This document shows positions 1-64,000 of a stretch of DNA of 64,000 bases, in pieces (the stretch's first letter is position 1; every line of letters starts with the position of its first letter). The translations under genes were made by a program, and so were the position numbers. This stretch comes from Pararhizobium sp. IMCC21322. Lineage in GTDB: Bacteria > Pseudomonadota > Alphaproteobacteria > Rhizobiales > GCA-2746425. The notes under the pieces were generated by a model, which had not been told where the DNA came from, did no database searches, and was given only the letters and a program-made list of their open reading frames with translations. The DNA lies in the NCBI RefSeq assembly GCF_030758295.1, contig NZ_CP132335.1, positions 2,270,412 to 2,334,411 of the forward strand, read 5' to 3'.

Positions 1-1367
1 TGCTGTTGCCGGTAACATTCTACGTCACGCCGGATGTTGGATTGATCATGTTGGCGGGCATTTATTACGGCGCGCAATATGGCGGTTCAATCTCGTCCAT
101 ATTGCTGAATTTGCCGGGAACGCCATCCTCTGCGGTCATTTGTCTGGATGGGTATCCAATGACACAGGCCAACCGGGCAGGGCCTGCAATTTTCCTCACC
201 ACTATGGCCTCTTTCTTCGGCAGCATGTTTGCCATTCTGCTGCTGTTCACCATAGCGCCTTTGGCCGCGCGACTGGCCCTCAGTTTTGGCGCATCAGAAT
301 ACTTTGCATTGATGATCTTGGGGTTGGTGGCTGCGGCTTCTCTGGCGCAGCACGGCATTATGCGTGGCCTTGCCATGGTCGTGGTTGGTCTCATGCTGGG
401 GTTGGTCGGATCGGACGTCACCAGCGGCACTTTCCGCCTGACCGCAGGCATATTGGAACTGGCTGACGGGTTCAGCATCATCGCCATGGCCATGGGTCTG
501 TTTGGTGTGGCTGAAATCATGAGCAATCTGTCAGGCGCCAGCCGCAACACGACCACGACCCGCAAAATACCGCTGCGGGATTTGATTCCGACACGCGAGG
601 ATTTGCGTCAATCACCGGGGCCGATAGTTCGCGGCGGCGTCATCGGAGCCATCTTGGGAATCTTACCCGGTACGGGCGCGTCAATTGCCTCCTTTGTGTC
701 TTACGGATTTGAAAAACGCATATCGCGTACACCGGAGAAGTTCGGTACCGGGCATGTGCCGGGAATCGTAGCGCCAGAAGCGGCTAATAATGCTGCTGCA
801 CAATCGGCCTTCATTCCGACGCTGACCCTGGGTGTACCGGGCGATGCGGTGATGGCACTCATGATGAGTGCGCTGATCATTCACGGTATCCAGCCGGGAC
901 CGACGGTCATTACCGATCATCCGGATTTGTTCTGGGGGTTGGTGGCAAGCTTCGTCATCGGCAATCTGATGCTGTTGATCCTCAATCTGCCACTGATTGG
1001 CCTGTGGGTGCGGTTGCTGATCATCCCGTATCGTTTTCTTTATCCGGTCATCATCATGTTGATCTGTGTTGGCGTTTTCACTGTGGGCAACAGCCAGTTT
1101 GACGTTCTGCAGGTGATTTTCTTCGGCTTGCTGGGCTACGGCATGAAGCTGGTTCGGCTGGAGCCGGCTCCCATGGTGCTTGGATTTGTTCTTGGTCCCT
1201 TGTTGGAGGAAAACTTCCGGCGTGCGCTTATTCTGTCTCGCGGCGATCTGGCCACCTTCATCGAGCATCCGATCAGTGCTGGTCTGTTAGTGGTCAGCAT
1301 TAGCATCATTCTGTTTTCCTTAAGAGGGGAACGCAAAAGCAATAAACTCAAAACGGGTGACGCATGA
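1..1367 (+). CDS. tctA: Tripartite tricarboxylate transporter, large permease subunit TctA (5' end outside window)
   Basis: This is the large multi-spanning subunit of a TTT-family secondary transporter, which moves carboxylates into the cytoplasm together with a periplasmic TctC-type receptor. The visible part, about 454 residues, carries the family hallmarks: a glycine-rich IYYGAQYGGS stretch near its start, LNLPGTPSS, the second internal-repeat motif GILPGTGASIASF, and about nine hydrophobic segments. The frame is open through base 1, and the usual roughly 500-residue length implies that 40-50 N-terminal residues lie upstream, so no internal start is proposed. The stop overlaps the sulfatase start by four bases (ATGA), which indicates one transcript. 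The small TctB subunit is not seen here; it may lie upstream. The substrate cannot be read from the sequence. Confidence 0.93.
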   Translation, partial: LLPVTFYVTPDVGLIMLAGIYYGAQYGGSISSILLNLPGTPSSAVICLDGYPMTQANRAGPAIFLTTMASFFGSMFAILLLFTIAPLAARLALSFGASEYFALMILGLVAAASLAQHGIMRGLAMVVVGLMLGLVGSDVTSGTFRLTAGILELADGFSIIAMAMGLFGVAEIMSNLSGASRNTTTTRKIPLRDLIPTREDLRQSPGPIVRGGVIGAILGILPGTGASIASFVSYGFEKRISRTPEKFGTGHVPGIVAPEAANNAAAQSAFIPTLTLGVPGDAVMALMMSALIIHGIQPGPTVITDHPDLFWGLVASFVIGNLMLLILNLPLIGLWVRLLIIPYRFLYPVIIMLICVGVFTVGNSQFDVLQVIFFGLLGYGMKLVRLEPAPMVLGFVLGPLLEENFRRALILSRGDLATFIEHPISAGLLVVSISIILFSLRGERKSNKLKTGDA

Positions 1368-2932
1368 GCACGCGGCGGCCCAATTTCCTGATGATAAGCA
1401 CCGATCAGCAACGGGCTGATCATCTGGGCTGCTATGGCGCTAATCTTCTGCAAACGCCGAATATTGATGGTCTGGCATTGCTTGGCACCCGCTATGAAAA
1501 TGCTTATGTGGCATCGCCCGTTTGCATGCCAAACCGCGCAAGTCTGGTAACCGGCCGCATGCCTTCCGTTCATGGCGTGCGGCACAACGGGCTCAATCTG
1601 GATCTGGGTTCCATGACTTTCGCCGAGGCTCTGCGACAGGCTGGCTGGCGCACATCGCTGAGCGGCAAGCCACATTTCCAGTGCGTGACGCAAAACCCTG
1701 CGTCTATGACAAATTGCCAGGACGCCGCAACAAAGCCGGAAGCGCGTAGCTGCACAAATGGCCAGTATGATCAGGAGTTGGGCCAGTTCTGGCACGATCA
1801 TTCGGACCGAGCGCTGCAACTGCCCTATTATGGTTTTGATGAGGTTGATCTGGCTGTTGGCCACGGTGATATCGTTGATGGCCATTACACAGCCTGGTTG
1901 CGCGATCAGGGCTGTGACCCCGATGCTTTGAGGGGGCCGGAAAACGCTCTGGATGATGCAGGGCAGGAAACCATACAGGCCTGGCGCACCGCCGTGCCGG
2001 AAGAGCTTTATCCCACCCGTTTTATCCAGAACGCGACGATTGAGCGTCTGCGCTCTTATGCCAAGACGCCTGAAACGCCGTTTTTCCACTGGGCCAGCTT
2101 TTGTGATCCGCATCACCCCTTCACACCGCCGGGCAAATACTGGGATATGTACAAGCCTGAGGATGTGGAACTGCCGCAATCATTTTATGCCGAGCGGGGG
2201 TCGGACTTTGTTCAAAGCCTTGCGCGATCTCGCGCAAATGGCGACGCCAATCCAGCCGGAACATCCGCCATTGCCGTGAGCGAACAGGAACTGCGTGCCG
2301 CACTGGCTTTGACATATGGCATGATTGCCATGATCGACGACGCGGTGGGCGATATCATGTCTGCGCTGACCGCATTGGGGTTGGCTGAGGACACGATTGT
2401 CATATTCCTGTCCGACCATGGCGATCTGATGGGCGAGCATGGCCTGATGTTCAAAGGGCCATATCACTATCGTGGCATGATCCGGACCCCTTTGATCTGG
2501 GCCGATCCGAAAGCCACAAAAAGCCAGGTGATTTCAACGCCAGTCAGCGCAATTGATGTGGCAGCCACAATTCTGGAAACGGCCTCAATTGCCCCTTTCA
2601 ACGGCATGCAGGGCAAACCGTTCAAGGACCATGCGGGCAACGACATTGCCGCGCGGGAGGCCGTTCTCATTGAAGATGAAGTTCAGTCTGATCTGGCTGG
2701 CCACAGCGTGCGGGGCAGGGTCCGCACGCTGCTGTCGGATGGCTGGCGCCTGACCATCTATGACGGTCTCGATAAGGGCGAGTTCTACAATCTGAACGAA
2801 GACCCGCATGAACTTCAAAATCTTTGGAATCTGCCGCAAGCCGCGGCCAGACGTGCCGACATGACTGAACAGATGTTGCGCGAAATGCTCTCTCATACAG
2901 AGACATCGCCCTTACCCGTCTATTCGGCCTGA
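1364..2932 (+). CDS. Cysteine-type sulfatase (arylsulfatase A superfamily), cytoplasmic
   Basis: This 522-residue enzyme should hydrolyse a sulfate ester. The sulfatase signature C-x-P-x-R is present as CMPNR at residues 54-58. Cys54 would need conversion to formylglycine by a separate enzyme not found in this window. Metal-site residues are visible in STDQQRADH near residue 13 and in SDHGDLMGEH near residue 350, and the C-terminal half has the family's FYNLNEDPHELQNL motif. There is no signal peptide or membrane segment, so it should act in the cytoplasm on an imported substrate. The gene is translationally coupled to tctA and is followed 31 bases later by tctC, so it sits inside a transporter operon. 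A phosphonate monoester or other phosphoester substrate cannot be excluded, since that superfamily is promiscuous. Confidence 0.88.
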   Translation: MSTRRPNFLMISTDQQRADHLGCYGANLLQTPNIDGLALLGTRYENAYVASPVCMPNRASLVTGRMPSVHGVRHNGLNLDLGSMTFAEALRQAGWRTSLSGKPHFQCVTQNPASMTNCQDAATKPEARSCTNGQYDQELGQFWHDHSDRALQLPYYGFDEVDLAVGHGDIVDGHYTAWLRDQGCDPDALRGPENALDDAGQETIQAWRTAVPEELYPTRFIQNATIERLRSYAKTPETPFFHWASFCDPHHPFTPPGKYWDMYKPEDVELPQSFYAERGSDFVQSLARSRANGDANPAGTSAIAVSEQELRAALALTYGMIAMIDDAVGDIMSALTALGLAEDTIVIFLSDHGDLMGEHGLMFKGPYHYRGMIRTPLIWADPKATKSQVISTPVSAIDVAATILETASIAPFNGMQGKPFKDHAGNDIAAREAVLIEDEVQSDLAGHSVRGRVRTLLSDGWRLTIYDGLDKGEFYNLNEDPHELQNLWNLPQAAARRADMTEQMLREMLSHTETSPLPVYSA

Positions 2933-2963
2933 TCGGAAAATCAGTTTTAAAAGGAGGAAGAAA

Positions 2964-3956
2964 ATGCAGTTTGGAAATCTCATTAGAAAATCAATGCTTG
3001 GCGCATTGGCAGTCGGGACAACGGCCATATTGGCCGCAACGTCTCCAGTGCTTGCGGACTATCCGGAGCGGCCGATAACATTGGTCGTCGGTTCATCGCC
3101 CGGCTCTGGACCAGACGTTCTGGCGCGCTCCATGTCGGAGGAATTGGCCGCTGCGCTGGGGCAGCCAGTCGTTGTTCAAAACAAACCGGGTGCTGCTGGT
3201 AATGTCGCTGCAGAAGCGGTATCGCGTGGCGAACCAGACGGTTACGAAATCTTCATCGGCACCATTAATATGGCAATTGCCACATGGCTGCCTGCCACGC
3301 CACCGTTTGATCCGGCAACGGACTTTGCAATTGTGGGGCGTGTGGCTTCCATTCCCAATGTGGTTGTTGTGTCGCCAGATCTTGGCGTGAACACGATTGA
3401 AGAATTCGTTGAGCTTGCAAAGTCCAAGCCCGGTGATCTCAATTACTCCAGTCCCGGTGTTGGCTCGCTTCAGCACATGGGCACAGATGCAATGGCAAAC
3501 ATCCATGGAATTGATATCGTTCACGTGCCTTACAAGGGCGGAAAAGCCTCCACCACAGCAGTCCTGGCCGGTGAAGTGGACATGTTCATGGCAGGCATGC
3601 CGCCAGCACTGCCTCAGATCAAGGCCGGTGCACTCATTGCCTTGGCCGTGAGCAGCGCTGAGGAATTTCCGCTTCTGCCGGGTGTGCCAACATTGGCTGC
3701 AACCGTCATGCCGGGCTATTCTGCGGAAGCCTGGTATGGCCTCTTTATGGCCAAGGGAACACCATCTGAAATTGTGGATGTGGTCAATGCTGCGGCCAAC
3801 AAGGCTCTTTCAGACCCCGCTGTTGCCGAGCGTTTTGCCAGTGCAGGCGCTGTTGTGCAGACAAGCACGCCTGCAGATTTTGCAGAATTTGTGGCGCAGG
3901 AATCCGAGCGCTGGAAGACGAACCTTGAAGAACTCGGTCTGGCTGGAACCCGCTAG
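2964..3956 (+). CDS. tctC: Periplasmic TctC/Bug-family solute receptor
   Basis: This 330-residue protein is the periplasmic binding component of a tripartite tricarboxylate transporter. A signal peptide of about 31 residues ends at PVLA before DYPERPI, the usual start of mature Bug proteins. The family pattern then follows: a PGSGPDVLAR loop, the QNKPGAAGNVAAE loop that contacts the ligand carboxylate, and the VHVPYKGGKASTTAVLAGEVD segment around residues 190-210. A strong AAAAGGAGG ribosome site lies about 7 bases before the ATG. Genes of this family are often present in many copies and the ligand cannot be predicted. Here the receptor is separated from tctA by the sulfatase gene, which suggests that transport and desulfation are linked. 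Confidence 0.92.
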   Translation: MQFGNLIRKSMLGALAVGTTAILAATSPVLADYPERPITLVVGSSPGSGPDVLARSMSEELAAALGQPVVVQNKPGAAGNVAAEAVSRGEPDGYEIFIGTINMAIATWLPATPPFDPATDFAIVGRVASIPNVVVVSPDLGVNTIEEFVELAKSKPGDLNYSSPGVGSLQHMGTDAMANIHGIDIVHVPYKGGKASTTAVLAGEVDMFMAGMPPALPQIKAGALIALAVSSAEEFPLLPGVPTLAATVMPGYSAEAWYGLFMAKGTPSEIVDVVNAAANKALSDPAVAERFASAGAVVQTSTPADFAEFVAQESERWKTNLEELGLAGTR

Positions 3957-3965
3957 GCCAACGAA

Positions 3966-3992
3966 AACCGGGAAGGCACTGCCTTCCCGGTT
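3966..3992 (+). terminator. Hairpin after tctC, possible terminator
   Basis: A near-perfect inverted repeat starts 9 bases after the tctC stop: AACCGGGAAGGCA pairs with TGCCTTCCCGGTT around a very short loop. It is followed by ATTCATCA rather than a clear T-run, so it may be a partial terminator or a 3'-end stabilising hairpin. It separates the tct/sulfatase unit from the glycosidase and ABC unit. Confidence 0.55.
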
Positions 3993-4120
3993 ATTCATCA
4001 GCCACAGTTTGATCTGCATCGGCTTATGAAATTCTGATCAAATGTGCACAAATGTCATATTACAACTGTGAACGACAGGATTAATGTGCCTCACTAAGCT
4101 TCGTCTTGGGAGGACTTGAT

Positions 4121-6736
4121 ATGACGAAAAGCCCTTGGGCCTATACAGCCTCAAACGCGCCTTATGCTGTTTTTCCGCTTGGCGGTATTGGTGCCGGATC
4201 ACTAGGCATCGGCGCAGATGGACGCCTCCAGGACTGGGAGGTTTTCAACCGACCCTCCAAGGGCAGCGTGAATGGATTTACCCATTTTGCGGTCAGGGCT
4301 GAACGCGCAGGGCAGGTCGTTGATACCCGAATTCTCCATGGGCCTTTCACCGGCAATCGCAGCGGGTCATTTCTGGGTGCCCAGTATAATGCCTTTGGTT
4401 TTGGGCCGCGCCGACCACAGATGACGGGATTCCCGTCCTTCCGGAAGTCTACATTGACCGGCCCTTATCCGGCAGCTGACCTGGAATTCGAAGACATCGC
4501 ATTCCCGGGCACCGTGAAAATGCGGGCATTAAGCCCCTTTATACCGCTGCGTGATCGTGAAAGCTCGATGCCGGTTGCGATGTTTGAAGTGTCCTTTGTG
4601 AACGATGGTGACACGCCGCTCGACTACACATTGTTTGGATGCCTCGCCTTCGACTTTGTCGATGTTGGCGCTAATGCAAATGTGACGATAGACACGAGCA
4701 AGGGGTTGCGGCTGACCGGGACGACGTCCCATCCATCAGACCATGCCGACCATGCCCAATTGAGCCTTGCAACAGATCATGACGATGTCAGCTTTCAGCA
4801 TCACTTGTATCGTGGAAACTGGTTTGACACGATGGAGGTTTACTGGGCCGACATCTCAAAGGGTGGCCGCCTGAAGGATCGCAAATATACAGATTTGAAA
4901 GGGCTGGAAGCCCACAATCAGGCCGATGCCAATGAGCATTCCCTGATGGCAGCGCACGTCACTGTGCCGCCGGGGGAGACCGGAACCATACGAGTTGCGC
5001 TGTCATGGTACGTCCCAAATGTGCAGAAATACTGGATTTCACAATTCCCGATTACTTGCTGCGGAACGCAGGAAACCCAATCCCAGTGGCGCAATTATTA
5101 TGCAACGGAATGGACCGGGTCAGAGGCGGTGGCCGATGAAGTGCTGGAAAACTGGAACCACCTCACCGAACAAACTCTGGGCTTTCGCGACGCGCTGACA
5201 GACACGACGTTGCCTCATGTCATTACAGATGCCGTATCCGCCAATTTGTCCATTTTGAAATCCGCAACTGTTTTGCGGCTGGAGGACGGCACGTTTTACG
5301 GGTTTGAAGGGTGTCATCCGTCATCAGGTTGTTGCGAAGGCTCCTGTACCCATGTCTGGAACTACCAGCAGGCTCTGCCGTTCCTGTTTCCCGCGTTGGA
5401 ACGCTCAATGCGTGTTGCCGATTTTGTGGAAAATCAGGACCCTGAAAGTGGTGGCATGGCGTTTCGCATGGCGCTTCCAAAGGGCATTGGCCGCAGCACG
5501 GTCCGACCCTGTGCTGATGGGCAGTTCGGCAATGTCATGAAGGCCTTTCGCGATTGGAAACTCCACGGCGATGACGATTGGTTGAAACAATTATGGCCGC
5601 ATATTAAAGCCGCCATCGATTTTGCCTGGCATCCGAACAATCATGATTTGTGGGACCCGGACCAGACCGGCATTTTGAGCGGGCGTCAGCACCATACACT
5701 CGATATGGAGCTTTTTGGCCCAAGCTCATGGCTTTGCGGTTTCTATCTTGGCGCGCTGGCGGCTGGGGCGCAGATGGCGGAAACGGTTGGTGATACGCAG
5801 TCAGCAGAGCTCTATCGAAAGCTGTTTGCCAACGGCAAAAACTGGGTTGGCGAACATTTGTTCAACGGCGACTGGTTCATGCAGCAGATCAATGTTGAGG
5901 ACAAGAAGACACTTGCACCCTTCGTGACCGATAAAGGGCAGGTCATGCATATGTCGGGCGACATTTACCAGCAATACTGGAGCGATGAGCACAGCGAGAT
6001 CAAATATCAGATCGGCGAAGGCTGTGCGATTGATCAGGTGCTGGCTGAATGGCATGCCCGTCTTTACGGACTGGAGCATCTGTATGATCCGGACAAATTT
6101 GCGACTGCTGTACGCTCTATCTATGAGCACAATTTCGTTGAGCGCATTGGTGATCTTGCCAACCCTTGCCGGGTTTTCGGGATGGAAGAGGAAAGTGGCA
6201 CGACCATTTGCAGCTGGCCCAATGGCGTGGATCGACCGGTAATTCCTTTGCCATATTCTCAGGAAACCATGCACGGCTTTGAATACGCCTTCGGCTGTCA
6301 ACTCATGATGATTGGCGAAGTCGACAAAGGTATCCGTGTCTTTGAAGCCGTCCGGGACCGATATCAGGGACACAACCGAAACCCATGGAACGAAATTGAG
6401 TGTGGTTCAAATTACGCGCGCTCCATGGCCAGCTATGCTGCCATTCCTGTTTTGACCGGTTTTGAATACGACGCCTCTGCCGCGCATATGGGTTTTGCCC
6501 CGGTGCATACCAAGGACGGTCACTTCAAAAGCCTTTGGTCGAACGGTCTGTCATGGGGGCAGATTGAGATCGCGGAGGACACCACAAGACTGTCTGTCCT
6601 TGGAGGCGCGCTCTCGATCAAAACCCTGTCCTTGAACGGTCAGGTATTCAGCGCCGAGCACATTGGATCAGTGTTGGGCGTGAAGGCAGAGAAGGGACGG
6701 GTGAATCTGGAAGTCGGCACCCATCTTCACCTGTAG
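4121..6736 (+). CDS. GH116-type glycoside hydrolase (GBA2-like / DUF608 superfamily)
   Basis: This 871-residue protein has the two-part architecture of family GH116. An N-terminal beta-sandwich begins with AVFPLGGIGAGSLGIGADGR, and a C-terminal (alpha/alpha)6 barrel begins after about residue 370. Family-like segments include a cysteine-rich GCCEGSCTHVWNY near residues 400-415, CAIDQVLAEW near 635, and NEIECGSNYARSMASY near 757-772. The family cleaves beta-glucosides, beta-xylosides, N-acetylglucosaminides or glucosylceramide; the specificity here is unknown. There is no signal peptide, so it should be cytoplasmic. The frame stays open to a TTG 15 bases upstream, but the ATG at 4121 has a GGGAGGA site 7 bases before it and is preferred. 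The sugar ABC transporter that follows is its likely substrate supplier. Confidence 0.85.
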   Translation: MTKSPWAYTASNAPYAVFPLGGIGAGSLGIGADGRLQDWEVFNRPSKGSVNGFTHFAVRAERAGQVVDTRILHGPFTGNRSGSFLGAQYNAFGFGPRRPQMTGFPSFRKSTLTGPYPAADLEFEDIAFPGTVKMRALSPFIPLRDRESSMPVAMFEVSFVNDGDTPLDYTLFGCLAFDFVDVGANANVTIDTSKGLRLTGTTSHPSDHADHAQLSLATDHDDVSFQHHLYRGNWFDTMEVYWADISKGGRLKDRKYTDLKGLEAHNQADANEHSLMAAHVTVPPGETGTIRVALSWYVPNVQKYWISQFPITCCGTQETQSQWRNYYATEWTGSEAVADEVLENWNHLTEQTLGFRDALTDTTLPHVITDAVSANLSILKSATVLRLEDGTFYGFEGCHPSSGCCEGSCTHVWNYQQALPFLFPALERSMRVADFVENQDPESGGMAFRMALPKGIGRSTVRPCADGQFGNVMKAFRDWKLHGDDDWLKQLWPHIKAAIDFAWHPNNHDLWDPDQTGILSGRQHHTLDMELFGPSSWLCGFYLGALAAGAQMAETVGDTQSAELYRKLFANGKNWVGEHLFNGDWFMQQINVEDKKTLAPFVTDKGQVMHMSGDIYQQYWSDEHSEIKYQIGEGCAIDQVLAEWHARLYGLEHLYDPDKFATAVRSIYEHNFVERIGDLANPCRVFGMEEESGTTICSWPNGVDRPVIPLPYSQETMHGFEYAFGCQLMMIGEVDKGIRVFEAVRDRYQGHNRNPWNEIECGSNYARSMASYAAIPVLTGFEYDASAAHMGFAPVHTKDGHFKSLWSNGLSWGQIEIAEDTTRLSVLGGALSIKTLSLNGQVFSAEHIGSVLGVKAEKGRVNLEVGTHLHL

Positions 6737-6797
6737 ATCTGAAAAACTGTCCGACATCTGAAGCATAGCCGCAGCAAAATCATAAGGAGGAAACGCA

Positions 6798-8075
6798 ATG
6801 AGAAAACTATTTACATCAGTCGCCTTACTTGGAGCGCTGACAGGTCTGAGCGCTCAGGCGCAGCCGGCAAGCGACATAATTGCGACGCTGAAAGTAACCC
6901 AGTGGTCAGCAGAAAATGTGATTTCGGCGACGAGCGCTGCAATCGAACGCTTCAAAGAAAAATATCCCAATGTAACGATTGAGACGCAATACATTCCAGT
7001 CGTTGCAGGTAATTGGGGCGACTACAACAACGCGATTATCAATCAGATTGCCTCTGGAAATTCACCAGACATTATTGGCGCAGCGATCGAGGGCTTCGCG
7101 CAACTGGCCAGTTCTGGCGTACTGGTCGATCTTGACAGCATTGCCGCAGAAGATGCGGCGGCAAAAGAGGTGCTTGAAGGAATTGAAGCAAACCTTTTGA
7201 ACGGTATGCGCACCAAGGGAACGGGTCAGCTGAATTTCTTCCCGACCGAATGGAATAACATCGTCATGTACTACAACAAGGATGCGTTTGACGCGGCTGG
7301 TGCAGACTATCCGGCATCTGACTGGACATGGGATGATTTTGTCGTGACTGCAAAAGAACTGACCGTACGCGACGATTCAGGCAATGTGACCCAATACGGC
7401 TATTTCGTTCCAGGGTTCAACTTTGGCCAGCAACCCTGGTATTTCACAAACAGTGCTGCAATCCTTGATGATGACTGGCGCGAGCCAACTGTGGACACAC
7501 CGCAATTTCGCGAGTCACTACAATATCTGCATGATTTGATCCACACTCATAAGGTCGCGCCTGCCTATGAATCTGGCGTTGGAACTGAAAAGTTTACAGC
7601 TGGACAGGTTGCCATGTTCTCGGCAGGTCACTGGCCTGTCCCGTCTATAAAAGAAGCCGGTATGGAAAATGTTGGTGTGCAGCACATGCCCAAAAACACG
7701 GTGCAGACGACTGTGTTTGGCATTGGTGGTCTGTCCATCACCAAAGAGGCAGAAAATCGCGATCTGGCATGGGCTTTTGTGGCTGAGATGACAGGCAAGG
7801 AATATCAGAAGAGCCTTGCTGACGGCGGCGCATCCATTCCATCGGCAAGGGAATTTGCCACGACAGAAGAATACGTTGCATGGCCTGACAATTCAGAGAT
7901 CTTCTACGAAACGGCTGCAACAGCAATCCCTGTTACATCGCCATCCAACTTTGCCACCGTTCAGGAAATCACAGGACGCCATCTGTCCACGTACCTCAAT
8001 GATGAGGTGAGTCTGGACGATACCATTGCCGGATTGGACCGCGAGTTGCAGCGTGCCATGTCTCGCGTAAAATAG
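6798..8075 (+). CDS. ABC transporter, periplasmic sugar-binding protein (family 1)
   Basis: This 425-residue receptor captures a carbohydrate in the periplasm for the permease pair downstream. The signal peptide ends near Ala21 (LSAQA before QPASD). Typical family-1 binding protein features follow: the AAIERFKEKYPNVTIE opening of domain 1, the FPTEWNNIVMYYNKDAF strand that lines the cleft, DWTWDDFVVTAKELT, and the MFSAGHWPVPSIKEAG segment. The AAGGAGG site 6-7 bases before the ATG is strong. The 45-base gap to the permease contains a hairpin, which would allow more receptor than membrane protein to be made. Its position directly after the GH116 gene points to an oligosaccharide or glycoside ligand. 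Confidence 0.92.
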   Translation: MRKLFTSVALLGALTGLSAQAQPASDIIATLKVTQWSAENVISATSAAIERFKEKYPNVTIETQYIPVVAGNWGDYNNAIINQIASGNSPDIIGAAIEGFAQLASSGVLVDLDSIAAEDAAAKEVLEGIEANLLNGMRTKGTGQLNFFPTEWNNIVMYYNKDAFDAAGADYPASDWTWDDFVVTAKELTVRDDSGNVTQYGYFVPGFNFGQQPWYFTNSAAILDDDWREPTVDTPQFRESLQYLHDLIHTHKVAPAYESGVGTEKFTAGQVAMFSAGHWPVPSIKEAGMENVGVQHMPKNTVQTTVFGIGGLSITKEAENRDLAWAFVAEMTGKEYQKSLADGGASIPSAREFATTEEYVAWPDNSEIFYETAATAIPVTSPSNFATVQEITGRHLSTYLNDEVSLDDTIAGLDRELQRAMSRVK

Positions 8076-8091
8076 ACGTCTCGCAAAAAGG

Positions 8092-8113
8092 CCTGGCTGT
8101 CATCACAGCCAGG
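8092..8113 (+). terminator. Intercistronic hairpin between binding-protein and permease genes
   Basis: CCTGGCTG at 8092-8099 pairs perfectly with CAGCCAGG at 8106-8113 around a 6-base loop, followed by TTCAATTT. Its place between the receptor gene and the first permease gene is typical of hairpins that stabilise the upstream message or partly terminate transcription. A weak terminator and a stability element cannot be told apart from the sequence. Confidence 0.6.
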
Positions 8114-8140
8114 TTCAATTTGGGTGCCGGAGCTGGGTTT

Positions 8141-9034
8141 ATGTCAACATTACGCCAACGTGAAATACGCGCCGGCTATCTGTTTGTTCTGCCTGCTTAT
8201 CTTATTTATCTGGTATTTTTGCTGGTACCTTTGCTGGCAGCCCTGGGGCTGTCTTTCTCGCAGATGGACCGGATCAGCTGGACAATAGATTGGGTTGGGT
8301 GGGAGAATTTTGACTGGATTCTCAACGATCCCAGATTTTGGAAGACCTTCCGAAATACGTTCTATTTCATCTCCTTCTCCGTTATTGGCAATGTTGGGCT
8401 GGGCTTGCTTGTGGCATTGGCGCTGGACCGGGCCATTCCCGGGCCCGTCTTGTATTTCTTCAGACTGGCCTATTTTCTGCCGGTGCTTGTTTCACTGGCG
8501 TTTGTGTCCTTCATCTGGAAGTTCCTCTATTCCACGGATCTTGGCATCATCAATTATTATCTGCGCCAGATTGGCATAGAGAATGTTCCCTGGCTGACCA
8601 GTTCCAGCATGGCCATGATTTCGGTTGTGATCGTCGATGTCTGGAAGAATATGGGCTTCTTCGTCATCATTTTTCTGGCAGCGCTTCAGGGCGTGCCGCG
8701 CAACCTTCTTGAGGCCGCTGCCATTGACGGTGCGCGCCCCTTTGCTGTGCTCACACGCATAAAAATCCCTTTCATCGCGCCGGTTATCGTTTTCTGCGTG
8801 ACTTATGCAACAATTGGCGGTCTTCAGGTCTTTGATTCCATCAAGATTTTGACCGATGGTGGTCCGGGTGACGCGACCCGTTCTGTCGTCATGTATATGG
8901 TGTCGGAAGCGTTCAGCGCTGGTGACCTTGGAACAGGCGCGGCATCCGCGCTGATCCTTCTCATCACAATCGCATTCGTTGTGGCCTGTCAGATGGGGTT
9001 TGTGACATTCATGCAGCGGGGCCGGAGCCGATGA
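8141..9034 (+). CDS. ABC sugar transporter permease (MalF/UgpA type)
   Basis: This inner-membrane permease of 297 residues has six predicted helices, starting with YLFVLPAYLIYLVFLLVPLL near the N terminus. The cytoplasmic EAA loop that contacts the ATPase is visible as EAAAIDGARPFAVLTRIKIP near residues 190-210. The ATG at 8141 is chosen over an in-frame TTG at 8120 because a CGGAG site lies about 9 bases upstream of the ATG. The stop overlaps the second permease start (ATGA), so the two half-channels are translated in balance. It forms a heterodimer with the next gene product and works with the ATPase encoded at 10847. Confidence 0.92.
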   Translation: MSTLRQREIRAGYLFVLPAYLIYLVFLLVPLLAALGLSFSQMDRISWTIDWVGWENFDWILNDPRFWKTFRNTFYFISFSVIGNVGLGLLVALALDRAIPGPVLYFFRLAYFLPVLVSLAFVSFIWKFLYSTDLGIINYYLRQIGIENVPWLTSSSMAMISVVIVDVWKNMGFFVIIFLAALQGVPRNLLEAAAIDGARPFAVLTRIKIPFIAPVIVFCVTYATIGGLQVFDSIKILTDGGPGDATRSVVMYMVSEAFSAGDLGTGAASALILLITIAFVVACQMGFVTFMQRGRSR

Positions 9035-9918
9035 GACCCGCCACACTGTCACAAAACACTGGTTTCGCAGTCAGATTTTACAGCGCCACGCGCGTCATTC
9101 ATTGGCGGAACTGGATCGTTATGGTCCTCCTGGCTGTGGGTGCAGTCTTCATGCTATTGCCATTTTTATGGACGTTTTCAACCAGTCTGCGACCAGTCGC
9201 TGAAGCTTATCGCTTACCGCCCAGTTTCTTCCCTGATCAGTTTGATGTCTCGTCCTATGGAAAGTTGAAGGATGGTCCTATCCCGTTTCTCCCCATGTAT
9301 TGGAACAGCTTTCTGGTGGCAGCCATCACGACAATTGGAGTGGTGTTTACCAGCGCGATGGCGGCTTTTGCATTCTCCCGCCTTCGGTTTCCAGGATCAA
9401 ACATCCTGTTTGCCTCAATGCTGATCGGACTAATGGTGCCGCCAGCACTGGTGCTCATCCCGCTGTTTTTCGGGCTGGCCGCATTGGGGCTGATCGACAC
9501 ACTCTGGTCGCTTATCTTACCTGCCCTTGCCAATCCGTTGGCCATATTGATGATGCGCGAGTTTATGCGCAGTCAGCCCCGTGAATATGAAGAAAGCGCC
9601 TTTGTCGACGGTGCCAGCTACTGGACCATCTTCTGGCGCATATCATTGCCGCAAATGGGGCCGCCAATTGCGGCTCTCTCGATTATCGTTTTCACCACAA
9701 GCTGGAACAATTTCCTGTTGCCGCTTGTGTTCATTCGCTCGTTCGATGTGATGACATTACCGGTCGGTATTCTGTCGCTGTTTGGCAGTTATGGAGCCGA
9801 GGAATTGTCTGTCATTCTGGCAGCTGTCGCCCTGTCCATATTACCCCTGTTGCTGGTTTTTCTGATCGCACAACGGTTCATCGTGGAAAGCATTGCCAGT
9901 ACGGGAGTGAAGAAATGA
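9031..9918 (+). CDS. ABC sugar transporter permease (MalG/UgpE type)
   Basis: This is the second inner-membrane permease, 295 residues with six helices. The EAA loop appears as EESAFVDGASYWTIFWRISL near residues 186-206, followed by the characteristic FTTSWNNFLLPLVF segment of MalG-type subunits. It overlaps the preceding permease gene by 4 bases. At its 3' end the sequence AAATGA overlaps its stop with the ATG of a 10-codon mini-frame (9915-9947) that leads to the AraC regulator gene. Confidence 0.92.
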   Translation: MRPATLSQNTGFAVRFYSATRVIHWRNWIVMVLLAVGAVFMLLPFLWTFSTSLRPVAEAYRLPPSFFPDQFDVSSYGKLKDGPIPFLPMYWNSFLVAAITTIGVVFTSAMAAFAFSRLRFPGSNILFASMLIGLMVPPALVLIPLFFGLAALGLIDTLWSLILPALANPLAILMMREFMRSQPREYEESAFVDGASYWTIFWRISLPQMGPPIAALSIIVFTTSWNNFLLPLVFIRSFDVMTLPVGILSLFGSYGAEELSVILAAVALSILPLLLVFLIAQRFIVESIASTGVKK

Positions 9919-9947
9919 ACGTCGCAATTTACATGGTAGGATCGTAG
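9915..9947 (+). other. Ten-codon mini-frame bridging permease and regulator genes
   Basis: An ATG overlaps the permease stop (ATGA) and opens a frame coding MNVAIYMVGS that ends in TAG at 9945-9947, three bases before the AraC start at 9951. It could pass ribosomes from one cistron to the next by stop-restart coupling, or be the residue of a gene that once followed the permease. A function as a peptide is not supported. Confidence 0.3.
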
Positions 9948-9950
9948 ATT

Positions 9951-10850
9951 ATGCTTGGATCTCAGGCCAGTCAGTATACAGGCTCCATCGCGGGTTATGA
10001 AATCGGTGTTCCGGAAATCTTCCGGTTTGGCTACGCTCAGTTTCAATCGTCGGTCGCCACATCCGATGACTGGGCACATCATCAGGGAGCCGAGCTGGTC
10101 TTTCTGCTGGAAGGGGATGCCTGCTGGGAGTTGGAAGATGATTTCCTGGTCCCGCTGTCCGCGGGCCAATGCGCATTGTTTCCCTCGCAATTGAAACACC
10201 GGATTACCAACGGTATTTATCCTCCCTGTGCCTCTTTCTGGATGGTGATGACAGCTGTCAATGAACAGATCAGGCCCGCTATGCTGACCGACAGCAACCG
10301 TACGCTTTTTGAAAGTGCTCTGGGGCGCAGCGGGTTGACGCGGCCAATTTCGGAGCAGGGGCTGAACAGCATCTCCTGTGTTATCCGAATAATGAAAGAC
10401 AAGCGGATTTACTCTGGCGCGCCGCTTCTGATCTCGGAGTTGAGGGCACATCTGCATTTGATCATGGTCGAAACGTGGAAGGCACATGAAACAAATCCGG
10501 GAAATGAATCGCCAGATGAACTGGTGCAAAAGGTCCTGGAGATCATCCACGATGACGTGAATGAATGGCCGCAGGTATCAGTGCTGGCACAGAGGCTTGG
10601 CTGTACGCGCGGGCATCTCCATGCCGTTTTTCGGCGCGAGGTTGGAATGGCGCCGAGTGACTATGTGCAACGTTTGCGCATTAAAAAAGCCTGTGAATGG
10701 CTCAGCGATGGCGCCCTTTCAATTACGGACATCGCGCACGATATGGGCTTCGCCAGTTCGCAGCATTTTTCAAGAACATTCCGTAAATATCTCGGCCTGA
10801 CACCGACCGATTATCGCGGTCAACGCTACCGCAGCACGGTGGGATCATGA
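9951..10850 (+). CDS. AraC-family transcriptional regulator with cupin sensor domain
   Basis: This 299-residue protein should control the surrounding catabolic operon in response to a sugar. The N-terminal 130 residues resemble the AraC cupin domain, with WAHHQGAELVFLLEGDACWE and an AGQCALFP turn. Residues from about 185 to 295 form the double helix-turn-helix: SVLAQRLGCTRGHLHAVFRR for the first unit, and SITDIAHDMGFASSQHFSRT followed by GLTPTDYR for the second. An AGGAT site lies 9 bases before the ATG. The gene lies between the permease and ATPase genes on the same strand and overlaps the ATPase start by 4 bases, so it is made with the transporter, an arrangement that would allow positive feedback. 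Confidence 0.9.
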   Translation: MLGSQASQYTGSIAGYEIGVPEIFRFGYAQFQSSVATSDDWAHHQGAELVFLLEGDACWELEDDFLVPLSAGQCALFPSQLKHRITNGIYPPCASFWMVMTAVNEQIRPAMLTDSNRTLFESALGRSGLTRPISEQGLNSISCVIRIMKDKRIYSGAPLLISELRAHLHLIMVETWKAHETNPGNESPDELVQKVLEIIHDDVNEWPQVSVLAQRLGCTRGHLHAVFRREVGMAPSDYVQRLRIKKACEWLSDGALSITDIAHDMGFASSQHFSRTFRKYLGLTPTDYRGQRYRSTVGS

Positions 10851-11929
10851 GCCATCTACAACTGAAAGGCCTCAAAAAATCCTACAAGGCGCTTCAGGTT
10901 ATTCATGGTGTCGATCTGGAAATCGAGGAGGGAGAGTTTCTGGTCTTTGTCGGCCCCTCGGGCTGCGGCAAATCCACAATCCTGAGAATGATCGCAGGAT
11001 TGGAAACAATCACGAGTGGCGAGCTTTTGATCAATGGCCAGATCGTCAATGACGAAGCACCCGTAAAACGCGGTGTCGCCATGGTTTTCCAGTCTTATGC
11101 GCTGTATCCGAATATGACTGTGAGGCAGAACCTGTCCTTTGGTCTGGAGCAGGCACGGTTGTCAAAACCGGAGATCAAGCGTCTCGTTGACGAAGCCGCC
11201 AGCACGCTGAAGATTGAGATGTTGTTGGATCGGCGTCCCGGCGAATTATCCGGAGGCCAAAGCCAGCGAGTGGCGATTGGACGCGCGATTGTCCGACACC
11301 CGGATTTGTTTTTGTTCGATGAGCCCTTGTCCAACCTTGATGCGGAATTGCGCGTGCATATGCGCGTGGAAATAAAAGCGCTGCATGAGCGCCTCAAGCG
11401 CACAATGATCTATGTGACTCATGATCAGGTCGAAGCCATGACCATGGCCGACCGAATTGTCGTCTTCAGGGATGGTAAAATAGAGCAGGTTGGCACGCCG
11501 CTGGAGCTGTATAACGCGCCGGTCAACAAGTTTGTCGCTGCCTTTATCGGCTCGCCGCAAATGAATTTTCTGAACGCGACAGTTTCAGGAGATGAAAACT
11601 ACGCTCTTCCCGGTGGACAATTGTGCCGTCAATCGGTCGCAACCAGCGCCGTTGGAAGCGATTTCACGCTTGGTTTGCGGCCTGAACATATTCAGCTTGG
11701 CGCTCCGGACCAGAGCCTGTTGAAAGGCCGTGTGCTGCTGGTGGAACAGCTGGGGGGTGAGTCGTTTTTATATCTGCAACTGGAAGATCACCCCGATCAG
11801 TTTGTTGCAAAAGTTCCGGGCCAGACTGCCGTCAAGACCGGCGAGAGTGTTGGCCTGAATATTGAGCCAAAACTGATGTACCAATTTGATGCAGCAACAG
11901 GTGCGTGTCTGCAATCCCCGCAAATGTGA
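10847..11929 (+). CDS. ABC sugar transporter ATPase (MalK/UgpC/MsmK type)
   Basis: This 360-residue nucleotide-binding subunit powers the sugar importer. The motifs are complete: Walker A GPSGCGKST at residues 36-44, the Q-loop in VFQSYALYPNMTV, signature LSGGQSQRVAIGRA, Walker B LFLFDEPLSNLD, and the switch histidine in VTHDQVEAMT. The C-terminal third has the TOBE/OB-fold region of MalK-type proteins, including LGLRPEHIQLG. It starts on the ATGA that ends the AraC gene and is the last gene of the + strand unit; about 60 bases separate it from a convergent gene. Confidence 0.93.
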   Translation: MSHLQLKGLKKSYKALQVIHGVDLEIEEGEFLVFVGPSGCGKSTILRMIAGLETITSGELLINGQIVNDEAPVKRGVAMVFQSYALYPNMTVRQNLSFGLEQARLSKPEIKRLVDEAASTLKIEMLLDRRPGELSGGQSQRVAIGRAIVRHPDLFLFDEPLSNLDAELRVHMRVEIKALHERLKRTMIYVTHDQVEAMTMADRIVVFRDGKIEQVGTPLELYNAPVNKFVAAFIGSPQMNFLNATVSGDENYALPGGQLCRQSVATSAVGSDFTLGLRPEHIQLGAPDQSLLKGRVLLVEQLGGESFLYLQLEDHPDQFVAKVPGQTAVKTGESVGLNIEPKLMYQFDAATGACLQSPQM

Positions 11930-11987
11930 TGGCGCGGTGGGACTACGACAACGCCTGATTTACATCGCTCATGGTGTAGAAGGTATC

Positions 11988-12542
11988 TCAGATATCCTTT
12001 TGCCCAAGGGCTTCCCGGATGGCGTCAAGATTTGACTGTGAACCGGGGTTCTGGGGGCTGATGGTCAGCACGTCTTCGAAAGCTTCGGCAGCTTTTGCCA
12101 GTTGATTGCCGCGAATATGCACCAGTCCGCGCCCGGCAATAGCGCCAAAATGGCGCGGTTCCCGTTTCAGGGTTTCGGCAATATCGGCAAGCGAGGCCGG
12201 CAGGTTCTGCATCAGGTAATGCACCGTTGCACGCTTGTTCCACCCTTCAGCATAATCGGGAGCAAGTTTAATCATCTCATCAAATACGCTGCGTGCCTGC
12301 GCAAGGTCTGAATTATTCATGGCGTCCATGCCCTGACGCATCAATTGCTGCAACTCTTCGTTGGGAGCCGTGTGCCAGATTTCCCAGATCTGTTGTTCCA
12401 CAACAGCCGCCTCGCCAGCATCAGCTGCCGACTTCAACTCATCGAACAGGTCTGGAAGGCGCGGGTCAGCTTGGTCAGCAAAGCTGTTGCCTGGCAAAAG
12501 CGTGAGAAAAATAATTAAGAACAGGGATCGGAGCACAAGCAT
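11988..12542 (-). CDS. Secreted tetratricopeptide repeat protein
   Basis: This protein of about 184 residues has an N-terminal signal peptide (MLVLRSLFLIIFLTLLPGNSFA) and two or three TPR units covering most of the rest, for example MDAMNNSDLAQARSVFDEM, AEGWNKRATVHYLMQNLPAS and GRGLVHIRGNQLAKAAEAFE. TPR proteins act as protein-binding scaffolds; the partner here is unknown. The frame extends upstream to 12641, but that extension lacks a signal sequence, so the ATG at 12542 is preferred, although its AGGA site lies unusually close to the start. Similar short periplasmic TPR proteins are common in Hyphomicrobiales. Confidence 0.72.
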   Translation of the reverse strand: MLVLRSLFLIIFLTLLPGNSFADQADPRLPDLFDELKSAADAGEAAVVEQQIWEIWHTAPNEELQQLMRQGMDAMNNSDLAQARSVFDEMIKLAPDYAEGWNKRATVHYLMQNLPASLADIAETLKREPRHFGAIAGRGLVHIRGNQLAKAAEAFEDVLTISPQNPGSQSNLDAIREALGQKDI

Positions 12543-12718
12543 TCCTAAGAATATGGCACGATGCCAAAGCTTGGCAAGGGGTGATCCACAATGGAGTTCA
12601 GACCCCTGCATTACCCAAGCGACCTCTGGTCTATTGAACACAGCTTAGGCATCACCAGGAACGAAGCTGGCTTCACCTACAACGAGAGCCGCACACATTA
12701 GAAAACGCGATGGCCATA

Positions 12719-14593
12719 TTAAGCTCGCCTCCGTTTTTGCGAATGGAACCCTATTGATTTCCCGTCTTCGTATTTGCTCCATTCCCAATCAGCCAATAGT
12801 TCGGAAATAGCAGCCGATGGCACTGGTCTGCTGAAGTGGAAGCCCTGGACTTCCTTGCACCCAAGATTTTTTAGTAATGTTGCTTGCTCAATGGTTTCCA
12901 CGCCTTCGGCATTTGTGGTCATTCCCATAGAGGCGCCAAGGTTGATGACCGCTTCGATAATGCTGTCAGCCTCGGAAGACGAGCCCAAATCTTGCGTGAA
13001 TGATTTGTCGATCTTGATTTTGTCAAAAGGAAAACAACGCAGATAGCTGAGGCTTGAGTAGCCGGTGCCAAAATCATCCATCGCAATCCTGACGCCCAGT
13101 GCCTGCAATTCTGTGAGCACCGATATGGTTTCGTCGGTGTCGCTCAACAGGACCCCTTCGGTGATTTCAATTTCCAGACGGGCAGGGTTGATATCTTCAG
13201 CCTCAAGTGCATTTCGGACAGTGGCAACCAAATTGCCATGCCGGAATTGAACAGGTGACACGTTCACCGCAAACGTTAGTTCGGGCCAGTTCCTTGCTTC
13301 ACGGCAAGCCCGGCGTATTACCCAGTCCCCGATGGGGACAATGAGACCACACTCTTCTGCTAACGGGATGAATTTCTCGGTTGAGATCGGCCCGTCCTTT
13401 TTGTGGTTCCATCTCAGCAATGCCTCAACGCCTTTGATCGTAGTCGTCGCCAGATCTATCTGCGGCTGATAATGCAGCTCGAACTCATCCTCCAGGATTG
13501 CCGTCCTCAGGCTTGTCTGAATCTTTTTACGGGTAAGCAGAGCATCATTCATCTCCTCTTCAAAATACTGATAAGTACCGCGCTCTCCGCTTTTGGCCTT
13601 GTACAAGGCCTGATCTGCATGGCGCAGCATTGCCTGACCGTCGATTTCGTTACCAGCGGTTCGCAACGATATGCCGATGCTAACCCCAGTCATGACTTCG
13701 TTTCCATCCAAATCAAACGGTTCTGAGAATGCTGCGATCAATCGTTCGGCAAGGGCCGAGGATCCAGAAGGCTGGTCAGCGTGTTTCTGGATGATTGCAA
13801 ATTCATCACCGCCGAGCCGTGAAAGTACATCATTGCCGCGCAAGGAAGATGTCATCCGTTCGGCGGCTTGTTTCAACAACCGATCGCCAGCGGCGTGACC
13901 GAGAATGTCATTGACTTCCTTGAAATGATCCAGATCGATGCAGAGAACAGCCAGAGAGGTTTTTTGGCGATCAGCGTCTCCGATAGAGTGCAAAAGCCAC
14001 TCATTGAAAACGGAGCGGTTGGGCAAATTGGTAAGAGGATCGTGACTTGCAAGAAAAGATGACTGCTCGCTTGCACGCCTGAGAAGGTTCAAAGGGAATG
14101 TCCGCAGGAAGAAAAATGCACCAAAAGCAATAATCAACGTCACCAAAAGCAGCAAAGCGGAACTATTGGCTACTTTGAGAAGACTGTGGGTGACGACAAG
14201 ATATCCGACCTCGCGCCCGGCATCATGGAGCGGTTGTGTAACCGAAACATACGGTTTGAGGACATTATCGACACCTGTCTGCGTCACAGTTTCAGCGTCA
14301 GCATTCTTGACTTCGATTTTGTGTGCCAGATGGTCAACTTCGATCAACTCATTGATGCGAAGGGTCTCAAACTGCCACAAAGCCGGGTTGCGCCCTATGA
14401 GTTGCGAAAGGGTTTTGGCGTGCAGTTTGGCTTCTGATTCAATTTGGCCGCGTTCTAATTGTGCGCTGTAGTAGTAGTGCAGCAGCGGCGGAAAAACCGC
14501 GATAAAAATTGCAACTAAAAGTGCCATCAGCGTGGAAAATTGAACCATGCCGGGCGCAGTCTGCGGTGTTGTCATTGATGTTGGGGATTTCAT
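12719..14593 (-). CDS. Membrane-anchored GGDEF-EAL cyclic-di-GMP enzyme
   Basis: This 624-residue protein should make and/or break cyclic di-GMP. It has an N-terminal helix (FSTLMALLVAIFIAVFPPLL), a periplasmic segment of about 100 residues, and a second helix (LLLLVTLIIAFGAFFF). A GGDEF domain follows with an intact RLGGDEF core and an RxxD inhibitory site (RGND) five residues before it, then an EAL domain. The EAL domain keeps its catalytic residues: EALLRW, NVSP, EITEG, DDFGTGYSSL, KIDKSF and EGVET. Both activities therefore look possible. The ATG at 14593 lies 7 bases after the stop of the PstS-like gene, with GGTGA upstream, so the two are probably coupled. The periplasmic segment is the likely receiver of that protein's signal. 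Confidence 0.87.
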   Translation of the reverse strand: MKSPTSMTTPQTAPGMVQFSTLMALLVAIFIAVFPPLLHYYYSAQLERGQIESEAKLHAKTLSQLIGRNPALWQFETLRINELIEVDHLAHKIEVKNADAETVTQTGVDNVLKPYVSVTQPLHDAGREVGYLVVTHSLLKVANSSALLLLVTLIIAFGAFFFLRTFPLNLLRRASEQSSFLASHDPLTNLPNRSVFNEWLLHSIGDADRQKTSLAVLCIDLDHFKEVNDILGHAAGDRLLKQAAERMTSSLRGNDVLSRLGGDEFAIIQKHADQPSGSSALAERLIAAFSEPFDLDGNEVMTGVSIGISLRTAGNEIDGQAMLRHADQALYKAKSGERGTYQYFEEEMNDALLTRKKIQTSLRTAILEDEFELHYQPQIDLATTTIKGVEALLRWNHKKDGPISTEKFIPLAEECGLIVPIGDWVIRRACREARNWPELTFAVNVSPVQFRHGNLVATVRNALEAEDINPARLEIEITEGVLLSDTDETISVLTELQALGVRIAMDDFGTGYSSLSYLRCFPFDKIKIDKSFTQDLGSSSEADSIIEAVINLGASMGMTTNAEGVETIEQATLLKNLGCKEVQGFHFSRPVPSAAISELLADWEWSKYEDGKSIGFHSQKRRRA

Positions 14594-14600
14594 CTCAGTG

Positions 14601-15416
14601 TCACCGCGCTGGCGCATGGTTGGTTGCGGCCAGTATGGATTGCGCCTTTTCAGAAAAGACAAAATCGAAAAATTGAGAAGCCATGTTTGACTGGCGCTGC
14701 GTTTTCACAATGTACAAGCTCTTGCGGAGCCTCAGGTCCTGGCTGGAATCACCACCAACTTCCGGCAGAATACCATTGAGGGGCAAAACCTTTACGCGTC
14801 TGTTCTCTGTCATAATCTGGCCCATAGCGATTGCACCTATGGATCCATCCAGTTGTTCAAGCATATCGGCGTTGTCCTGATCATTTATCGCTTTCAGCAA
14901 GCCCGGTCTTTGATGCGCGGCTTTGATGGCCTGCGACATTCCGTCAGACAGGCCGCTCAAAATTTGTGTGTCTGTTTCCGACATTGGCCGAAGAACCAGT
15001 CTCACTGGTTGACCGGATGGCCAATAAGTCATTTCCCCGGAATACATCTGTGCAAGTTGCTCGGTTGTTACCGCATCCGCATCTGTGCCTGATGATGTGG
15101 CAACAGCAAGAGGCGTTATGGCATAAAGCCTTGCTTCAACCCCCTGTACTTTTTCGTCCCTTTTCAATACACGCGACGCGACTGAAAGATCGATGACACC
15201 TGCGATCAGGGCTTTTATGCCTCCCGAGCTTCCCAGGCTGGGAAGAACCTCTATCATTGCGCCGGGGTTTTGTTTTTCAAAGGCAGCACCAAGCAGAGTC
15301 ATACCGCCCAGCGCAGCACCGGTTCCACCGATACGCAGGGTGTCTCCGTGGGCTATTCCGTTAGCGCTGACGATCAGGAATGAAAAAATTCCGGTAAGTA
15401 TTGATGATAGACGCAT
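14601..15416 (-). CDS. PstS-like periplasmic solute-binding protein
   Basis: This 271-residue protein has a signal peptide of about 24 residues and the phosphate-binding-protein fold. The mature region begins DTLRIGGTGAALGGMTLL, then has LPSLGSSGGIKALIAGVIDLSVASR, which resembles the PstS ligand loop, and ends with FFDFVFSEKAQSIL. No pstCAB genes are nearby. Instead, the gene is directly followed by the GGDEF-EAL gene, which suggests a sensor role: the ligand-bound protein would touch the periplasmic part of that enzyme. Whether the ligand is phosphate or another oxyanion is not known. The start at 15416 gives a normal signal peptide. Confidence 0.82.
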   Translation of the reverse strand: MRLSSILTGIFSFLIVSANGIAHGDTLRIGGTGAALGGMTLLGAAFEKQNPGAMIEVLPSLGSSGGIKALIAGVIDLSVASRVLKRDEKVQGVEARLYAITPLAVATSSGTDADAVTTEQLAQMYSGEMTYWPSGQPVRLVLRPMSETDTQILSGLSDGMSQAIKAAHQRPGLLKAINDQDNADMLEQLDGSIGAIAMGQIMTENRRVKVLPLNGILPEVGGDSSQDLRLRKSLYIVKTQRQSNMASQFFDFVFSEKAQSILAATNHAPAR

Positions 15417-15871
15417 TGTGATCCTGGCGCTTAAATTGTATTAACCTAGCGATTGTAGAGGCTGTTCATAAAAGCGTGAAGAATTACACAATAATGAAAA
15501 AAGTAATTGATAGAATGTAATTCCGATTTTTCTTCAGAATTACATCACGACTTCCTTACGTGAATCCAGTCAATTCGGATCACTCTTTCCCAGATAGATC
15601 GCATTATATTTTCAAAAATATCGCCACCAATCTGTGCTGCTTGCAGCTGCTATTTGCGACGGACGGCGGATAATTTCGTAACGCCAGTCTGTTGTTTGCA
15701 TATTGCGGACTGCCGGGGGACGAGCAGCGCAAGACCCGGTCGATGCGGGCCGAGGCAAAGCGCGATGAGGCCTCCGACAAAACTATGCTGAACTTATTTG
15801 AAACCGGCCGATCTCAACGCTGGCGATGACAAGGGCGTTTTCACACGCATCGGGATATTCTGGTGAGCCCC
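15417..15871. other. Non-coding stretch, AT-rich then GC-rich
   Basis: The first part (15417-15640) is AT-rich and probably holds the promoter of the PstS-like gene, including the dyad annotated separately. The second part (about 15650-15870) is richer in G+C and contains a short protein-like stretch without a start (frame through 15709-15830) that matches no family I recognise. It may be a gene remnant or the trailing region of the homospermidine synthase gene. Confidence 0.5.
15515..15545. promoter_or_regulatory. Inverted repeat upstream of the PstS-like/GGDEF-EAL operon
   Basis: ATGTAATTC at 15515-15523 is mirrored exactly by GAATTACAT at 15537-15545 across 13 bases, and a further GAATTACA copy lies at 15481-15488. 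The spacing of the two arms is about two helical turns, centre to centre. The site is about 100 bases upstream of the operon start, a plausible operator for a dimeric regulator that is not identified. Confidence 0.45.
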
Positions 15872-17287
15872 CTAGAGCGGCACACCAATGGTGCGGGGAT
15901 CGGCCTGGATTTCACGAGGCGTAGTGAGTGGATGTCGGCCAAACAGGCTTTTGCCATCCGCAAACGGTGCTTTTACCCGGTGGGTATAGACATTGCCGAG
16001 ATAGGGTTCAGCAATCCCGAGTATGAAATCAGTGTCCAGATCCTCGGGCTCCAGCAAGCCTTCGCGTGGATGAGCCATCACATAGAGTATCGATGAAATG
16101 AGCCCGGCTATAACCTGCAGGCTGGTGGCGTTTGTCGTCTTGTAGGCTCGGGAAATTTCTGTGGAAACCTCCGAACCATACCACGCCACTTCATCGGTGG
16201 TGTCGCGGAAAATCATGACGCCAAGAGAGTCGATGCCACGATCAATTTCTTCCAGCATCACCCGAACCGGCCCATCCGGGTGCCAGTCGTTTCCAGAAGC
16301 GTTGATGACCGTATCCTGTGCTGCAGGGCAGGGCTGATAGCAGAAATAGGATGTGGGTTGATAAAGCAGTTCATCGCCATCACGCAGCGAGAGAAAATTG
16401 GCAATCGTGAAGGCTTCCACATGCGGAATGACCATTCCTGAGAACACGCCAAAAGTGGGTGAGTATCCAAGGGAGTGGTAAAGCGCAGAGCGCGTATCAA
16501 CTTCCAGATAGCGCACACCGCTGGCATCAAGGACAAAAGGTGCAATGGCTTCGTCTACGGGTTCATGGGTGCCGAAGGGAACGCAGATTTTCTCAGATGC
16601 CTCTTCCAGCAGCCCGTATATGGACCATGTGTTCAGCGCCATCTTTTCAGTGGACGGCGTGTCTGGTCGCTGGTCATCCATCTCGGTTATGATCACAGAG
16701 GTAATACCGAGCGTCTGAGCAAGCTCTGCCCAATCGGTTTGTAAGCGAGGTTGTGAGAACTCCGACCCCAGTACCTCTTGCCCCAGCATGCAGATAAGGC
16801 GCTTGGCAAAATGGCTGACGATGCCCGGATTGGCACCGTGACAGGTAATGGCGGTCGCGCCGCCGGAAAAGCGTTTCTTGGCTTGCTGTATGTCGCTGAA
16901 GCGCCCCCCATTATTGATCATATCTTCTGAGCCGACGAGATCCGCCCAGATTTCAAAACTGGTATCAACATAAAGAATGGAGCGTCGCTGACAGTACTCG
17001 ATCAGGGCCTTGCTGCAGATGTTTACAGATGCATTGACCAGAATGCCTGAGCCATCGTTGAAAAACTGGTCCAGCACATCATCCAGATTCTTGGAATTTA
17101 TGCAGCTTTCGACAAAGGATACGCCGTGATCCTGATGCAAATCAGCGCGGTCAAAGCTCTCTGAAACAACGAAAAAACGGGCCGGGTCCAAGTCTATATG
17201 ATTGAAGATAATGTCGAGGCCCGCATTACCGATGGAGCCAAACCCCAGCAGCACGAACGTACCGTCAAAACTCTGTTTCTGTGACAT
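15872..17287 (-). CDS. hss: Homospermidine synthase
   Basis: This 471-residue cytoplasmic enzyme joins two aminobutyl groups, from putrescine or spermidine, to give homospermidine in an NAD-dependent reaction (EC 2.5.1.44). It starts with a Rossmann nucleotide site (FVLLGFGSIGNAGLDII) and carries the ITCHGANPGIVSHFAKRL segment typical of bacterial homospermidine synthases and the related saccharopine dehydrogenases. The length fits the bacterial enzyme of about 475 residues. Homospermidine is a common polyamine of Hyphomicrobiales, which supports both the call and the taxonomic reading. The gene stands alone, with about 180 bases upstream for a promoter. Confidence 0.9.
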   Translation of the reverse strand: MSQKQSFDGTFVLLGFGSIGNAGLDIIFNHIDLDPARFFVVSESFDRADLHQDHGVSFVESCINSKNLDDVLDQFFNDGSGILVNASVNICSKALIEYCQRRSILYVDTSFEIWADLVGSEDMINNGGRFSDIQQAKKRFSGGATAITCHGANPGIVSHFAKRLICMLGQEVLGSEFSQPRLQTDWAELAQTLGITSVIITEMDDQRPDTPSTEKMALNTWSIYGLLEEASEKICVPFGTHEPVDEAIAPFVLDASGVRYLEVDTRSALYHSLGYSPTFGVFSGMVIPHVEAFTIANFLSLRDGDELLYQPTSYFCYQPCPAAQDTVINASGNDWHPDGPVRVMLEEIDRGIDSLGVMIFRDTTDEVAWYGSEVSTEISRAYKTTNATSLQVIAGLISSILYVMAHPREGLLEPEDLDTDFILGIAEPYLGNVYTHRVKAPFADGKSLFGRHPLTTPREIQADPRTIGVPL

Positions 17288-17468
17288 GCAGGCCTTCCAA
17301 GGGGAGCGTCTGGGAGAGGGAGGATTCTGATTGTGGATAGGATGATCTTACAGGACTGAAACTGAAAAGTTCAATTGGGAATTGCTTTTTTCAGTGGAAT
17401 TCATCCTTGCAGCGCATTTGTGACAGGACCATGACATCGTCATAACCCGCAACAATTATGCGTTTGCG

Positions 17469-18131
17469 TCAGCCGAGAGCCGGAAGACCGTCCAGTGTCG
17501 CCAGCACCGCAGCGGGGCTCAAATCCCGATACTCATCCTGCTGGCCGGTTCTGTTGACCCAAACAGTCCGGAATCCAAATGCGGTTGCGCCTGCCACATC
17601 CCAGCGGTTTGATGACTGAAAGGAAATAGCATCAGGAAAGACGCGAAATGTGGTTGTCGCCATTTCATAGACGGGTTCAGCCGTTTTGTAGGTCCGCAAT
17701 TCGTCGACAGACAGAACTTCATCCAGCAGAGTATCAATTTTTGCTGATTTTACGGCGCTGTCCAGCATGTCTGGCGAGCCATTGGACAAAATCGCAGTTT
17801 TCGCGCCTCGTTCCTTAAGTGCTCGTAATACAGAAGGAACTTCGGGGTAGCAGTCCAACTCGCGATAAGCATCCAGCAGCGCTTCACGGTATTTCGGGTC
17901 AGCGCTTGGAACACAGGCAAATGCATGGTCAAGCGCTTGTTCGGTCAATTCCCAAAAATCCTGATAACGGCCCATAAGGGCGCGAACCCAGGAATATTCC
18001 AATTGCTTGGCGCGCCAGATTTCAGAAAGGCGCGCGCCATCTGGGCCGATTGTGTCAGCGTGTTTTCTAACGGCTGCGTGAACATCAAACAGTGTTCCAT
18101 AGGCGTCGAACACATAGACAGCGTGGGGCAT
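17469..18131 (-). CDS. HAD-superfamily L-2-haloacid dehalogenase-type hydrolase
   Basis: This 220-residue enzyme belongs to the HAD type II haloacid dehalogenase group. The nucleophile aspartate lies in VFDAYGTLFD at residues 7-16, motif II is ILSNGSPDML near residue 115, and the distal motif appears as FQSSNRWDVAGATAFGFRT, close to the SSNxWD pattern of true (S)-2-haloacid dehalogenases. The family replaces the halogen of short L-2-haloacids with a hydroxyl group of inverted configuration; several relatives have other or unknown substrates. The gene is monocistronic with its start facing the TPR gene at 18372. The start ATG is the first in frame and gives the normal length. Confidence 0.86.
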   Translation of the reverse strand: MPHAVYVFDAYGTLFDVHAAVRKHADTIGPDGARLSEIWRAKQLEYSWVRALMGRYQDFWELTEQALDHAFACVPSADPKYREALLDAYRELDCYPEVPSVLRALKERGAKTAILSNGSPDMLDSAVKSAKIDTLLDEVLSVDELRTYKTAEPVYEMATTTFRVFPDAISFQSSNRWDVAGATAFGFRTVWVNRTGQQDEYRDLSPAAVLATLDGLPALG

Positions 18132-18371
18132 GTTAACTCATATGGTGAGAAAGATTAATTCCGTGTAGGCTGTCAGTTTAACGTAACTGCGTCAGAATGA
18201 AAGTCAGAAGACCAGGCGGTGTCGTCATTCAGTAGTTTAGGGTCCGCACCCTGGTCCGGATTTCAATAATACAATTGGGTAATAGCTTGTTGAAGTTCGG
18301 CAGTGTTGACGCCGCGCCGCAGCAAAGCCTAATAAACTCAGTTGGGCGAGGGTTGGAAGTAGGAGTTTTGG

Positions 18372-20399
18372 GTGAACGACAAAGAAAAGTGGGAAAATCC
18401 GGCGTCTGATATTCCGGAGGATGCAGTGTCCCCGGGTTCCATTCTGCCAAAACCAGCCAGAGCGGATTCTGTAGCACCTGAAGTCAGGTCGCCTGAAACC
18501 AGAGGGCGTGAAGTTGGGGCGCCTGAAGTTGGAGGGCCTGACGTTCGACCGCGGGCAAACGATCCCTTACCAATTATAGATCGAAACCAAGGTGCTGCCG
18601 GGCAGCCATCAACCGCGAAAGCCGCGGATACATTTGCGGCAGACGCTCAAGATCGCTTGGCAGAAACGCCCATCATTGCCAAACCCAAACCCAAACCGGG
18701 CAGGCGTATTCTGGGGCTCTGTGTGGCAGCTGTAATTGGTGCGGCCGCAGTTCTGGGTTATCAGTATTTTGGTCCCAAGCCGGAGGTCGAGAGCTTTGCG
18801 GCCTGTGTTGATAGGTCCGTACCAAACCTTCAAGCCGTGGATGGTCAGAAGCTGAGCGTCATTCTACTGCCATTGATAAATGACGCGGAAAACATACAAA
18901 GCGGTCTTGTGCAATCCGCTTTAGAGACGTTCGAGGGTTCAGATGGCCCCTTGATACAGGTGCAAACTGTGGATTGCGCGCTGGTTGACGATGCAGGCAG
19001 CCTACTGAAACTTGCATCGATAGCCAGTGAAAACAGTGTCGAGATCGCGCGCAAAACGGGCGCAGATGTGTTGATCTGGGGAGAGGTGCTGCCAGATGAT
19101 CAACTTCTTGAATTGCGGATGAACTATCCCGTCGATAGTGGGCGCGCGCATTTCGCAACAGATCAACTGGCTTTGAAAACCGATTTTGGCACCGATCAGG
19201 AAACTGTATTCGCTGCGAAAATCTGGTCAATGTCGACCGTGGTAGATCGCCTGGATGCTGATAGCATATCGGACGGGATGGCAGCGACTCTGGAGGCACT
19301 TACACCGATATCGGTAAATCCCAAGCCTGAATTATCGCTTCAGCAACTCGGCAATCTCTATCATGCATTGGGCGATGCGGAATATGTTCTTGGTCTGCAG
19401 ACAGAAGATTCCAATCGATTGGAAAGCGCAATTGACCATTATCGCAGCGCTGCAGAAATGTTCGAACGCTATCGTTTTACGGATGATTGGGCGCGTAACC
19501 AGAATGATATGGGCGTCGCCCTGACGGCCCTTGGCAAGAAAGATAACCGCAATCAGGAAATTGGCCTGGCCATTACCGCATTGCAGGATGCGATTGTCGA
19601 AATGCCGCGCAGCCGCGCGCCCCTCATGTGGGCACAATTGCAGGGGCATCTGGCAGAGGCCCTGAATACCCTTGGCACCCGCGATGCTAACAATCAGATG
19701 CTGGCTGATGCGGTTTCCGCCTATCGTCTTGCGCTGACTGTACAGGATCGGGAAAACTATCCGGTTCAATGGGGAACAACACAGCATAATCTGGGAGCAG
19801 CGCTGCAGGCTCTGGGGCAAAGAGCTGGCGATCCAGCCATATTGGAAGATGCAGTCATTGCGTATCGTGCGGCGCTTGAGGTGCGCACAGCAGAGAATCT
19901 GCCTAAGGATCATGCCATAACCCAGATAAACCTTGGCTCAACGCTCATGAGCCTTGGCGCGCGCGCGCAGAATACCGAATTGGTGAGCGAGGCAGTTGTC
20001 GCCTACCGCGCAGCTATTGATCAATTGGACAAGGAAAACTCGGTCATTGAGTGGGCGACAGCGCAGCACAGTCTCGGGAATGCCCTGGCGCTTCTTGCTG
20101 AGCAGAACGACAGTACCGATAATCTGGACGCGGCGCTCATGGCCTTCAGCCTGGCATTGGAAAGTTTTGACCGGCAAACAGACCCGACCCGGTGGGCGGT
20201 AACGCAGAATAATATCGGCAATGTACTGCACACTATGGGAGATCGCCGTAGGGATCCCGAAGCTGTTATTGCCGCTATAGCGGCCTATGAAGCGGCGGTT
20301 TCGGTGCTCTCAGAAACAGCCCCTGCTTACGCTGAACGCGTGGTTGAGAGCCTGGCTCGGGCTCAGGTTCTTCAGCAGACCATCGCTCAGAGTAACTGA
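18372..20399 (+). CDS. Single-pass membrane protein with FlgO/TolB-N-like domain and TPR-like repeats
   Basis: This 675-residue protein starts at a GTG with a TAGGAG site 7 bases before it. Residues 1-110 are proline-rich and charged, with a degenerate (A/S/G)PEV-type repeat at about 34-61. A single helix follows at about 111-131 (ILGLCVAAVIGAAAVLGYQY). Residues about 150-300 resemble the periplasmic domain seen beside TPRs in some adenylate-cyclase-like proteins (VILLPLIND, TGADVLIWGEV). From about 320 to the end there are six or more repeats of roughly 48 residues with the pattern W-x-x-x-Q-x-N/H-L-G-x-A-L-x-x-L-G and AxxAYRAAL. The N terminus is likely cytoplasmic and the repeats periplasmic. 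No catalytic motif is visible; the role is unknown and protein binding is the best guess. Confidence 0.75.
   Translation: MNDKEKWENPASDIPEDAVSPGSILPKPARADSVAPEVRSPETRGREVGAPEVGGPDVRPRANDPLPIIDRNQGAAGQPSTAKAADTFAADAQDRLAETPIIAKPKPKPGRRILGLCVAAVIGAAAVLGYQYFGPKPEVESFAACVDRSVPNLQAVDGQKLSVILLPLINDAENIQSGLVQSALETFEGSDGPLIQVQTVDCALVDDAGSLLKLASIASENSVEIARKTGADVLIWGEVLPDDQLLELRMNYPVDSGRAHFATDQLALKTDFGTDQETVFAAKIWSMSTVVDRLDADSISDGMAATLEALTPISVNPKPELSLQQLGNLYHALGDAEYVLGLQTEDSNRLESAIDHYRSAAEMFERYRFTDDWARNQNDMGVALTALGKKDNRNQEIGLAITALQDAIVEMPRSRAPLMWAQLQGHLAEALNTLGTRDANNQMLADAVSAYRLALTVQDRENYPVQWGTTQHNLGAALQALGQRAGDPAILEDAVIAYRAALEVRTAENLPKDHAITQINLGSTLMSLGARAQNTELVSEAVVAYRAAIDQLDKENSVIEWATAQHSLGNALALLAEQNDSTDNLDAALMAFSLALESFDRQTDPTRWAVTQNNIGNVLHTMGDRRRDPEAVIAAIAAYEAAVSVLSETAPAYAERVVESLARAQVLQQTIAQSN
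18470..18555 (+). repeat. Degenerate short repeat coding the N-terminal PEV-rich stretch
   Basis: Units resembling GCGCCTGAAGTTGG recur about five times with substitutions (for example CCTGAAGT, GCCTGAAA, GCGTGAAG, GCCTGAAG, CCTGACGT). They code alternating PEV/PET/REV/PEV/PDV tripeptides in the disordered cytoplasmic segment of the repeat protein. Such tracts tend to vary in copy number between strains. Confidence 0.55.
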
Positions 20400-20416
20400 T
20401 AATGAAAAACGAAAGG

Positions 20417-20455
20417 CCCGATATGTTTGGAAGAGTCCCCGATATGTCTGGAAGA
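20417..20455 (+). repeat. 21-bp tandem duplication before the aminotransferase start
   Basis: Two 18-base copies (20417-20434 and 20438-20455) begin CCCGATATGT and end TGGAAGA, and differ at one base (T or C). They are offset by 21 bases and each carries an ATG plus a GGAAG-like ribosome site. The second copy supplies the GGAAGA that precedes the chosen start at 20460. Confidence 0.7.
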
Positions 20456-20459
20456 TTTT

Positions 20460-21314
20460 ATGACTGACTGGTCACAGACATGGACCTGGCTTGATGGAAC
20501 ATGGCTGGAGGGCAACGCCCCTATATTGGGGCCTCGGAGCCATGCAATGTGGCTGGGGTCCAGCGTGTTTGATGGCGCGCGCGCCTTTGAAGGTGTGATG
20601 CCGGATCTGGAATTACATTGTGGACGCGTGAACCGATCCGCTCTTGCATTGGGGTTGGAACCAACCATGCAAGCAGAGGCGATTGCGGATTTGGCCCGTG
20701 AGGGGCTTAAACGTTTCGAGCCCGGCGCTGAGCTCTATGTCCGCCCTATGTATTGGGCAGAGGAGGGAGGCTTCATGTCCGTGCCACCTAACCCCCAAAG
20801 CACACGTTTTGCGCTTTGCCTTTATGTGCTCCCGATGCCAAAGCTGAGCGGCTTTACAGCTACCACGACTGTGTTTCAGCGCCCCACGATCAATTCGATG
20901 CCGGTGAATGCGAAAGCCGGGTGCCTTTACCCAAATAATGGTCGGATGCTGCGGGAAGCGCAGGCGACAGGTTTTGACAATGCGCTGTGTTGCGATGGGC
21001 TTGGCAATGTGGCTGAATTTGCAACAGCTAACGCGTTTATGGTGAAGGAGGGAAAAGTCGCCACGCCTGTTCCCAACGGCACGTTTCTAGACGGAATCAC
21101 TCGGCAAAGAATCATTGCATTGTTGCGTGGCGCGGGACTTGACGTTTTGGAAGCGTCATTGACGTATGATGATTTTCGCACCGCAGATGAAGTGTTCTCA
21201 ACCGGCAATTATTCCAAGGTAATGCCTGTCACTCGATTTGAAGACCGCACTTTTGAACCTGGCCCAATTTCAGCTTTGGCGCGTGAACTCTATTGGCAGT
21301 TTGCGCATAGCTAA
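20460..21314 (+). CDS. ilvE: Branched-chain amino acid aminotransferase (class IV PLP)
   Basis: This 284-residue PLP enzyme should transfer amino groups between glutamate and the 2-oxo acids of leucine, isoleucine and valine, in the last step of their synthesis. The PLP-binding lysine is in NAKAG at residue 152, and the class IV signature appears in DNALCCDGLGNVAEFATANA and PNGTFLDGITRQRII. The frame is open to 20427, but the ATG at 20460 has GGAAGA 5 bases upstream and gives the normal N terminus. D-amino-acid aminotransferase or aminodeoxychorismate lyase are relatives that cannot be fully excluded. The short distance to the TPR gene would allow read-through, but no functional link is evident. 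Confidence 0.83.
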   Translation: MTDWSQTWTWLDGTWLEGNAPILGPRSHAMWLGSSVFDGARAFEGVMPDLELHCGRVNRSALALGLEPTMQAEAIADLAREGLKRFEPGAELYVRPMYWAEEGGFMSVPPNPQSTRFALCLYVLPMPKLSGFTATTTVFQRPTINSMPVNAKAGCLYPNNGRMLREAQATGFDNALCCDGLGNVAEFATANAFMVKEGKVATPVPNGTFLDGITRQRIIALLRGAGLDVLEASLTYDDFRTADEVFSTGNYSKVMPVTRFEDRTFEPGPISALARELYWQFAHS

Positions 21315-21349
21315 GACTGCGGTGATGGATGGATTGATTTTTTAAAAAG

Positions 21350-21377
21350 AAAAAGCCGGAACGTTGCCCGGCTTTTT
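21350..21377. terminator. Bidirectional Rho-independent terminator
   Basis: AAAAAGCCGG at 21350-21359 pairs with CCGGCTTTTT at 21368-21377 around an 8-base loop. T-runs lie on both strands, so it can end both the aminotransferase transcript (+) and the convergent BA14K transcript (-). Confidence 0.85.
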
Positions 21378-21384
21378 CAATGGA

Positions 21385-21819
21385 TCAATCAAATGGTGAG
21401 TTACACCGTTTGCGGCCACCCTTATAAGGCTGGAACGTATCAGTATAGATATCATAGGAACGATAACGATTATCACACCAATTCACATGCGCCGACCCTC
21501 TTCTGCTCCGGTAATAACGTGGAGCTGTGTGCCGAGGATAGGTTTTTACGCCGCGTTTGTTGTGGTTGTGATAGCCACGATTGGCATGACGATGGCAATA
21601 GCTGCGGCCATGGCAATGTGACCGACGGCCATATTTGCCACCGCGCGTCTTCACGCCGCCAAATACGCCATGACTTCCAAAGCCTAAAATGATTCCGCCC
21701 TTGTAATTTTGGCGGTATTTTGAACCATGCGCACTCGCAGCAGATGAGTATGTGGCAATCATGAAAACTGCCACCAACAAGCTGCTAAAGGTTGAAAACA
21801 AATAGTTTTTGCGTTTCAT
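21385..21819 (-). CDS. BA14K-like secreted protein
   Basis: This 144-residue protein begins with a signal peptide (MKRKNYLFSTFSSLLVAVFMIATYSSAASA). A histidine-, glycine- and arginine-rich middle follows (RRSHCHGRSYCHRHANRGYH). It ends with the motif WCDNRYRSYDIYTDTFQPY..GRKRC, which matches the C-terminal signature of the BA14K family (Brucella 14 kDa immunoreactive protein), where two cysteines flank a RYRSYD core. Family members are exported and reported to bind carbohydrate or affect the cell surface; the function is not settled. The ATG at 21819 has GGGAGA 7 bases upstream. The many His and Cys residues could bind metal, but that is inference. Confidence 0.72.
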   Translation of the reverse strand: MKRKNYLFSTFSSLLVAVFMIATYSSAASAHGSKYRQNYKGGIILGFGSHGVFGGVKTRGGKYGRRSHCHGRSYCHRHANRGYHNHNKRGVKTYPRHTAPRYYRSRRGSAHVNWCDNRYRSYDIYTDTFQPYKGGRKRCNSPFD

Positions 21820-21952
21820 GCAGAAATCTCCCGAAAATAAATTCGGCACCCAGAGTAATGATAGCACTATTCGCACATTTTCGTAAGGTGCATTTTTGGT
21901 GCAAGCGCACAAACCGCCTGCATGACGTGTATGCGCTGAAGCCAGAGCTGCG

Positions 21953-22873
21953 TTACTGAGTTTGGGTTTTAGGATGTTCCGGCACAGATTTCAGATACGC
22001 TGCAATGGCATCCCTGTCTTCCGTGGTCAGCTTTGCTGTATTTTCAACAACATCCGCCATCGAGCCACCCAGACTGTCAAAGTCGGGCGTAAAGCCACTT
22101 TCAAGCGCGTAAGCGATATCTCCTGCAGACCAACTGCCAAGACCATCGGAATGCGGTGTGATATTTGGAATAAATCCTTTGCCGTCCGGGTTCGGGGCAC
22201 CGGCAAATGCCAGGTTTCTGTCAATGGCACCAAGTGGATTGCGTGGTGTGTGGCATTCACCGCAATGGCCAAGCGCATTGACCAGATAGGCACCGCGATT
22301 CACTTGCTCGCTTTGTGACGAATCGTCCTCAAAGGCGCTGAAATCCGCGAAGAGAACTTTCCAGAGCCCCAAACCGCGACGCACATTGAAGGGAAAGCCG
22401 ACATCATTTGCAGGTGCAGCATCGGGAACCGGCGGCAACGTATCCATATAGGCTTTCAGATCAAGCACATCGGTGAGTTTTGCCTTGCTATAGGACGTAT
22501 ATGGGAATGCCGGGTAGTAATGCGCACCATCAGGACTGACGCCTCTGGTGACTGCGTTTACAAACGCAAGCGGGCTCCAGGAGCCAATTCCTGCAGTGGG
22601 ATCTGGAGAAATATTGGGCGCGATAAACGTCCCAAATTCTGTTTCAAACCGCAGGCCGCCTGCCAAAATCAGCTTGTCATCGCCTTTGGCACCCGGTGCT
22701 GCATGGCACGAAGAGCAGCCACCTGCGGCAAAAATATATTCACCGCGGTCTGCATCTGCAGTGTGTGCAGGAAGATCATCGGCAGCAAGCTGCTGCGGCA
22801 TCGTTAAATACCAGAAGACACCCAGACCCAGTAAGCCCAGAACGACTCCAATTTTTATCAATTGCCGCAGCAT
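21953..22873 (-). CDS. Membrane-anchored diheme cytochrome c
   Basis: This 306-residue protein has an uncleaved N-terminal helix (IGVVLGLLGLGVFWYL) and two class I cytochrome c domains. Their heme sites are CSSCH at residues 53-57 and CGECH near 205-209. The conserved FIAPNISPD and FIPNITPHSDGLGSWS segments resemble the cytochrome c subunits of gluconate, alcohol and aldehyde dehydrogenases. It should pass electrons in the periplasm to the respiratory chain. No flavoprotein or molybdoprotein partner is adjacent; instead it follows a cytochrome c'-type gene by 20 bases. The product needs the ccm system encoded at 52-56 kb. Confidence 0.88.
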   Translation of the reverse strand: MLRQLIKIGVVLGLLGLGVFWYLTMPQQLAADDLPAHTADADRGEYIFAAGGCSSCHAAPGAKGDDKLILAGGLRFETEFGTFIAPNISPDPTAGIGSWSPLAFVNAVTRGVSPDGAHYYPAFPYTSYSKAKLTDVLDLKAYMDTLPPVPDAAPANDVGFPFNVRRGLGLWKVLFADFSAFEDDSSQSEQVNRGAYLVNALGHCGECHTPRNPLGAIDRNLAFAGAPNPDGKGFIPNITPHSDGLGSWSAGDIAYALESGFTPDFDSLGGSMADVVENTAKLTTEDRDAIAAYLKSVPEHPKTQTQ

Positions 22874-22893
22874 AATTCTACTTTTTGGGGTGT

Positions 22894-23334
22894 TTATTTA
22901 GGTATTTGGTAGGTTTTATGGCACGCACCGCAATTCGCAGTAACCATGCCAAACTGAGCCTTGAAAGTGTCAAGATCTGCAGCTGGAGCCGCAATTGCAG
23001 CAGCCGTATCGGTCTGGAATTTTGCGATCGCAGCCGCAAATCCATCCGGGTCGCTCCAGATTGCGGGGCCAGCTTTCGTATCGCCTGTATCGGAACCCTC
23101 GGGGAATTTGGACCCATAGCCAAGCGAAACCGCGTTCATGGTGCGCAATGCGAGCATGGCAACGCGGGCATCAAATTCGGTTTCGCCCTTGACCATACCA
23201 GCCGCAGCACCTGTCGCGGCTCCCACTGATTTCATCATGGCCTGACGCTCTGCAATTGGATCTCCCGCTGCATAGGAAAATGTGCTGGCGCTGGCCAGGC
23301 CCGCGATCACAGCCAGTTTCAAGAGGTTTTTCAT
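22894..23334 (-). CDS. Cytochrome c' family protein (class II c-type cytochrome)
   Basis: This 146-residue periplasmic protein has a signal peptide (LLKLAVIAGLASASTFSYA) and a single C-terminal heme site CGACH at residues 135-139. That is the class II arrangement of a four-helix bundle with the heme near the end. Such proteins bind gases (NO, CO) or carry electrons as c-556-type cytochromes. It lies just upstream of the diheme cytochrome gene on the same strand, so both are likely made together; this protein could be the electron donor or acceptor of the other. Confidence 0.87.
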   Translation of the reverse strand: MKNLLKLAVIAGLASASTFSYAAGDPIAERQAMMKSVGAATGAAAGMVKGETEFDARVAMLALRTMNAVSLGYGSKFPEGSDTGDTKAGPAIWSDPDGFAAAIAKFQTDTAAAIAAPAADLDTFKAQFGMVTANCGACHKTYQIPK

Positions 23335-23417
23335 ACACGACTCCTGTTGAGGTTGAGTATTTCAAGCGCAGTAAATCATACGATTATAAATGTGTCACCG
23401 GTTCAACGGACATCACA

Positions 23418-23480
23418 GATCACGGATGCGTGAACAAAAATGCCCGAGAGATCACGGAAACGTGAACAAAAAAAGCCCGA
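23418..23480. repeat. 32-bp tandem repeat between cytochrome and sodB genes
   Basis: Two copies beginning GATCACGGA and continuing CGTGAACAAAAA then GCCCGA start at 23418 and 23450. They differ at a few positions. The second copy runs into the sodB terminator stem, so the hairpin's left arm may have arisen from, or been copied into, the repeat unit. Confidence 0.65.
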
Positions 23481-23496
23481 CGCTTGGCCGGGCTTT
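23472..23496 (-). terminator. Rho-independent terminator of sodB
   Basis: AAAGCCCG at 23472-23479 pairs with CGGGCTTT at 23489-23496. Read on the - strand the stem is followed by a T-run (TTTTGTTC), which fits termination about 25 bases past the sodB stop. Confidence 0.8.
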
Positions 23497-23520
23497 AGAG
23501 AGTCACTGGTTCATTAACTG

Positions 23521-24117
23521 CTAGCTGGCTTTTTCGTAAAGCTCTGTCACATATTCCCAATTTACCAGATTATCGACAAAGGCTTCCAGATATTTCGGGC
23601 GCAGATTGCGGTAATCAATGTAGTAGGAGTGCTCCCAAACATCGCATCCCAGCAATGGTGTCGCGCCGTGGATCAGTGGGTTTTCGCCATTTGGCGTTTT
23701 CATGATTTCCAGCTTGCCGTTTTTCAGCGCCAGCCAGCACCAGCCAGAACCGAACTGGGTTTTACCAGCAGTCATGAAGGCATCACGGAAATCCGCAACG
23801 GAGCCCAGATCTTCGATGATCTTTGCTTCCAGATTACCAGGAATCGAACCGCCGCCATTTGGTTTCATCCACTTCCAGAAATGGATGTGATTGAAATGCT
23901 GACCAGCCTGATTAAACAGTCCCGGATTGTCGGAGTGGCTTTTTTTGACCACATCTTCCAGGGACATGTTGGCGTAGTCGGTGCCTTCGATCATGCCATT
24001 GCCGGCAGTCACATAAGCATTGTGATGCTTGTCATGGTGGAATTCGAGCGTTTCGGCAGACATGTAAGGTGCCAATGCGTCATAAGCATAGGGGAGGTCG
24101 GGAAGTTCAAAAGCCAT
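23521..24117 (-). CDS. sodB: Superoxide dismutase (Fe/Mn family)
   Basis: This 198-residue enzyme converts superoxide to oxygen and hydrogen peroxide. The N terminus MAFELPDLPYAYDAL and the metal-binding residues are visible: LEFHHDKHHNAYV near residue 27, the NHIHFWKWM histidine near 78-84, and DVWEHSYYIDY near 163-173. The GAGKTQFGSGW-like context is also as in the family (AGKTQFGSGWCWL). The frame extends upstream, but the ATG at 24117 has a GGAGA site 7 bases before it and begins the family's normal N terminus. Iron or manganese use cannot be decided firmly; the sequence is typical of rhizobial SodB. It is divergent from ispH, with about 258 bases between the starts. Confidence 0.94.
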   Translation of the reverse strand: MAFELPDLPYAYDALAPYMSAETLEFHHDKHHNAYVTAGNGMIEGTDYANMSLEDVVKKSHSDNPGLFNQAGQHFNHIHFWKWMKPNGGGSIPGNLEAKIIEDLGSVADFRDAFMTAGKTQFGSGWCWLALKNGKLEIMKTPNGENPLIHGATPLLGCDVWEHSYYIDYRNLRPKYLEAFVDNLVNWEYVTELYEKAS

Positions 24118-24375
24118 CGGGTGTCTCCGGTTGTTAATGCGGCAATTCCACCAGCTGTGTGGGTAAAACCATAATTCACATCTAATGGATTGGTTGCAAC
24201 ATAGGCAGGTGTTCTGCACTCGGCAATGGTTTGCCCGCGTTCAAGGTGAGATTTTTGCGTCGAACGGCATTTTCATGGGCTTGGGTGTAAAACCAGCTTT
24301 GCCATCCCATTTGGGCAGTGATACACAGCTTCCAAATTCAAACACCATCGGGCTTTGCCCAGGAGTTTCTTCAAC

Positions 24376-25359
24376 ATGTCCGCAGCGGAAAAACCGCCAT
24401 TGATGCTCTACCTTGCAGCGCCGCGTGGCTTTTGTGCTGGCGTTGACCGGGCCATCAAGATTGTCGAACTGGCGCTGAAAGCCTACGGGCCACCTGTCTA
24501 TGTCCGTCACGAAATCGTTCACAACAAATATGTGGTTGATGGTCTGCGCCGTCAGGGCGCTGTTTTTGTAGATGAGTTGGATGAGATTCCGGAGACAGAT
24601 CAGCCGGTGATTTTCTCAGCCCATGGTGTGCCGAAATCTGTTCCGGAAAGCGCAGCTGCACGGAACATGCTTTATATCGATGCGACCTGTCCGCTGGTTT
24701 CCAAGGTCCACAAAGAAGCCCAAATTCACCGCAAGCGTGCCCGTGAAATTCTGCTCATTGGCCACAAGGGTCACCCGGAAGTTATTGGTACAATGGGGCA
24801 ATTGCCCCAAGGGGCAGTCACCCTGATTGAAACTGTAGACGATGCTGAAACCATTCAGCCCAAAGAGCCGGAAAATCTGGCGTGGATTACGCAGACAACT
24901 CTGTCGGTTGATGACACCCGCGAGATCGTAAAGGTTCTGCAGCGGCGTTTTCCAAGTGTGGTCGGGCCACACAAGGAAGACATTTGCTATGCCACCACAA
25001 ACCGGCAGGAAGCGGTGAAGGCCATTGCGCCAAAAAGTGACGCAGTGTTTGTGGTGGGTGCTCCGAACTCTTCAAATTCCCAGCGGCTGCGAGAAGTTGC
25101 AGAACGCAGTGGCGCCCGGTCTGCCCATCTTGTGCAGCGGGCAAGTGACATTGACTGGCAGCAAATTGAAGGCGTGCGCACAGTGGGTTTAACAGCTGGT
25201 GCATCCGCTCCCGAAGTTCTGGTTGATGAAGTGATCGATGCCTTCCGCTCCCGCTTTGACGTTACGGTGCAGTTGGAGCGCACAGTGGATGAAGATGTCG
25301 TCTTCACTCTGCCAAGGGCTTTGCGCGAGAAAGTAAACCAACTGGACGCTGCGGGTTAG
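24376..25359 (+). CDS. ispH: 4-hydroxy-3-methylbut-2-enyl diphosphate reductase
   Basis: This 327-residue iron-sulfur enzyme performs the last step of the MEP pathway, giving isopentenyl and dimethylallyl diphosphate (EC 1.17.7.4). The three cluster cysteines are in [25 protein letters not shown] and [13 protein letters not shown]. The HEIVHN and [10 protein letters not shown] substrate-site segments are also present. The ATG at 24376 has an AGGAG site 11 bases upstream and is preferred to a TTG 21 bases earlier. thrB begins 4 bases after its stop and rnhA follows; this ispH-thrB-rnhA order is usual in Hyphomicrobiales. Confidence 0.96.
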
Positions 25360-25363
25360 CACT

Positions 25364-26329
25364 ATGGCGGTTTACACAGATGTCAGCGATGAGGCGCTGC
25401 AGCAATTCCTGATGCTTTACGATATCGGTGCGCTGACATCGTGCAAGGGCATTGCTGAGGGGGTGGAAAATTCCAATTTTCTTTTGGGCACTGATCGGGG
25501 ACAGTTCATTCTCACCCTGTATGAAAAACGGGTGGATGTTGAGGATCTGCCATTCTTCCTGGGGCTGATGGACCATCTTGCTGCCAAGGGTCTTGATTGC
25601 CCTGTGCCCATTCACGACAAATCCGGCGACACGCTCAATACGCTTGAGGGACGTCCGGCCGCAATCATCTCTTTCCTTGATGGCATGTGGGTCAAACGAC
25701 CAAACGTTGAACATTGCACCATGGTGGGGCAGGCGCTTGCCGAGCTTCACAAGGACGGCCAGGATTTTGGGATTGCCCGGGCAAACAGCTTGAATCAGGC
25801 AAGCTGGCGACCCTTGTTCGAACAATCCCGTGACCGCGCCAATGAAGTCCTGCGCGGGCTGGCCCAGACCATTGATGCCGAGCTGGAGTATCTCGATCTG
25901 AATTGGCCCCATGACCTGCCGAGCGGCGTAATTCATGCGGATATGTTTCCCGACAATGTGTTCTTCCTGAATGACAAATTCTCGGGAATGATTGATTTTT
26001 ATTTCGCCTGCAACGAGATGCTGGCTTACGATCTGGCGATCTGCCTCAACGCCTGGTGTTTTGAGCGTGACAACGCGTTTAACGTGACAAAAGCACGCGC
26101 ATTAATCGAGGGCTACCGTTCCGTTCGCGCACTAACACTGGACGAGTTGCATGCGCTGCCAATACTGGCGCGCGGCGCATCCATGCGTTTCCTGCTGACA
26201 CGTCTTCACGATTGGCTGCGCGTGCCGCCAGGCGCTCTTGTGGTGCCTAAAAATCCCTTGGAATATCTTAAGAAACTGCGCTTCCACATGGATGTAGACA
26301 GTATTTCTGCCTACGGAGTTGACCCATGA
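25364..26329 (+). CDS. thrB: Homoserine kinase (aminoglycoside phosphotransferase-like type)
   Basis: This 321-residue kinase phosphorylates homoserine for threonine synthesis (EC 2.7.1.39). It is the APH-fold type used by alphaproteobacteria and pseudomonads, not the GHMP-kinase type. The opening [16 protein letters not shown] and the [13 protein letters not shown] nucleotide loop are typical. The catalytic [11 protein letters not shown] is near residue 190, followed by the metal-binding aspartate in [11 protein letters not shown]. It begins 4 bases after ispH, and its stop overlaps the rnhA start (ATGA). Confidence 0.94.
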
Positions 26330-26769
26330 GTGACAAGAAAGTTGTGATCTACACGGATGGAGCCTGTTCAGGGAATCCGGGACCGGGTGGCTGGGGTGCA
26401 ATTCTCACTTATGGCGATACAAGCAAAGAGCTTTATGGCGGTGAGCCGGACACGACCAATAACCGCATGGAGCTGACAGCTGCGATTGAAGCGCTGAATG
26501 CGTTGAAAAAACCAGCCCAGGCAGAGCTTTGGACCGACAGCCAATATGTCAAAGGCGGCATAACGAGTTGGATTCATGGCTGGAAGAAAAACGGCTGGAA
26601 AACCTCCGCTAGAAAGCCGGTAAAAAACGTCGAGCTGTGGCAAGCGCTGGATGAAGCCCTGAAGCGCCATGATGTCAGCTGGCACTGGGTCAAGGGCCAT
26701 GCGGGCCACGACATGAACGAACGGGCCGATGAGTTGGCCCGCACAGGCATGGCACCGTTTAAGGATTGA
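26326..26769 (+). CDS. rnhA: Ribonuclease HI
   Basis: This 147-residue enzyme degrades the RNA strand of RNA-DNA hybrids. All four catalytic acids are seen: the aspartate in [16 protein letters not shown], the glutamate in [12 protein letters not shown], the aspartate in [11 protein letters not shown] and the aspartate in NERADELA. The basic protrusion [12 protein letters not shown] is present. It is the last gene of the ispH-thrB-rnhA operon and converges on oligopeptidase B with a 91-base gap in which no clear terminator was seen. Confidence 0.96.
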
Positions 26770-26860
26770 GATCAGACTCTGACGCTGCGTGTTCCTAGCT
26801 TGCAAAAAGGCCTATTGGACAGCGCTAAGTGTAACCATGGTCGCTAATTGGGAAAAACCG

Positions 26861-28945
26861 TTAATCCTGCGTCCAACCCGCTATTTTCAATGCAAACGCG
26901 GTCGTAAACGCGGTCTCTTTCAACCGATCAAACCGCCCGGATGCGCCGCCATGGCCGGCATCCATATTGGTTTTCAGCATCAGCAGATTGTCGTCGGTCT
27001 TCAACTCACGAAGACGAGCCACCCATTTGGCCGGCTCCCAATAGGTCACACGCGGATCGGTCAGACCGCCCAGCGCAACGATGGCCGGGTAGTCTTTCGC
27101 CGTGACATTGTCATAAGGGCTATAGTCTTGAATGGTTTTGAAATCGTCTTTGCTTGTCAGCGGATTACCCCATTCCGGCCATTCTGGCGGTGTTAAGGGC
27201 AGCGTGTCGTCCAGCATGGTGTTGAGAACATCGACAAAGGGAACCTCGGCAATAATACCAGCAAACAGATCCGGTGCCATATTCGCAACGGCACCCATCA
27301 GCATACCGCCTGCAGAACCGCCATGTGCAATAATGAGTCCTTCAGAGGTGAAGTTTTCCAAAGCCAGGAAACGCCCTGCAGCAATGAAGTCTTTGAACGT
27401 ATTGACTTTTTTATCGCGTCGTCCGTCACGGTACCAGCGATCACCCTTGTCTTTACCACCGCGAATATGGGCAATTGCATAAATAAACCCACGATCTACC
27501 AGTGACAGGCGCGTCACTGAAAAGCCTGCAGGCATGCTGATGCCATAGGACCCATAGCCATAGAGCAGGCAGGGCGCAGTGCCATCCAGCTTTGTATCCT
27601 TGTGGTAAAGGATGGAAATCGGCACGCGTTCACCATCTGCTGCCAATGCAAAGATACGCCGCGTGCGATAGTCCTCAATTGTATGGCCGGACGGCACTTC
27701 CTGCGTTTTGCGCAGTGTCCGCAACCGATCGACCATCTGATAGTCGAACACTTGGGCAGGCGTGGTCATGGAACTGTAAGAGAACCGAACAGTATCAGTG
27801 TCGAACTCAAGCCCGTCAGACACGCCAAGTGCGTAGGCTTCTTCATCAAACGCAACGGAATGTTCGTCTCCGGATGCAAGGTCTCGCACAATGATCCGTG
27901 GCAGGCCGTCAAACCGCTCCAGCCGCACCATGTGATGCGTGTAAAGTGTCAGCGACAGGATCAGCGTTCCGGCCCTGTGCCGTACCAGATCGCTCCAGTT
28001 TTCCGGCGCAGGGCTGGAAATTGCTGTTGTCACGATCTTGAAGTCTTCTGCGCCATCGCGGTTGGTCAGAATGTAAAACTGCTCTTCATGATGCTCAACG
28101 GAATACTCAACGCCGGTTTGCCGCGCAGCAATCAACTGCGGAGCAGCCTTGGGGGCGTTTGCACGAACAACGCGCACTTCAGACGTTTCATGATCATGAC
28201 TGTCGAGCAGAATATATTCGCCTGAAAGGGTTTTGCCGACGCCCAGAAAGAACCCGGCGTCCGGCTCTTCATAAACAAGGTGGTCCTCGGACTGATCGGT
28301 CCCAAGCTTGTGATAAAAGACTTTGCAGGGACGGTGATTATCATCAAGGACAGTGTAGAAAACACCGCTGCTGTCCGCATCCCAAATGGCAGCTCCGGTG
28401 GTTTCCTCAATCTGGTCCGCCAGTTCATTCCCGTTGGAAAGATCACGGATGTTCAGGCGGTACTTTTCTGATCCTTTTCGGTCAGCTGTCCAGGCCAGCT
28501 TGCTGTGGTCAGGTGAATGGCTGGCACCACCAAGCTTGAAATAGGCAAGGCCTTCCGCTTCCACATTGGCATCAATCAGCACGCTTTCTGCGCCGCCATC
28601 ACGCGGGGTACGCACCAGCAGCGGATGCTGAGCGCCGGTCAACTCCTTGGTCAGATAGGCATAGGCACCATCGGGCGAGGGGACGGAACTGTCATCTTCC
28701 TTGATACGGCCACGCATCTCTTCAAACAATTTTTCCTGCAACGCTTCTGTGTCTGCCATGGAAGCGCTGGTATAGGCATTTTCTGCTTCCAGATGCGTTC
28801 TTATATCCGGCGCGAGACCGGAGGGGTCACGCATAACGTCTTGCCAATTATCCGCCCGGAGCCATGCATAGGCATCTTCAACCGAGATGCCGTGATGTGT
28901 GTAGGACGTAGGACGTTTTTCGGCAAAGGGTGGTGTTGACGACAT
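26861..28945 (-). CDS. ptrB: Oligopeptidase B (S9 family prolyl-oligopeptidase-like)
   Basis: This 694-residue cytoplasmic serine peptidase cuts short peptides after basic residues. The N terminus shows PTSYTHHGISVEDAYAWLR, which starts the seven-bladed propeller. The C-terminal alpha/beta-hydrolase domain has the nucleophile in AHGGSAGGMLMGAV near residue 540, a lid region with RGGKDKGDRWYRDGR, and the histidine in MDAGHGGASGRF near the end. The length and the aspartate/glutamate-rich S1 region fit oligopeptidase B rather than prolyl oligopeptidase. There is no signal peptide. It is probably transcribed alone, with msrB upstream on the same strand. Confidence 0.93.
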   Translation of the reverse strand: MSSTPPFAEKRPTSYTHHGISVEDAYAWLRADNWQDVMRDPSGLAPDIRTHLEAENAYTSASMADTEALQEKLFEEMRGRIKEDDSSVPSPDGAYAYLTKELTGAQHPLLVRTPRDGGAESVLIDANVEAEGLAYFKLGGASHSPDHSKLAWTADRKGSEKYRLNIRDLSNGNELADQIEETTGAAIWDADSSGVFYTVLDDNHRPCKVFYHKLGTDQSEDHLVYEEPDAGFFLGVGKTLSGEYILLDSHDHETSEVRVVRANAPKAAPQLIAARQTGVEYSVEHHEEQFYILTNRDGAEDFKIVTTAISSPAPENWSDLVRHRAGTLILSLTLYTHHMVRLERFDGLPRIIVRDLASGDEHSVAFDEEAYALGVSDGLEFDTDTVRFSYSSMTTPAQVFDYQMVDRLRTLRKTQEVPSGHTIEDYRTRRIFALAADGERVPISILYHKDTKLDGTAPCLLYGYGSYGISMPAGFSVTRLSLVDRGFIYAIAHIRGGKDKGDRWYRDGRRDKKVNTFKDFIAAGRFLALENFTSEGLIIAHGGSAGGMLMGAVANMAPDLFAGIIAEVPFVDVLNTMLDDTLPLTPPEWPEWGNPLTSKDDFKTIQDYSPYDNVTAKDYPAIVALGGLTDPRVTYWEPAKWVARLRELKTDDNLLMLKTNMDAGHGGASGRFDRLKETAFTTAFALKIAGWTQD

Positions 28946-29024
28946 GGCGCTCTCTTTCGGACAGGCTACCCGTAGGTCTGGGGAATGGAGTGAGGTGGGT
29001 TCAAACAGGTTATGCCTGTTTGGT

Positions 29025-29444
29025 TCAATGGTTTTCGTCAGCTTTGAAACTCAGAGCCTGACCGTTCATGCAATAACGCAAACCTGTCGGCTGAGGCCCA
29101 TCGGGAAACACATGGCCCAGATGCGAGTCGCAGGTGGCACATCTCGTTTCCGTACGTGTGTTAAAAAGCTTCCGATCCTTAAATTCGTTGACCGATTCCT
29201 CATCAACCGGCGCGTAAAAGCTGGGCCAGCCGGTGCCTGAATCATATTTGGTTTCCGAGCGGAACAAGGGTGTGTCGCAGCAGACGCATTTGTATAGGCC
29301 ATCTGCCTTCTGGTCCCAATCCGGTCCAGTAAATGCACGCTCTGTGCCATGGCGCCGTGTGACGTGATATTGCTCGGGCGTAAGCTGCTCACGCCATTCT
29401 TCATCTGTCTTTGTGATGGTCGGTGTGCGGTTTTGTTTTGTCAT
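29025..29444 (-). CDS. msrB: Peptide methionine-R-sulfoxide reductase
   Basis: This 139-residue repair enzyme reduces the R form of methionine sulfoxide in proteins. Two zinc-binding CxxC pairs are present, in [10 protein letters not shown] and [15 protein letters not shown], together with [10 protein letters not shown] and the catalytic cysteine in [11 protein letters not shown] near the C terminus. The frame runs 35 codons further upstream without conservation, so the ATG at 29444 ([14 protein letters not shown]) is chosen. It has no signal peptide. Confidence 0.94.
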
Positions 29445-29574
29445 CGGAAACTGCTTTCTAACGGTATTGTGATTGGTCAAATAGGACCTGCACCTGATTG
29501 CGGCAAGTGTATCTGCAAAGGGGCACTGTCCTTCGACGTGATCACTCAATTCAAACTGACCTGGTGAAACAGCC

Positions 29575-30510
29575 CTATTGAAGCTGAGGAGATCGCTTGC
29601 GCTCGCTTTCCCGCCAAGTCACATAGTCAACTTGCTGCGCATCACTTTGCTTTGGTGCGATGCGCATCAGATAGCGTTTCATTTTATGATCCTTCAGCGA
29701 GGCGTGTCTGATGTTGCGCCAGAAACTGTCAACGGAAACGAGCGAGGAATCATGCTTATTGAGCTGGATGAATGACGTCCCTCCCAGAAGGATGACTTCT
29801 TCGCCGAGATGTTCATAGGGACCGTGCAGGGGATCCCGCAACAGCCTGGGCGGCAGGAGCGGAACAACATCATCACTGTCGACAACGCGTAGCAGCGGTA
29901 TATCCTTGAACCGCTTGGCACCAAGAGCAGTCGTAAATTTGGGTTGACCGAAGTTGATGGCCCGATCGACGGTGTAGCCGTCATCCTGCAGATACAATAT
30001 CAAGATGGCGGCGACTGCGGCCCCCAGAGAATGGCCTGTGAGTCTGGTCTTGTAGTCCTTGTGCAAATACGGTTTCACATCGTCATAGACCCGCAATGCA
30101 AGCCTTTGAAAACCGGTGTGAACCGGAATGCCCAAACTCACGCTTTCTTCAATGACGGTCTCTGCATCAAGAAGCACATCTATAAAATTGGCTGTTCCAC
30201 GTATGCTGATTGTCTGGGTTTTTTCCTCAGCTGACATCTCCAGAAAGTATTGGACTTTCGTGTTCTCAGGCACAGCAACCCTGATTGTTTGTGGAAAGCG
30301 TTGTCTGATGATTTCGGGAGAGGCATACGCGGCTTCAGAACGTTCCGCGTAGCTCATGACCTCAACAAAGTCAGTCTGAATTCCTGCAGGCTGGTTTGTC
30401 AGCTGTTTTGCGAAATTCAGGCTTGATGCCGCACAGGCACCCAGCAAGAGCAGAAGCAGCAATGCAGCAGCCACCCTGCAGCATTGTGCCAGCAGATAGT
30501 TCAACCGCAT
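29575..30510 (-). CDS. Class 3 lipase-like lipoprotein
   Basis: This protein of about 311 residues is an alpha/beta hydrolase of the fungal-type lipase 3 family. The nucleophile serine is in [14 protein letters not shown], the acid is probably in [13 protein letters not shown] and the histidine in [10 protein letters not shown]. The N terminus ([11 protein letters not shown]...[14 protein letters not shown]) is a lipoprotein signal with lipobox LGAC, so it should be anchored in the envelope. The ATG at 30510 has a GGAG site about 9 bases upstream; an open extension to 30705 has no such site and would spoil the signal. The substrate is unknown: phospholipid or acylglycerol are family options. 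Confidence 0.8.
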
Positions 30511-31036
30511 TGATTTACTCCATACTGACCTTGCCGAAAAAGCATAGCGCATCTTGTCAAAAGGAACAAAGTGAATGCCATTGATGACATGTGGCACCCA
30601 ATCAGCTTTTGGTTTGAAAAACGAAAGAGGAAGAGGCACGGCAGGACTGATGCTCAAGACGGCCAGTTGAAAAACCCCCGTCAAAAATCGAATCGCCGTC
30701 AGCAACCAACCAGGGGTTGGTGATGAGGGCCTGTACAGCTCTTGGAGCAGCAGGGAAACGCATTTGGCGGACAGACTTTGAGCTTAATTAAAAGGAAATT
30801 GAATCAGATCATGAGCAAATTTCGCTATCCTGTTGTAGAAATGAACCAAATCCATGTAATTTGAATGAAAACTGCAGCGAATTTCATTGTCTTTGGCTCG
30901 ATGATTACCCATTTACATTGCAGTAGAATGGCGACTTTCCTTAATTCCTGCCAGAAGGTTTGCACCCCGGGCGCTTTTGTTGCAAATGGATAAGAGCGCT
31001 TTATATGTCGTGCAAAGAAATCAAGGGTAGGGATTC
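30511..31036. other. Divergent intergenic region between lipase lipoprotein and mrp operon
   Basis: About 525 bases with no convincing gene. It should hold the promoters of the lipase-like gene (-) and the antiporter operon (+). The right half is AT-rich around 30780-30900. I found no strong dyad, riboswitch-like fold or conserved peptide. Confidence 0.5.
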
Positions 31037-33442
31037 GTGAACGCAGCAATTGATGGCACCTTCATTGCCATTCTGGCACCCTTCATCGCCGCGGCGTTTG
31101 CGCCGTTTGTGGTTCGGATGCTCGGCCATAATGGATCCTGGCTTCTGGCTTTGGTGCCAGCAGGTATCTTTGTCCATTTCCTTGGATTTATCGATCAGAC
31201 TGCCGGTGGCGCTGGCATTGCCAGCGTGTGGGACTGGTGGCCCGGAATGGGGTGGCCGCTTTCCTATCTGATCGACGGTCTCAGCCTGATGTTTGCTTTG
31301 CTGATCAGCGGCATTGGCACATTCATAGTTCTTTACTCTGGCGGCTACATGAAGGGCCATCCCCAACTCGGGCGTTTCCTGTCGTTCATCTTCCTGTTCA
31401 TGGGGTCCATGCAGGGCCTGATCATTTCTGATAATTTGATTACGGTCTTCATTTTCTGGGAATTGACATCGATCACATCATTCCTGCTGATCGGTTTCAA
31501 CCACACCAAGGAAAAGTCCCGCCGCGCGGCCCTTCAGGCCCTTGTCGTTACAGGCGGCGGCGGTTTGTCATTGCTGGCTGGCGTCATACTGGTGCAATTG
31601 GTGGCCGGGACATCTGATCTGTCTACGCTTCTGACCCAACCCGGCCTGTTGCAAACCAGCCCTTATTATCTGCCGATTTTGCTTTTGTTTCTGGGTGGCG
31701 CCTTTACCAAATCCGCTCAGTTCCCGCTGCATTTCTGGTTGCCGAATGCCATGGAGGCACCGACGCCTGTTTCCGCGTATCTACACTCGGCGACCATGGT
31801 CAAAGCCGGGGTCTATCTGTTGATGCGGGTTCAGCCAATCATGGGCGACACGCTGATCTGGTCGATCATTCTGCCCATCTTTGGTGGAGCAACGCTGATC
31901 GTTGGCACGCTTTTGGCTGTGCGCCAGACAGATTTGAAGCTGATGCTCGCCTATACGACAGTGGCCTCATTGGGCCTTCTGGTCATGCTGGTCGGTACCA
32001 GCAATACGATAGCCATACAGGGTGCGGTTATCTATTTGCTGGCGCATTCGCTGTTCAAAGGCGCGCTGTTTATGGTAGCCGGACTGGTGGACCATGAAGC
32101 GGGCACGCGGGATGTCACCAAGCTTGGCGGTCTGGCCAAAGCAATGCCGATCACCTTTGGTGCCGGGGCTCTGGCGGCGCTGTCGATGGCTGGTCTTCCT
32201 CCCTTCATTGGGTTTGTGGCCAAGGAAGAACTTTATCTTGGCATCTGGGGCACTGAACTGCCATTCATGGCCCTGACAATTACAGCTGTCATAGGCAATG
32301 CGTTGATGCTGGTGATCGGGTTTGCAGTCGCCTTCAAACCATTTCTGGGTGCCAAGGTGGAAACGCCGAAAGCTGCCCATGAGGGGCCTGTGTTGATGCT
32401 GGCAGGTCCGGTGGTGCTGTCACTGTGTGGCCTGGCGTCTGCCCTGTTCCTGCAGTGGACCAGCGTTTATCTTCTTGGGCCAATGGCGTCCAGTGTGGCT
32501 GGAACAGTATTGGAACCGGAATTTCATCTGTTCCCGTCCGCCATCAAGGCAAATCTGATCCTGTCCCTCATTACGGTTGCCATTGGTCTGATCCTGTTCT
32601 TCCGCCTGGCTTCGCTGCGTGCGGCGATGGACCGTGTGCTGCGGGCCATTGGATGGGGACCAGACCTTGGGTTCGATCAGTTTATGAGCGGCCTGGTCTT
32701 GATGTCGCACCGCGTGACCCGACTGATCCAGCCAGGTCAGATGAACCTTTATATGAAAGTCGCTTTTGCCGCGACTGCAGCGGCCGTTTTGCTGCCGCTC
32801 ATCTTGCTGGATGAATTGCCGGACTGGCCGGAAATGCCCCAGATGCGATTTTACGAATGGGGGGTGATGGCCATCGCTGTCATTGGTCTGGCAGCTGTTC
32901 TGAATGCCAAAAATCGTCTCTCAGCCATAGCGGCCTTGGGCATACAGGGCTTTGCGGTGGCGCTGCTTTTCATGCTGTTCGGCGCGCCCGACTTGTCATT
33001 TACCCAATTTATGGTCGAGACATTGTCAGTTGTCATTCTCGCTCTGGTGATGACGCGGCTCAGCCTTTATCAGACAGATCATCGCTCCGTGGGCAGGACC
33101 ATCGTGGATGGTTCGCTGGCCGTTGCAGTCGGGGGCGGGTTCTTTCTCTTGCTCCTGTCGGTTACGCAGCAGCCATTTAACTCCGAACTTTCCGACTTCT
33201 TCCGGGAGCACAGCGTGGCAATTGCCCATGGGCGCAACATCGTCAACGTTATCCTCGTGGACTTCCGCGGTGTTGATACGTTGGGAGAAATTGCTGTTGT
33301 GGCCATCGCCGGCCTTGCCATACTGGCGCTGATACGGCTACGCCCCAAAAGGAAACTGGATGCGTTGGCGATCGCTGACAAAAGCGATGCCGGTGTTAAC
33401 TCCAATGTCAAAATCGCACAGGTTCAGGAGACCACATCATGA
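31037..33442 (+). CDS. mnhA: Mrp/Mnh/Pha cation-proton antiporter subunit A
   Basis: This 801-residue membrane protein is the largest subunit of the multisubunit antiporter that exchanges cytoplasmic Na+ or K+ for protons and supports pH and salt tolerance. It is homologous to complex I subunit NuoL. It has about 20 helices and NuoL-like segments such as [34 protein letters not shown] and [16 protein letters not shown]. The last 200 residues carry the MrpA-specific extension related to MrpB and NuoJ ([20 protein letters not shown]). The start is GTG at 31037 with AAGGGTAGGG upstream. Its stop overlaps subunit B (ATGA). The length matches classical MrpA, so it is not an A-B fusion. Confidence 0.94.
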
Positions 33443-33858
33443 GAACAGTGATCTTCAGAACCACGGCCCCTTATCTGACAAGCCTGATGGTGTTGTTTTC
33501 AATTTTCGTGTTGTTGCGCGGCCATAATGAACCGGGTGGCGGATTCATCGGCGGGCTGATCGCAGCGTCCGCTTTTGCAATCTATGGTGTTGCCTGCGGT
33601 GTTCCACCAGTCCGCCGTGCATTGGTGTTTCATCCAATGTCGATTGCCGGAACCGGCCTCTTCATTGGAGCTTCGGCAGGCGTCATATCGCTGTTTGCAG
33701 GGGTTCCGTTTTTTACCGGTCTTTGGATATACCCGTCAATTTTCGGCGTCGAGATTGCGCTGTCGACACCACTGGTTTTTGACATCGGTGTCTATCTGGT
33801 GGTGTTGGGAACGATCGCGTCCATAGCGCTTGGACTGGAAGAGCGGGAGAAACTGTAA
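33439..33858 (+). CDS. mnhB: Antiporter subunit B
   Basis: This 139-residue membrane protein with four helices carries the MnhB signature [21 protein letters not shown] near residues 28-48. It packs against the C-terminal part of subunit A in the Mrp complex. It overlaps mnhA by 4 bases, and its TAA shares one base with the mnhC ATG. Confidence 0.95.
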
Positions 33859-34235
33859 TGGAAGTCGCACTTTCAGCCTTAATTGGCATCTTTTTCATGA
33901 CGGCTGTCTATCTGATGCTGTCACCTCACATCATCCGCATATTGCTGGGTGTTGTTGTGCTTGGAAACGCCGTCAATCTTCTGATCTTCACCAATGGGCG
34001 CCTCACAAGGGAAGTGCCGCCCATTGTGCCTGATGACGTGATTATTGCAGCGCCAACCATTGCCAACCCTTTGCCTCAGGCACTGGTGCTGACAGCCATC
34101 GTTATCTCATTTTCCTTCTTTGCCTTTTTGCTGACACTGGCTTATCGCGCCTATCAGGAACTGGGCACGGATGACACTGACACTATGCGCATTGCGGAGC
34201 CGGCTGACGAAGCCGCTCCGCCAACTGGTTACTAG
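33858..34235 (+). CDS. mnhC: Antiporter subunit C (NuoK-like)
   Basis: This 125-residue protein with three helices is related to complex I subunit NuoK. Typical segments are GVVVLGNAVNLLIF and the conserved DPLPQALVLTAIVI-like stretch, here NPLPQALVLTAIVISF. It has a short polar C-terminal tail. It starts on the last base of the mnhB stop, and mnhD begins 15 bases downstream. Confidence 0.95.
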   Translation: MEVALSALIGIFFMTAVYLMLSPHIIRILLGVVVLGNAVNLLIFTNGRLTREVPPIVPDDVIIAAPTIANPLPQALVLTAIVISFSFFAFLLTLAYRAYQELGTDDTDTMRIAEPADEAAPPTGY

Positions 34236-34250
34236 GGCTGAGAACGGATT

Positions 34251-35930
34251 ATGGCAGTAAAAGCAACAGTACCTGTTGATATTACGGGGGCCATGGTCAC
34301 CCAGGCACCAGCCCTTGCTGACTGGCTTGTGGTTGCGCCGATTATAATCTGCCTGCTTGGCGGTTCATTTTTGCTGGCTCAACGCAAGAATACGGCAATT
34401 CAGGGCCAAACAGCTGTCGCCATTTTGGCCTTACTGGTTGTCGCCTCTGTTGGCCTGTTTTTCCATGTGCTCAATAGCGGCCCGATTGTGATGACAATGG
34501 GCCGTTGGTTGCCGCCCTTTGGAATTTCATTTGCGGTTGATATTCTGGGCGCCTTGCTGGTTCTGGTCGGAGCCTTGGTGGCGTTTTTCTGCTGTCTGTA
34601 TGCCTTGACAGAAATCGACACGGAGCATCGGCGATACGGATTTTTTCCGTTTCTGGTGTTGTTGATGGCAGGTGTCAGCGGCGCATTCCTGACCGGAGAT
34701 ATTTTCAACCTCTATGTCTGGTTCGAAGTTCTGCTGATCGCATCTTTCGGGCTGTTGATCCTGGGGAATGAAAAAGCGCAACTGGATGGCGCGGTTAAAT
34801 ACGCATTCTTGAACCTCATCGCCACAACACTGTTTCTGATTGCAACCGGATATCTCTACGGGCTGGTCGGTACATTGAATATGGCCGATATTGCGGTGCG
34901 CGTGGCTGAACTTCCCGATGGCGCGCCGATTAACACAATTGCTGCGCTATACCTGTTGGCCTTCGCCATGAAAGCCGCAGCGTTTCCGGTGTTCAGTTGG
35001 CTCCCTGCGTCCTATCACACGCCGCGCATTGTCGTGTCAGCGGTATTTGCTGGCTTGCTGACAAAGGTAGGCGTGTATGCGCTGTTGCGCACGCTGGTCA
35101 TGTTGATGCCGGCATCTTTGGCGGTTTTCGCCGACATTCTGGCATGGATCGCAGGTGCTACCATGTTGTTCGGCGTGCTGGGCGCTCTGGCGCAGAGCGA
35201 CATTCGACGGACCATGGGTTATCTGGTCGTGTCTGGTATTGGCTCCATGCTGGCCGGTGTAGCACTGATGTCTGATCTCGGGCTGATGGGCGCTATCATG
35301 TATGCGGTTCATTCGATGATTGTCATGACGGCTCTCTACATGACTTGTGGATTGATGATCCACCGGACCGGCTCTCACGATTTGCGCGGTCTTGGCGGTT
35401 TGTATGGCAAGGACCCGTTTCTGTCCGCCATTTTTCTGATCCTTGCATTTGCGATTTCCGGACTGCCTCCTTTCTCCGGCTTCTGGCCCAAACTGACATT
35501 GGTTCAGGCGTCCCTTTCTGGGGGCAGTGGCTGGTTGGCGGCAGCCATTTTGGTCACGGGCTTTTTGACCACAATCGCGGTGGGCCGGATTTGGGTCATG
35601 AGTTTCTGGCGGGGAGGGCCGTCTGGAACGCCCGATGGCGAAAGCGTCACACAGGACGATATGCCCTTGAGCGACCCGGCTGACAGGCGCGACATGATGT
35701 TCCCGATCATCGGGTTGACTGTGCTTGTCATCGGGCTTGGCTTCCTGCCAAGACCATATCTGAATGTCGCAGCCGGTGGTGCCGGGGGGCTGTTATACAG
35801 CGAAAGCTATATCGGCTCTGTTCTGGGAGTAGAATCTGCTGATGCTGCAATAGGCCAGGAGCCTGGAACAGAGATAGAAACTCCGGAAGATAGTTCCGCA
35901 GAGGACAGCCAGTCAGGAGATGGGTCATGA
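34251..35930 (+). CDS. mnhD: Antiporter subunit D (NuoN/NuoM-like)
   Basis: This 559-residue membrane protein with about 14 helices is related to the proton-pumping subunits of complex I. Typical segments are FNLYVWFEVLLIASFGLL, with the conserved helix-5 glutamate, FAMKAAAFPVFSWLPASYHTP, with the conserved lysine, and LPPFSGFWPKLTL. The C-terminal 60 residues are acidic and probably cytoplasmic or periplasmic tail. The frame overlaps mnhE by 4 bases (ATGA). Confidence 0.95.
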   Translation: MAVKATVPVDITGAMVTQAPALADWLVVAPIIICLLGGSFLLAQRKNTAIQGQTAVAILALLVVASVGLFFHVLNSGPIVMTMGRWLPPFGISFAVDILGALLVLVGALVAFFCCLYALTEIDTEHRRYGFFPFLVLLMAGVSGAFLTGDIFNLYVWFEVLLIASFGLLILGNEKAQLDGAVKYAFLNLIATTLFLIATGYLYGLVGTLNMADIAVRVAELPDGAPINTIAALYLLAFAMKAAAFPVFSWLPASYHTPRIVVSAVFAGLLTKVGVYALLRTLVMLMPASLAVFADILAWIAGATMLFGVLGALAQSDIRRTMGYLVVSGIGSMLAGVALMSDLGLMGAIMYAVHSMIVMTALYMTCGLMIHRTGSHDLRGLGGLYGKDPFLSAIFLILAFAISGLPPFSGFWPKLTLVQASLSGGSGWLAAAILVTGFLTTIAVGRIWVMSFWRGGPSGTPDGESVTQDDMPLSDPADRRDMMFPIIGLTVLVIGLGFLPRPYLNVAAGGAGGLLYSESYIGSVLGVESADAAIGQEPGTEIETPEDSSAEDSQSGDGS

Positions 35931-36403
35931 ATTCGCTGTTTCTCATAAATATTTTGATGGCACTGGTCTGGGCGGCCATAACCGGCTCATTCAGCCTGCC
36001 CAATCTGCTGTTTGGTTTCGCGTTGTCAGCTCTGGCTCTGTCTCTGATCCGCGAACAGGTGGGTACAGTGGGCTATATGAGCCGCGTACGGCGGGTCGTA
36101 AGCCTGTTTTTGCTGTTCCTCTATGAATTGGTTCTGTCGTCCATTTCGGTAGCGAAGCTTGTCTTGTCACCAAGAATGAAACTCAACCCGGCCTTCGTGG
36201 CGTACCCGTTGCGCGTGGACAAGGATTTTGAAATTACCCTGCTGGCCAATCTGATTACGCTGACACCGGGCACATTGTCTGTGGACGTCTCGCCCGATCG
36301 GAGAATTCTTTATATACACGCGATAAATGTGACGGATGAAGAAGCCTTGAAGCGCGACATCGCTGAAGGCTTTGAGATGAAGATTATGGAGGCGTTTCGA
36401 TGA
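35927..36403 (+). CDS. mnhE: Antiporter subunit E
   Basis: This 158-residue subunit has two N-terminal helices and a soluble C-terminal domain. The MnhE pattern is visible in [20 protein letters not shown] and LYIHAINV. It overlaps mnhF by 4 bases. It is one of the three small subunits that complete the Mrp complex. Confidence 0.94.
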
Positions 36404-36762
36404 GCGCAGCAGAAACCTTCCTCAACACAGCGGTCAACATATCCATGGCTATGATGGTGCTCGCCTTTTTGCTTATCATTGTGCGCATTGTTCGCGGGCC
36501 CACATTGCCAGACCGAATTCTGGCATTGGATATGCTCGTGGCAGTCGGCATTGGCTTCATTGCGGTGATTGGTGTCAAAACCGGGTTCTTCCTTTACATT
36601 GATGTCGCCATTGCCCTTGGTCTGATCGGCTTTCTTGCGACCGTTGCCTTCTCCAGATACGTCCTTAGCCGTGGCTCTACGACTGAAGAGGGTCCGGATC
36701 CGGAGGGAGACCACAACTTGATAGAGCAGGAAACTCGTCGTAGTGCAGGAGTGGACCAATGA
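36400..36762 (+). CDS. mnhF: Antiporter subunit F
   Basis: This 120-residue, three-helix subunit shows the MnhF signature [17 protein letters not shown] and a [12 protein letters not shown] end to the last helix, followed by a polar tail. It overlaps mnhE and mnhG by 4 bases each, as expected for subunits needed in equal amounts. Confidence 0.94.
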
Positions 36763-37127
36763 CGCATGATTTGGTTTTGATCGTTACCGGTGTCCTCATG
36801 CTGATTGGCGCGTCATTTGCCGTCATCGCTGCTATCGGCCTTCTCAGGCTCCCGGACATTTATACGCGCACACACGCTGCCAGTAAGGCAGGCACACTTG
36901 GCTCCGGCCTTCTGCTGTTGTCCCTGGCTGTGTTTTCTCAGGAACTTGACGTCGTCACCCGTGCGATTGCGGCTATCGTTTTCTTTCTTTTGACAGCACC
37001 AATTTCGTCGCACCTTCTGGCACGCAGTGCCTATCTGGTGGGTTATCGTCCCGAACCATCAACACGCTGTGACGATATGGCCGATTACCAAAATGATGAA
37101 CGCCGTAACCCGCGTGAAGTTAACTGA
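36759..37127 (+). CDS. mnhG: Antiporter subunit G
   Basis: This 122-residue, three-helix subunit has the MnhG signature [21 protein letters not shown] near residues 27-47 and [18 protein letters not shown]. It ends the seven-gene A-G operon. No obvious hairpin terminator follows; the next 350 bases are AT-rich. Confidence 0.94.
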
Positions 37128-37484
37128 TCAAACAATCACTGATTGCTGACGTCAAATGCGAAATTGTCTTGCATGAAGCAGGCCAAAGAACAGTCACGCA
37201 AAGAATTTCAACTGTAAATATACAGTATACCTCAAATCAAACTAAGGTTGAATATTGATTTATGTGATGGTTCGAGTAGTAGATTTCCAATTTTATTTAA
37301 AAAAACAATGCGTTGATGCAGAATTGGATTCTTGTACTCAATTTAGGCGATAATATTCATATTTAGTACAATAGACAAATTAACGCCATCATTTTATGTT
37401 TTTAGTGATTGTTATTCCTCAATCGCTGCTCTACATAAGCGACAGAGCAATAATTAAATAAAAAACAATATGGAGTTTCAATTC
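37128..37484. promoter_or_regulatory. AT-rich control region upstream of the mucR-type gene
   Basis: This stretch is clearly richer in A+T than its surroundings, with runs such as TTTTATTTAAAAAAAC and ATTAAATAAAAAAC and several TACAGTATA/ATATTCATATT motifs. Ros/MucR proteins are known to bind loosely defined AT-rich sites and to repress their own genes, so this is a likely autoregulatory promoter region. Exact promoter boxes were not assigned. Confidence 0.5.
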
Positions 37485-37934
37485 ATGGACGACGCAAACT
37501 CAGCTGGTACGACTGATGGCGAGCTGATCGATCTGACAGCCGACATAGTCGCAGCTTATGTAAGCAACAACGCAGTTGCTGGGTCTGATTTGCCCAGTAT
37601 CATTACAAATGTACATGAAGCGTTGACGAATATCAGTGAAGCCAACAATGAGCCGGAACCTGAGCCTTTGACACCAGCGGTTTCTCCGCGTCGGTCTATC
37701 ACGCCCGATTTTCTGATTTGTCTCGAAGATGGCAAGAAGTTCAAATCTCTGAAGCGTCATTTGCGTACGCATTATGATCTCTCTCCTGAAGAATACCGGG
37801 AGAAATGGGGGCTTGCGCCAGACTATCCGATGGTTGCACCAAATTATGCACGTGCGCGCTCGGAACTTGCAAAGCAAATGGGTCTTGGACGCGGTACACA
37901 GAAACGTGGACGCCGCCCTAAGGCTAAGGCGTAA
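37485..37934 (+). CDS. mucR: Ros/MucR-family zinc-finger transcriptional regulator
   Basis: This 149-residue H-NS-like regulator of Alphaproteobacteria silences many envelope, exopolysaccharide and motility genes. The N-terminal half is the oligomerisation region (IDLTADIVAAYVSNNAV). The prokaryotic zinc finger is in ICLEDGKKFKSLKRHLRTHY, with Cys and two His residues, followed by LSPEEYREKWGLAPDYPMVAPNYA. The C-terminal tail is basic (GTQKRGRRPKAKA). An ATG at 37470 is also in frame, but the GGAG at 37472-37475 sits 9 bases before the ATG at 37485, which is preferred. Confidence 0.93.
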   Translation: MDDANSAGTTDGELIDLTADIVAAYVSNNAVAGSDLPSIITNVHEALTNISEANNEPEPEPLTPAVSPRRSITPDFLICLEDGKKFKSLKRHLRTHYDLSPEEYREKWGLAPDYPMVAPNYARARSELAKQMGLGRGTQKRGRRPKAKA

Positions 37935-37972
37935 CTTGTAAACCTGCTACTTTGTTAGCGATAAAATTAGGA

Positions 37973-38004
37973 AGCCCGGTGGCATTGAGCCTCCGGGCTT
38001 TTTT
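37973..38004 (+). terminator. Rho-independent terminator of the mucR-type gene
   Basis: AGCCCGG at 37973-37979 pairs with CCGGGCT at 37993-37999. An inner GGC/GCC extension is interrupted by a T-T mismatch, and a run of six or more T follows. It lies 39 bases after the stop codon. Confidence 0.88.
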
Positions 38005-38064
38005 GTGTCCCCACCAGAGCAAGTTTTTCCGTATGGATAAAAATAGCTCTGGGAGGCGCAAAAC

Positions 38065-38478
38065 TTACAACAGGTTATGTGCGTCCGCCCGAATGCGTTG
38101 CAACATGGAATTCAGACCATTGGACCGTTGCGCAGAGATGTGATCGCGCAATTGCACTTCATTAAAAATTGCCTCTGCATCCAGATCAACAATTTCCCGA
38201 GCGGTTTTGTCGTTGAAGATTGCAAGGGTGATACACACCAGACCGCGCACAATATGAGCGTCGCTGTTACCCAGGAAATGCAACACCGGTTCGCCATCAC
38301 GCTCAGTCACACGTGTCGACAACCAGACTTGGCTGGTGCAGCCACGCACTTTGTTGGCGTCCACTTGCAATGCATCGGGCATCGTTTCAAGCTCTTTGCC
38401 TAATTCGATGACGTATTTGTAGCGATCCTCCCAGTCATCCAGATAGGAGAAATTTTCGATAATGTCTGTAATGTTCAT
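38065..38478 (-). CDS. sufE: SufE-family sulfur acceptor protein
   Basis: This 137-residue protein accepts sulfane sulfur from the cysteine desulfurase SufS for iron-sulfur cluster assembly. The acceptor cysteine is Cys47 in the conserved VRGCTSQVWL loop. The N terminus (IIENFSYLDDWEDRYKYVIELGKEL) and the GDSDAHIVRGLV-like segment, here GNSDAHIVRGLVCI, are typical. The frame opens at 38526, but the ATG at 38478 gives the family's normal start. The other suf genes are not nearby; in many Hyphomicrobiales sufE likewise stands alone beside a DUF5330 gene. Confidence 0.92.
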   Translation of the reverse strand: MNITDIIENFSYLDDWEDRYKYVIELGKELETMPDALQVDANKVRGCTSQVWLSTRVTERDGEPVLHFLGNSDAHIVRGLVCITLAIFNDKTAREIVDLDAEAIFNEVQLRDHISAQRSNGLNSMLQRIRADAHNLL

Positions 38479-38592
38479 GAAGCCGATCTCGGGCAAGACT
38501 ATGTTGCCATTATATATAGAGCGCAACCGGTCAGGTTTGAAGCGTCTGGCGGACAGGAATGTTTGAACCGCTGCCGTGCCAGACGAACAAAA

Positions 38593-39090
38593 TCAGATAT
38601 TTGGCCGTGCACGTGGGGTCGGCGTGGCATGTGTCGCCAATGCAGGGACAATCGCATCAGCCGAGATGACGGGCTCTTCTGCCGCTGCGTTCGTTTCTGA
38701 AGCCAATATGGTCGCAGCAGACTGTGCTATTGCCGCAACGCTTTCCGTTGGTATTACCCCTGCGATTTCGTCGCTCAGTTTTGCCATTGGTTGTCCCAGG
38801 GTTTCAGCAAGAAGCGAGTCATTCTCGCCATCCTGTTGGTCACCAGACGATGACAGCAATTGCTGTGCGCCGTATTTGGCCTTGTAGCCAAGAGCAACAG
38901 CCGCTTTTCCGCCTGTTTCACAGGTCTCCGGATTCCGGCCACAAAAACCGGAAATGTCGCGGACGGCGGCCGCCGCGGCACCAACAGCTTCGATGGGTGA
39001 AATCGACTCAATCTTATGCCGATCTTCTGGTGCCACTGGCAGCAGAACAAAAACAACACTCAGCCAAAAAATGGAACGCACGAAAAACAT
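38593..39090 (-). CDS. DUF5330-type protein of unknown function
   Basis: This 165-residue protein has an N-terminal hydrophobic helix (MFFVRSIFWLSVVFVLLPVA). A conserved segment of the form DISGFCGRNPETCETGGKAA, with two cysteines, follows, and the C-terminal half is low-complexity and rich in Ala, Glu and Pro. This matches DUF5330 proteins found next to sufE in Hyphomicrobiales. The function is unknown. The ATG at 39090 is preferred to a TTG three codons upstream because it starts directly at the helix; neither has a clear ribosome site. Confidence 0.7.
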   Translation of the reverse strand: MFFVRSIFWLSVVFVLLPVAPEDRHKIESISPIEAVGAAAAAVRDISGFCGRNPETCETGGKAAVALGYKAKYGAQQLLSSSGDQQDGENDSLLAETLGQPMAKLSDEIAGVIPTESVAAIAQSAATILASETNAAAEEPVISADAIVPALATHATPTPRARPNI

Positions 39091-39424
39091 TGGTATCAAC
39101 TCATTTTTTGTTTGGAGACATAGGTCCTAGACAATTCATTCTTACAATAGATTGCGGCTATTTAAGATGCATGGCAAACTGGATTTGAATTTGATTCAAA
39201 TTGTAATTAATGAATGCTGCGCTTGAATGCAGCTCGGTATCACACGCTTTCAGCCTAAACCGGAATCCGCTGAATTGTCCCGGTTCAATGCCATTTGTTA
39301 ACAGTTTATTCACCACGTTTTTCGGTTTTAGACGCTCAAACGCCGGATTTCGGCATGAATTGCGCCAGACTTCCCTGTCTTAGCCTTACGGTAAACCTTG
39401 CCTGCAATGGTGTCCTGCAAATGA
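39091..39424. other. Divergent intergenic region with a dyad at its centre
   Basis: About 335 bases between the DUF5330 gene (-) and the histidine kinase gene (+). It is AT-rich from 39100 to 39220 and includes the dyad annotated at 39183-39201. No coding sequence is supported here. Confidence 0.5.
39183..39201. promoter_or_regulatory. Perfect 8-bp inverted repeat, candidate operator
   Basis: ATTTGAAT at 39183-39190 and ATTCAAAT at 39194-39201 are exact reverse complements separated by TTG. The site lies in the AT-rich part of the divergent region, about 90 bases upstream of the DUF5330 start. The regulator is unknown. Confidence 0.4.
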
Positions 39425-40891
39425 ATGAACTGCAGGCCGCAAACATTGAAGCCTTTTGACAAAACCAATAACGGTAAGACGCATTCTGGACCTGTCCTGT
39501 CTGTCGCACCTGGCGGATTAGAGATCCGGATGTTGACTGGTGCCTTGATTGGCGCCGGCCTGTCTTTGCCAATTTTGCTGGCGGCTTCGCGGATGCTGGA
39601 CATACAGACAGCACCCCTGATCGGCATTGCAATCGGTGCGGCTGTCCTTGGTGCCTTTACGGGCTTGCTGCTGCCATTTTTAAAAAACTCACACCTGATT
39701 TTATCCGCAGATGAAACACAGGATGTTGGCACCGTAGCCACTCGGCTGTCTCCAATGACAGAATTGACGTTGCGTCATAATGAAAATGGCGACGTGATTG
39801 AACAGTCCGGCTCTCTGCATCCCACATTGTCTGACCTTGGTCACGCCGTTCTCGGCAAGGGTTTGCTGAATCTGATACGGGTCAGCGACCGCCCTGCCTT
39901 TCTAACCTTGGTTTCGGATGCCAGCCGCAGCAGAGTTGTGGCGCCTATAACGGTACATCTGGCGCTAAGCGGCGTTCCAGGCAAATTTCAGCCTTTCACA
40001 TTTTCCGCCCATTGGTGCCATGATGGTTGCATCAGTTCTTTGCAGGATGCGTCCTCTGAGGTCGCGATGCAGGCTGAACTCCAGACGGCACGGGACAAGG
40101 ATGGTTCAGAGGAACGCTTCATGACCGCAGTCAGCACGCTGGCTCATGAATTGCGATCCCCACTCAACTCGATTTTGGGTTTTTCTGAAATTTTATCCGA
40201 CGACAAGATCGCTTTTCAATCCGATGAACGGCGTCAGGAATATGCTGGATACATCCATCATGCGGGCCAGCATCTCTTGAGTGTCGTCGACAAGATGCTT
40301 ATTGCCGGTCAATTGGAAGCAGGACAATTGGAGCTGACACCGTCAAACTTCAATGTCTCTCATTTGTGCGGGGAATGTTTCTCGATTCTGGAACCAAGGC
40401 TCCGTGAAAAGGGAATGACGGTTGACCTGAACTGCCCGAGCAACCTCCCACATCTGTATGCAGACGAAGATTGTTGTCGCCAGATGTTGTTGAATGTCCT
40501 CGAAAATGCTCTCAAATTCAGCGACGGCGAAACCCGCATGTCACTGACAGTTGAGAAAAAACTGGGTCATATGAATTTTATTGTCGAGGATTCCGGGATT
40601 GGCATTCCAGATGAGGCCTTGCCGCGCCTTGCCAACAGTTTTGAGCGCGTCAGTGACATGCAGCCTCCGCGCCCTGGTGCCGGACTGGGATTGGCTTTGG
40701 TAAGAAAGATGGCTGCGCTTCACGGCGGTACCTTGAACATTGAAAGTGTCCTGGGTGAGGGAACCGTCGTCACCATCTCGCTGCCATGCGTGCGTGCCGC
40801 TGCAGGTGATGATGACACAGCTACAGACGACCAATCCTCCGCCCAAGTGGCATCTGTAGACGCAGCCAATCGGCTGAGGAGAAGCGCTTGA
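39425..40891 (+). CDS. Membrane sensor histidine kinase
   Basis: This 488-residue kinase has two closely spaced N-terminal helices (MLTGALIGAGLSLPILLAA and LIGIAIGAAVLGAFTGLLL), a cytoplasmic region of about 130 residues that could be a divergent PAS fold, and a complete kinase core. The phospho-acceptor is His241 in STLAHELRSPLNSILGFSEI. The ATP-binding boxes are NVLENALKF (N), VEDSGIGIPDE (G1) and GAGLGLAL (G2). No response regulator gene is adjacent, so the partner is elsewhere. The following peptidoglycan-binding gene overlaps its stop, so the pair is probably co-translated. The short loop between helices argues for sensing within the membrane or cytoplasm. Confidence 0.86.
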   Translation: MNCRPQTLKPFDKTNNGKTHSGPVLSVAPGGLEIRMLTGALIGAGLSLPILLAASRMLDIQTAPLIGIAIGAAVLGAFTGLLLPFLKNSHLILSADETQDVGTVATRLSPMTELTLRHNENGDVIEQSGSLHPTLSDLGHAVLGKGLLNLIRVSDRPAFLTLVSDASRSRVVAPITVHLALSGVPGKFQPFTFSAHWCHDGCISSLQDASSEVAMQAELQTARDKDGSEERFMTAVSTLAHELRSPLNSILGFSEILSDDKIAFQSDERRQEYAGYIHHAGQHLLSVVDKMLIAGQLEAGQLELTPSNFNVSHLCGECFSILEPRLREKGMTVDLNCPSNLPHLYADEDCCRQMLLNVLENALKFSDGETRMSLTVEKKLGHMNFIVEDSGIGIPDEALPRLANSFERVSDMQPPRPGAGLGLALVRKMAALHGGTLNIESVLGEGTVVTISLPCVRAAAGDDDTATDDQSSAQVASVDAANRLRRSA

Positions 40892-41595
40892 TGGCTGCAC
40901 GAATTGCTCAAAAACTCATGGAAAAACCGGGGCGCAACAGCGCAATAGCACTCTGTGCTGCCGTTTCTGCTCTGGTGGCTGTCAATGCGACTTACATGCA
41001 ACCAGGAAAACACCCGGCGCCTCTGTTCCAGACACGTGCACCGGGTGGCCAATTGGCTGCTCTCATGCATCGCGAAGTGCGCACCGTTTCTGCCGGAGCT
41101 GATTTGCGCTATCCGCCGCTGGTCGCTGATCGGGCCTTGATCAGCGAAGTGCAAAGCATGCTGGCAGTGAAAGGTTTTTATCACGGTCTGGTGGATGGCG
41201 TAGATGGTCCTGAAACCCGTGCCGCTATCGCTGATTATGAACGTGGCATTGGTGTATCGCCTACCGGCGAGCCATCGGTGAAACTATTGGCACGTATGCG
41301 CATGGACCAACTCGTGAAAGAAGAACTTGTGCCCTTGCCGGCACGTGCACCTGCAAGCAATCCGAACCGGGACGCACCTGCTGCAGCCACGTCGGCCATT
41401 ACGGCAACTCAGATTTTATCTGTCCAGCAGGCCATGAACAGCTTTGGATATGGACCGGTAACCGCTGATGGCGTATTTGGCGAGGAAACATCGGCAGCCA
41501 TCCAGCGATTTGAAATGAACCAGGGCATATCCGTCACTGGGAAAGTAAGCGATGATCTCATAGTCCGGCTGATAACGATTGGTGCCCTGAATTAA
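40891..41595 (+). CDS. Membrane-anchored protein with two peptidoglycan-binding domains
   Basis: This 234-residue protein has an N-terminal hydrophobic helix (SAIALCAAVSALVAVNATY) and two PG_binding_1-type domains. One covers about 85-140 (ISEVQSMLAVKGFYHGLVDGV..PETRAAIADYERGIG), the other about 170-230 (ILSVQQAMNSFGYGPVTADG..GEETSAAIQRFE). Such domains bind cell-wall peptides. The ATG shares its A with the TGA of the kinase gene (TGATG). Being coupled to a histidine kinase, it could report wall status to the kinase; this is inference. Confidence 0.82.
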   Translation: MAARIAQKLMEKPGRNSAIALCAAVSALVAVNATYMQPGKHPAPLFQTRAPGGQLAALMHREVRTVSAGADLRYPPLVADRALISEVQSMLAVKGFYHGLVDGVDGPETRAAIADYERGIGVSPTGEPSVKLLARMRMDQLVKEELVPLPARAPASNPNRDAPAAATSAITATQILSVQQAMNSFGYGPVTADGVFGEETSAAIQRFEMNQGISVTGKVSDDLIVRLITIGALN

Positions 41596-41682
41596 AGCGT
41601 GCACTAAAGCCTGAACTATGGCGCGAATTTGTGCCCAAACCCAATTTAATTGTCACCACAAGAATATGTTCCGGGGCTAGGT

Positions 41683-42045
41683 ATGGTTCGGCGTCTTTCC
41701 AGCGACCTTTGGGTTGCTTCCTATCTCAGACAGTGCCGGTTGAACGGTTCCTTTGGCTATCTTGCAAAACGCGGAGCGACCGATGCCGGGGCCATTTTCG
41801 TCAAGATTGTAGAGCCGGATGGTTCGGTGAACCTCTACGGACCTGCGCCTCAGAGCGAATTTCTAAATAGCCCCAACGAGGATGATTTTTCAGGTGAAGA
41901 CAGTCGCATCTTCGAGTTGGTTCTGGTCTCAACTGAAGAGCAGATAGAAGCGCGCCTCAGCAGCGAAAAAAACTTCGATCCCGATATCTGGGTCGTTGAG
42001 GTAGAGAACGCAACTGGAAACCACGCCTTGCGACTTGTTGAATGA
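41683..42045 (+). CDS. DUF1491 family protein
   Basis: This 120-residue soluble protein of unknown function matches DUF1491, found in Alphaproteobacteria. Characteristic segments are LWVASYLRQCRLNGSFGYLAKRG, AGAIFVKI and the C-terminal DPDIWVVEVENATGNH. The ATG at 41683 follows GGGGCTAGG. It lies 87 bases after the peptidoglycan-binding gene and probably belongs to the same transcript. Confidence 0.78.
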   Translation: MVRRLSSDLWVASYLRQCRLNGSFGYLAKRGATDAGAIFVKIVEPDGSVNLYGPAPQSEFLNSPNEDDFSGEDSRIFELVLVSTEEQIEARLSSEKNFDPDIWVVEVENATGNHALRLVE

Positions 42046-42074
42046 GGAATGTGAAACAGAACAGCGAGTGAGGT

Positions 42075-42953
42075 CTAACCGACCATTCTTTGGCCATCGG
42101 AATTGGGCTCGTTTGCGTCTCGAACATCTTCAATATTCCGCCCGTTAAAGCCGGGCTTCTGATCATTGGGCTGAACCGTTGCCCCTTGTTTGGCCGCAAT
42201 TGTCTCAGCCTGTGCTCGGGAGAACGCCCTTTCCCAATCCCTCAGTCTTTTGCGGCATGCCTCAGGATCCAGACGTTCAAAGGAATTGATCATTTGGGGT
42301 ACATAGATCAGGTCGCGACTTTCCAGGCCTTCACTTGCGAGCAGAATTGTATGGGCATTGGCGCTCGGCATGCGCAGAGCCCTTAGGGCGGTTGCCAGCA
42401 AAAGCCCGTCTGGATTGATCAACAGGTAGTCTGCAAACTGTCGGGACACAGACAGTTGTGAAGCAAGCAGTGATCGTAATATGTGGCGGTCGCCGCGTTC
42501 GGCAGCCAAAGCGGCAACTTGCGTCATCTTTCTGGAAATCTGCAGCGGCAGCATGTCTTTCAATCGGGCAATTGAGTAGACCGGCTGCTGCTGTGGGACC
42601 GGATCAACTGGAGGGATGTTGTCTGGCCCTTCGTTTTTCGGCATACCTTGAATTGGCTTCATCTCAAGTGCGTCCAGAACATGGGTCGGCGTATGCATAT
42701 TTAACGACAGAAGCTGCAGTAAATCCTGCCGCGTTTTTGCATCTGCCTCAGGTGCCAGATTCAACATCAATTCCTGGAATTGCTCCACTTCCCAAAGGGT
42801 AGGGGCCGTATTTTGCATAAACAATCGGGCAAGAGCCATTAGCAGTGCCTGATTTGGATATCGGCCCGATGATGCTGACAAAGCTTGAAAGTCCGCAAGG
42901 TCTGACGCATTTGCAGCAGATTCTGCAGATGGATGGTATTGAAGATTTGGCAT
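42075..42953 (-). CDS. Helical protein of unknown function, possibly DUF2336-like
   Basis: This protein of about 292 residues is almost entirely alpha-helical by composition. It has no signal peptide and no membrane helix. Repeated helical pairs such as QVAALAAERGDRHILRSLLA and QLSVSRQFADYLLINPDGLLL recall the HEAT-like repeats of DUF2336 proteins of Alphaproteobacteria, but the match is from general resemblance only. The C-terminal 40 residues are polar and probably disordered. The ATG at 42953 (MPNLQYHPSAES) is preferred over one 11 codons upstream. Convergent with the DUF1491 gene. Confidence 0.55.
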   Translation of the reverse strand: MPNLQYHPSAESAANASDLADFQALSASSGRYPNQALLMALARLFMQNTAPTLWEVEQFQELMLNLAPEADAKTRQDLLQLLSLNMHTPTHVLDALEMKPIQGMPKNEGPDNIPPVDPVPQQQPVYSIARLKDMLPLQISRKMTQVAALAAERGDRHILRSLLASQLSVSRQFADYLLINPDGLLLATALRALRMPSANAHTILLASEGLESRDLIYVPQMINSFERLDPEACRKRLRDWERAFSRAQAETIAAKQGATVQPNDQKPGFNGRNIEDVRDANEPNSDGQRMVG

Positions 42954-43120
42954 TGACCGTACACACAACAATTCGGTCTGGTTCACGAACTGTAAATGTC
43001 GCAGTAATTCGTTAGCAGACTGTTAACCTCCGCAGCGTTATGCCTAATGTGTTGAAACCGCTCCGGGGAGTTCGGGCGTATATCCACTCCGGTTTGACAC
43101 AAAACAAACGGAGTATGGAT

Positions 43121-43420
43121 ATGGGAAGGATTATTGCCTTTCCGGACATGAAATCTCACTTGCATAATCTTCCGGCCCGAACCGGTCAGGGCCTTGGTTT
43201 GGCTACGCACGGTTCACGGGACAATGTCGTTTTATTCAGCGGTGTGTTTGTTGAATATCATGATGAAATTCTGGAAGCGCCACGAGCCGATGCTTCGCGC
43301 AATCATAAGAAGCGCCCGGTTTTGGCCACGCGCGGCCCGGCCGGATGGAGGCCTGGAAAAGCAGCCAAGCAAGCAGAGAATTGTGAACCGGAACACCCAC
43401 CAAGACTGAACCGCCGGTGA
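43121..43420 (+). CDS. Small basic hypothetical protein
   Basis: This 99-residue protein begins MGRIIAFPDMKSH, a start seen in small conserved proteins of Hyphomicrobiales. It is basic, lacks membrane helices, and ends in a Lys/Arg/Pro-rich tail. The frame continues upstream to 43040, but a CGGAG site lies 8 bases before the ATG at 43121. Its TGA overlaps a GTG in the frame of the next gene, whose ATG is at 43426, so the two are probably coupled. The function is unknown. Confidence 0.55.
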   Translation: MGRIIAFPDMKSHLHNLPARTGQGLGLATHGSRDNVVLFSGVFVEYHDEILEAPRADASRNHKKRPVLATRGPAGWRPGKAAKQAENCEPEHPPRLNRR

Positions 43421-43425
43421 AATTT

Positions 43426-44313
43426 ATGACGAAGAATCTCAAGTCTTTTCGATCGGCAGGTAGGATTGCAGCTTCAGCCTTGCTGGCTGCAATGATGATG
43501 TCCCATGCAACCCCTTCCTTGGGGGGCGATTTCGGTCGTGAAGATAGCGGTGTGATGGATCGCAAGATACTTCCATTGATTGGCGGCTTTGTGGCCCGAT
43601 ATCGAGAAGAGCCTGTATCATATTTCAATCTCACCGATGAAGAGAAACTGCTGCGCCAGCAGGCTAGACGTCTGATCGCGCCACCACATGCGAGAGACTG
43701 GATTCATGCTATTGCATCGCGGGTTCAGCGTTACCGGGTGACTGCACCCTTGGACCACCGCCTCAGCACAAACGCCTATTATGCTTATTTGCGATCAGAC
43801 AGGTTCCGTTCAACTGCAGGCCGCTATGGGCGATTGAGTGCCGACATGGCGGCTGACGCAGCTCTGATACCTGCCTTTTTCGCAAGGGCAAATCAGGTCA
43901 CCGCCTCAGATACAATAAGAATTGAGGCCGTTGCCACCTTTGGTCCGTATGGCGATGAGCGGTTCGCAGTACAAAGCCCGCTGTTACGCCCAACGACGTC
44001 TGTCCAGACAGCTGCATATGCCAGGGTTTATGAGAATAAAGAACTGATCGACTGGGCAGACAGGGCTGTGGCATTCCGCATTGAAAGTTACAGAAATGCT
44101 ATTGAGCGTCTGGCTATCGAAGAACCTGATGAAAGAGTTGGGTTGGCAGATGGCGAGTTGCAGCGTCTGGAGCTGATTTTCAGAAAAGCCCGATTAGCTT
44201 ACATGCAGCCGGGTGTGAAAACCGAAACGGTTCGTCGTTCACGCTATATGACGGGTCGCGACACCCAGGATCAGGCGTTTGATCCGTATGATGCGCCTGT
44301 TCCGCAAAAATAG
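43426..44313 (+). CDS. Exported hypothetical protein
   Basis: This protein of about 295 residues has a signal peptide (FRSAGRIAASALLAAMMMSHATPSLGG) and a mature part rich in Arg, Ala and Tyr with many helix-forming stretches (DWIHAIASRVQRYRV, LSADMAADAALIPAFFARANQV). It has no recognised domain. The ATG at 43426 is preferred; a GTG at 43417 overlaps the previous stop. It is likely a periplasmic or outer-membrane-associated protein co-expressed with the small upstream gene. Confidence 0.6.
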   Translation: MTKNLKSFRSAGRIAASALLAAMMMSHATPSLGGDFGREDSGVMDRKILPLIGGFVARYREEPVSYFNLTDEEKLLRQQARRLIAPPHARDWIHAIASRVQRYRVTAPLDHRLSTNAYYAYLRSDRFRSTAGRYGRLSADMAADAALIPAFFARANQVTASDTIRIEAVATFGPYGDERFAVQSPLLRPTTSVQTAAYARVYENKELIDWADRAVAFRIESYRNAIERLAIEEPDERVGLADGELQRLELIFRKARLAYMQPGVKTETVRRSRYMTGRDTQDQAFDPYDAPVPQK

Positions 44314-44353
44314 TCGTTTGATCGGGCCAATTTTTTAGCGGCATCAATTGGCT

Positions 44354-45088
44354 CTAATCGGTGTGTGGTTCTTCAGCGGACTCGGTTTCAGCTTCAATTG
44401 CCTGTTCCACTTCCGTTTCTTGTATCAGCTCTTCAACCACTGCTGCAGCAGGCTGTACCTCTTCCGGTTCGGGGGCCGGATTCTGTTGAAATGGTGAGCA
44501 GTAAAACACTGATTGAAGTTCTGCCATATCAGTCGGCAGTGCTTCCTGATGCTGCCGATAAGCGCGGAACAACACCGCCGCATCCAGAATTTCAGTTTCG
44601 ACCAATGCAAGATTGTCAAGGCTTGCGCTGTTATTTGCCCTCAGGCTGGAGACTTGAGCGGGCGTTGTGACGAGAATGTTGGGAGGTCGTCCCGCGTTCA
44701 CCTGTTCGTTGGTGCTAAAGAAACTGATCCCCCCGGCGCTGAAAAGGTTAAGCGTCCAAAATCCTTCAAATCCATCTGTTCGAATGTGTACAGGGCCAGA
44801 ATTCAGATCAAATCGACAGATGGCGTGGGAAAATTGAGGGTCCAGATCCCGCATCGGAACTTCTGTGATCGTCGCCTCGTCAGATTCGTCCAGATCATTG
44901 AAGACTTCACCCGGGCGCATCGCACGTACCGGTACTGCAACGAAGGGCTCCAGCGGCAGCGCAATTGCCTCCCATGCATCGCTCACAGACAGGCGCGGCG
45001 CAAACAGGAGTATCCCGATATGAATGATGGCCGCGAGAAACAGACCAATGAGCAGCGTGACAAGGAAGGAACGATTGATCACGGGCAA
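44354..45088 (-). CDS. DUF1254-type membrane-anchored protein
   Basis: This 244-residue protein has an N-terminal helix (FLVTLLIGLFLAAIIHIGILLF) and a periplasmic domain with VPVRAMRPGEVFND, AICRFDLNSGPVHIRTDG and FWTLNLFSAGGISFFSTNEQ, a pattern typical of the DUF1254-related proteins that pair with DUF1214. The last 45 residues are an acidic, glutamate-rich low-complexity tail. The start overlaps the end of the DUF1214 gene by 10 bases, so the two proteins are made together and may form a complex. The function is not established. Confidence 0.68.
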   Translation of the reverse strand: MPVINRSFLVTLLIGLFLAAIIHIGILLFAPRLSVSDAWEAIALPLEPFVAVPVRAMRPGEVFNDLDESDEATITEVPMRDLDPQFSHAICRFDLNSGPVHIRTDGFEGFWTLNLFSAGGISFFSTNEQVNAGRPPNILVTTPAQVSSLRANNSASLDNLALVETEILDAAVLFRAYRQHQEALPTDMAELQSVFYCSPFQQNPAPEPEEVQPAAAVVEELIQETEVEQAIEAETESAEEPHTD

Positions 45089-45723
45089 CTGACCTTTTCA
45101 ACCGTGGGAAACTCAACGGCGCTAAGGGATGTTTCTGACGAAAGATTGGCGCCATACAGGCGCAAAGTCAGCAGAAAACTCTGGTTTTGATTCCTGCCGT
45201 CAACGGGCACTTGTTCATTTGCTGTGTAAAGATCTTCCGGCAGATCGCCGAGCGAAATCCAGTTTCCCGGCTGCACGTCCCGTGACAGCCAGATATCGAA
45301 AGTGCCGTCAGGAGCCCGCAACAACTGGTTAGATTCAATCCCGAACCGCAAAGATGGATTGGGTAACACCCGGCCCACAGCATCAGACACTGCAAGCGTC
45401 CACAATTGGGACGTGGGAACATCACCGATCATACGGTAAAGGCAATTGCGCACCAGCGTATCCCCGGCGACATCCCGATAGGTTTTCAGCAGAACGCCTT
45501 CATTGTCACCAAGGGGCACGGTGCCGTTTCGTGCTGTATGAGCTTGAAGATAAGGGTTTTCGGCATTGGCATTTGAACCAAGCCCGGTGCTCGGCCATGC
45601 AGTCCACATCTGGTGTTTTGTCGTTCCCAGTGGTGCTTTCGCACGCAGGAAAAAATCGGTCGATCCGAGGCCGATGACAACAGCAAGCCCCATGGCAACA
45701 CTGATACGGGACAGCGAACTCAT
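45079..45723 (-). CDS. DUF1214 domain protein, membrane-anchored
   Basis: This 214-residue protein has a signal or anchor helix (ISVAMGLAVVIGLGSTDFFL) and a DUF1214 beta domain. Segments include GTVPLGDNEGVLLKTYRD, LWTLAVSDAVGRVL and DGTFDIWLSRDVQPGNWISL, and the C-terminal strand SFLLTLRLYGANL is typical of DUF1214. It is the first gene of a pair with the DUF1254-type gene and starts 5 bases after the penicillin-binding protein stop, so all three may be one operon on the - strand. That context suggests an envelope role. Confidence 0.75.
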   Translation of the reverse strand: MSSLSRISVAMGLAVVIGLGSTDFFLRAKAPLGTTKHQMWTAWPSTGLGSNANAENPYLQAHTARNGTVPLGDNEGVLLKTYRDVAGDTLVRNCLYRMIGDVPTSQLWTLAVSDAVGRVLPNPSLRFGIESNQLLRAPDGTFDIWLSRDVQPGNWISLGDLPEDLYTANEQVPVDGRNQNQSFLLTLRLYGANLSSETSLSAVEFPTVEKVSCP

Positions 45724-45727
45724 AGAC

Positions 45728-47938
45728 TTATCCTGCCTGATCCGGCGCGACTTCTGTTGTCAATATTGCTCTGTCTGATGGGTCAGAAACGTCAGGCGTT
45801 GGTTCTGTCTCATCAAGTCCGATTTGAATCTGAATGCCATCTCCGCCCAGCAACAAATGAATCCGCTGAAGAGCAAGGGCCGTCGCTGGCGACAGGCGCG
45901 CTGCCCCATCAGTGTCGATGATGTCAGCAATTGTACTGGTGTCGCTTGACGTGCCTTGAATTCTGGCTTTGGCAAGCAGCGCTTCGGCTACAGGCATGTC
46001 GACACCAGGCATTGGCAACGTGGTTGTTCCCTTATGGGCCAGGGCCATAACTTGCTGCCATGTCATGGCCGGCAGATTACCCCCGGTCAGACGATTTGTT
46101 CCGGAAAAGTCATCATTGCCGTACCAGACCGCAGTTGTGAAATTGCCCGTATATCCCACGAACCAGGCATCACGATAGGCTTGCGTGGTCCCGGTCTTAC
46201 CGGCAGCCTTGACGTTCTCAATTTGGGCGCGGCGACCCGTTCCTTTTGTCGTAACCTGGTGCAGAATACCATTCATATCAGCCACAGCCTGTTCAGGCAG
46301 AACGCGTTTCGGTGTCGCCTCGGCGTCGCGCTCGTAAAGAACAGCGCCGCTCGTTCCTTCGACTTTCAGAACGGTATAGGGTGTGGCCTGCAATCCGCCA
46401 TTGGCCATGCTGGCGTAAGCGGAGGCCATATCGATCACCCGCACTTCGGCAACGCCTAATGGCATCGGTGATGATTCGGGAAGATCAGTCGTCAGGCCCA
46501 TGGCGCGGGCCGTATCAACAATTTTCTTGCGGCTGATAGTGTTGGCTAACCGAACCGGGATTGTGTTGATGGAGCGGACCAAAGCTGTGGTTAATGTGAC
46601 CCGGCCAGCGTAACGGCGGTTGTAATTCTTCGGCTGCCAGTTTCCCATGCGAATAGGCCGGTCAACGATAAACGTATCAGGTCTGAAGCCATTCATCATT
46701 GCAGTTACAAAAACAAAAGGTTTGAATGAGGAACCAGGTTGGCGCAAGGCATCAGTGGCGCGGTTGAACTGACTTTCGCCATAGTCGCGTCCACCAACAA
46801 TGGCGAGCACACGACCATCATTTTCCATCGTTACAAGCGCTGCTTGCGAGACACCTTTTACATCGCCGTTTTCGCGCAGCATGTTGACCACGGTTTCAGT
46901 AGCAAACTTCTGCAGACGCGGATTATAGCTCACAGTCACATTCAGAACCTGCTCTGGCCCCGGCGCGATTCGTTTGACTTCGTCAAACGCCCAATCAAGA
47001 TAATAATTGGCAAAGCCTTCTTCAGACCGGTCTACCGGTGTCGCGGGGTTCTGACGGGCAGCGATGACCTGGCCTTCAGTGTAGAAGCCGGCTTGCACAA
47101 GATTGGTCAGAACCTCGTTAGCGCGCGCGCGTGAACGCGGGAGATTAACATGCGGGGCGTAGCTGGTTGGCGCCTTGAACAGGCCGGCCATCATGGCAGC
47201 TTCCGCCATAGTCACGTCTTTGACCGATTTGCCGAAGTAGTACTGCGCGGCAGCACCCACTCCAAATGCACCACCGCCCATATAGGCGCGGTCAAGATAA
47301 AGCTTCAGAATCTCGTGTTTTGTAAAATTCACTTCAAGCCAAAGCGCAAGAAAAGCTTCGTTGATCTTGCGTTGCAGTGTTCGCTCATTGGACAAAAACA
47401 GGTTTTTCGCCAATTGCTGCGAAATCGAAGAACCACCCTGCACAACACCGCCAGCGCGCACATTTTCCATCATTGCGCGGGCAGTACCCATAATATCGAT
47501 ACCAAAATGGCTGAAGAAACGGCGGTCTTCTGTCGCCAGAGCCGCTTTCACCAGATGGTCGGGAATTTGGTCTAGCGGCACCGCGTCATCCAGCAGAATA
47601 CCGCGTCGCCCAACCAGATTGCCAGCTGTGTCAAGGAACGTGACAGAATAATCGTCCTGGGCCTTCCAGTTGCCGCGTGTTTCCTCAAAGGCAGGAAGCG
47701 CCAGCGTAAGCAGAAATACCAGGCCAGCAAGGCCGACTGTCGAGGCCTCCGACGCCAGTTCATTTAGCGTGCGTGGCAAACCACGCAGTCGGAACCGCAT
47801 GAAGAACCGGCGTATACTTGAGTAAAATCGGCCGACAGCCACGAGTCCTTGGTGAATATGGGCTTCCAGCCAAGCGTCCATTTCCCGATAGGTTACCCGT
47901 GGAAGTGGCTTCTTTCGATTGACAAAAGGGTCTTGCAT
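45728..47938 (-). CDS. Class A penicillin-binding protein (transglycosylase-transpeptidase)
   Basis: This 736-residue bifunctional enzyme polymerises and crosslinks peptidoglycan. After about 60 cytoplasmic residues there is one helix (VGLAGLVFLLTLALPAF). The transglycosylase domain (GT51) follows with ATEDRRFFSHFGID near 135 and GGSSISQQLAKNLFL. The transpeptidase domain has the serine box GSSFKPF near residue 404, RSINTIPVRL as the SxN box, and AGKTGTTQAY near 579 as the KTG box. The long cytoplasmic N terminus and domain order fit the PBP1A/1C-like group; the exact paralogue is uncertain. The DUF1214 and DUF1254 genes follow within a few bases. Confidence 0.92.
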   Translation of the reverse strand: MQDPFVNRKKPLPRVTYREMDAWLEAHIHQGLVAVGRFYSSIRRFFMRFRLRGLPRTLNELASEASTVGLAGLVFLLTLALPAFEETRGNWKAQDDYSVTFLDTAGNLVGRRGILLDDAVPLDQIPDHLVKAALATEDRRFFSHFGIDIMGTARAMMENVRAGGVVQGGSSISQQLAKNLFLSNERTLQRKINEAFLALWLEVNFTKHEILKLYLDRAYMGGGAFGVGAAAQYYFGKSVKDVTMAEAAMMAGLFKAPTSYAPHVNLPRSRARANEVLTNLVQAGFYTEGQVIAARQNPATPVDRSEEGFANYYLDWAFDEVKRIAPGPEQVLNVTVSYNPRLQKFATETVVNMLRENGDVKGVSQAALVTMENDGRVLAIVGGRDYGESQFNRATDALRQPGSSFKPFVFVTAMMNGFRPDTFIVDRPIRMGNWQPKNYNRRYAGRVTLTTALVRSINTIPVRLANTISRKKIVDTARAMGLTTDLPESSPMPLGVAEVRVIDMASAYASMANGGLQATPYTVLKVEGTSGAVLYERDAEATPKRVLPEQAVADMNGILHQVTTKGTGRRAQIENVKAAGKTGTTQAYRDAWFVGYTGNFTTAVWYGNDDFSGTNRLTGGNLPAMTWQQVMALAHKGTTTLPMPGVDMPVAEALLAKARIQGTSSDTSTIADIIDTDGAARLSPATALALQRIHLLLGGDGIQIQIGLDETEPTPDVSDPSDRAILTTEVAPDQAG

Positions 47939-48263
47939 GCGCCGTTGGCTTTCCGCTTCCGGCTCTCGATCAGCCGGTCTTTAAATCATCAGTCAGTCGC
48001 CAGTTGTGAATGCTGACATCTCATGCATATCAAGCAGACATTTCGTCCGCAAAACAAAGTCATATACATGTAACGTCACGATCAACCTAGACCATAGGTA
48101 ACGCCAATCTGACAAGTTTTCCAGAAGATATTGGATTGCCCCTATCATTCATTCTTGTGATTTCTCAGTATTCACATGTCAGTCACTAATTTGCCGGTGA
48201 AGCTGCAGGTTTGTGTCGCAGTTTCATTCGTGCCAGAAGCTGTCAATTGTATTTTAAAATGAG
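47939..48263. other. Divergent intergenic region between PBP and YcgN-like genes
   Basis: About 325 bases holding the promoters of the penicillin-binding protein gene (-) and the YcgN-like gene (+). I see no coding sequence, no strong hairpin and no clear operator. Confidence 0.45.
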
Positions 48264-48809
48264 GTGGCTGTGGAAACCCGTCCCAACCCAGAAAAGCCAA
48301 AGCCGAAAAAGACAGATTCTGTAAAGGCAGTGTCTGGCAAGCAGGATGAATCCCAACCGACACCGTATTGGGAGGAGATTGCTTTGGCAGACATGTCCCA
48401 GGAACAATGGGAATCACTTTGTGACGGATGTGGCCGTTGCTGTCTGAACAAGGTTGAAGACTGGGATACGGGTGACATTATCTGGACCGATCTTGCCTGC
48501 CGGCTTCTGGACCACGACAGCTGCCGATGCCAGGATTATACAAACCGGCTGGACAAGGTTCCCGAATGCCTGCAACTCACGCCGCAATCTGTTCAGGAGA
48601 TCACCTGGCTGCCACCAAGCTGCGCCTATGCCCGGCTGAGAGACGGCAAGCCCCTGTTGTGGTGGCATCCGCTTTTATCGGGCGATCCGGACACGGTTCA
48701 CGCAGCAGGCATTTCCGTACGCGGTCGCATCAAAAGCGAGGTTGGTGTTCCTGTTGAAGACTACGAGGAACATCTGGTCAGTTGGCCTGTCACCGAAAGT
48801 GGTGAGTAG
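48264..48809 (+). CDS. YcgN-like cysteine-cluster protein (UPF0260)
   Basis: This 181-residue cytoplasmic protein carries the UPF0260/YkgJ-type cysteine cluster. Visible parts are LCDGCGRCCLNKVED near residues 52-66, DLACRLLD, CRCQDYTNR and WLPPSCAYARL. It probably binds zinc or an iron-sulfur cluster. Its role is unknown; the family is widespread in Proteobacteria. The start is GTG at 48264, overlapping an ATGAGGTG ribosome region. An N-terminal 35-residue Lys/Pro-rich extension precedes the conserved part, which begins near PYWEEI. Confidence 0.85.
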   Translation: MAVETRPNPEKPKPKKTDSVKAVSGKQDESQPTPYWEEIALADMSQEQWESLCDGCGRCCLNKVEDWDTGDIIWTDLACRLLDHDSCRCQDYTNRLDKVPECLQLTPQSVQEITWLPPSCAYARLRDGKPLLWWHPLLSGDPDTVHAAGISVRGRIKSEVGVPVEDYEEHLVSWPVTESGE

Positions 48810-48919
48810 CTGTGTACCGGCATTATGAGCAGTTTGCTTTTCCATTGGACGGTGCAGAAAATTTTGGTAAATTTACAACGTTTGATATCCATTCATCCCA
48901 CATTCAGAATAGAAGCGTT

Positions 48920-49231
48920 ATGAATTGCGGCATGATGATACACACACTTAAAATACTGACACTTTCACTATTGCTGAATATTGCTCCAGCAGCGTTGCCC
49001 GACGATATGTCCGGTGCCTATGCTCAGGCATGTCTTAGCAATGCTCAGGCCAATAAGGCTGTTAGCAGCGGGGCTGCCAAGTCTCTTGCGCAGGTTAAAG
49101 GCAGCGCCACGCGCGGTGGTGGAAAAATTGTCAGCGCAAAGCTTTGCCGACAGGGTGGCGGTTTTGTTTACGTGATTTCCGTTTTGAAGTCGAACGGACA
49201 GGTCTCCAATGTTACAGTGCGCGCGAATTAA
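48920..49231 (+). CDS. feuN: Small exported PepSY-like protein, candidate FeuN
   Basis: This protein of about 103 residues has a signal peptide (IHTLKILTLSLLLNIAPAALP) and a short mature part. Its end, GGGKIVSAKLCRQGGGFVYVISVLKSNGQVSNVTVRA, contains the beta-strand pattern of a half PepSY domain. In Sinorhizobium meliloti the periplasmic protein FeuN is encoded just upstream of feuP and restrains the FeuPQ two-component system. The position here, 29 bases before the response regulator, and the size match that role, so the assignment is by context rather than sequence identity. Several ATGs are possible (48920, 48932, 48935); 48920 has GAAG nearby. Confidence 0.6.
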   Translation: MNCGMMIHTLKILTLSLLLNIAPAALPDDMSGAYAQACLSNAQANKAVSSGAAKSLAQVKGSATRGGGKIVSAKLCRQGGGFVYVISVLKSNGQVSNVTVRAN

Positions 49232-49260
49232 GGCGGGACCAACCAGGATTTGAGGGACTT

Positions 49261-49923
49261 ATGCGCGTTCTTGTTGTTGAAGACGAACCGGATCTCAACC
49301 GGCAGTTAAAACAGGCTTTGGAAGACAGTGGCTATGTCGTCGATACAGCCACGGATGGCGAAGATGGCCATTTTCTGGGAGATACTGAACCCTATGACGC
49401 AGTGGTGCTGGATGTCGGACTTCCCACAATGGACGGCATCAGCGTGCTGGAAGCCTGGCGGCGCGATGGCCGCACCATGCCGGTCTTGCTGCTGACCGCC
49501 CGTGACCGTTGGAGCGACAAGGTACAAGGTATTGATGCCGGTGCAGATGATTATGTTGCCAAGCCATTTCACATGGAAGAGGTTCTGGCGCGCCTGCGGG
49601 CGCTGGTACGCCGTGCAGCGGGGCATTCTTCCAACGAAATCACCTGTGGTGATGTGCGACTGGACACAAAGGGCAACAGGGTCACGATTGATGGCATGCC
49701 GTTAAAGCTGACCGCTCATGAATATCGCACACTGTCCTACCTGATGCACCATCAGGGGAAGGTGATTTCCAGAACAGAGCTAACCGAACATCTTTATGAT
49801 CAGGATTTTGACCGTGACTCCAACACGATTGAAGTTTTTGTTGGGCGATTGCGTAAAAAACTGCCCGACGGGCTGATCGAAACGATACGTGGACTTGGCT
49901 ATCGAATGGGGCAGGCTGAGTGA
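49261..49923 (+). CDS. feuP: OmpR-family response regulator FeuP
   Basis: This 220-residue PhoP/FeuP-type regulator has a receiver domain with acidic pocket Glu7-Asp8, phospho-acceptor Asp51 in AVVLDVGLP and the lysine in DYVAKPFHMEE, then a winged-helix DNA-binding domain (LTAHEYRTLSYLMHH, RDSNTIEVFVGRLRKKL). In rhizobia FeuP controls cyclic glucan export and low-osmolarity adaptation. The ATG at 49261 follows GAGGGACTT. The gene overlaps the sensor gene by 4 bases. The name rests on the rhizobial gene order feuPQ-ccmIEFH as well as on family features. Confidence 0.87.
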   Translation: MRVLVVEDEPDLNRQLKQALEDSGYVVDTATDGEDGHFLGDTEPYDAVVLDVGLPTMDGISVLEAWRRDGRTMPVLLLTARDRWSDKVQGIDAGADDYVAKPFHMEEVLARLRALVRRAAGHSSNEITCGDVRLDTKGNRVTIDGMPLKLTAHEYRTLSYLMHHQGKVISRTELTEHLYDQDFDRDSNTIEVFVGRLRKKLPDGLIETIRGLGYRMGQAE

Positions 49924-51293
49924 ACAGGCGTGCATTGCCAAGACCGAACTCTCTGGCGCTGAGGCTGTTTCTGTCCTCCGCTGCTTTGACCACTATTGGC
50001 CTGCTGGCGGCTGGGCTGATTCTGTCAAACTTGTATAGCCGGTCGGTTCAACAGGCCTTCGATGCGCAACTGGAAGCCTACGCCAATGCATTAATAGGCG
50101 CTTTGTCCGCCCAGATAAGTGGCCGCTCAGCCGCCATATCCCTGTCGCCGCCTCAAAATATCGGCGAAGCACGGTTTCTGGAACCCTTGTCGGGCTGGTA
50201 CTGGCAAATCGGCGAAGGCCGTGGTGCCATTCTGTTCACATCCGACTCACTCATCGGCAGCACTCTGGATTTTGTGATGGCTGATAGTGCAAATGCGCCA
50301 GACGATATGCTGGAGGGGCCTGGTGGTGAGGCAATACGGCTGTTTCAGCGCAGCTACAAATTGCCCAACGATTCTGAATTGCTGGTGGCTGTTGCCGGCA
50401 ACGTAACGCAGCTCAATCTCGATATTGATGATTTTCGCTCCAGCCTGCTGATTACGTTTCTGGTTTTTGCCGCGTTTTTGGGCCTGGCGATTTATTTGCA
50501 AGTTCGCTTGGGCTTGCGACCGCTTAAAGCCATTCGCCGAGCATTGCGGGAAGTGCAGGCTGGTCGGTCCCAGAAAGTTGAAGGGCGTTTCCCATCGGAG
50601 ATTGCGCCTGTGGTGGAGGAGATAAATGGATTGATCGATGCCAATAAGGGGGTTGTCGAGCGTGCGCGGACTCATGTCGGCAATCTTGCGCATGCACTGA
50701 AAACACCTTTGAGCGTGATCGCCAATGAAGCATCAGGTGCGGCTGTCAAGGACAGGAAAATTACCGAGCAGATCACAGTGATGCGCGATCAGGTGAACCA
50801 TTATTTGTCCCGAGCCCGATCTGCAGCTGGTCTCGCAGCTGTTGGGACATCGACACAGGTTGATCCCATCGTTGATAGTTTGGTTCGCGCAATGGAAAAG
50901 ATCTATCGCGACAAAGATCTCAAGATAAAGGTCACCATGGAAGACAACATTGTTTTCCGCGGAGAGAAGCAGGATCTGGAAGAGGTTATTGGCAATCTTG
51001 TTGACAATGCCAGCAAGTGGGCGACCTCCATAGTGACGGTGAACACACGCAAATTAAACAAGACGCAATGGGTTCTATGTGTAGAAGATGACGGCCCGGG
51101 AATGACTTCAGAGCAGTGCAAGCTGGCGCTCAAGCGCGGCAAGCGGCTGGATGAAACAGTTGCTGGAAGTGGGCTTGGACTGTCTATCGTTGTCGAAACT
51201 GCAAATCTTTATACAGGCAGTATTAATCTGGAGCGCAGCGAATTGGGGGGCTTGAAAGCTGAGCTGACACTTCCCTGTGTTTCTGAGGCCTAA
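49920..51293 (+). CDS. feuQ: Sensor histidine kinase FeuQ
   Basis: This 457-residue membrane kinase has helices near 17-38 (LFLSSAALTTIGLLAAGLIL) and 170-190 (LLITFLVFAAFLGLAIYL), which enclose a periplasmic sensor of about 130 residues with QIGEGRGAILFTSDSL. HAMP-like and dimerisation regions follow with phospho-acceptor His258 in NLAHALKTPLSVI. The ATPase boxes are GNLVDNASKWA, VEDDGPGM and GSGLGLSIV. It starts at a GTG overlapping the feuP stop. A PhoQ-like sensor fold for the periplasmic part is plausible. Confidence 0.88.
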   Translation: MNRRALPRPNSLALRLFLSSAALTTIGLLAAGLILSNLYSRSVQQAFDAQLEAYANALIGALSAQISGRSAAISLSPPQNIGEARFLEPLSGWYWQIGEGRGAILFTSDSLIGSTLDFVMADSANAPDDMLEGPGGEAIRLFQRSYKLPNDSELLVAVAGNVTQLNLDIDDFRSSLLITFLVFAAFLGLAIYLQVRLGLRPLKAIRRALREVQAGRSQKVEGRFPSEIAPVVEEINGLIDANKGVVERARTHVGNLAHALKTPLSVIANEASGAAVKDRKITEQITVMRDQVNHYLSRARSAAGLAAVGTSTQVDPIVDSLVRAMEKIYRDKDLKIKVTMEDNIVFRGEKQDLEEVIGNLVDNASKWATSIVTVNTRKLNKTQWVLCVEDDGPGMTSEQCKLALKRGKRLDETVAGSGLGLSIVVETANLYTGSINLERSELGGLKAELTLPCVSEA

Positions 51294-51426
51294 ACCCGCG
51301 ATGGAGTTTTACAAACGACCGAAAAAATGTTGAAATTGGCACAATTGCGCCATTTTGCTATGAAAACAAATCAAGTGAACATGCGTTTGCGGTTCGGCAA
51401 TAGTTTCGTACCGCGCAGGAAGGAAA

Positions 51427-51900
51427 ATGAAAATGAAACTTAAAGTATTGGCAACCGTGACGGTAATGGGTCTGGCTCTTGCAGGCTGTCAGAATGTTGG
51501 GCCGCGACAGGGCGTTGGAACTGTTGCTGGCGCCGTGGCAGGTGGCGTAATTGGTAATCAGTTTGGCAGCGGTAGCGGCAAGGCTGTTGCAACCACGCTT
51601 GGTGTGATTGCCGGTGGCCTGATTGGTAGTGAAATCGGACGCTCGCTCGATGCACAGGATCGCCGTCGCGCTTATAATGCTGAGTATGAAGCGCTGGAGA
51701 ATTCCCGCATCGGGTCTCCGGTTGTTTGGCAAAATCCGGATAATGGCAACTATGGTGAGGTTGTTCCAACGCGGAGCTATCAGCGTAACAGCCAACAATG
51801 TCGTGAATACACGCACACCATTTACATTGATGGACGTCCGGAAACAGCCCGTGGCACCGCCTGTCGTCAGTCAGATGGAACATGGCGTCCGACGTCCTGA
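51427..51900 (+). CDS. Glycine-zipper outer-membrane lipoprotein (17 kDa antigen-like)
   Basis: This 157-residue lipoprotein has a signal with lipobox LALAGCQ at residues 17-23. A glycine-zipper hairpin follows (GTVAGAVAGGVIGNQFG and GVIAGGLIGSEIGRSL), typical of the rickettsial 17 kDa antigen and related outer-membrane proteins, and then a C-terminal domain with two cysteines (QQCREYTHTIYIDG, GTACRQSDGTW). It is likely lodged in the outer membrane. The start at 51427 follows AAGGAAAA; a second in-frame ATG lies two codons later. It is transcribed alone and ended by a strong terminator. Confidence 0.85.
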   Translation: MKMKLKVLATVTVMGLALAGCQNVGPRQGVGTVAGAVAGGVIGNQFGSGSGKAVATTLGVIAGGLIGSEIGRSLDAQDRRRAYNAEYEALENSRIGSPVVWQNPDNGNYGEVVPTRSYQRNSQQCREYTHTIYIDGRPETARGTACRQSDGTWRPTS

Positions 51901-51950
51901 TTGGCCAGTTAAGCTTTCCCATGGGAATGCACACAATCATGTTTGAGTTC

Positions 51951-51983
51951 AGAAGGGCTGGCATTTTGCCAGCCCTTCTTTTT
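51951..51983 (+). terminator. Strong Rho-independent terminator
   Basis: A perfect 13-bp stem (AGAAGGGCTGGCA with TGCCAGCCCTTCT) encloses a 3-base loop and is followed by TTTTT. It lies 50 bases after the 17 kDa-type lipoprotein gene. On the - strand the stem is also preceded by A-rich sequence, but the main direction is +. Confidence 0.93.
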
Positions 51984-52090
51984 CGCCACTATTTTGTGTG
52001 CTTTTTCTTGCGGTTAAGGCTGCTAGGAACTACATCCTAATAGGAAATAACATGCAGTTTTCTGAATTTGTAAGGGTGGGTTGAACCGCA

Positions 52091-53251
52091 ATGCTGTTCT
52101 GGATTGTCGTCGCAATCATGATTGGGTGCGCCTTGGGACTCGCCATCCTGCCTTTGCTGCTCAGGCACAAAAATGCAGAGGTACTGGAAGGCACGTCATA
52201 TGACGGCGATGTTGCGGTTTTCAAGGACCAGCTGACCGAAATTGACCGTGATCTGAAACGTGGCGTTCTGAACGAACGTGACGCAGAATCGGCCCGCGCG
52301 GAAATCAGCAGGCGGTTGATTGAAGCGAACAGAAAAGCCAAAATCGATTCTGGTACAAAGACTTCCGGCGACAAGCGGAATCTGTTTCGCAACGCAGCTT
52401 TGATTTTCTCAGGTGCCTGTGTTCCGGCAATCGCAATTGCGATGTATGTCAATATCGGCAATCCAAATCTGGCTGATCAGCCCTTGCAGGCCCGTCTTGC
52501 AAACCAGCAGAAAAGTGGCGATGACACGAAGATATTGGACCTGGTGGAACGGGTGGAAACCCACCTCAGTGGAAATCCAGATGATAGCGATGGTTGGGAA
52601 GTGGTTGCACCGGTCTATCAAAGGTTAGGCCGTTATGATGATGCGGTTCGCGCTTTTGAAAACCTAGTTCGTTTGCGTGGCGAAAGTGAAGATCGCCTGT
52701 CCAATCTGGGGGAGGCCATTGTTCTCAGCCAGGAAGGCGTTGTAACCCAGCGCGCCGAAACCTTGTTCAAACGCGCAGCGACCCTGAATGAAACAGCCGT
52801 TCGGCCGCGTTTCTTTTTGGCATTGGGGCTGAACCAGGAAAGCAAATTCAGAGAAGCTATCAGCGCCTGGGAAGCGCTGCTTGAGGATGCGACGCCGGAA
52901 GCTGCCTGGGCACCTGGCGCGTTGGACCAGTTAAACATGGCTCGCAATGAGTTGGGCTTGCCGCCAGCAGAACCAGACAATCAGGCTGCCGCAATCATGA
53001 GCCTGTCTCAGCAGGAACAACAGGAAATGATTTCCGTCATGGTTGCAGGACTGGCCGAAAGATTGGAAGAAGCTCCGGAAAACCTGCCAGACTGGCAGCG
53101 CCTGATTCGATCTTATGCAGTTTTGGGAAAGCCCGATCAGGCCGCAGCAGCTTTGAAAAAAGCTCAAAGCATATTTGCGGCAGATCAAAGCGCGCTTGCA
53201 GAATTGAGCGTCTTATCTACCAATCTTGGACTTGCCACACAAAACCAGTGA
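52091..53251 (+). CDS. ccmI: Cytochrome c biogenesis protein CcmI
   Basis: This 386-residue inner-membrane protein (CycH in rhizobia) guides apocytochromes to the heme ligation complex. Two helices are present (LFWIVVAIMIGCALGLAILPLLL at the start and LIFSGACVPAIAIAMYVNIG near residue 108), separated by a cytoplasmic leucine-zipper-like loop (VFKDQLTEIDRDLKRGVL). The periplasmic C-terminal half carries TPR repeats (GWEVVAPVYQRLGRYDDAVRAFE and others) that bind the apocytochrome C terminus. It is the first gene of the ccmI-E-F-H operon. Confidence 0.93.
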   Translation: MLFWIVVAIMIGCALGLAILPLLLRHKNAEVLEGTSYDGDVAVFKDQLTEIDRDLKRGVLNERDAESARAEISRRLIEANRKAKIDSGTKTSGDKRNLFRNAALIFSGACVPAIAIAMYVNIGNPNLADQPLQARLANQQKSGDDTKILDLVERVETHLSGNPDDSDGWEVVAPVYQRLGRYDDAVRAFENLVRLRGESEDRLSNLGEAIVLSQEGVVTQRAETLFKRAATLNETAVRPRFFLALGLNQESKFREAISAWEALLEDATPEAAWAPGALDQLNMARNELGLPPAEPDNQAAAIMSLSQQEQQEMISVMVAGLAERLEEAPENLPDWQRLIRSYAVLGKPDQAAAALKKAQSIFAADQSALAELSVLSTNLGLATQNQ

Positions 53252-53268
53252 TCAATGGGAATTGTTAA

Positions 53269-53721
53269 ATGACCAGAAAACAAAGACGCCTGACCATGAT
53301 GGCCGTAGCTGGCAGCGTTTTGGTGGTTGCGGCCGGTTTGGTTCTGTTCGCGCTGAATGACCGCATCGTGTTTTTCAACTCACCCAGTGACATTGCAGCA
53401 GGTGGCGCCGCGCCGGGCGAGCGAATTCGACTTGGCGGTTTGGTGGTCGAAGATAGCGTTGTTCGCAACGAAGGTTCTGTGGTCAAGTTCAGCATTACCG
53501 ACACTGGTAGCACCGTTGCCGTGGTCTTTGACGGCATTCTGCCTGATCTGTTTCGCGAAGGGCAGGGAGTTGTTACCGAAGGTTCACTGGATGCCAATGG
53601 CCTTTTCGTGGCAGATACTGTTCTGGCAAAACACGACGAAACATACATGCCGAAAGAAGTAGCGGACGCTCTGAAAGAACAGGGCGTTTGGCAGGGAGAG
53701 GGTGAGAGCGCTATCAATTAA
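53269..53721 (+). CDS. ccmE: Heme chaperone CcmE
   Basis: This 150-residue membrane-anchored periplasmic protein binds heme covalently and hands it to the ligation complex. The N-terminal anchor helix ([22 protein letters not shown]) and the OB-fold core ([35 protein letters not shown]) are present. The heme-binding residue is His122 in [11 protein letters not shown], the conserved HxxxY motif. It begins 17 bases after ccmI. Confidence 0.96.
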
Positions 53722-53763
53722 GCGCAACTCTTCTGAAACAATAGGAATTAAAGGGGCAGAATA

Positions 53764-55746
53764 GTGATATCGGAACTTGGCCACGTTGCTCTTTTACTGG
53801 CGCTCGCTCTGTCTTGTGTGCAGGCGCTTGTGCCGCTTGTTGGCGCGCAGCGCGGTGACGCCCGCATGATGGCGGTTGGAAGTTCAACCGCTCTTGGCGT
53901 TTTTGTATTTGTGTCACTCGCTTTTGCGGCGCTGACTTATGCCTATCTGGTGTCAGATTTCTCTGTCCGCAACGTGTGGGAAAACTCCCATTCTCAAAAA
54001 CCGCTTCTGTTCAAATTCACCGGCGTGTGGGGCAATCATGAAGGCTCTATGCTGTTGTGGGTCGGTATTCTGGCCTTGTTCAGCGCGCTTGTGGCTTTAT
54101 TTGGCAACAACCTTCCGGCGCAGCTAAAGGCAAATGTCCTTGCCATTCAGGGGTGGATAGCGACAACATTCCTCCTGTTTGTAGTACTGACATCCAATCC
54201 GTTTGAGCGCTTGTTTCCCGCGCCTTTTGAAGGGCGTGATCTGAACCCGATCCTGCAGGATATCGGTTTGGCGATCCATCCGCCGATGCTCTACCTTGGT
54301 TATGTCGGTTTTTCGGTGGCTTTCTCCTTTGCAATTGCAGCCCTTATCAGCGGACGCATTGATGCTGCCTGGGCCAGGTGGGTACGACCCTGGACACTGA
54401 CAGCCTGGCTGTTTCTGACGCTCGGCATCTCAATGGGCTCATATTGGGCTTATTATGAGTTGGGCTGGGGTGGCTGGTGGTTCTGGGACCCGGTTGAAAA
54501 TGCCAGTTTCATGCCCTGGCTGTTTGGCACGGCATTGCTGCATTCTGCGGTGGTCATGGAAAAGCGCAACGCGCTCAAAATCTGGACCATATTGCTGGCA
54601 ATCCTGACATTTTCCATGTCGCTTCTGGGCACGTTTCTGGTGCGCTCCGGCGTTCTGACCAGTGTCCACACATTTGCGTCCGATCCTACGCGCGGTATCT
54701 TCATTCTGATGATCCTGCTGCTGTTCATTGGTGGCGGATTGGCGCTGTTCGCATTGCGGGCAGGAACATTGAAACAGGGCGGTATTTTTGCACCTATTTC
54801 GCGCGAAGGCGCGTTGGTGTTGAACAATGTGCTCCTGACCACGGCTGCGACAACCGTGCTTATCGGCACACTCTATCCGCTGGCATTGGAGGCCCTGACT
54901 GGTGAAAAGATTTCGGTCGGTCCGCCTTACTTTAACCTGACATTCGGGCCGCTCATGCTGCCATTATTGTTGGCAATGCCATTCGGACCGTTCATGGCCT
55001 GGAAACGCGGAGACCTGAAAGCTGTCATGCAGCGTTTGTCCTGGGTTCTGGCTTTGGCATTCGTTGGATTGCTGACAACATTTGCAATTCAGACAAAGAC
55101 TTCAATTGCAGCGCCATTTGGCATTGCTGCTGCTATCTGGCTTGTTTTTGGCGCATTGGCGGAACTGGTTGATCGCGCACGCTTTTTCCGTGTGCCGCTG
55201 AAAACCGCATTCTCAAGATTGTTTGGCCTTCCGCGGTCTGCCTGGGGCACCACCCTGGCCCATGCCGGCATGGGAATCACGCTGCTGGGTATTGTCGGCG
55301 TCAGTGTCTATGAACGAGAGGCCGTTGCCGTCAAACAGCCCGGCGATACAATCGAATTGTCTGGCTATACCATCACGTTGGAAGGCATTCGGCCAAACAG
55401 CGGGCCAAATTACACCGAGCAGGTGGCCGATTTGACCGTCCGCAAGGGCGGCACCGTGGTGGCGGTGCTGTCTCCGGCAAAACGTCTCTATCAGGCCCGT
55501 AATTTTCCAACCACTGAGGCTGGCATCAAAACATTCGGGACCTCTCAGCTCTATGCCACGCTAGGCGATTTTGATGATAATGGCGGTGTCGTCGTTCGCA
55601 TCTATGACAAGCCCCTGGTGCTGTTGATCTGGATTGGTACGCTGTTTATGGGGGCAGGTGGCATTGTATCCCTGACTGACAGGCGCCTGCGGGTGGGGGC
55701 GCCAAAACGCGCGAAACCCAACGCTGTCGCGGTCCCGGCGGAATAG
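53764..55746 (+). CDS. ccmF: Heme lyase subunit CcmF
   Basis: This 660-residue inner-membrane protein is the core of the cytochrome c heme ligase. It has about 14 helices, the tryptophan-rich WWD motif GWGGWWFWDPVENASFMPW near residues 236-254, and conserved heme-ligand histidines in NHEGSML and THLGSV-like loops (here VWGNHEGSMLLWVG and LTSVHTFASDPTRG). The start is GTG at 53764, preceded by GGGGC. It is followed immediately by ccmH. Confidence 0.95.
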   Translation: MISELGHVALLLALALSCVQALVPLVGAQRGDARMMAVGSSTALGVFVFVSLAFAALTYAYLVSDFSVRNVWENSHSQKPLLFKFTGVWGNHEGSMLLWVGILALFSALVALFGNNLPAQLKANVLAIQGWIATTFLLFVVLTSNPFERLFPAPFEGRDLNPILQDIGLAIHPPMLYLGYVGFSVAFSFAIAALISGRIDAAWARWVRPWTLTAWLFLTLGISMGSYWAYYELGWGGWWFWDPVENASFMPWLFGTALLHSAVVMEKRNALKIWTILLAILTFSMSLLGTFLVRSGVLTSVHTFASDPTRGIFILMILLLFIGGGLALFALRAGTLKQGGIFAPISREGALVLNNVLLTTAATTVLIGTLYPLALEALTGEKISVGPPYFNLTFGPLMLPLLLAMPFGPFMAWKRGDLKAVMQRLSWVLALAFVGLLTTFAIQTKTSIAAPFGIAAAIWLVFGALAELVDRARFFRVPLKTAFSRLFGLPRSAWGTTLAHAGMGITLLGIVGVSVYEREAVAVKQPGDTIELSGYTITLEGIRPNSGPNYTEQVADLTVRKGGTVVAVLSPAKRLYQARNFPTTEAGIKTFGTSQLYATLGDFDDNGGVVVRIYDKPLVLLIWIGTLFMGAGGIVSLTDRRLRVGAPKRAKPNAVAVPAE

Positions 55747-56211
55747 ATGATGAAAAAGCTTCTGCTCATTATCATTGCCTGCCTGTTCCTGACGCCGGCA
55801 TTGGCGGTTGAGCCGGATGAAGTGCTGGCTGATCCCGCAATGGAGGCGCGAGCGCGGGATCTGTCGACCGAAGTGCGTTGCATGGTTTGTCAGAACCAAT
55901 CGATCGAAGATTCCGATGCGCCATTGGCCAAAGATCTGCGTATTCTGGTGCGAGAACGCATTGTGGCGGGGGACACGAATGATGAGGTTTTGACCTTTCT
56001 AGTCGCCCGCTATGGTGAATTTGTGCTTTTGAAACCGCGTTTCACATTGGCCAATGCCTTCTTGTGGATTGCACCAATTGGCGTTTTGTTGATTGGTGGT
56101 TTCATCGCCTTCTTTGCGTTCCGCAGCCGACGCGGCCAAAACCCGGTTGAAAAGCCCCTTACTGCGGCTGAACACGAAGCTCTCAAGAAGATTTTATCAC
56201 CGGACAGTTGA
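55747..56211 (+). CDS. ccmH: Cytochrome c maturation thiol protein CcmH
   Basis: This 154-residue protein (CycL in rhizobia) keeps the apocytochrome CxxCH cysteines reduced. It has a signal peptide (LLLIIIACLFLTPALA), the redox motif VRCMVCQNQSI with Cys45 and Cys48, a three-helix bundle, and a C-terminal anchor helix (AFLWIAPIGVLLIGGFIAFFAF). The ATG directly follows the ccmF stop codon with no gap. Confidence 0.96.
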   Translation: MMKKLLLIIIACLFLTPALAVEPDEVLADPAMEARARDLSTEVRCMVCQNQSIEDSDAPLAKDLRILVRERIVAGDTNDEVLTFLVARYGEFVLLKPRFTLANAFLWIAPIGVLLIGGFIAFFAFRSRRGQNPVEKPLTAAEHEALKKILSPDS

Positions 56212-56266
56212 TGCGTGATCGATCCGGGCGCACTCTGCCGTTTTATCAGGCAGGAGAGCGCGCCCA

Positions 56267-57505
56267 ATGGCCGGCATTCAAAAAGTAACATTCACTGGCA
56301 GCAAGGGGGAAGCTCTGGCGGCACGCATGGACATGCCTGCAGGCTTCATACGGGCAACCGCTATTTTCGCCCATTGCTTCACCTGCTCAAAAGACATTCT
56401 GGCTGCCAAACGCATTGCCGGGGAATTATCTGGAAAAGGCATTGCGGTCTTACGGTTTGATTTCACCGGACTTGGTGCCTCGGATGGCGATTTTGCCAAT
56501 ACCAATTTTTCTTCCAATGTGGGCGATCTGGTGCGCGCAGCAGATTTTCTGCGTCAGAACTATGAGGCACCCAGCATTCTGGTTGGTCACTCACTTGGCG
56601 GCGCTGCTGTCTTGTGCGCTGCCCTGAAAATCCCGGAAGTGAAAGCCGTGGCAACCATTGGCGCGCCGGCCGATGCAGAACATGTGGTGCATAATTTTGG
56701 TGCCAGTCTGGAAGAGATTGAGCGTGATGGCGAGGCAACGGTTTCTCTGGCAGGTCGTCCTTTCAAGATACAAAAACAGTTTCTGGACGATGTGCGCACC
56801 CAATCGGTGGAGCAACATACGGGAAAGCTCAAAAGTGCATTGATGGTGCTGCATTCGCCGATTGATCAGACAGTGGGCATTGAGAATGCGGCCGCCATAT
56901 TTACAGCTGCAAAGCACCCCAAAAGCTTTGTATCACTGGATTCAGCGGATCATCTTCTGTCCAACCCGGAAGACGCTGCCTATGCGGCATCAGTGATTTC
57001 AGCCTGGGCAAGTCGATATATCGGTGCAGACAGGCCCGCAGTGGAATCAACTGACCGCGAGGGTGTGCTGGTGGCGGAAACCGGGGAGGGCAAATTTCAG
57101 AATTATGTCCGCAGCGGAAGCCATCGCCTGCTGACCGATGAGCCGACATCAGTCGGCGGTCTGGATAGCGGACCTTCGCCCTACGATTTTCTGGCCGTCG
57201 CTTTGGGCGCCTGCACATCCATGACGTTACGTATGTATGCCACGTTCAAAAAGCTGGATATCGGGGCAGTATCTGTCACCGTGCTGCATGAAAAAATCCA
57301 TGCAACAGACTGCCAGGCCTGTGCGGAAGACATGATGACCCCAAGCGGCAAGATCGATCAGTTTGAGCGGCGCATCTCCATAGAGGGCGGGGTCGACCCC
57401 GCGCTGCACGGCAAATTGCTGGAAATCGCTGACAAGTGCCCCGTGCACAAGACGCTGGAAGGCAAGGCCACGGTTGTGACGCGAATTGTGGAAAATTCTG
57501 CCTGA
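56267..57505 (+). CDS. Alpha/beta-hydrolase - OsmC fusion protein
   Basis: This 412-residue cytoplasmic protein joins two enzymes. Residues 1-260 form an alpha/beta hydrolase with FDFTGLGASDGDF and the nucleophile Ser109 in VGHSLGGAAV. Residues 270-412 form an OsmC-like peroxiredoxin domain with the peroxidatic cysteine Cys316 in LGACTSMTLRMYA and the partner Cys391 in DKCPVHKTLEG. Such fusions are known in Alphaproteobacteria and may couple hydrolysis of an ester to reduction of an organic peroxide; the natural substrate is unknown. It lies between ccmH and degP, where rhizobial genomes usually have none. Its stop codon lies within a tandem repeat. Confidence 0.88.
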   Translation: MAGIQKVTFTGSKGEALAARMDMPAGFIRATAIFAHCFTCSKDILAAKRIAGELSGKGIAVLRFDFTGLGASDGDFANTNFSSNVGDLVRAADFLRQNYEAPSILVGHSLGGAAVLCAALKIPEVKAVATIGAPADAEHVVHNFGASLEEIERDGEATVSLAGRPFKIQKQFLDDVRTQSVEQHTGKLKSALMVLHSPIDQTVGIENAAAIFTAAKHPKSFVSLDSADHLLSNPEDAAYAASVISAWASRYIGADRPAVESTDREGVLVAETGEGKFQNYVRSGSHRLLTDEPTSVGGLDSGPSPYDFLAVALGACTSMTLRMYATFKKLDIGAVSVTVLHEKIHATDCQACAEDMMTPSGKIDQFERRISIEGGVDPALHGKLLEIADKCPVHKTLEGKATVVTRIVENSA

Positions 57506-57565
57506 AGTCCCCGCCTGAAGTCCCCGCCTGAAGACCCAGCCTGAAGCCCTACCTGACGAGGCAGT
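57501..57565 (+). repeat. Five-copy 13-bp tandem repeat at a gene end
   Basis: Copies beginning CCTGA start at 57501, 57514, 57527, 57540 and 57553. The first two are identical (CCTGAAGTCCCCG) and the rest diverge gradually. The TGA stop of the hydrolase-OsmC gene is in the first copy. Because 13 is not a multiple of 3, the five TGA triplets fall in all three reading frames. Confidence 0.8.
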
Positions 57566-57572
57566 CTGAACG

Positions 57573-57605
57573 GTTGCCCGGTGAATCAAGAATTTACCGG
57601 GCAGC
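57573..57605. other. Inverted repeat downstream of the fusion gene
   Basis: TGCCCGGT and TACCGGGCA form arms around an AT-rich loop of about 12-13 bases. It lacks a T-run, so it may be a message-stabilising hairpin or a weak terminator for the ccm-hydrolase unit. Confidence 0.45.
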
Positions 57606-57747
57606 TGCAACGCCCCACCATTTTCAAGTGTATCAAAATTACAAAAGTTTAAGCCGCCTGAAAGAGCGCGGTAAGGTGACAACCTCTATTTCTTTCCTCA
57701 ACGGCGAGTAACGCCAATGACTCTACTGATTAGGAGAGAACCAAATC

Positions 57748-59250
57748 ATGACTCAACATAAAACAACCGGAATAAAAACCAGAGGCTGGGCGCGCAAACA
57801 CATTCTGCGTGCTGGCGTGGCAGCGTTAGGCGTTTCTGGTGTTCTGGCTACGGGTGCCGTGCTCAACACCACATCTCCTGTTCTGGCTGAGCCGGTTCGC
57901 GTTGAATCCGCTTCGCCTCTTAATTTTGCTGACGTGGTCGAGCAGGTACAGCCTGCTGTTGTGAGCGTTAAAGTGCGCGGCAAACTGCAATCTGCTGCCA
58001 GCACGCAGGGCAGTGAGATGCCACGTGAGTTCAGGGATTTGCCGGAAGATCACCCCATGCGCCGTTTCTTTGAGCGCCGTTTTGGTGATCAGGGCAATGA
58101 TCGCGCAGCCCCCCGCCGCTCTCAGGGGCAGGGTTCTGGATTCTTCATTGCCGAAGATGGCCTTCTGGTCACAAACGAACATGTCATAAACGGCGGAGAA
58201 GAATTCACCATCGTTATGGACGATGGCACAGAATTTGAAGCCGAACTGGTCGGCGCAGACAGCCGGACTGATCTGGCGCTGCTGAAAGTAAATGCCGATC
58301 GTGACTTCACTTACGTGACCTTTGCTGATCAGCCATCCCGGGTTGGTGAGTGGGTGGTTGCTGTTGGCAATCCGTTCGGCCTTGGTGGCAGCGTGACTGC
58401 TGGCATTGTTTCGGCCAATGGCAGAGACATTGGATCTGGCCCCTATGATGATTTCATCCAGATTGATGCACCGGTGAATCGCGGAAATTCAGGTGGCCCA
58501 GCATTCAACATGCGCGGTGAAGTCATCGGTGTGAATGCGGCTATCTTCTCTCCATCAGGCGGCAATGTGGGCATTGCCTTTGCCATTCCTGCGTCAACCG
58601 CCACTGTTGTGATTGCTGATTTGCAGGATGACGGCATGGTCGAACGTGGCTGGTTGGGTGTTCAAATTCAGCCGGTAACCGAAGAGATCGCTGAAAGTCT
58701 GGGTCTGGACATGGCCAGCGGTGCACTTGTCACCCGGCCGCAGGACGATAGTCCTGCCGGTGAGGCAGGCATTCGCGCCGGCGACACCATTCTGGCAGTC
58801 GACGGTACAATCGTGGAAGATCCGAAAGAACTGGCAAAGCTGATTGCATCCTATGCACCTGATGCAAAGGCAAAGCTCACAATCTGGCGAAACGGCGAAG
58901 AACAGGACGTTACCGTAACGCTGGGCAGCTTGAATGATCTGGATCGCCGTGCCGATGCCGGTGCAGACAGTATGGTCAAGCCTGCGTCTGCCGAGACACT
59001 CGGTCTGACGCTGGAAAAGGCAGAAAACGGTGTTCTGATTTCCGGCGTGGAAGCTGAAAGCCTCGCCGCTGAAAAGGGCCTTGCACGTGGAGATGTCATT
59101 CTGAACGTGAATGGTGCACCAGTGGCAACCATAGAGGATGTCACAAAAGGTGTTGAGCAGGTCAAACAGGATGGCCGCAAGGCAGTGCTGATGCAGGTCC
59201 AGAATGAACGGGGCATCCGCTTCGTCGCGGTCCCTTTCGCAAAAGCCTGA
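57748..59250 (+). CDS. degP: Periplasmic serine protease/chaperone DegP (HtrA/Do family)
   Basis: This 500-residue protease removes misfolded envelope proteins. A twin-basic N-terminal region and signal peptide end near SPVLA (about residue 47). The trypsin-like domain has the full triad: His145 in VTNEHVI, Asp175 in SRTDLALLKV and Ser248 in RGNSGGPAF. Two PDZ domains follow, at about 285-385 (WLGVQIQPVTEEIAES) and 400-500. A glutamine/arginine-rich LA loop lies at about 95-130. The ATG follows AGGAGAGAACC. Gene order degP - response regulator - kinase - glnE is standard in rhizobia. Confidence 0.95.
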   Translation: MTQHKTTGIKTRGWARKHILRAGVAALGVSGVLATGAVLNTTSPVLAEPVRVESASPLNFADVVEQVQPAVVSVKVRGKLQSAASTQGSEMPREFRDLPEDHPMRRFFERRFGDQGNDRAAPRRSQGQGSGFFIAEDGLLVTNEHVINGGEEFTIVMDDGTEFEAELVGADSRTDLALLKVNADRDFTYVTFADQPSRVGEWVVAVGNPFGLGGSVTAGIVSANGRDIGSGPYDDFIQIDAPVNRGNSGGPAFNMRGEVIGVNAAIFSPSGGNVGIAFAIPASTATVVIADLQDDGMVERGWLGVQIQPVTEEIAESLGLDMASGALVTRPQDDSPAGEAGIRAGDTILAVDGTIVEDPKELAKLIASYAPDAKAKLTIWRNGEEQDVTVTLGSLNDLDRRADAGADSMVKPASAETLGLTLEKAENGVLISGVEAESLAAEKGLARGDVILNVNGAPVATIEDVTKGVEQVKQDGRKAVLMQVQNERGIRFVAVPFAKA

Positions 59251-59258
59251 TTTCGAAC

Positions 59259-59287
59259 ATAGGGTGGCGCCCCCTCTGCCACCCTAT
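59259..59287 (+). terminator. Hairpin after degP
   Basis: ATAGGGTGGC at 59259-59268 pairs perfectly with GCCACCCTAT at 59278-59287 around a 9-base loop, 8 bases past the degP stop. It has no clear T-run, so it is a probable but weak terminator. Confidence 0.6.
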
Positions 59288-59484
59288 CTAACGGTGAAGG
59301 ACAAAAATCGTGTCGCCCCGATTGTCTTTCGCCTATTGGTGACGGGGTGCGTAAATGCCCCGTCGCCAAGCCTTTCCCGGGTTGCTTCAATATTGAAATT
59401 TGCGAGAAATATCTTTGCAGCCGCCAGGAAGCAAAATAGGATGCGCTTCAACTCCCGAAATATCGAGACAAGCGCAAAGCAATT

Positions 59485-60165
59485 ATGAAAATTCTAATTA
59501 TCGAAGACGATCAGGAAGCTGCCCGGTACTTGGTGAAAGCGCTTACCGAAGCGGGTCATGTTGCAGATCATGCTGCAGATGGCGACACCGGGGCGCACAA
59601 GGCTCTGGTCTATGATTATGACGTCCTGATCGTAGATCGTATGTTGCCAAAGCGTGATGGCCTTTCGATTATCGAAGACCTTCGCGAGCGTGACAAACAG
59701 ACACCCGTGATGATTCTATCTGCACTTGGGCAGGTTGATGACCGGGTCAAGGGTCTGCGGGCCGGTGGCGATGATTATCTGCCCAAACCCTACGCATTTT
59801 CCGAGCTCCTTGCGCGGATCGAAGTTCTGGCCAGACGCCGTAAGCCGGAAGATGTCGAGACCATTTACACGGTTGGTGATCTGGAACTGGACCGCTTGTC
59901 TCATACGGTCACCCGCGCCGATCAGAACATAATCCTGCAACCTCGTGAATTCAGGCTCCTGGAATATCTGATGCGTCATGCGGGCCATGTCGTTACTCGA
60001 ACAATGCTTCTGGAAAATGTCTGGGATTACCATTTCGACCCGCAGACCAATGTCATTGATGTTCACATGTCGCGTTTGCGTGGAAAGGTCGACAAGGAAT
60101 TCGACAAGCCATTGCTGCACACAGTGCGCGGCGCGGGGTATGTGATCCGTGACGACGATAGGTAA
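59485..60165 (+). CDS. OmpR-family response regulator
   Basis: This 226-residue regulator has a receiver domain with acidic residues in ILIIEDDQE, phospho-acceptor Asp51 in VLIVDRMLPKRDG and the lysine in DDYLPKPYAFSE, followed by a winged-helix domain (LQPREFRLLEYLMRH, NVIDVHMSRLRGKV). It resembles the CusR/CpxR-like group. It ends 17 bases inside the kinase gene, so the pair is co-translated. The signal is unknown; its place after degP suggests envelope stress, by context only. Confidence 0.9.
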   Translation: MKILIIEDDQEAARYLVKALTEAGHVADHAADGDTGAHKALVYDYDVLIVDRMLPKRDGLSIIEDLRERDKQTPVMILSALGQVDDRVKGLRAGGDDYLPKPYAFSELLARIEVLARRRKPEDVETIYTVGDLELDRLSHTVTRADQNIILQPREFRLLEYLMRHAGHVVTRTMLLENVWDYHFDPQTNVIDVHMSRLRGKVDKEFDKPLLHTVRGAGYVIRDDDR

Positions 60166-61639
60166 ATTCTTTCGCACCACAGCGATCAAGCTATCGCTGA
60201 TTTACCTTGCGGTTTTCGCCGGGTTTGCGGTATTTCTTGTTCTGTATCTGAACAGCACGACCACCGCTTTATTGACCCGCCAGCTGAATGAGACGGTCAA
60301 CGCGGAGATAAAAGGCCTGGCCGAGCAATATGGTCAGCGCGGTCTTCCAGGCCTCGTTGCGTTGGTCGAGCGTCGGTCCCGGCAACCTGGCGCCAATCTT
60401 TATCTTCTGGTCAATGACAGCGGCAATGTGTTTGCCGGAAACATTGCCCGCATTTCCCCAACCCTGTTTGAGAATGTGGATTCAGAACCTCGCGAAATCC
60501 GCTATCGGCTGATTGAAGAAGGCGGAGTGGCCGCGGGGCATACAGCTGTTGTGCGCGTGTTTGAGTTGCGTGGCGGCTACAAGATTCTGGTGGGACGGGA
60601 TGTGGGAGAACGTGAAGCCCTGCAGGAGGTTGTGCGCGAGACCTTTTTCATTGCGGGTGCGCTCCTGGTGGTTCTGGGGCTGATTTCCTGGGTGTTTGTG
60701 TCCAGCCGGGTGTTGAAGCGGATCGATGCGGTTTCGAACACCACCCAGAGTATTATCTCAGGGGATCTGTCTCGTCGGCTGATCGTGACAGGCAGCGGCG
60801 ATGAATTTGACCGTCTGGCCCTCAGCCTGAACGCTATGCTGGGCCGTATTGAGGAATTGATGCATGGCCTGAAAGAAGTCTCCGACAATATTGCCCACGA
60901 TTTGAAAACGCCGCTCACCAGATTGCGCAGCAGGGTTGAATCCGCATTGGCGGAAAACGGCGAATCCGAGACCTACCGCGAAGCCCTTGAGATGACGATT
61001 GACGAAGCGGATCAGCTGATCAAAACATTCAATGCCCTGTTGTTGATCGCGCGGGTGGAAGCCAAAGCACCGGGTGAAGTGATGTCTGATCTCAATCTGT
61101 CTCAGATTGTTGAAGATGTGGCAGAACTCTATGAGCCTATGGTTGAAGAGCAGGGCATGATTTTTGTTGTCAACACGCCCAAACAGGCACCTGTTCATGG
61201 CAACAGGGAACTGATCAGTCAGGCACTGGCCAATTTGTTGGACAATGCACTGAAATATGCGCCTCCCGCGACAGAGGGGCACAATGGACCGGAACCAGAG
61301 ATCAAGATATCCGTGGCCAATCAAGCGGATGAAACCGTTTTGACAGTGTCTGACAATGGGCCGGGCATCGAGGAAGAGGAGCGGGCGCGGGTGCTGCAAC
61401 GTTTTACACGCTTGGACAGCAGTCGCTCGCAACCCGGCTCCGGTCTTGGTCTCAGTTTGGTTTCTGCCGTTGCAGGCCTGCATAATGCCAAGATCGACTT
61501 GCAACATACGGTTCCTTCAACGAAAGATGATGGCGAGGATCATCCGGGACGTGGTTTGAGTGTTTCAATGCGCTTCCCCGGCTTGCAGGATATGAAGGGC
61601 AATATCGGTGAATTGGCAGGAACTGAGCAACCAGCATAA
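60149..61639 (+). CDS. Sensor histidine kinase partner of the regulator at 59485
   Basis: This 496-residue kinase has helices near 14-31 (LSLIYLAVFAGFAVFLVLYL) and about 168-190 (FFIAGALLVVLGLISWVFV), a periplasmic sensor of about 130 residues, and a HAMP linker with RIDAVSNTTQSIISGDLSRR. The acceptor is His250 in NIAHDLKTPLTRL, and the ATPase boxes are NLLDNALKYA, SDNGPGIEEEE and GSGLGLSLV. It starts at a GTG inside the regulator gene. Its last 32 bases overlap the proposed glnE start. Confidence 0.91.
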   Translation: MTTIGKFFRTTAIKLSLIYLAVFAGFAVFLVLYLNSTTTALLTRQLNETVNAEIKGLAEQYGQRGLPGLVALVERRSRQPGANLYLLVNDSGNVFAGNIARISPTLFENVDSEPREIRYRLIEEGGVAAGHTAVVRVFELRGGYKILVGRDVGEREALQEVVRETFFIAGALLVVLGLISWVFVSSRVLKRIDAVSNTTQSIISGDLSRRLIVTGSGDEFDRLALSLNAMLGRIEELMHGLKEVSDNIAHDLKTPLTRLRSRVESALAENGESETYREALEMTIDEADQLIKTFNALLLIARVEAKAPGEVMSDLNLSQIVEDVAELYEPMVEEQGMIFVVNTPKQAPVHGNRELISQALANLLDNALKYAPPATEGHNGPEPEIKISVANQADETVLTVSDNGPGIEEEERARVLQRFTRLDSSRSQPGSGLGLSLVSAVAGLHNAKIDLQHTVPSTKDDGEDHPGRGLSVSMRFPGLQDMKGNIGELAGTEQPA

Positions 61640-64000
61640 AACGCTTGAAACATGCTTCTCGCCCCTGGTTGATCAAGCAACCTGTGATGCAAAGCAACAG
61701 TCCAATCACGATCTGGACCTCTCTGGTTTTCCACCCCTTTTCGCAAATTTTCTTCGAACAATAGGCAGCAACGCCCCGCATCTGCAGCACCTTATGATGC
61801 AGGATGCCGACCGCCTCAAAACCCTCTGCAGCAGCGGGTTTGATGCATTTCTCAGTGGCGCAACAGAGCGATTGATTGCTGGTCTTACGGGCGCTGTTGA
61901 AGACGCGGAGGCTATGGTCCACCTGCGCCAATACAAACAGGCAACCTCCCTGAGCATCGCATTGTGGGATTTGGCAGATGCTGTGCCACAGACCGCTATT
62001 TTAGCAGCTTTAAGTCAGGCCGCAGAACTGTCTGTTGAAGCTGGATTACGCTATCTCATCACCCGTGAAATCGCCGCTGGTAAATGCAATTTTGAACTTC
62101 CGGAGGAGGGACTTGAGGGGCTGGGTTTTGTTTTGCTGGGAATGGGCAAACTCGGCGCCTGGGAATTGAACTATTCCAGCGATATCGACCTCATAGCGCT
62201 TTATGATCAGGATGTAAGGTCTTTGGCCGACGGTCAGGAAGCATCCGTTTTTTGGGTCAGGCTCATAAAGCGACTGGTGCGGTTGATGCAGGAGCGCACT
62301 GGCGATGGTTATGTCTACCGAATGGATTTGCGCCTAAGGCCGGACCCGGGTTCAACACCACTGGCTGTTTCACTGGCGGGTGCTTTGCAATATTACGAAG
62401 GCACTGGCCAGAATTGGGAACGGGCGGCGCTCATAAAGGCCCGACCCATCGCGGGAGACAAAACGGTTGGTGAGGTCTTTCTGACCCGTGTCAGCCCCTT
62501 CATCTGGCGGAAGTATCTCGACTATGCCGCAATTGAAGACATTCAGGCGATCAAGCGACAGATCCACGCGCATAAAGGGTTTGGCCAGATTTGCAGCGCA
62601 GGCCACAACATCAAGCTGGGGCGTGGCGGAATTCGCGAGATCGAATTTTTTGTCCAAACCCAACAATTGATCGCTGGCGGGCGCAATTCGGATTTGCGAA
62701 ATCGCAAGACGCTGAACGGACTGGAGCAGCTTCGGGACATCGGATGGGTGGAACAGACAGTCTGTCACGAATTGTCCGAGGCTTACGACTATCTGCGCCG
62801 CGTGGAAAATCGGATCCAGATGATGGATGATGAGCAGACGCACATCATTCCACAGGATGAGCCCAAACGGCTATCTCTGGCGGTGTTGTCCTCGGCAACT
62901 GATCTGGACAGCTTTGACCAACAACTTATCGCGACCTTCACCACGGTGCAGCGGCATTATGCACATTTGTTTGAAGAGAAAAACGGGTCGGAAAATACAT
63001 CTGGAAATCTCGTATTCAGCGGAGAAGATGACGATCCTGATACCATGCAAACCCTTTCAGGGCTTGGGTTCGCCAGGCCTTCTGATGCAATCGCCCTGAT
63101 CAAAGGTTGGCATTTTGGCCGCATACCGGCAACGCGATCGGAACATGCCCGCACAGTGCTCACCGAACTGATGCCAACATTGCTGCGACATATGTCGGAC
63201 AGCGGTCAACCAGATGTAGCGATGGCCGGTTTCGACCGGTTTCTAAAAGGGCTTCCTGCCGGCTTGCAATTGTTCAGCCTGTTGAAATCAAACCCTGAAC
63301 TGCTGAGCCTCTTATCCGTCATTCTGGGCGCTGCGCCACGTCTTGCCAATACCATCACCAGACGTCCCCATGTTTTGGACGCGCTGCTTGATCCCGGTTT
63401 TTTCGGAACCGACTTTACCGTTGAAGACATGACGGCACATCTGCAGCAGAGCCTGGCCCTGTCGCTTGGTTTCGAGGACGCGCTGGATCGGGCACGCATC
63501 TTCACACAGGAGCAACTCTTTCTTATTGGAACCCGCATTCTGTCGGGAACCCTGACGGCGAGCGAGACAGGTCGAGCCTATACCGGCCTTGCTGAAGCCG
63601 TGATCTGGAAAATGCTGCAGGAGACGCAGAAGGACTTTGTCAAACGTCACGGTATTGTTGCAGGTGCAAAGCTTTGTGTTGTCGCTATGGGCAAGCTTGG
63701 CAATCGGGAAATGACAGCGACCTCCGATCTCGATCTCATGCTGATCTACGATTTTAATGAAGGTGTCACACAGTCTGACGGGCGAAGGCCGCTTGCCGTC
63801 TCGCAATATTTTATGCGCCTGACCCAGCGCCTTATTACAGCTCTGTCTGCACCAACAGGCGAGGGCTTGCTTTATGAAATTGATATGCGATTGCGCCCAT
63901 CGGGCAATGCAGGTCCGCTCGCAACCCAGTTTCAGACATTTGTAAACTACCAGAATGACCAGGCATGGACCTGGGAGCGCATGGCGTTGACCCGTGCCCG
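61608..64000 (+). CDS. glnE: Glutamine synthetase adenylyltransferase/deadenylase (3' end outside window)
   Basis: This bifunctional enzyme adds AMP to, and removes it from, glutamine synthetase according to nitrogen status signalled through PII. The frame is open from a GTG at 61608 (an in-frame stop lies at 61593) to the window end, about 797 residues of a protein usually 950-1000 long. The deadenylase nucleotidyltransferase site is GMGKLGAWELNYSSDIDL, with the two aspartates at 192 and 194. A second such site, MGKLGNREMTATSDLDLM, begins near residue 692 and belongs to the adenylylating half. The segments KLGRGGIREIEFFVQ and RVENRIQMMDDEQTH are typical. GAAGGG lies about 9 bases before the GTG; the next in-frame ATG is near 61794 and would cut off conserved sequence. 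Confidence 0.94.
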   Translation, partial: MNWQELSNQHKTLETCFSPLVDQATCDAKQQSNHDLDLSGFPPLFANFLRTIGSNAPHLQHLMMQDADRLKTLCSSGFDAFLSGATERLIAGLTGAVEDAEAMVHLRQYKQATSLSIALWDLADAVPQTAILAALSQAAELSVEAGLRYLITREIAAGKCNFELPEEGLEGLGFVLLGMGKLGAWELNYSSDIDLIALYDQDVRSLADGQEASVFWVRLIKRLVRLMQERTGDGYVYRMDLRLRPDPGSTPLAVSLAGALQYYEGTGQNWERAALIKARPIAGDKTVGEVFLTRVSPFIWRKYLDYAAIEDIQAIKRQIHAHKGFGQICSAGHNIKLGRGGIREIEFFVQTQQLIAGGRNSDLRNRKTLNGLEQLRDIGWVEQTVCHELSEAYDYLRRVENRIQMMDDEQTHIIPQDEPKRLSLAVLSSATDLDSFDQQLIATFTTVQRHYAHLFEEKNGSENTSGNLVFSGEDDDPDTMQTLSGLGFARPSDAIALIKGWHFGRIPATRSEHARTVLTELMPTLLRHMSDSGQPDVAMAGFDRFLKGLPAGLQLFSLLKSNPELLSLLSVILGAAPRLANTITRRPHVLDALLDPGFFGTDFTVEDMTAHLQQSLALSLGFEDALDRARIFTQEQLFLIGTRILSGTLTASETGRAYTGLAEAVIWKMLQETQKDFVKRHGIVAGAKLCVVAMGKLGNREMTATSDLDLMLIYDFNEGVTQSDGRRPLAVSQYFMRLTQRLITALSAPTGEGLLYEIDMRLRPSGNAGPLATQFQTFVNYQNDQAWTWERMALTRA

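Follow-up and report, generated by a model that had tools for sequence, protein, structure and literature searches.

A PstS-like binding protein and a periplasmic sensor domain as a candidate sensing module with exchangeable signaling outputs

The gene pair in Pararhizobium sp. IMCC21322

The window, a stretch of 64,000 nt from the genome of Pararhizobium sp. IMCC21322 (G000; 5.25 Mb, one contig), contains two adjoining genes at about 2,283–2,286 kb of the genome; all features of this pair lie on the reverse strand and are given in window coordinates. The upstream gene (14601..15416, 271 aa) encodes a PstS-like periplasmic binding protein that matches the Pfam model PBP_like_2 (PF12849) with 82 bits (cut-off 27) and that we propose as the ligand-detecting subunit of a receptor. 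Its putative signal peptide (15345..15416) was assigned by inspection and from homologous N-termini, with cleavage near A-H-G|D. The downstream gene (12719..14593, 624 aa from the ATG at 14593) encodes a membrane receptor with a GGDEF and an EAL domain, and its open reading frame has an earlier alternative start, a TTG at 14662. Between the stop codon of the binding-protein gene, which ends at 14601, and the receptor ATG lie 7 nt (14594..14600), as is also the case in the orthologous locus L013 from the same genus, and the sequence GGTGA, which spans this stop codon, could be the ribosome site of the receptor gene.

The receptor has the architecture TM–(about 98 residues, periplasmic)–TM–GGDEF–EAL according to a structure model in which the boundaries were set by inspection. 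The first transmembrane helix (14480..14542) is continuous with a long helix of the periplasmic sensor domain (14183..14476), the second transmembrane helix (14105..14173) follows, and Pfam locates the GGDEF domain at 13580..14050 (150 bits) and the EAL domain at 12824..13513 (241 bits); no Pfam model matched the N-terminal 180 residues at e values up to 0.001. Inspection of an alignment with solved GGDEF-EAL proteins found the catalytic motifs GGDEF, EAL, NVSP, EITE, DDFGTG, KIDK, and AEGVE to be intact, and an RxxD motif lies five residues ahead of GGDEF. The first-pass annotation of this DNA had described a PstS-like gene 7 bases upstream of a membrane c-di-GMP enzyme with intact GGDEF and EAL motifs and a periplasmic segment of about 100 residues, a description with which the coordinates, model, and alignment agree.

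It had also reported that no pst transporter genes lie beside the pair, and profile searches of the whole genome bear this out. The only place where the PstC and PstB profiles exceed their cut-offs is 1,354.9–1,357.9 kb of the contig (G000:C1), within a pstS-pstS-pstC-pstA-pstB-phoU locus at about 1,352–1,359 kb that is approximately 0.92 Mb from the pair, and none of the weaker PstC/PstB matches listed falls in the window (2,270.4–2,334.4 kb). On a profile of the binding-protein subfamily, all 80 named members from other loci, broken copies included, score at least 173.6 bits, whereas the two PstS proteins of the pst locus score less than 20 bits and have no sensor nearby. The window gene is the sole match of this subfamily in the 5.25 Mb, and the sensor likewise has a single match genome-wide. 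The NCBIfam model TIGR02136 (cut-off 206.6 bits) gives the window protein 61 bits; we did not take this cut-off as evidence against a role in transport because the pst-linked PstS proteins of the same genome, at 121 and 128 bits, are also below it.

Regulatory signals were searched for with the Pho-box pattern (up to three mismatches). It gave nine matches in the window versus 5.9 expected (12 of 100 shuffles reached nine) and none in 15417–15871, upstream of the binding-protein gene. The same scan is a weak test, since at the pst locus it gave four matches versus 1.5 expected (11 of 200 shuffles reached four), none of them clearly at a pstS start. Promoter and terminator scans gave no more matches than expected by chance, and no Rfam family matched 11900–18500 at its gathering score. 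The gene upstream of the pair (15872–17287) matches Sacchrp_dh_NADP in Pfam and no NCBIfam model at e values up to 1e-10. It suggested a homospermidine synthase and with it a polyamine signal, an idea that was dropped because the gene is shared with G001 and is not found in G003.

Recurrence of the pair and exchange of outputs

Scanning named genomes with an alignment of six rows collected 98 relatives of the binding protein, and the best 80 were kept. The sensor adjoins the binding protein in 80 of these 80 loci, a count that tests adjacency more than detection because 76 of the loci, together with the window, also trained the sensor profile (L081, L082, L095, and L118 are not in it), and that includes some near-copies such as L070 and L071. 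Recurrence on this scale argues against a chance arrangement of the two genes. The sensor is on the same strand and downstream in 79 of the 80 and upstream in L082; its start lies no more than 110 nt past the binding-protein stop in 77 loci, L045, L082, and L118 having been dropped from the spacing count as well as from the linked-chain rows described later. In L049, the frame of the binding protein runs on without a stop past the start of the sensor gene, hence a spacing of −185. A natural fusion of the two proteins would appear as one open reading frame that matches both profiles, and none was found in the window, L013–L121, or the further sensor-side loci.

Closer to the window, of the other four genomes of the genus two carry the pair, with binding-protein identities of 65 and 75% and with further neighbors that differ in G003, and two of the five genomes of the genus do not have the module. 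In a genome of another family (G060, locus L016), a binding protein of the same type precedes a hybrid histidine kinase whose N-terminus is like that of the window receptor, which suggested an exchange of the receptor output. Among 61 relatives (counting the own genome), the binding protein (e value up to 1e-10) was identified in seven genomes and the sensor (e value up to 0.001) in five, and these five are exactly the genomes with a module binding protein; the other two contain the weak matches L017 and L018 (75 and 64 bits on the binding-protein profile), with no sensor nearby.

The association was then followed in both directions. Across 385 genomes of the class, the sensor lies beside 10 of the 14 binding-protein places outside the own genome (e value up to 1e-12), loci that did not contribute to the sensor profile, the exceptions being L033, at a contig edge, and L028, L034, and L035, with no sensor within 1.5 kb. 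Because L028 (303 bits) and L035 (319 bits) score like module members on the binding-protein profile, membership in the subfamily does not force pairing. Starting from the sensor, the binding protein is present beside 12 of the 15 places in the class outside the own genome (only partially at L129, which is at a contig edge, and at L136) and absent from L133, L135, and L137. The phylum (398 genomes) gave 21 sensor matches, and after removal of the own genome and one place already counted the binding protein is present at 18 of 19; nine of these 19 places come from one genus, and the lone exception is the weakest match. In total, 30 of the 34 places found from the sensor side have the binding protein and four do not.

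The outputs attached to the sensor vary. In the 80 named loci, they comprise 47 GGDEF or GGDEF-EAL proteins, 27 histidine kinases, three HD-GYP proteins, and three that could not be classed (L095 and L118 are broken and L063 is at a contig end); these classes are profile assignments seeded with Pfam coordinates, and a few, such as L090 and L108, show no recognizable GGDEF motif. The first group consists of 37 GGDEF-EAL proteins (one cut by a contig end), eight with PAS-GGDEF-EAL, and two with PAS-PAS-GGDEF; the kinases occur with and without PAS and receiver domains, and all three HD-GYP outputs are PAS-GAF-HD-GYP. On a binding-protein tree built by a quick method (79 rows, 77 of them with one of three classes), at least 10 changes of output class are needed, and well-supported branches alone force at least six changes for the GGDEF label and at least four for the kinase label when the two unclassed rows are treated as nonmembers. 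Binding protein and sensor thus remain paired as the outputs are exchanged. According to record titles, many of them of metagenome-assembled genomes, the module occurs in Pseudomonadota, Thermodesulfobacteriota, Nitrospirota, Nitrospinota, and Myxococcota. The first-pass annotation had proposed a ligand-to-c-di-GMP signaling pair; this description is too narrow, since the same binding protein and sensor are found with kinases and HD-GYP proteins.

Sensor fold, co-variation, and the binding pocket

The sensor was modeled from 157 residues and 80 rows (L118 was left out of the alignment owing to frame changes) with a pLDDT of 94 and a pTM of 0.80. The model consists of a long helix continuous with the first transmembrane helix, a short helix, four strands, and a helix leading into the second transmembrane helix. 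In structure comparisons it comes closest to WalK, both models and crystals (9a5d, Z 11.7; 4ywz, Z 10.1), and the second-best match is CdgS9, a LapD ortholog, in its periplasmic domain (4u64, Z 10.6, 115 residues, 3.5 Å); the best Foldseek e value, 1.7e-4, is the sole value under 0.001. We regard a PAS/Cache-like fold as probable rather than proven because these Z values of 10–12 are below the advised 13, and values under about 13 can arise from a commonplace arrangement whenever a structure has long helices. At the sequence level, searches of the PDB gave chance-level matches only (best e value 0.31), and Pfam returned just two single-row chance matches for the 80 sensor rows, so that no Pfam family covers the sensor. 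A tryptophan at model residue 58 (receptor residue 73; 14375–14377) is invariant in all 80 rows and Arg 64 is conserved in 75 of them. Because it comes after the long helix, this Trp is probably at the membrane-distal end of the sensor. CdgS9 holds its partner LapG by a tryptophan at the tip of the domain (PMC4359373), and we treat this parallel as a lead only.

Pairwise distances indicate that binding protein and sensor co-vary. Over the 47 GGDEF-bearing loci, window included, they correlate with r = 0.66, compared with 0.35 for binding protein and GGDEF domain, 0.32 for binding protein and transmembrane part, and 0.26 for sensor and GGDEF domain, which are on one polypeptide. When the whole output region was used in the 36 plain GGDEF-EAL loci, the coefficients were 0.74 (binding protein–sensor), 0.63 (binding protein–output), and 0.60 (sensor–output), and the two halves of the binding protein itself correlate at 0.64. 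Partial correlations with the binding protein are 0.58 for the sensor and 0.35 for the output, and 199 of 200 subsamples agree; over all 79 loci, a Mantel r of 0.56 was reached by none of 999 permutations. Co-inheritance in one operon also raises such distance correlations, and because shared inheritance feeds all of them, the difference between sensor and output counts more than the level; in the larger, cleaner output comparison, this difference is moderate.

Docking was modeled for the homologous pair of Aurantimonas coralicida (L044) as one linked chain of 433 residues, made by reading through the stop codon of this homolog, with 127 rows of which 29 were linked. The model has a pLDDT of 91.6 and a pTM of 0.75, with low confidence in the linker. 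With assumed in-domain errors of 2–4 Å, undocked parts would be expected to give a pTM of 0.48–0.57, and 0.75 would equal a mean between-part error of about 4–6.5 Å. For a homolog modeled with neither a non-cognate control nor an interface error matrix, this value is only suggestive of a defined docking. The earlier idea that the binding protein acts as a sensor is upheld insofar as adjacency, near-complete mutual prediction, co-variation, and this linked-chain pTM of 0.75 point to coupling with the receptor and not with a transporter; phosphate as the sensed ligand is not supported.

The sequence and fold matches listed for the binding protein are of PstS and ModA types. In structure comparisons it is nearest to the phosphate-binding proteins 4q8r and 4gd5 (Z 27.3), and the 30 best rows are all phosphate-binding or putative phosphate-binding proteins, with ModA proteins lower. 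Transport PstS proteins such as that of E. coli have RxxGSGT as the anion loop of the second lobe. In the module proteins this position is taken by R-P-x-x-[ED]-[STA]-D, which reads RPMSETD in the window protein (R143–D149; 14970..14990), with R143 conserved in 79 of 79 alignment rows, E/D147 in 78, and D149 in 67 (L045 and L118 were left out owing to frame changes). The SLGS[SG]GG loop, R82 (75 of 79), and R143 are retained, and [TN]-D-Q-[ED] at 178–181 is a further signature. As judged from the sequence, a pair of acidic residues close to an anion site speaks against plain phosphate binding or, alternatively, in favor of a ligand that is protonated, neutral, or zwitterionic; the ligand is probably small, bound between the two lobes, and not necessarily phosphate. 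Genome context was surveyed with the 150 nearest flanking open reading frames of module members (computed picks, unchecked), of which 104 were given to Pfam. They yielded 121 families, and among the 25 most frequent, those found in at least three members are signaling domains (HATPase_c in six) and Aldolase_II (in four); these 25 include no phosphate family and no pointer to a ligand. Phosphate as the signal is thus disfavored by the replaced loop, by these neighbor families, and, as a weak test, by a Pho-box scan in which nothing stands out upstream.

A two-subunit receptor, its alternatives, and known systems

We propose that the two genes encode a two-subunit receptor in which the PstS-like protein recognizes a ligand, attaches to the sensor, and determines the enzyme output, a reading to which we assign a probability of roughly 0.77. 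The exported protein would be a ligand-detecting subunit that no longer serves a transporter, and it would dock on the PAS/Cache-like periplasmic domain, probably near the membrane-distal end with the invariant Trp. The state of the ligand would alter the receptor dimer and with it the balance between c-di-GMP synthesis (GGDEF) and breakdown (EAL); the physical docking, the direction of signaling, and which enzyme activity rises are parts that we infer, whereas gene order, association in both directions, exchange of outputs, co-variation, and the probable class of fold come from the analyses above. The conserved unit would comprise the binding protein and TM–sensor–TM, with GGDEF-EAL, PAS-GGDEF, histidine kinase, hybrid kinase, and HD-GYP as exchangeable outputs. 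More tentatively, and at slightly less than even odds in our judgment, this is a widespread receptor cassette without a name, in which a PstS-derived protein has left transport, its pocket has been re-tuned to a non-phosphate ligand, and, together with a PAS/Cache-like domain that has no name in Pfam, it has been plugged as a unit into c-di-GMP enzymes, kinases, and HD-GYP proteins across five phyla.

Coupling to a receptor is a better reading than uptake. A binding protein that serves the pst or another transporter and adjoins the receptor incidentally would account for a fold and family common to transport PstS; however, the adjacency persists in 80 of 80 named loci (the best 80 of 98 relatives) despite changing outputs, the pst locus has two pstS genes of its own, and these proteins fall far below the 80 subfamily members on the subfamily profile, making this the least likely of the alternatives. 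Hardly more probable is an inside-out mechanism like that of LapD, in which cytoplasmic c-di-GMP alters the periplasmic domain, and this domain in turn takes hold of the binding protein or lets it go. The structural match to CdgS9, which binds a periplasmic partner via its tip tryptophan (PMC4359373), speaks for it. Yet the GGDEF and EAL motifs of the window receptor are intact, inside-out use makes little sense in the histidine kinases and HD-GYP proteins that carry the same sensor, and the NCBIfam LapD profile scores only 121 bits (cut-off 1020), over residues 176–592, which is the shared GGDEF-EAL part.

A variant of our preferred explanation, whose odds therefore overlap with it, keeps the two-subunit receptor and makes periplasmic phosphate the ligand. 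The phosphate-binding nearest structures, ranked ahead of ModA, and the retained SLGS[SG]GG loop, R82, and R143 favor it; the conserved acidic loop (E/D147, D149) in place of RxxGSGT, the neighbor families surveyed, and a Pho-box signal not above chance (the scan having found no clear one at the pst locus either) disfavor it, and on balance we consider it rather unlikely.

Beyond the pair itself, the main finding is a conserved input module whose outputs are exchangeable, a candidate undescribed sensing module. If the two-subunit receptor is correct, the ligand of any one member would inform signaling circuits across several phyla, natural members that join one input to different outputs would provide a system for studying how one periplasmic event drives a cyclase, phosphodiesterase, kinase, or HD-GYP protein, and the module would document a nutrient carrier turned into a dedicated sensor. 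External signals are known for only a few c-di-GMP receptors.

That a binding protein can steer a receptor is an established principle; the module with its sensor domain and ligand appears undescribed in the literature searched: open-access full texts, with subscription literature mostly outside this scope, gave no description of a PstS-like module. A review of c-di-GMP sensing lists, within the PBP clan and as domains of such proteins, only SBP_bac_3 as studied (PMC8846402). Compared with transport PstS of the TIGR02136 type, the window protein shares fold and family but has no adjoining transporter, has a remodeled anion loop, and belongs to its own subfamily. The GGDEF and EAL domains of LapD are degenerate. 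The likeness to LapD and CdgS9 is in the probable fold of a small periplasmic domain and a conserved tryptophan, whereas LapD transmits its signal inside-out, recruiting the protease LapG (PMC4359373). In the arsenic oxyanion receptors AioX-AioS, ArxX, and ArrX, a binding protein signals through a membrane histidine kinase; AioX resembles the window protein in having an oxyanion-type fold and, as we propose for the latter, in working via a membrane receptor and not a transporter, but it is PhnD-like and its output is a kinase (PMC5908839). Among the 29 PDB sequence matches of our binding protein (e value up to 0.001), no chain is named AioX, which excludes nothing.

NspS is related to PotD. 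It binds polyamines, whereas the window protein is PstS-like (PF12849). In the polyamine receptor NspS-MbaA of Vibrio cholerae and Sinorhizobium meliloti, a separate periplasmic binding protein steers a membrane GGDEF-EAL protein (PMC8967002, PMC9993111). The window pair is similar in that the binding-protein gene adjoins a receptor with a periplasmic domain and intact GGDEF and EAL motifs, and by analogy we propose that its binding protein may likewise dock on this receptor and control its output.

Genes flanking the pair

The gene upstream of the pair (window 15872–17287, minus strand) encodes a protein with a saccharopine-dehydrogenase-type NADP domain, which NCBIfam did not name and which may be homospermidine-synthase-like; this neighbor is common to the genome studied and the same-genus genome G001. 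On the other side, a TPR protein gene (window 11988–12641, minus strand), whose product is probably exported judging by eye from its sequence, lies on the same strand as the receptor gene and 77 nt 3' of it, and a different gene occupies this place after the receptor in G001 and in a second same-genus genome, G003.

The pst locus of the genome

Two tandem pstS-like genes (L019:5686–8183, contig C1 at about 1,351.7–1,354.2 kb) are located upstream of pstC, pstA, pstB, and phoU, and neither product reaches the NCBIfam score cut-off of TIGR02136, the family of transport-type PstS.

Incomplete and divergent arrangements

Subfamily binding proteins at L028:1363–2352 (303 bits on the subfamily profile) and L035:1438–2397 (319 bits) had no sensor gene within 1.5 kb, and the second binding-protein copy of genome G374, at L027, has one. 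Conversely, no module-type binding protein was found within L133:1–3341, which encodes a kinase carrying the sensor of the module; by eye, a divergently oriented neighbor there resembles another binding-protein-like enzyme family. The binding protein is broken in L045 and, together with the sensor, in L118, and the receptor is broken in L095 (source records Silicimonas, Roseovarius marisflavi, and Pseudophaeobacter leonis), reflecting either real decay or sequencing errors. Finally, at L034:1201–3593 a more distant binding protein (128–131 bits) is followed by a histidine kinase with an extracellular region that, by eye, is larger than and different from the module sensor, and this pair possibly represents a second route of coupling such binding proteins to receptors.
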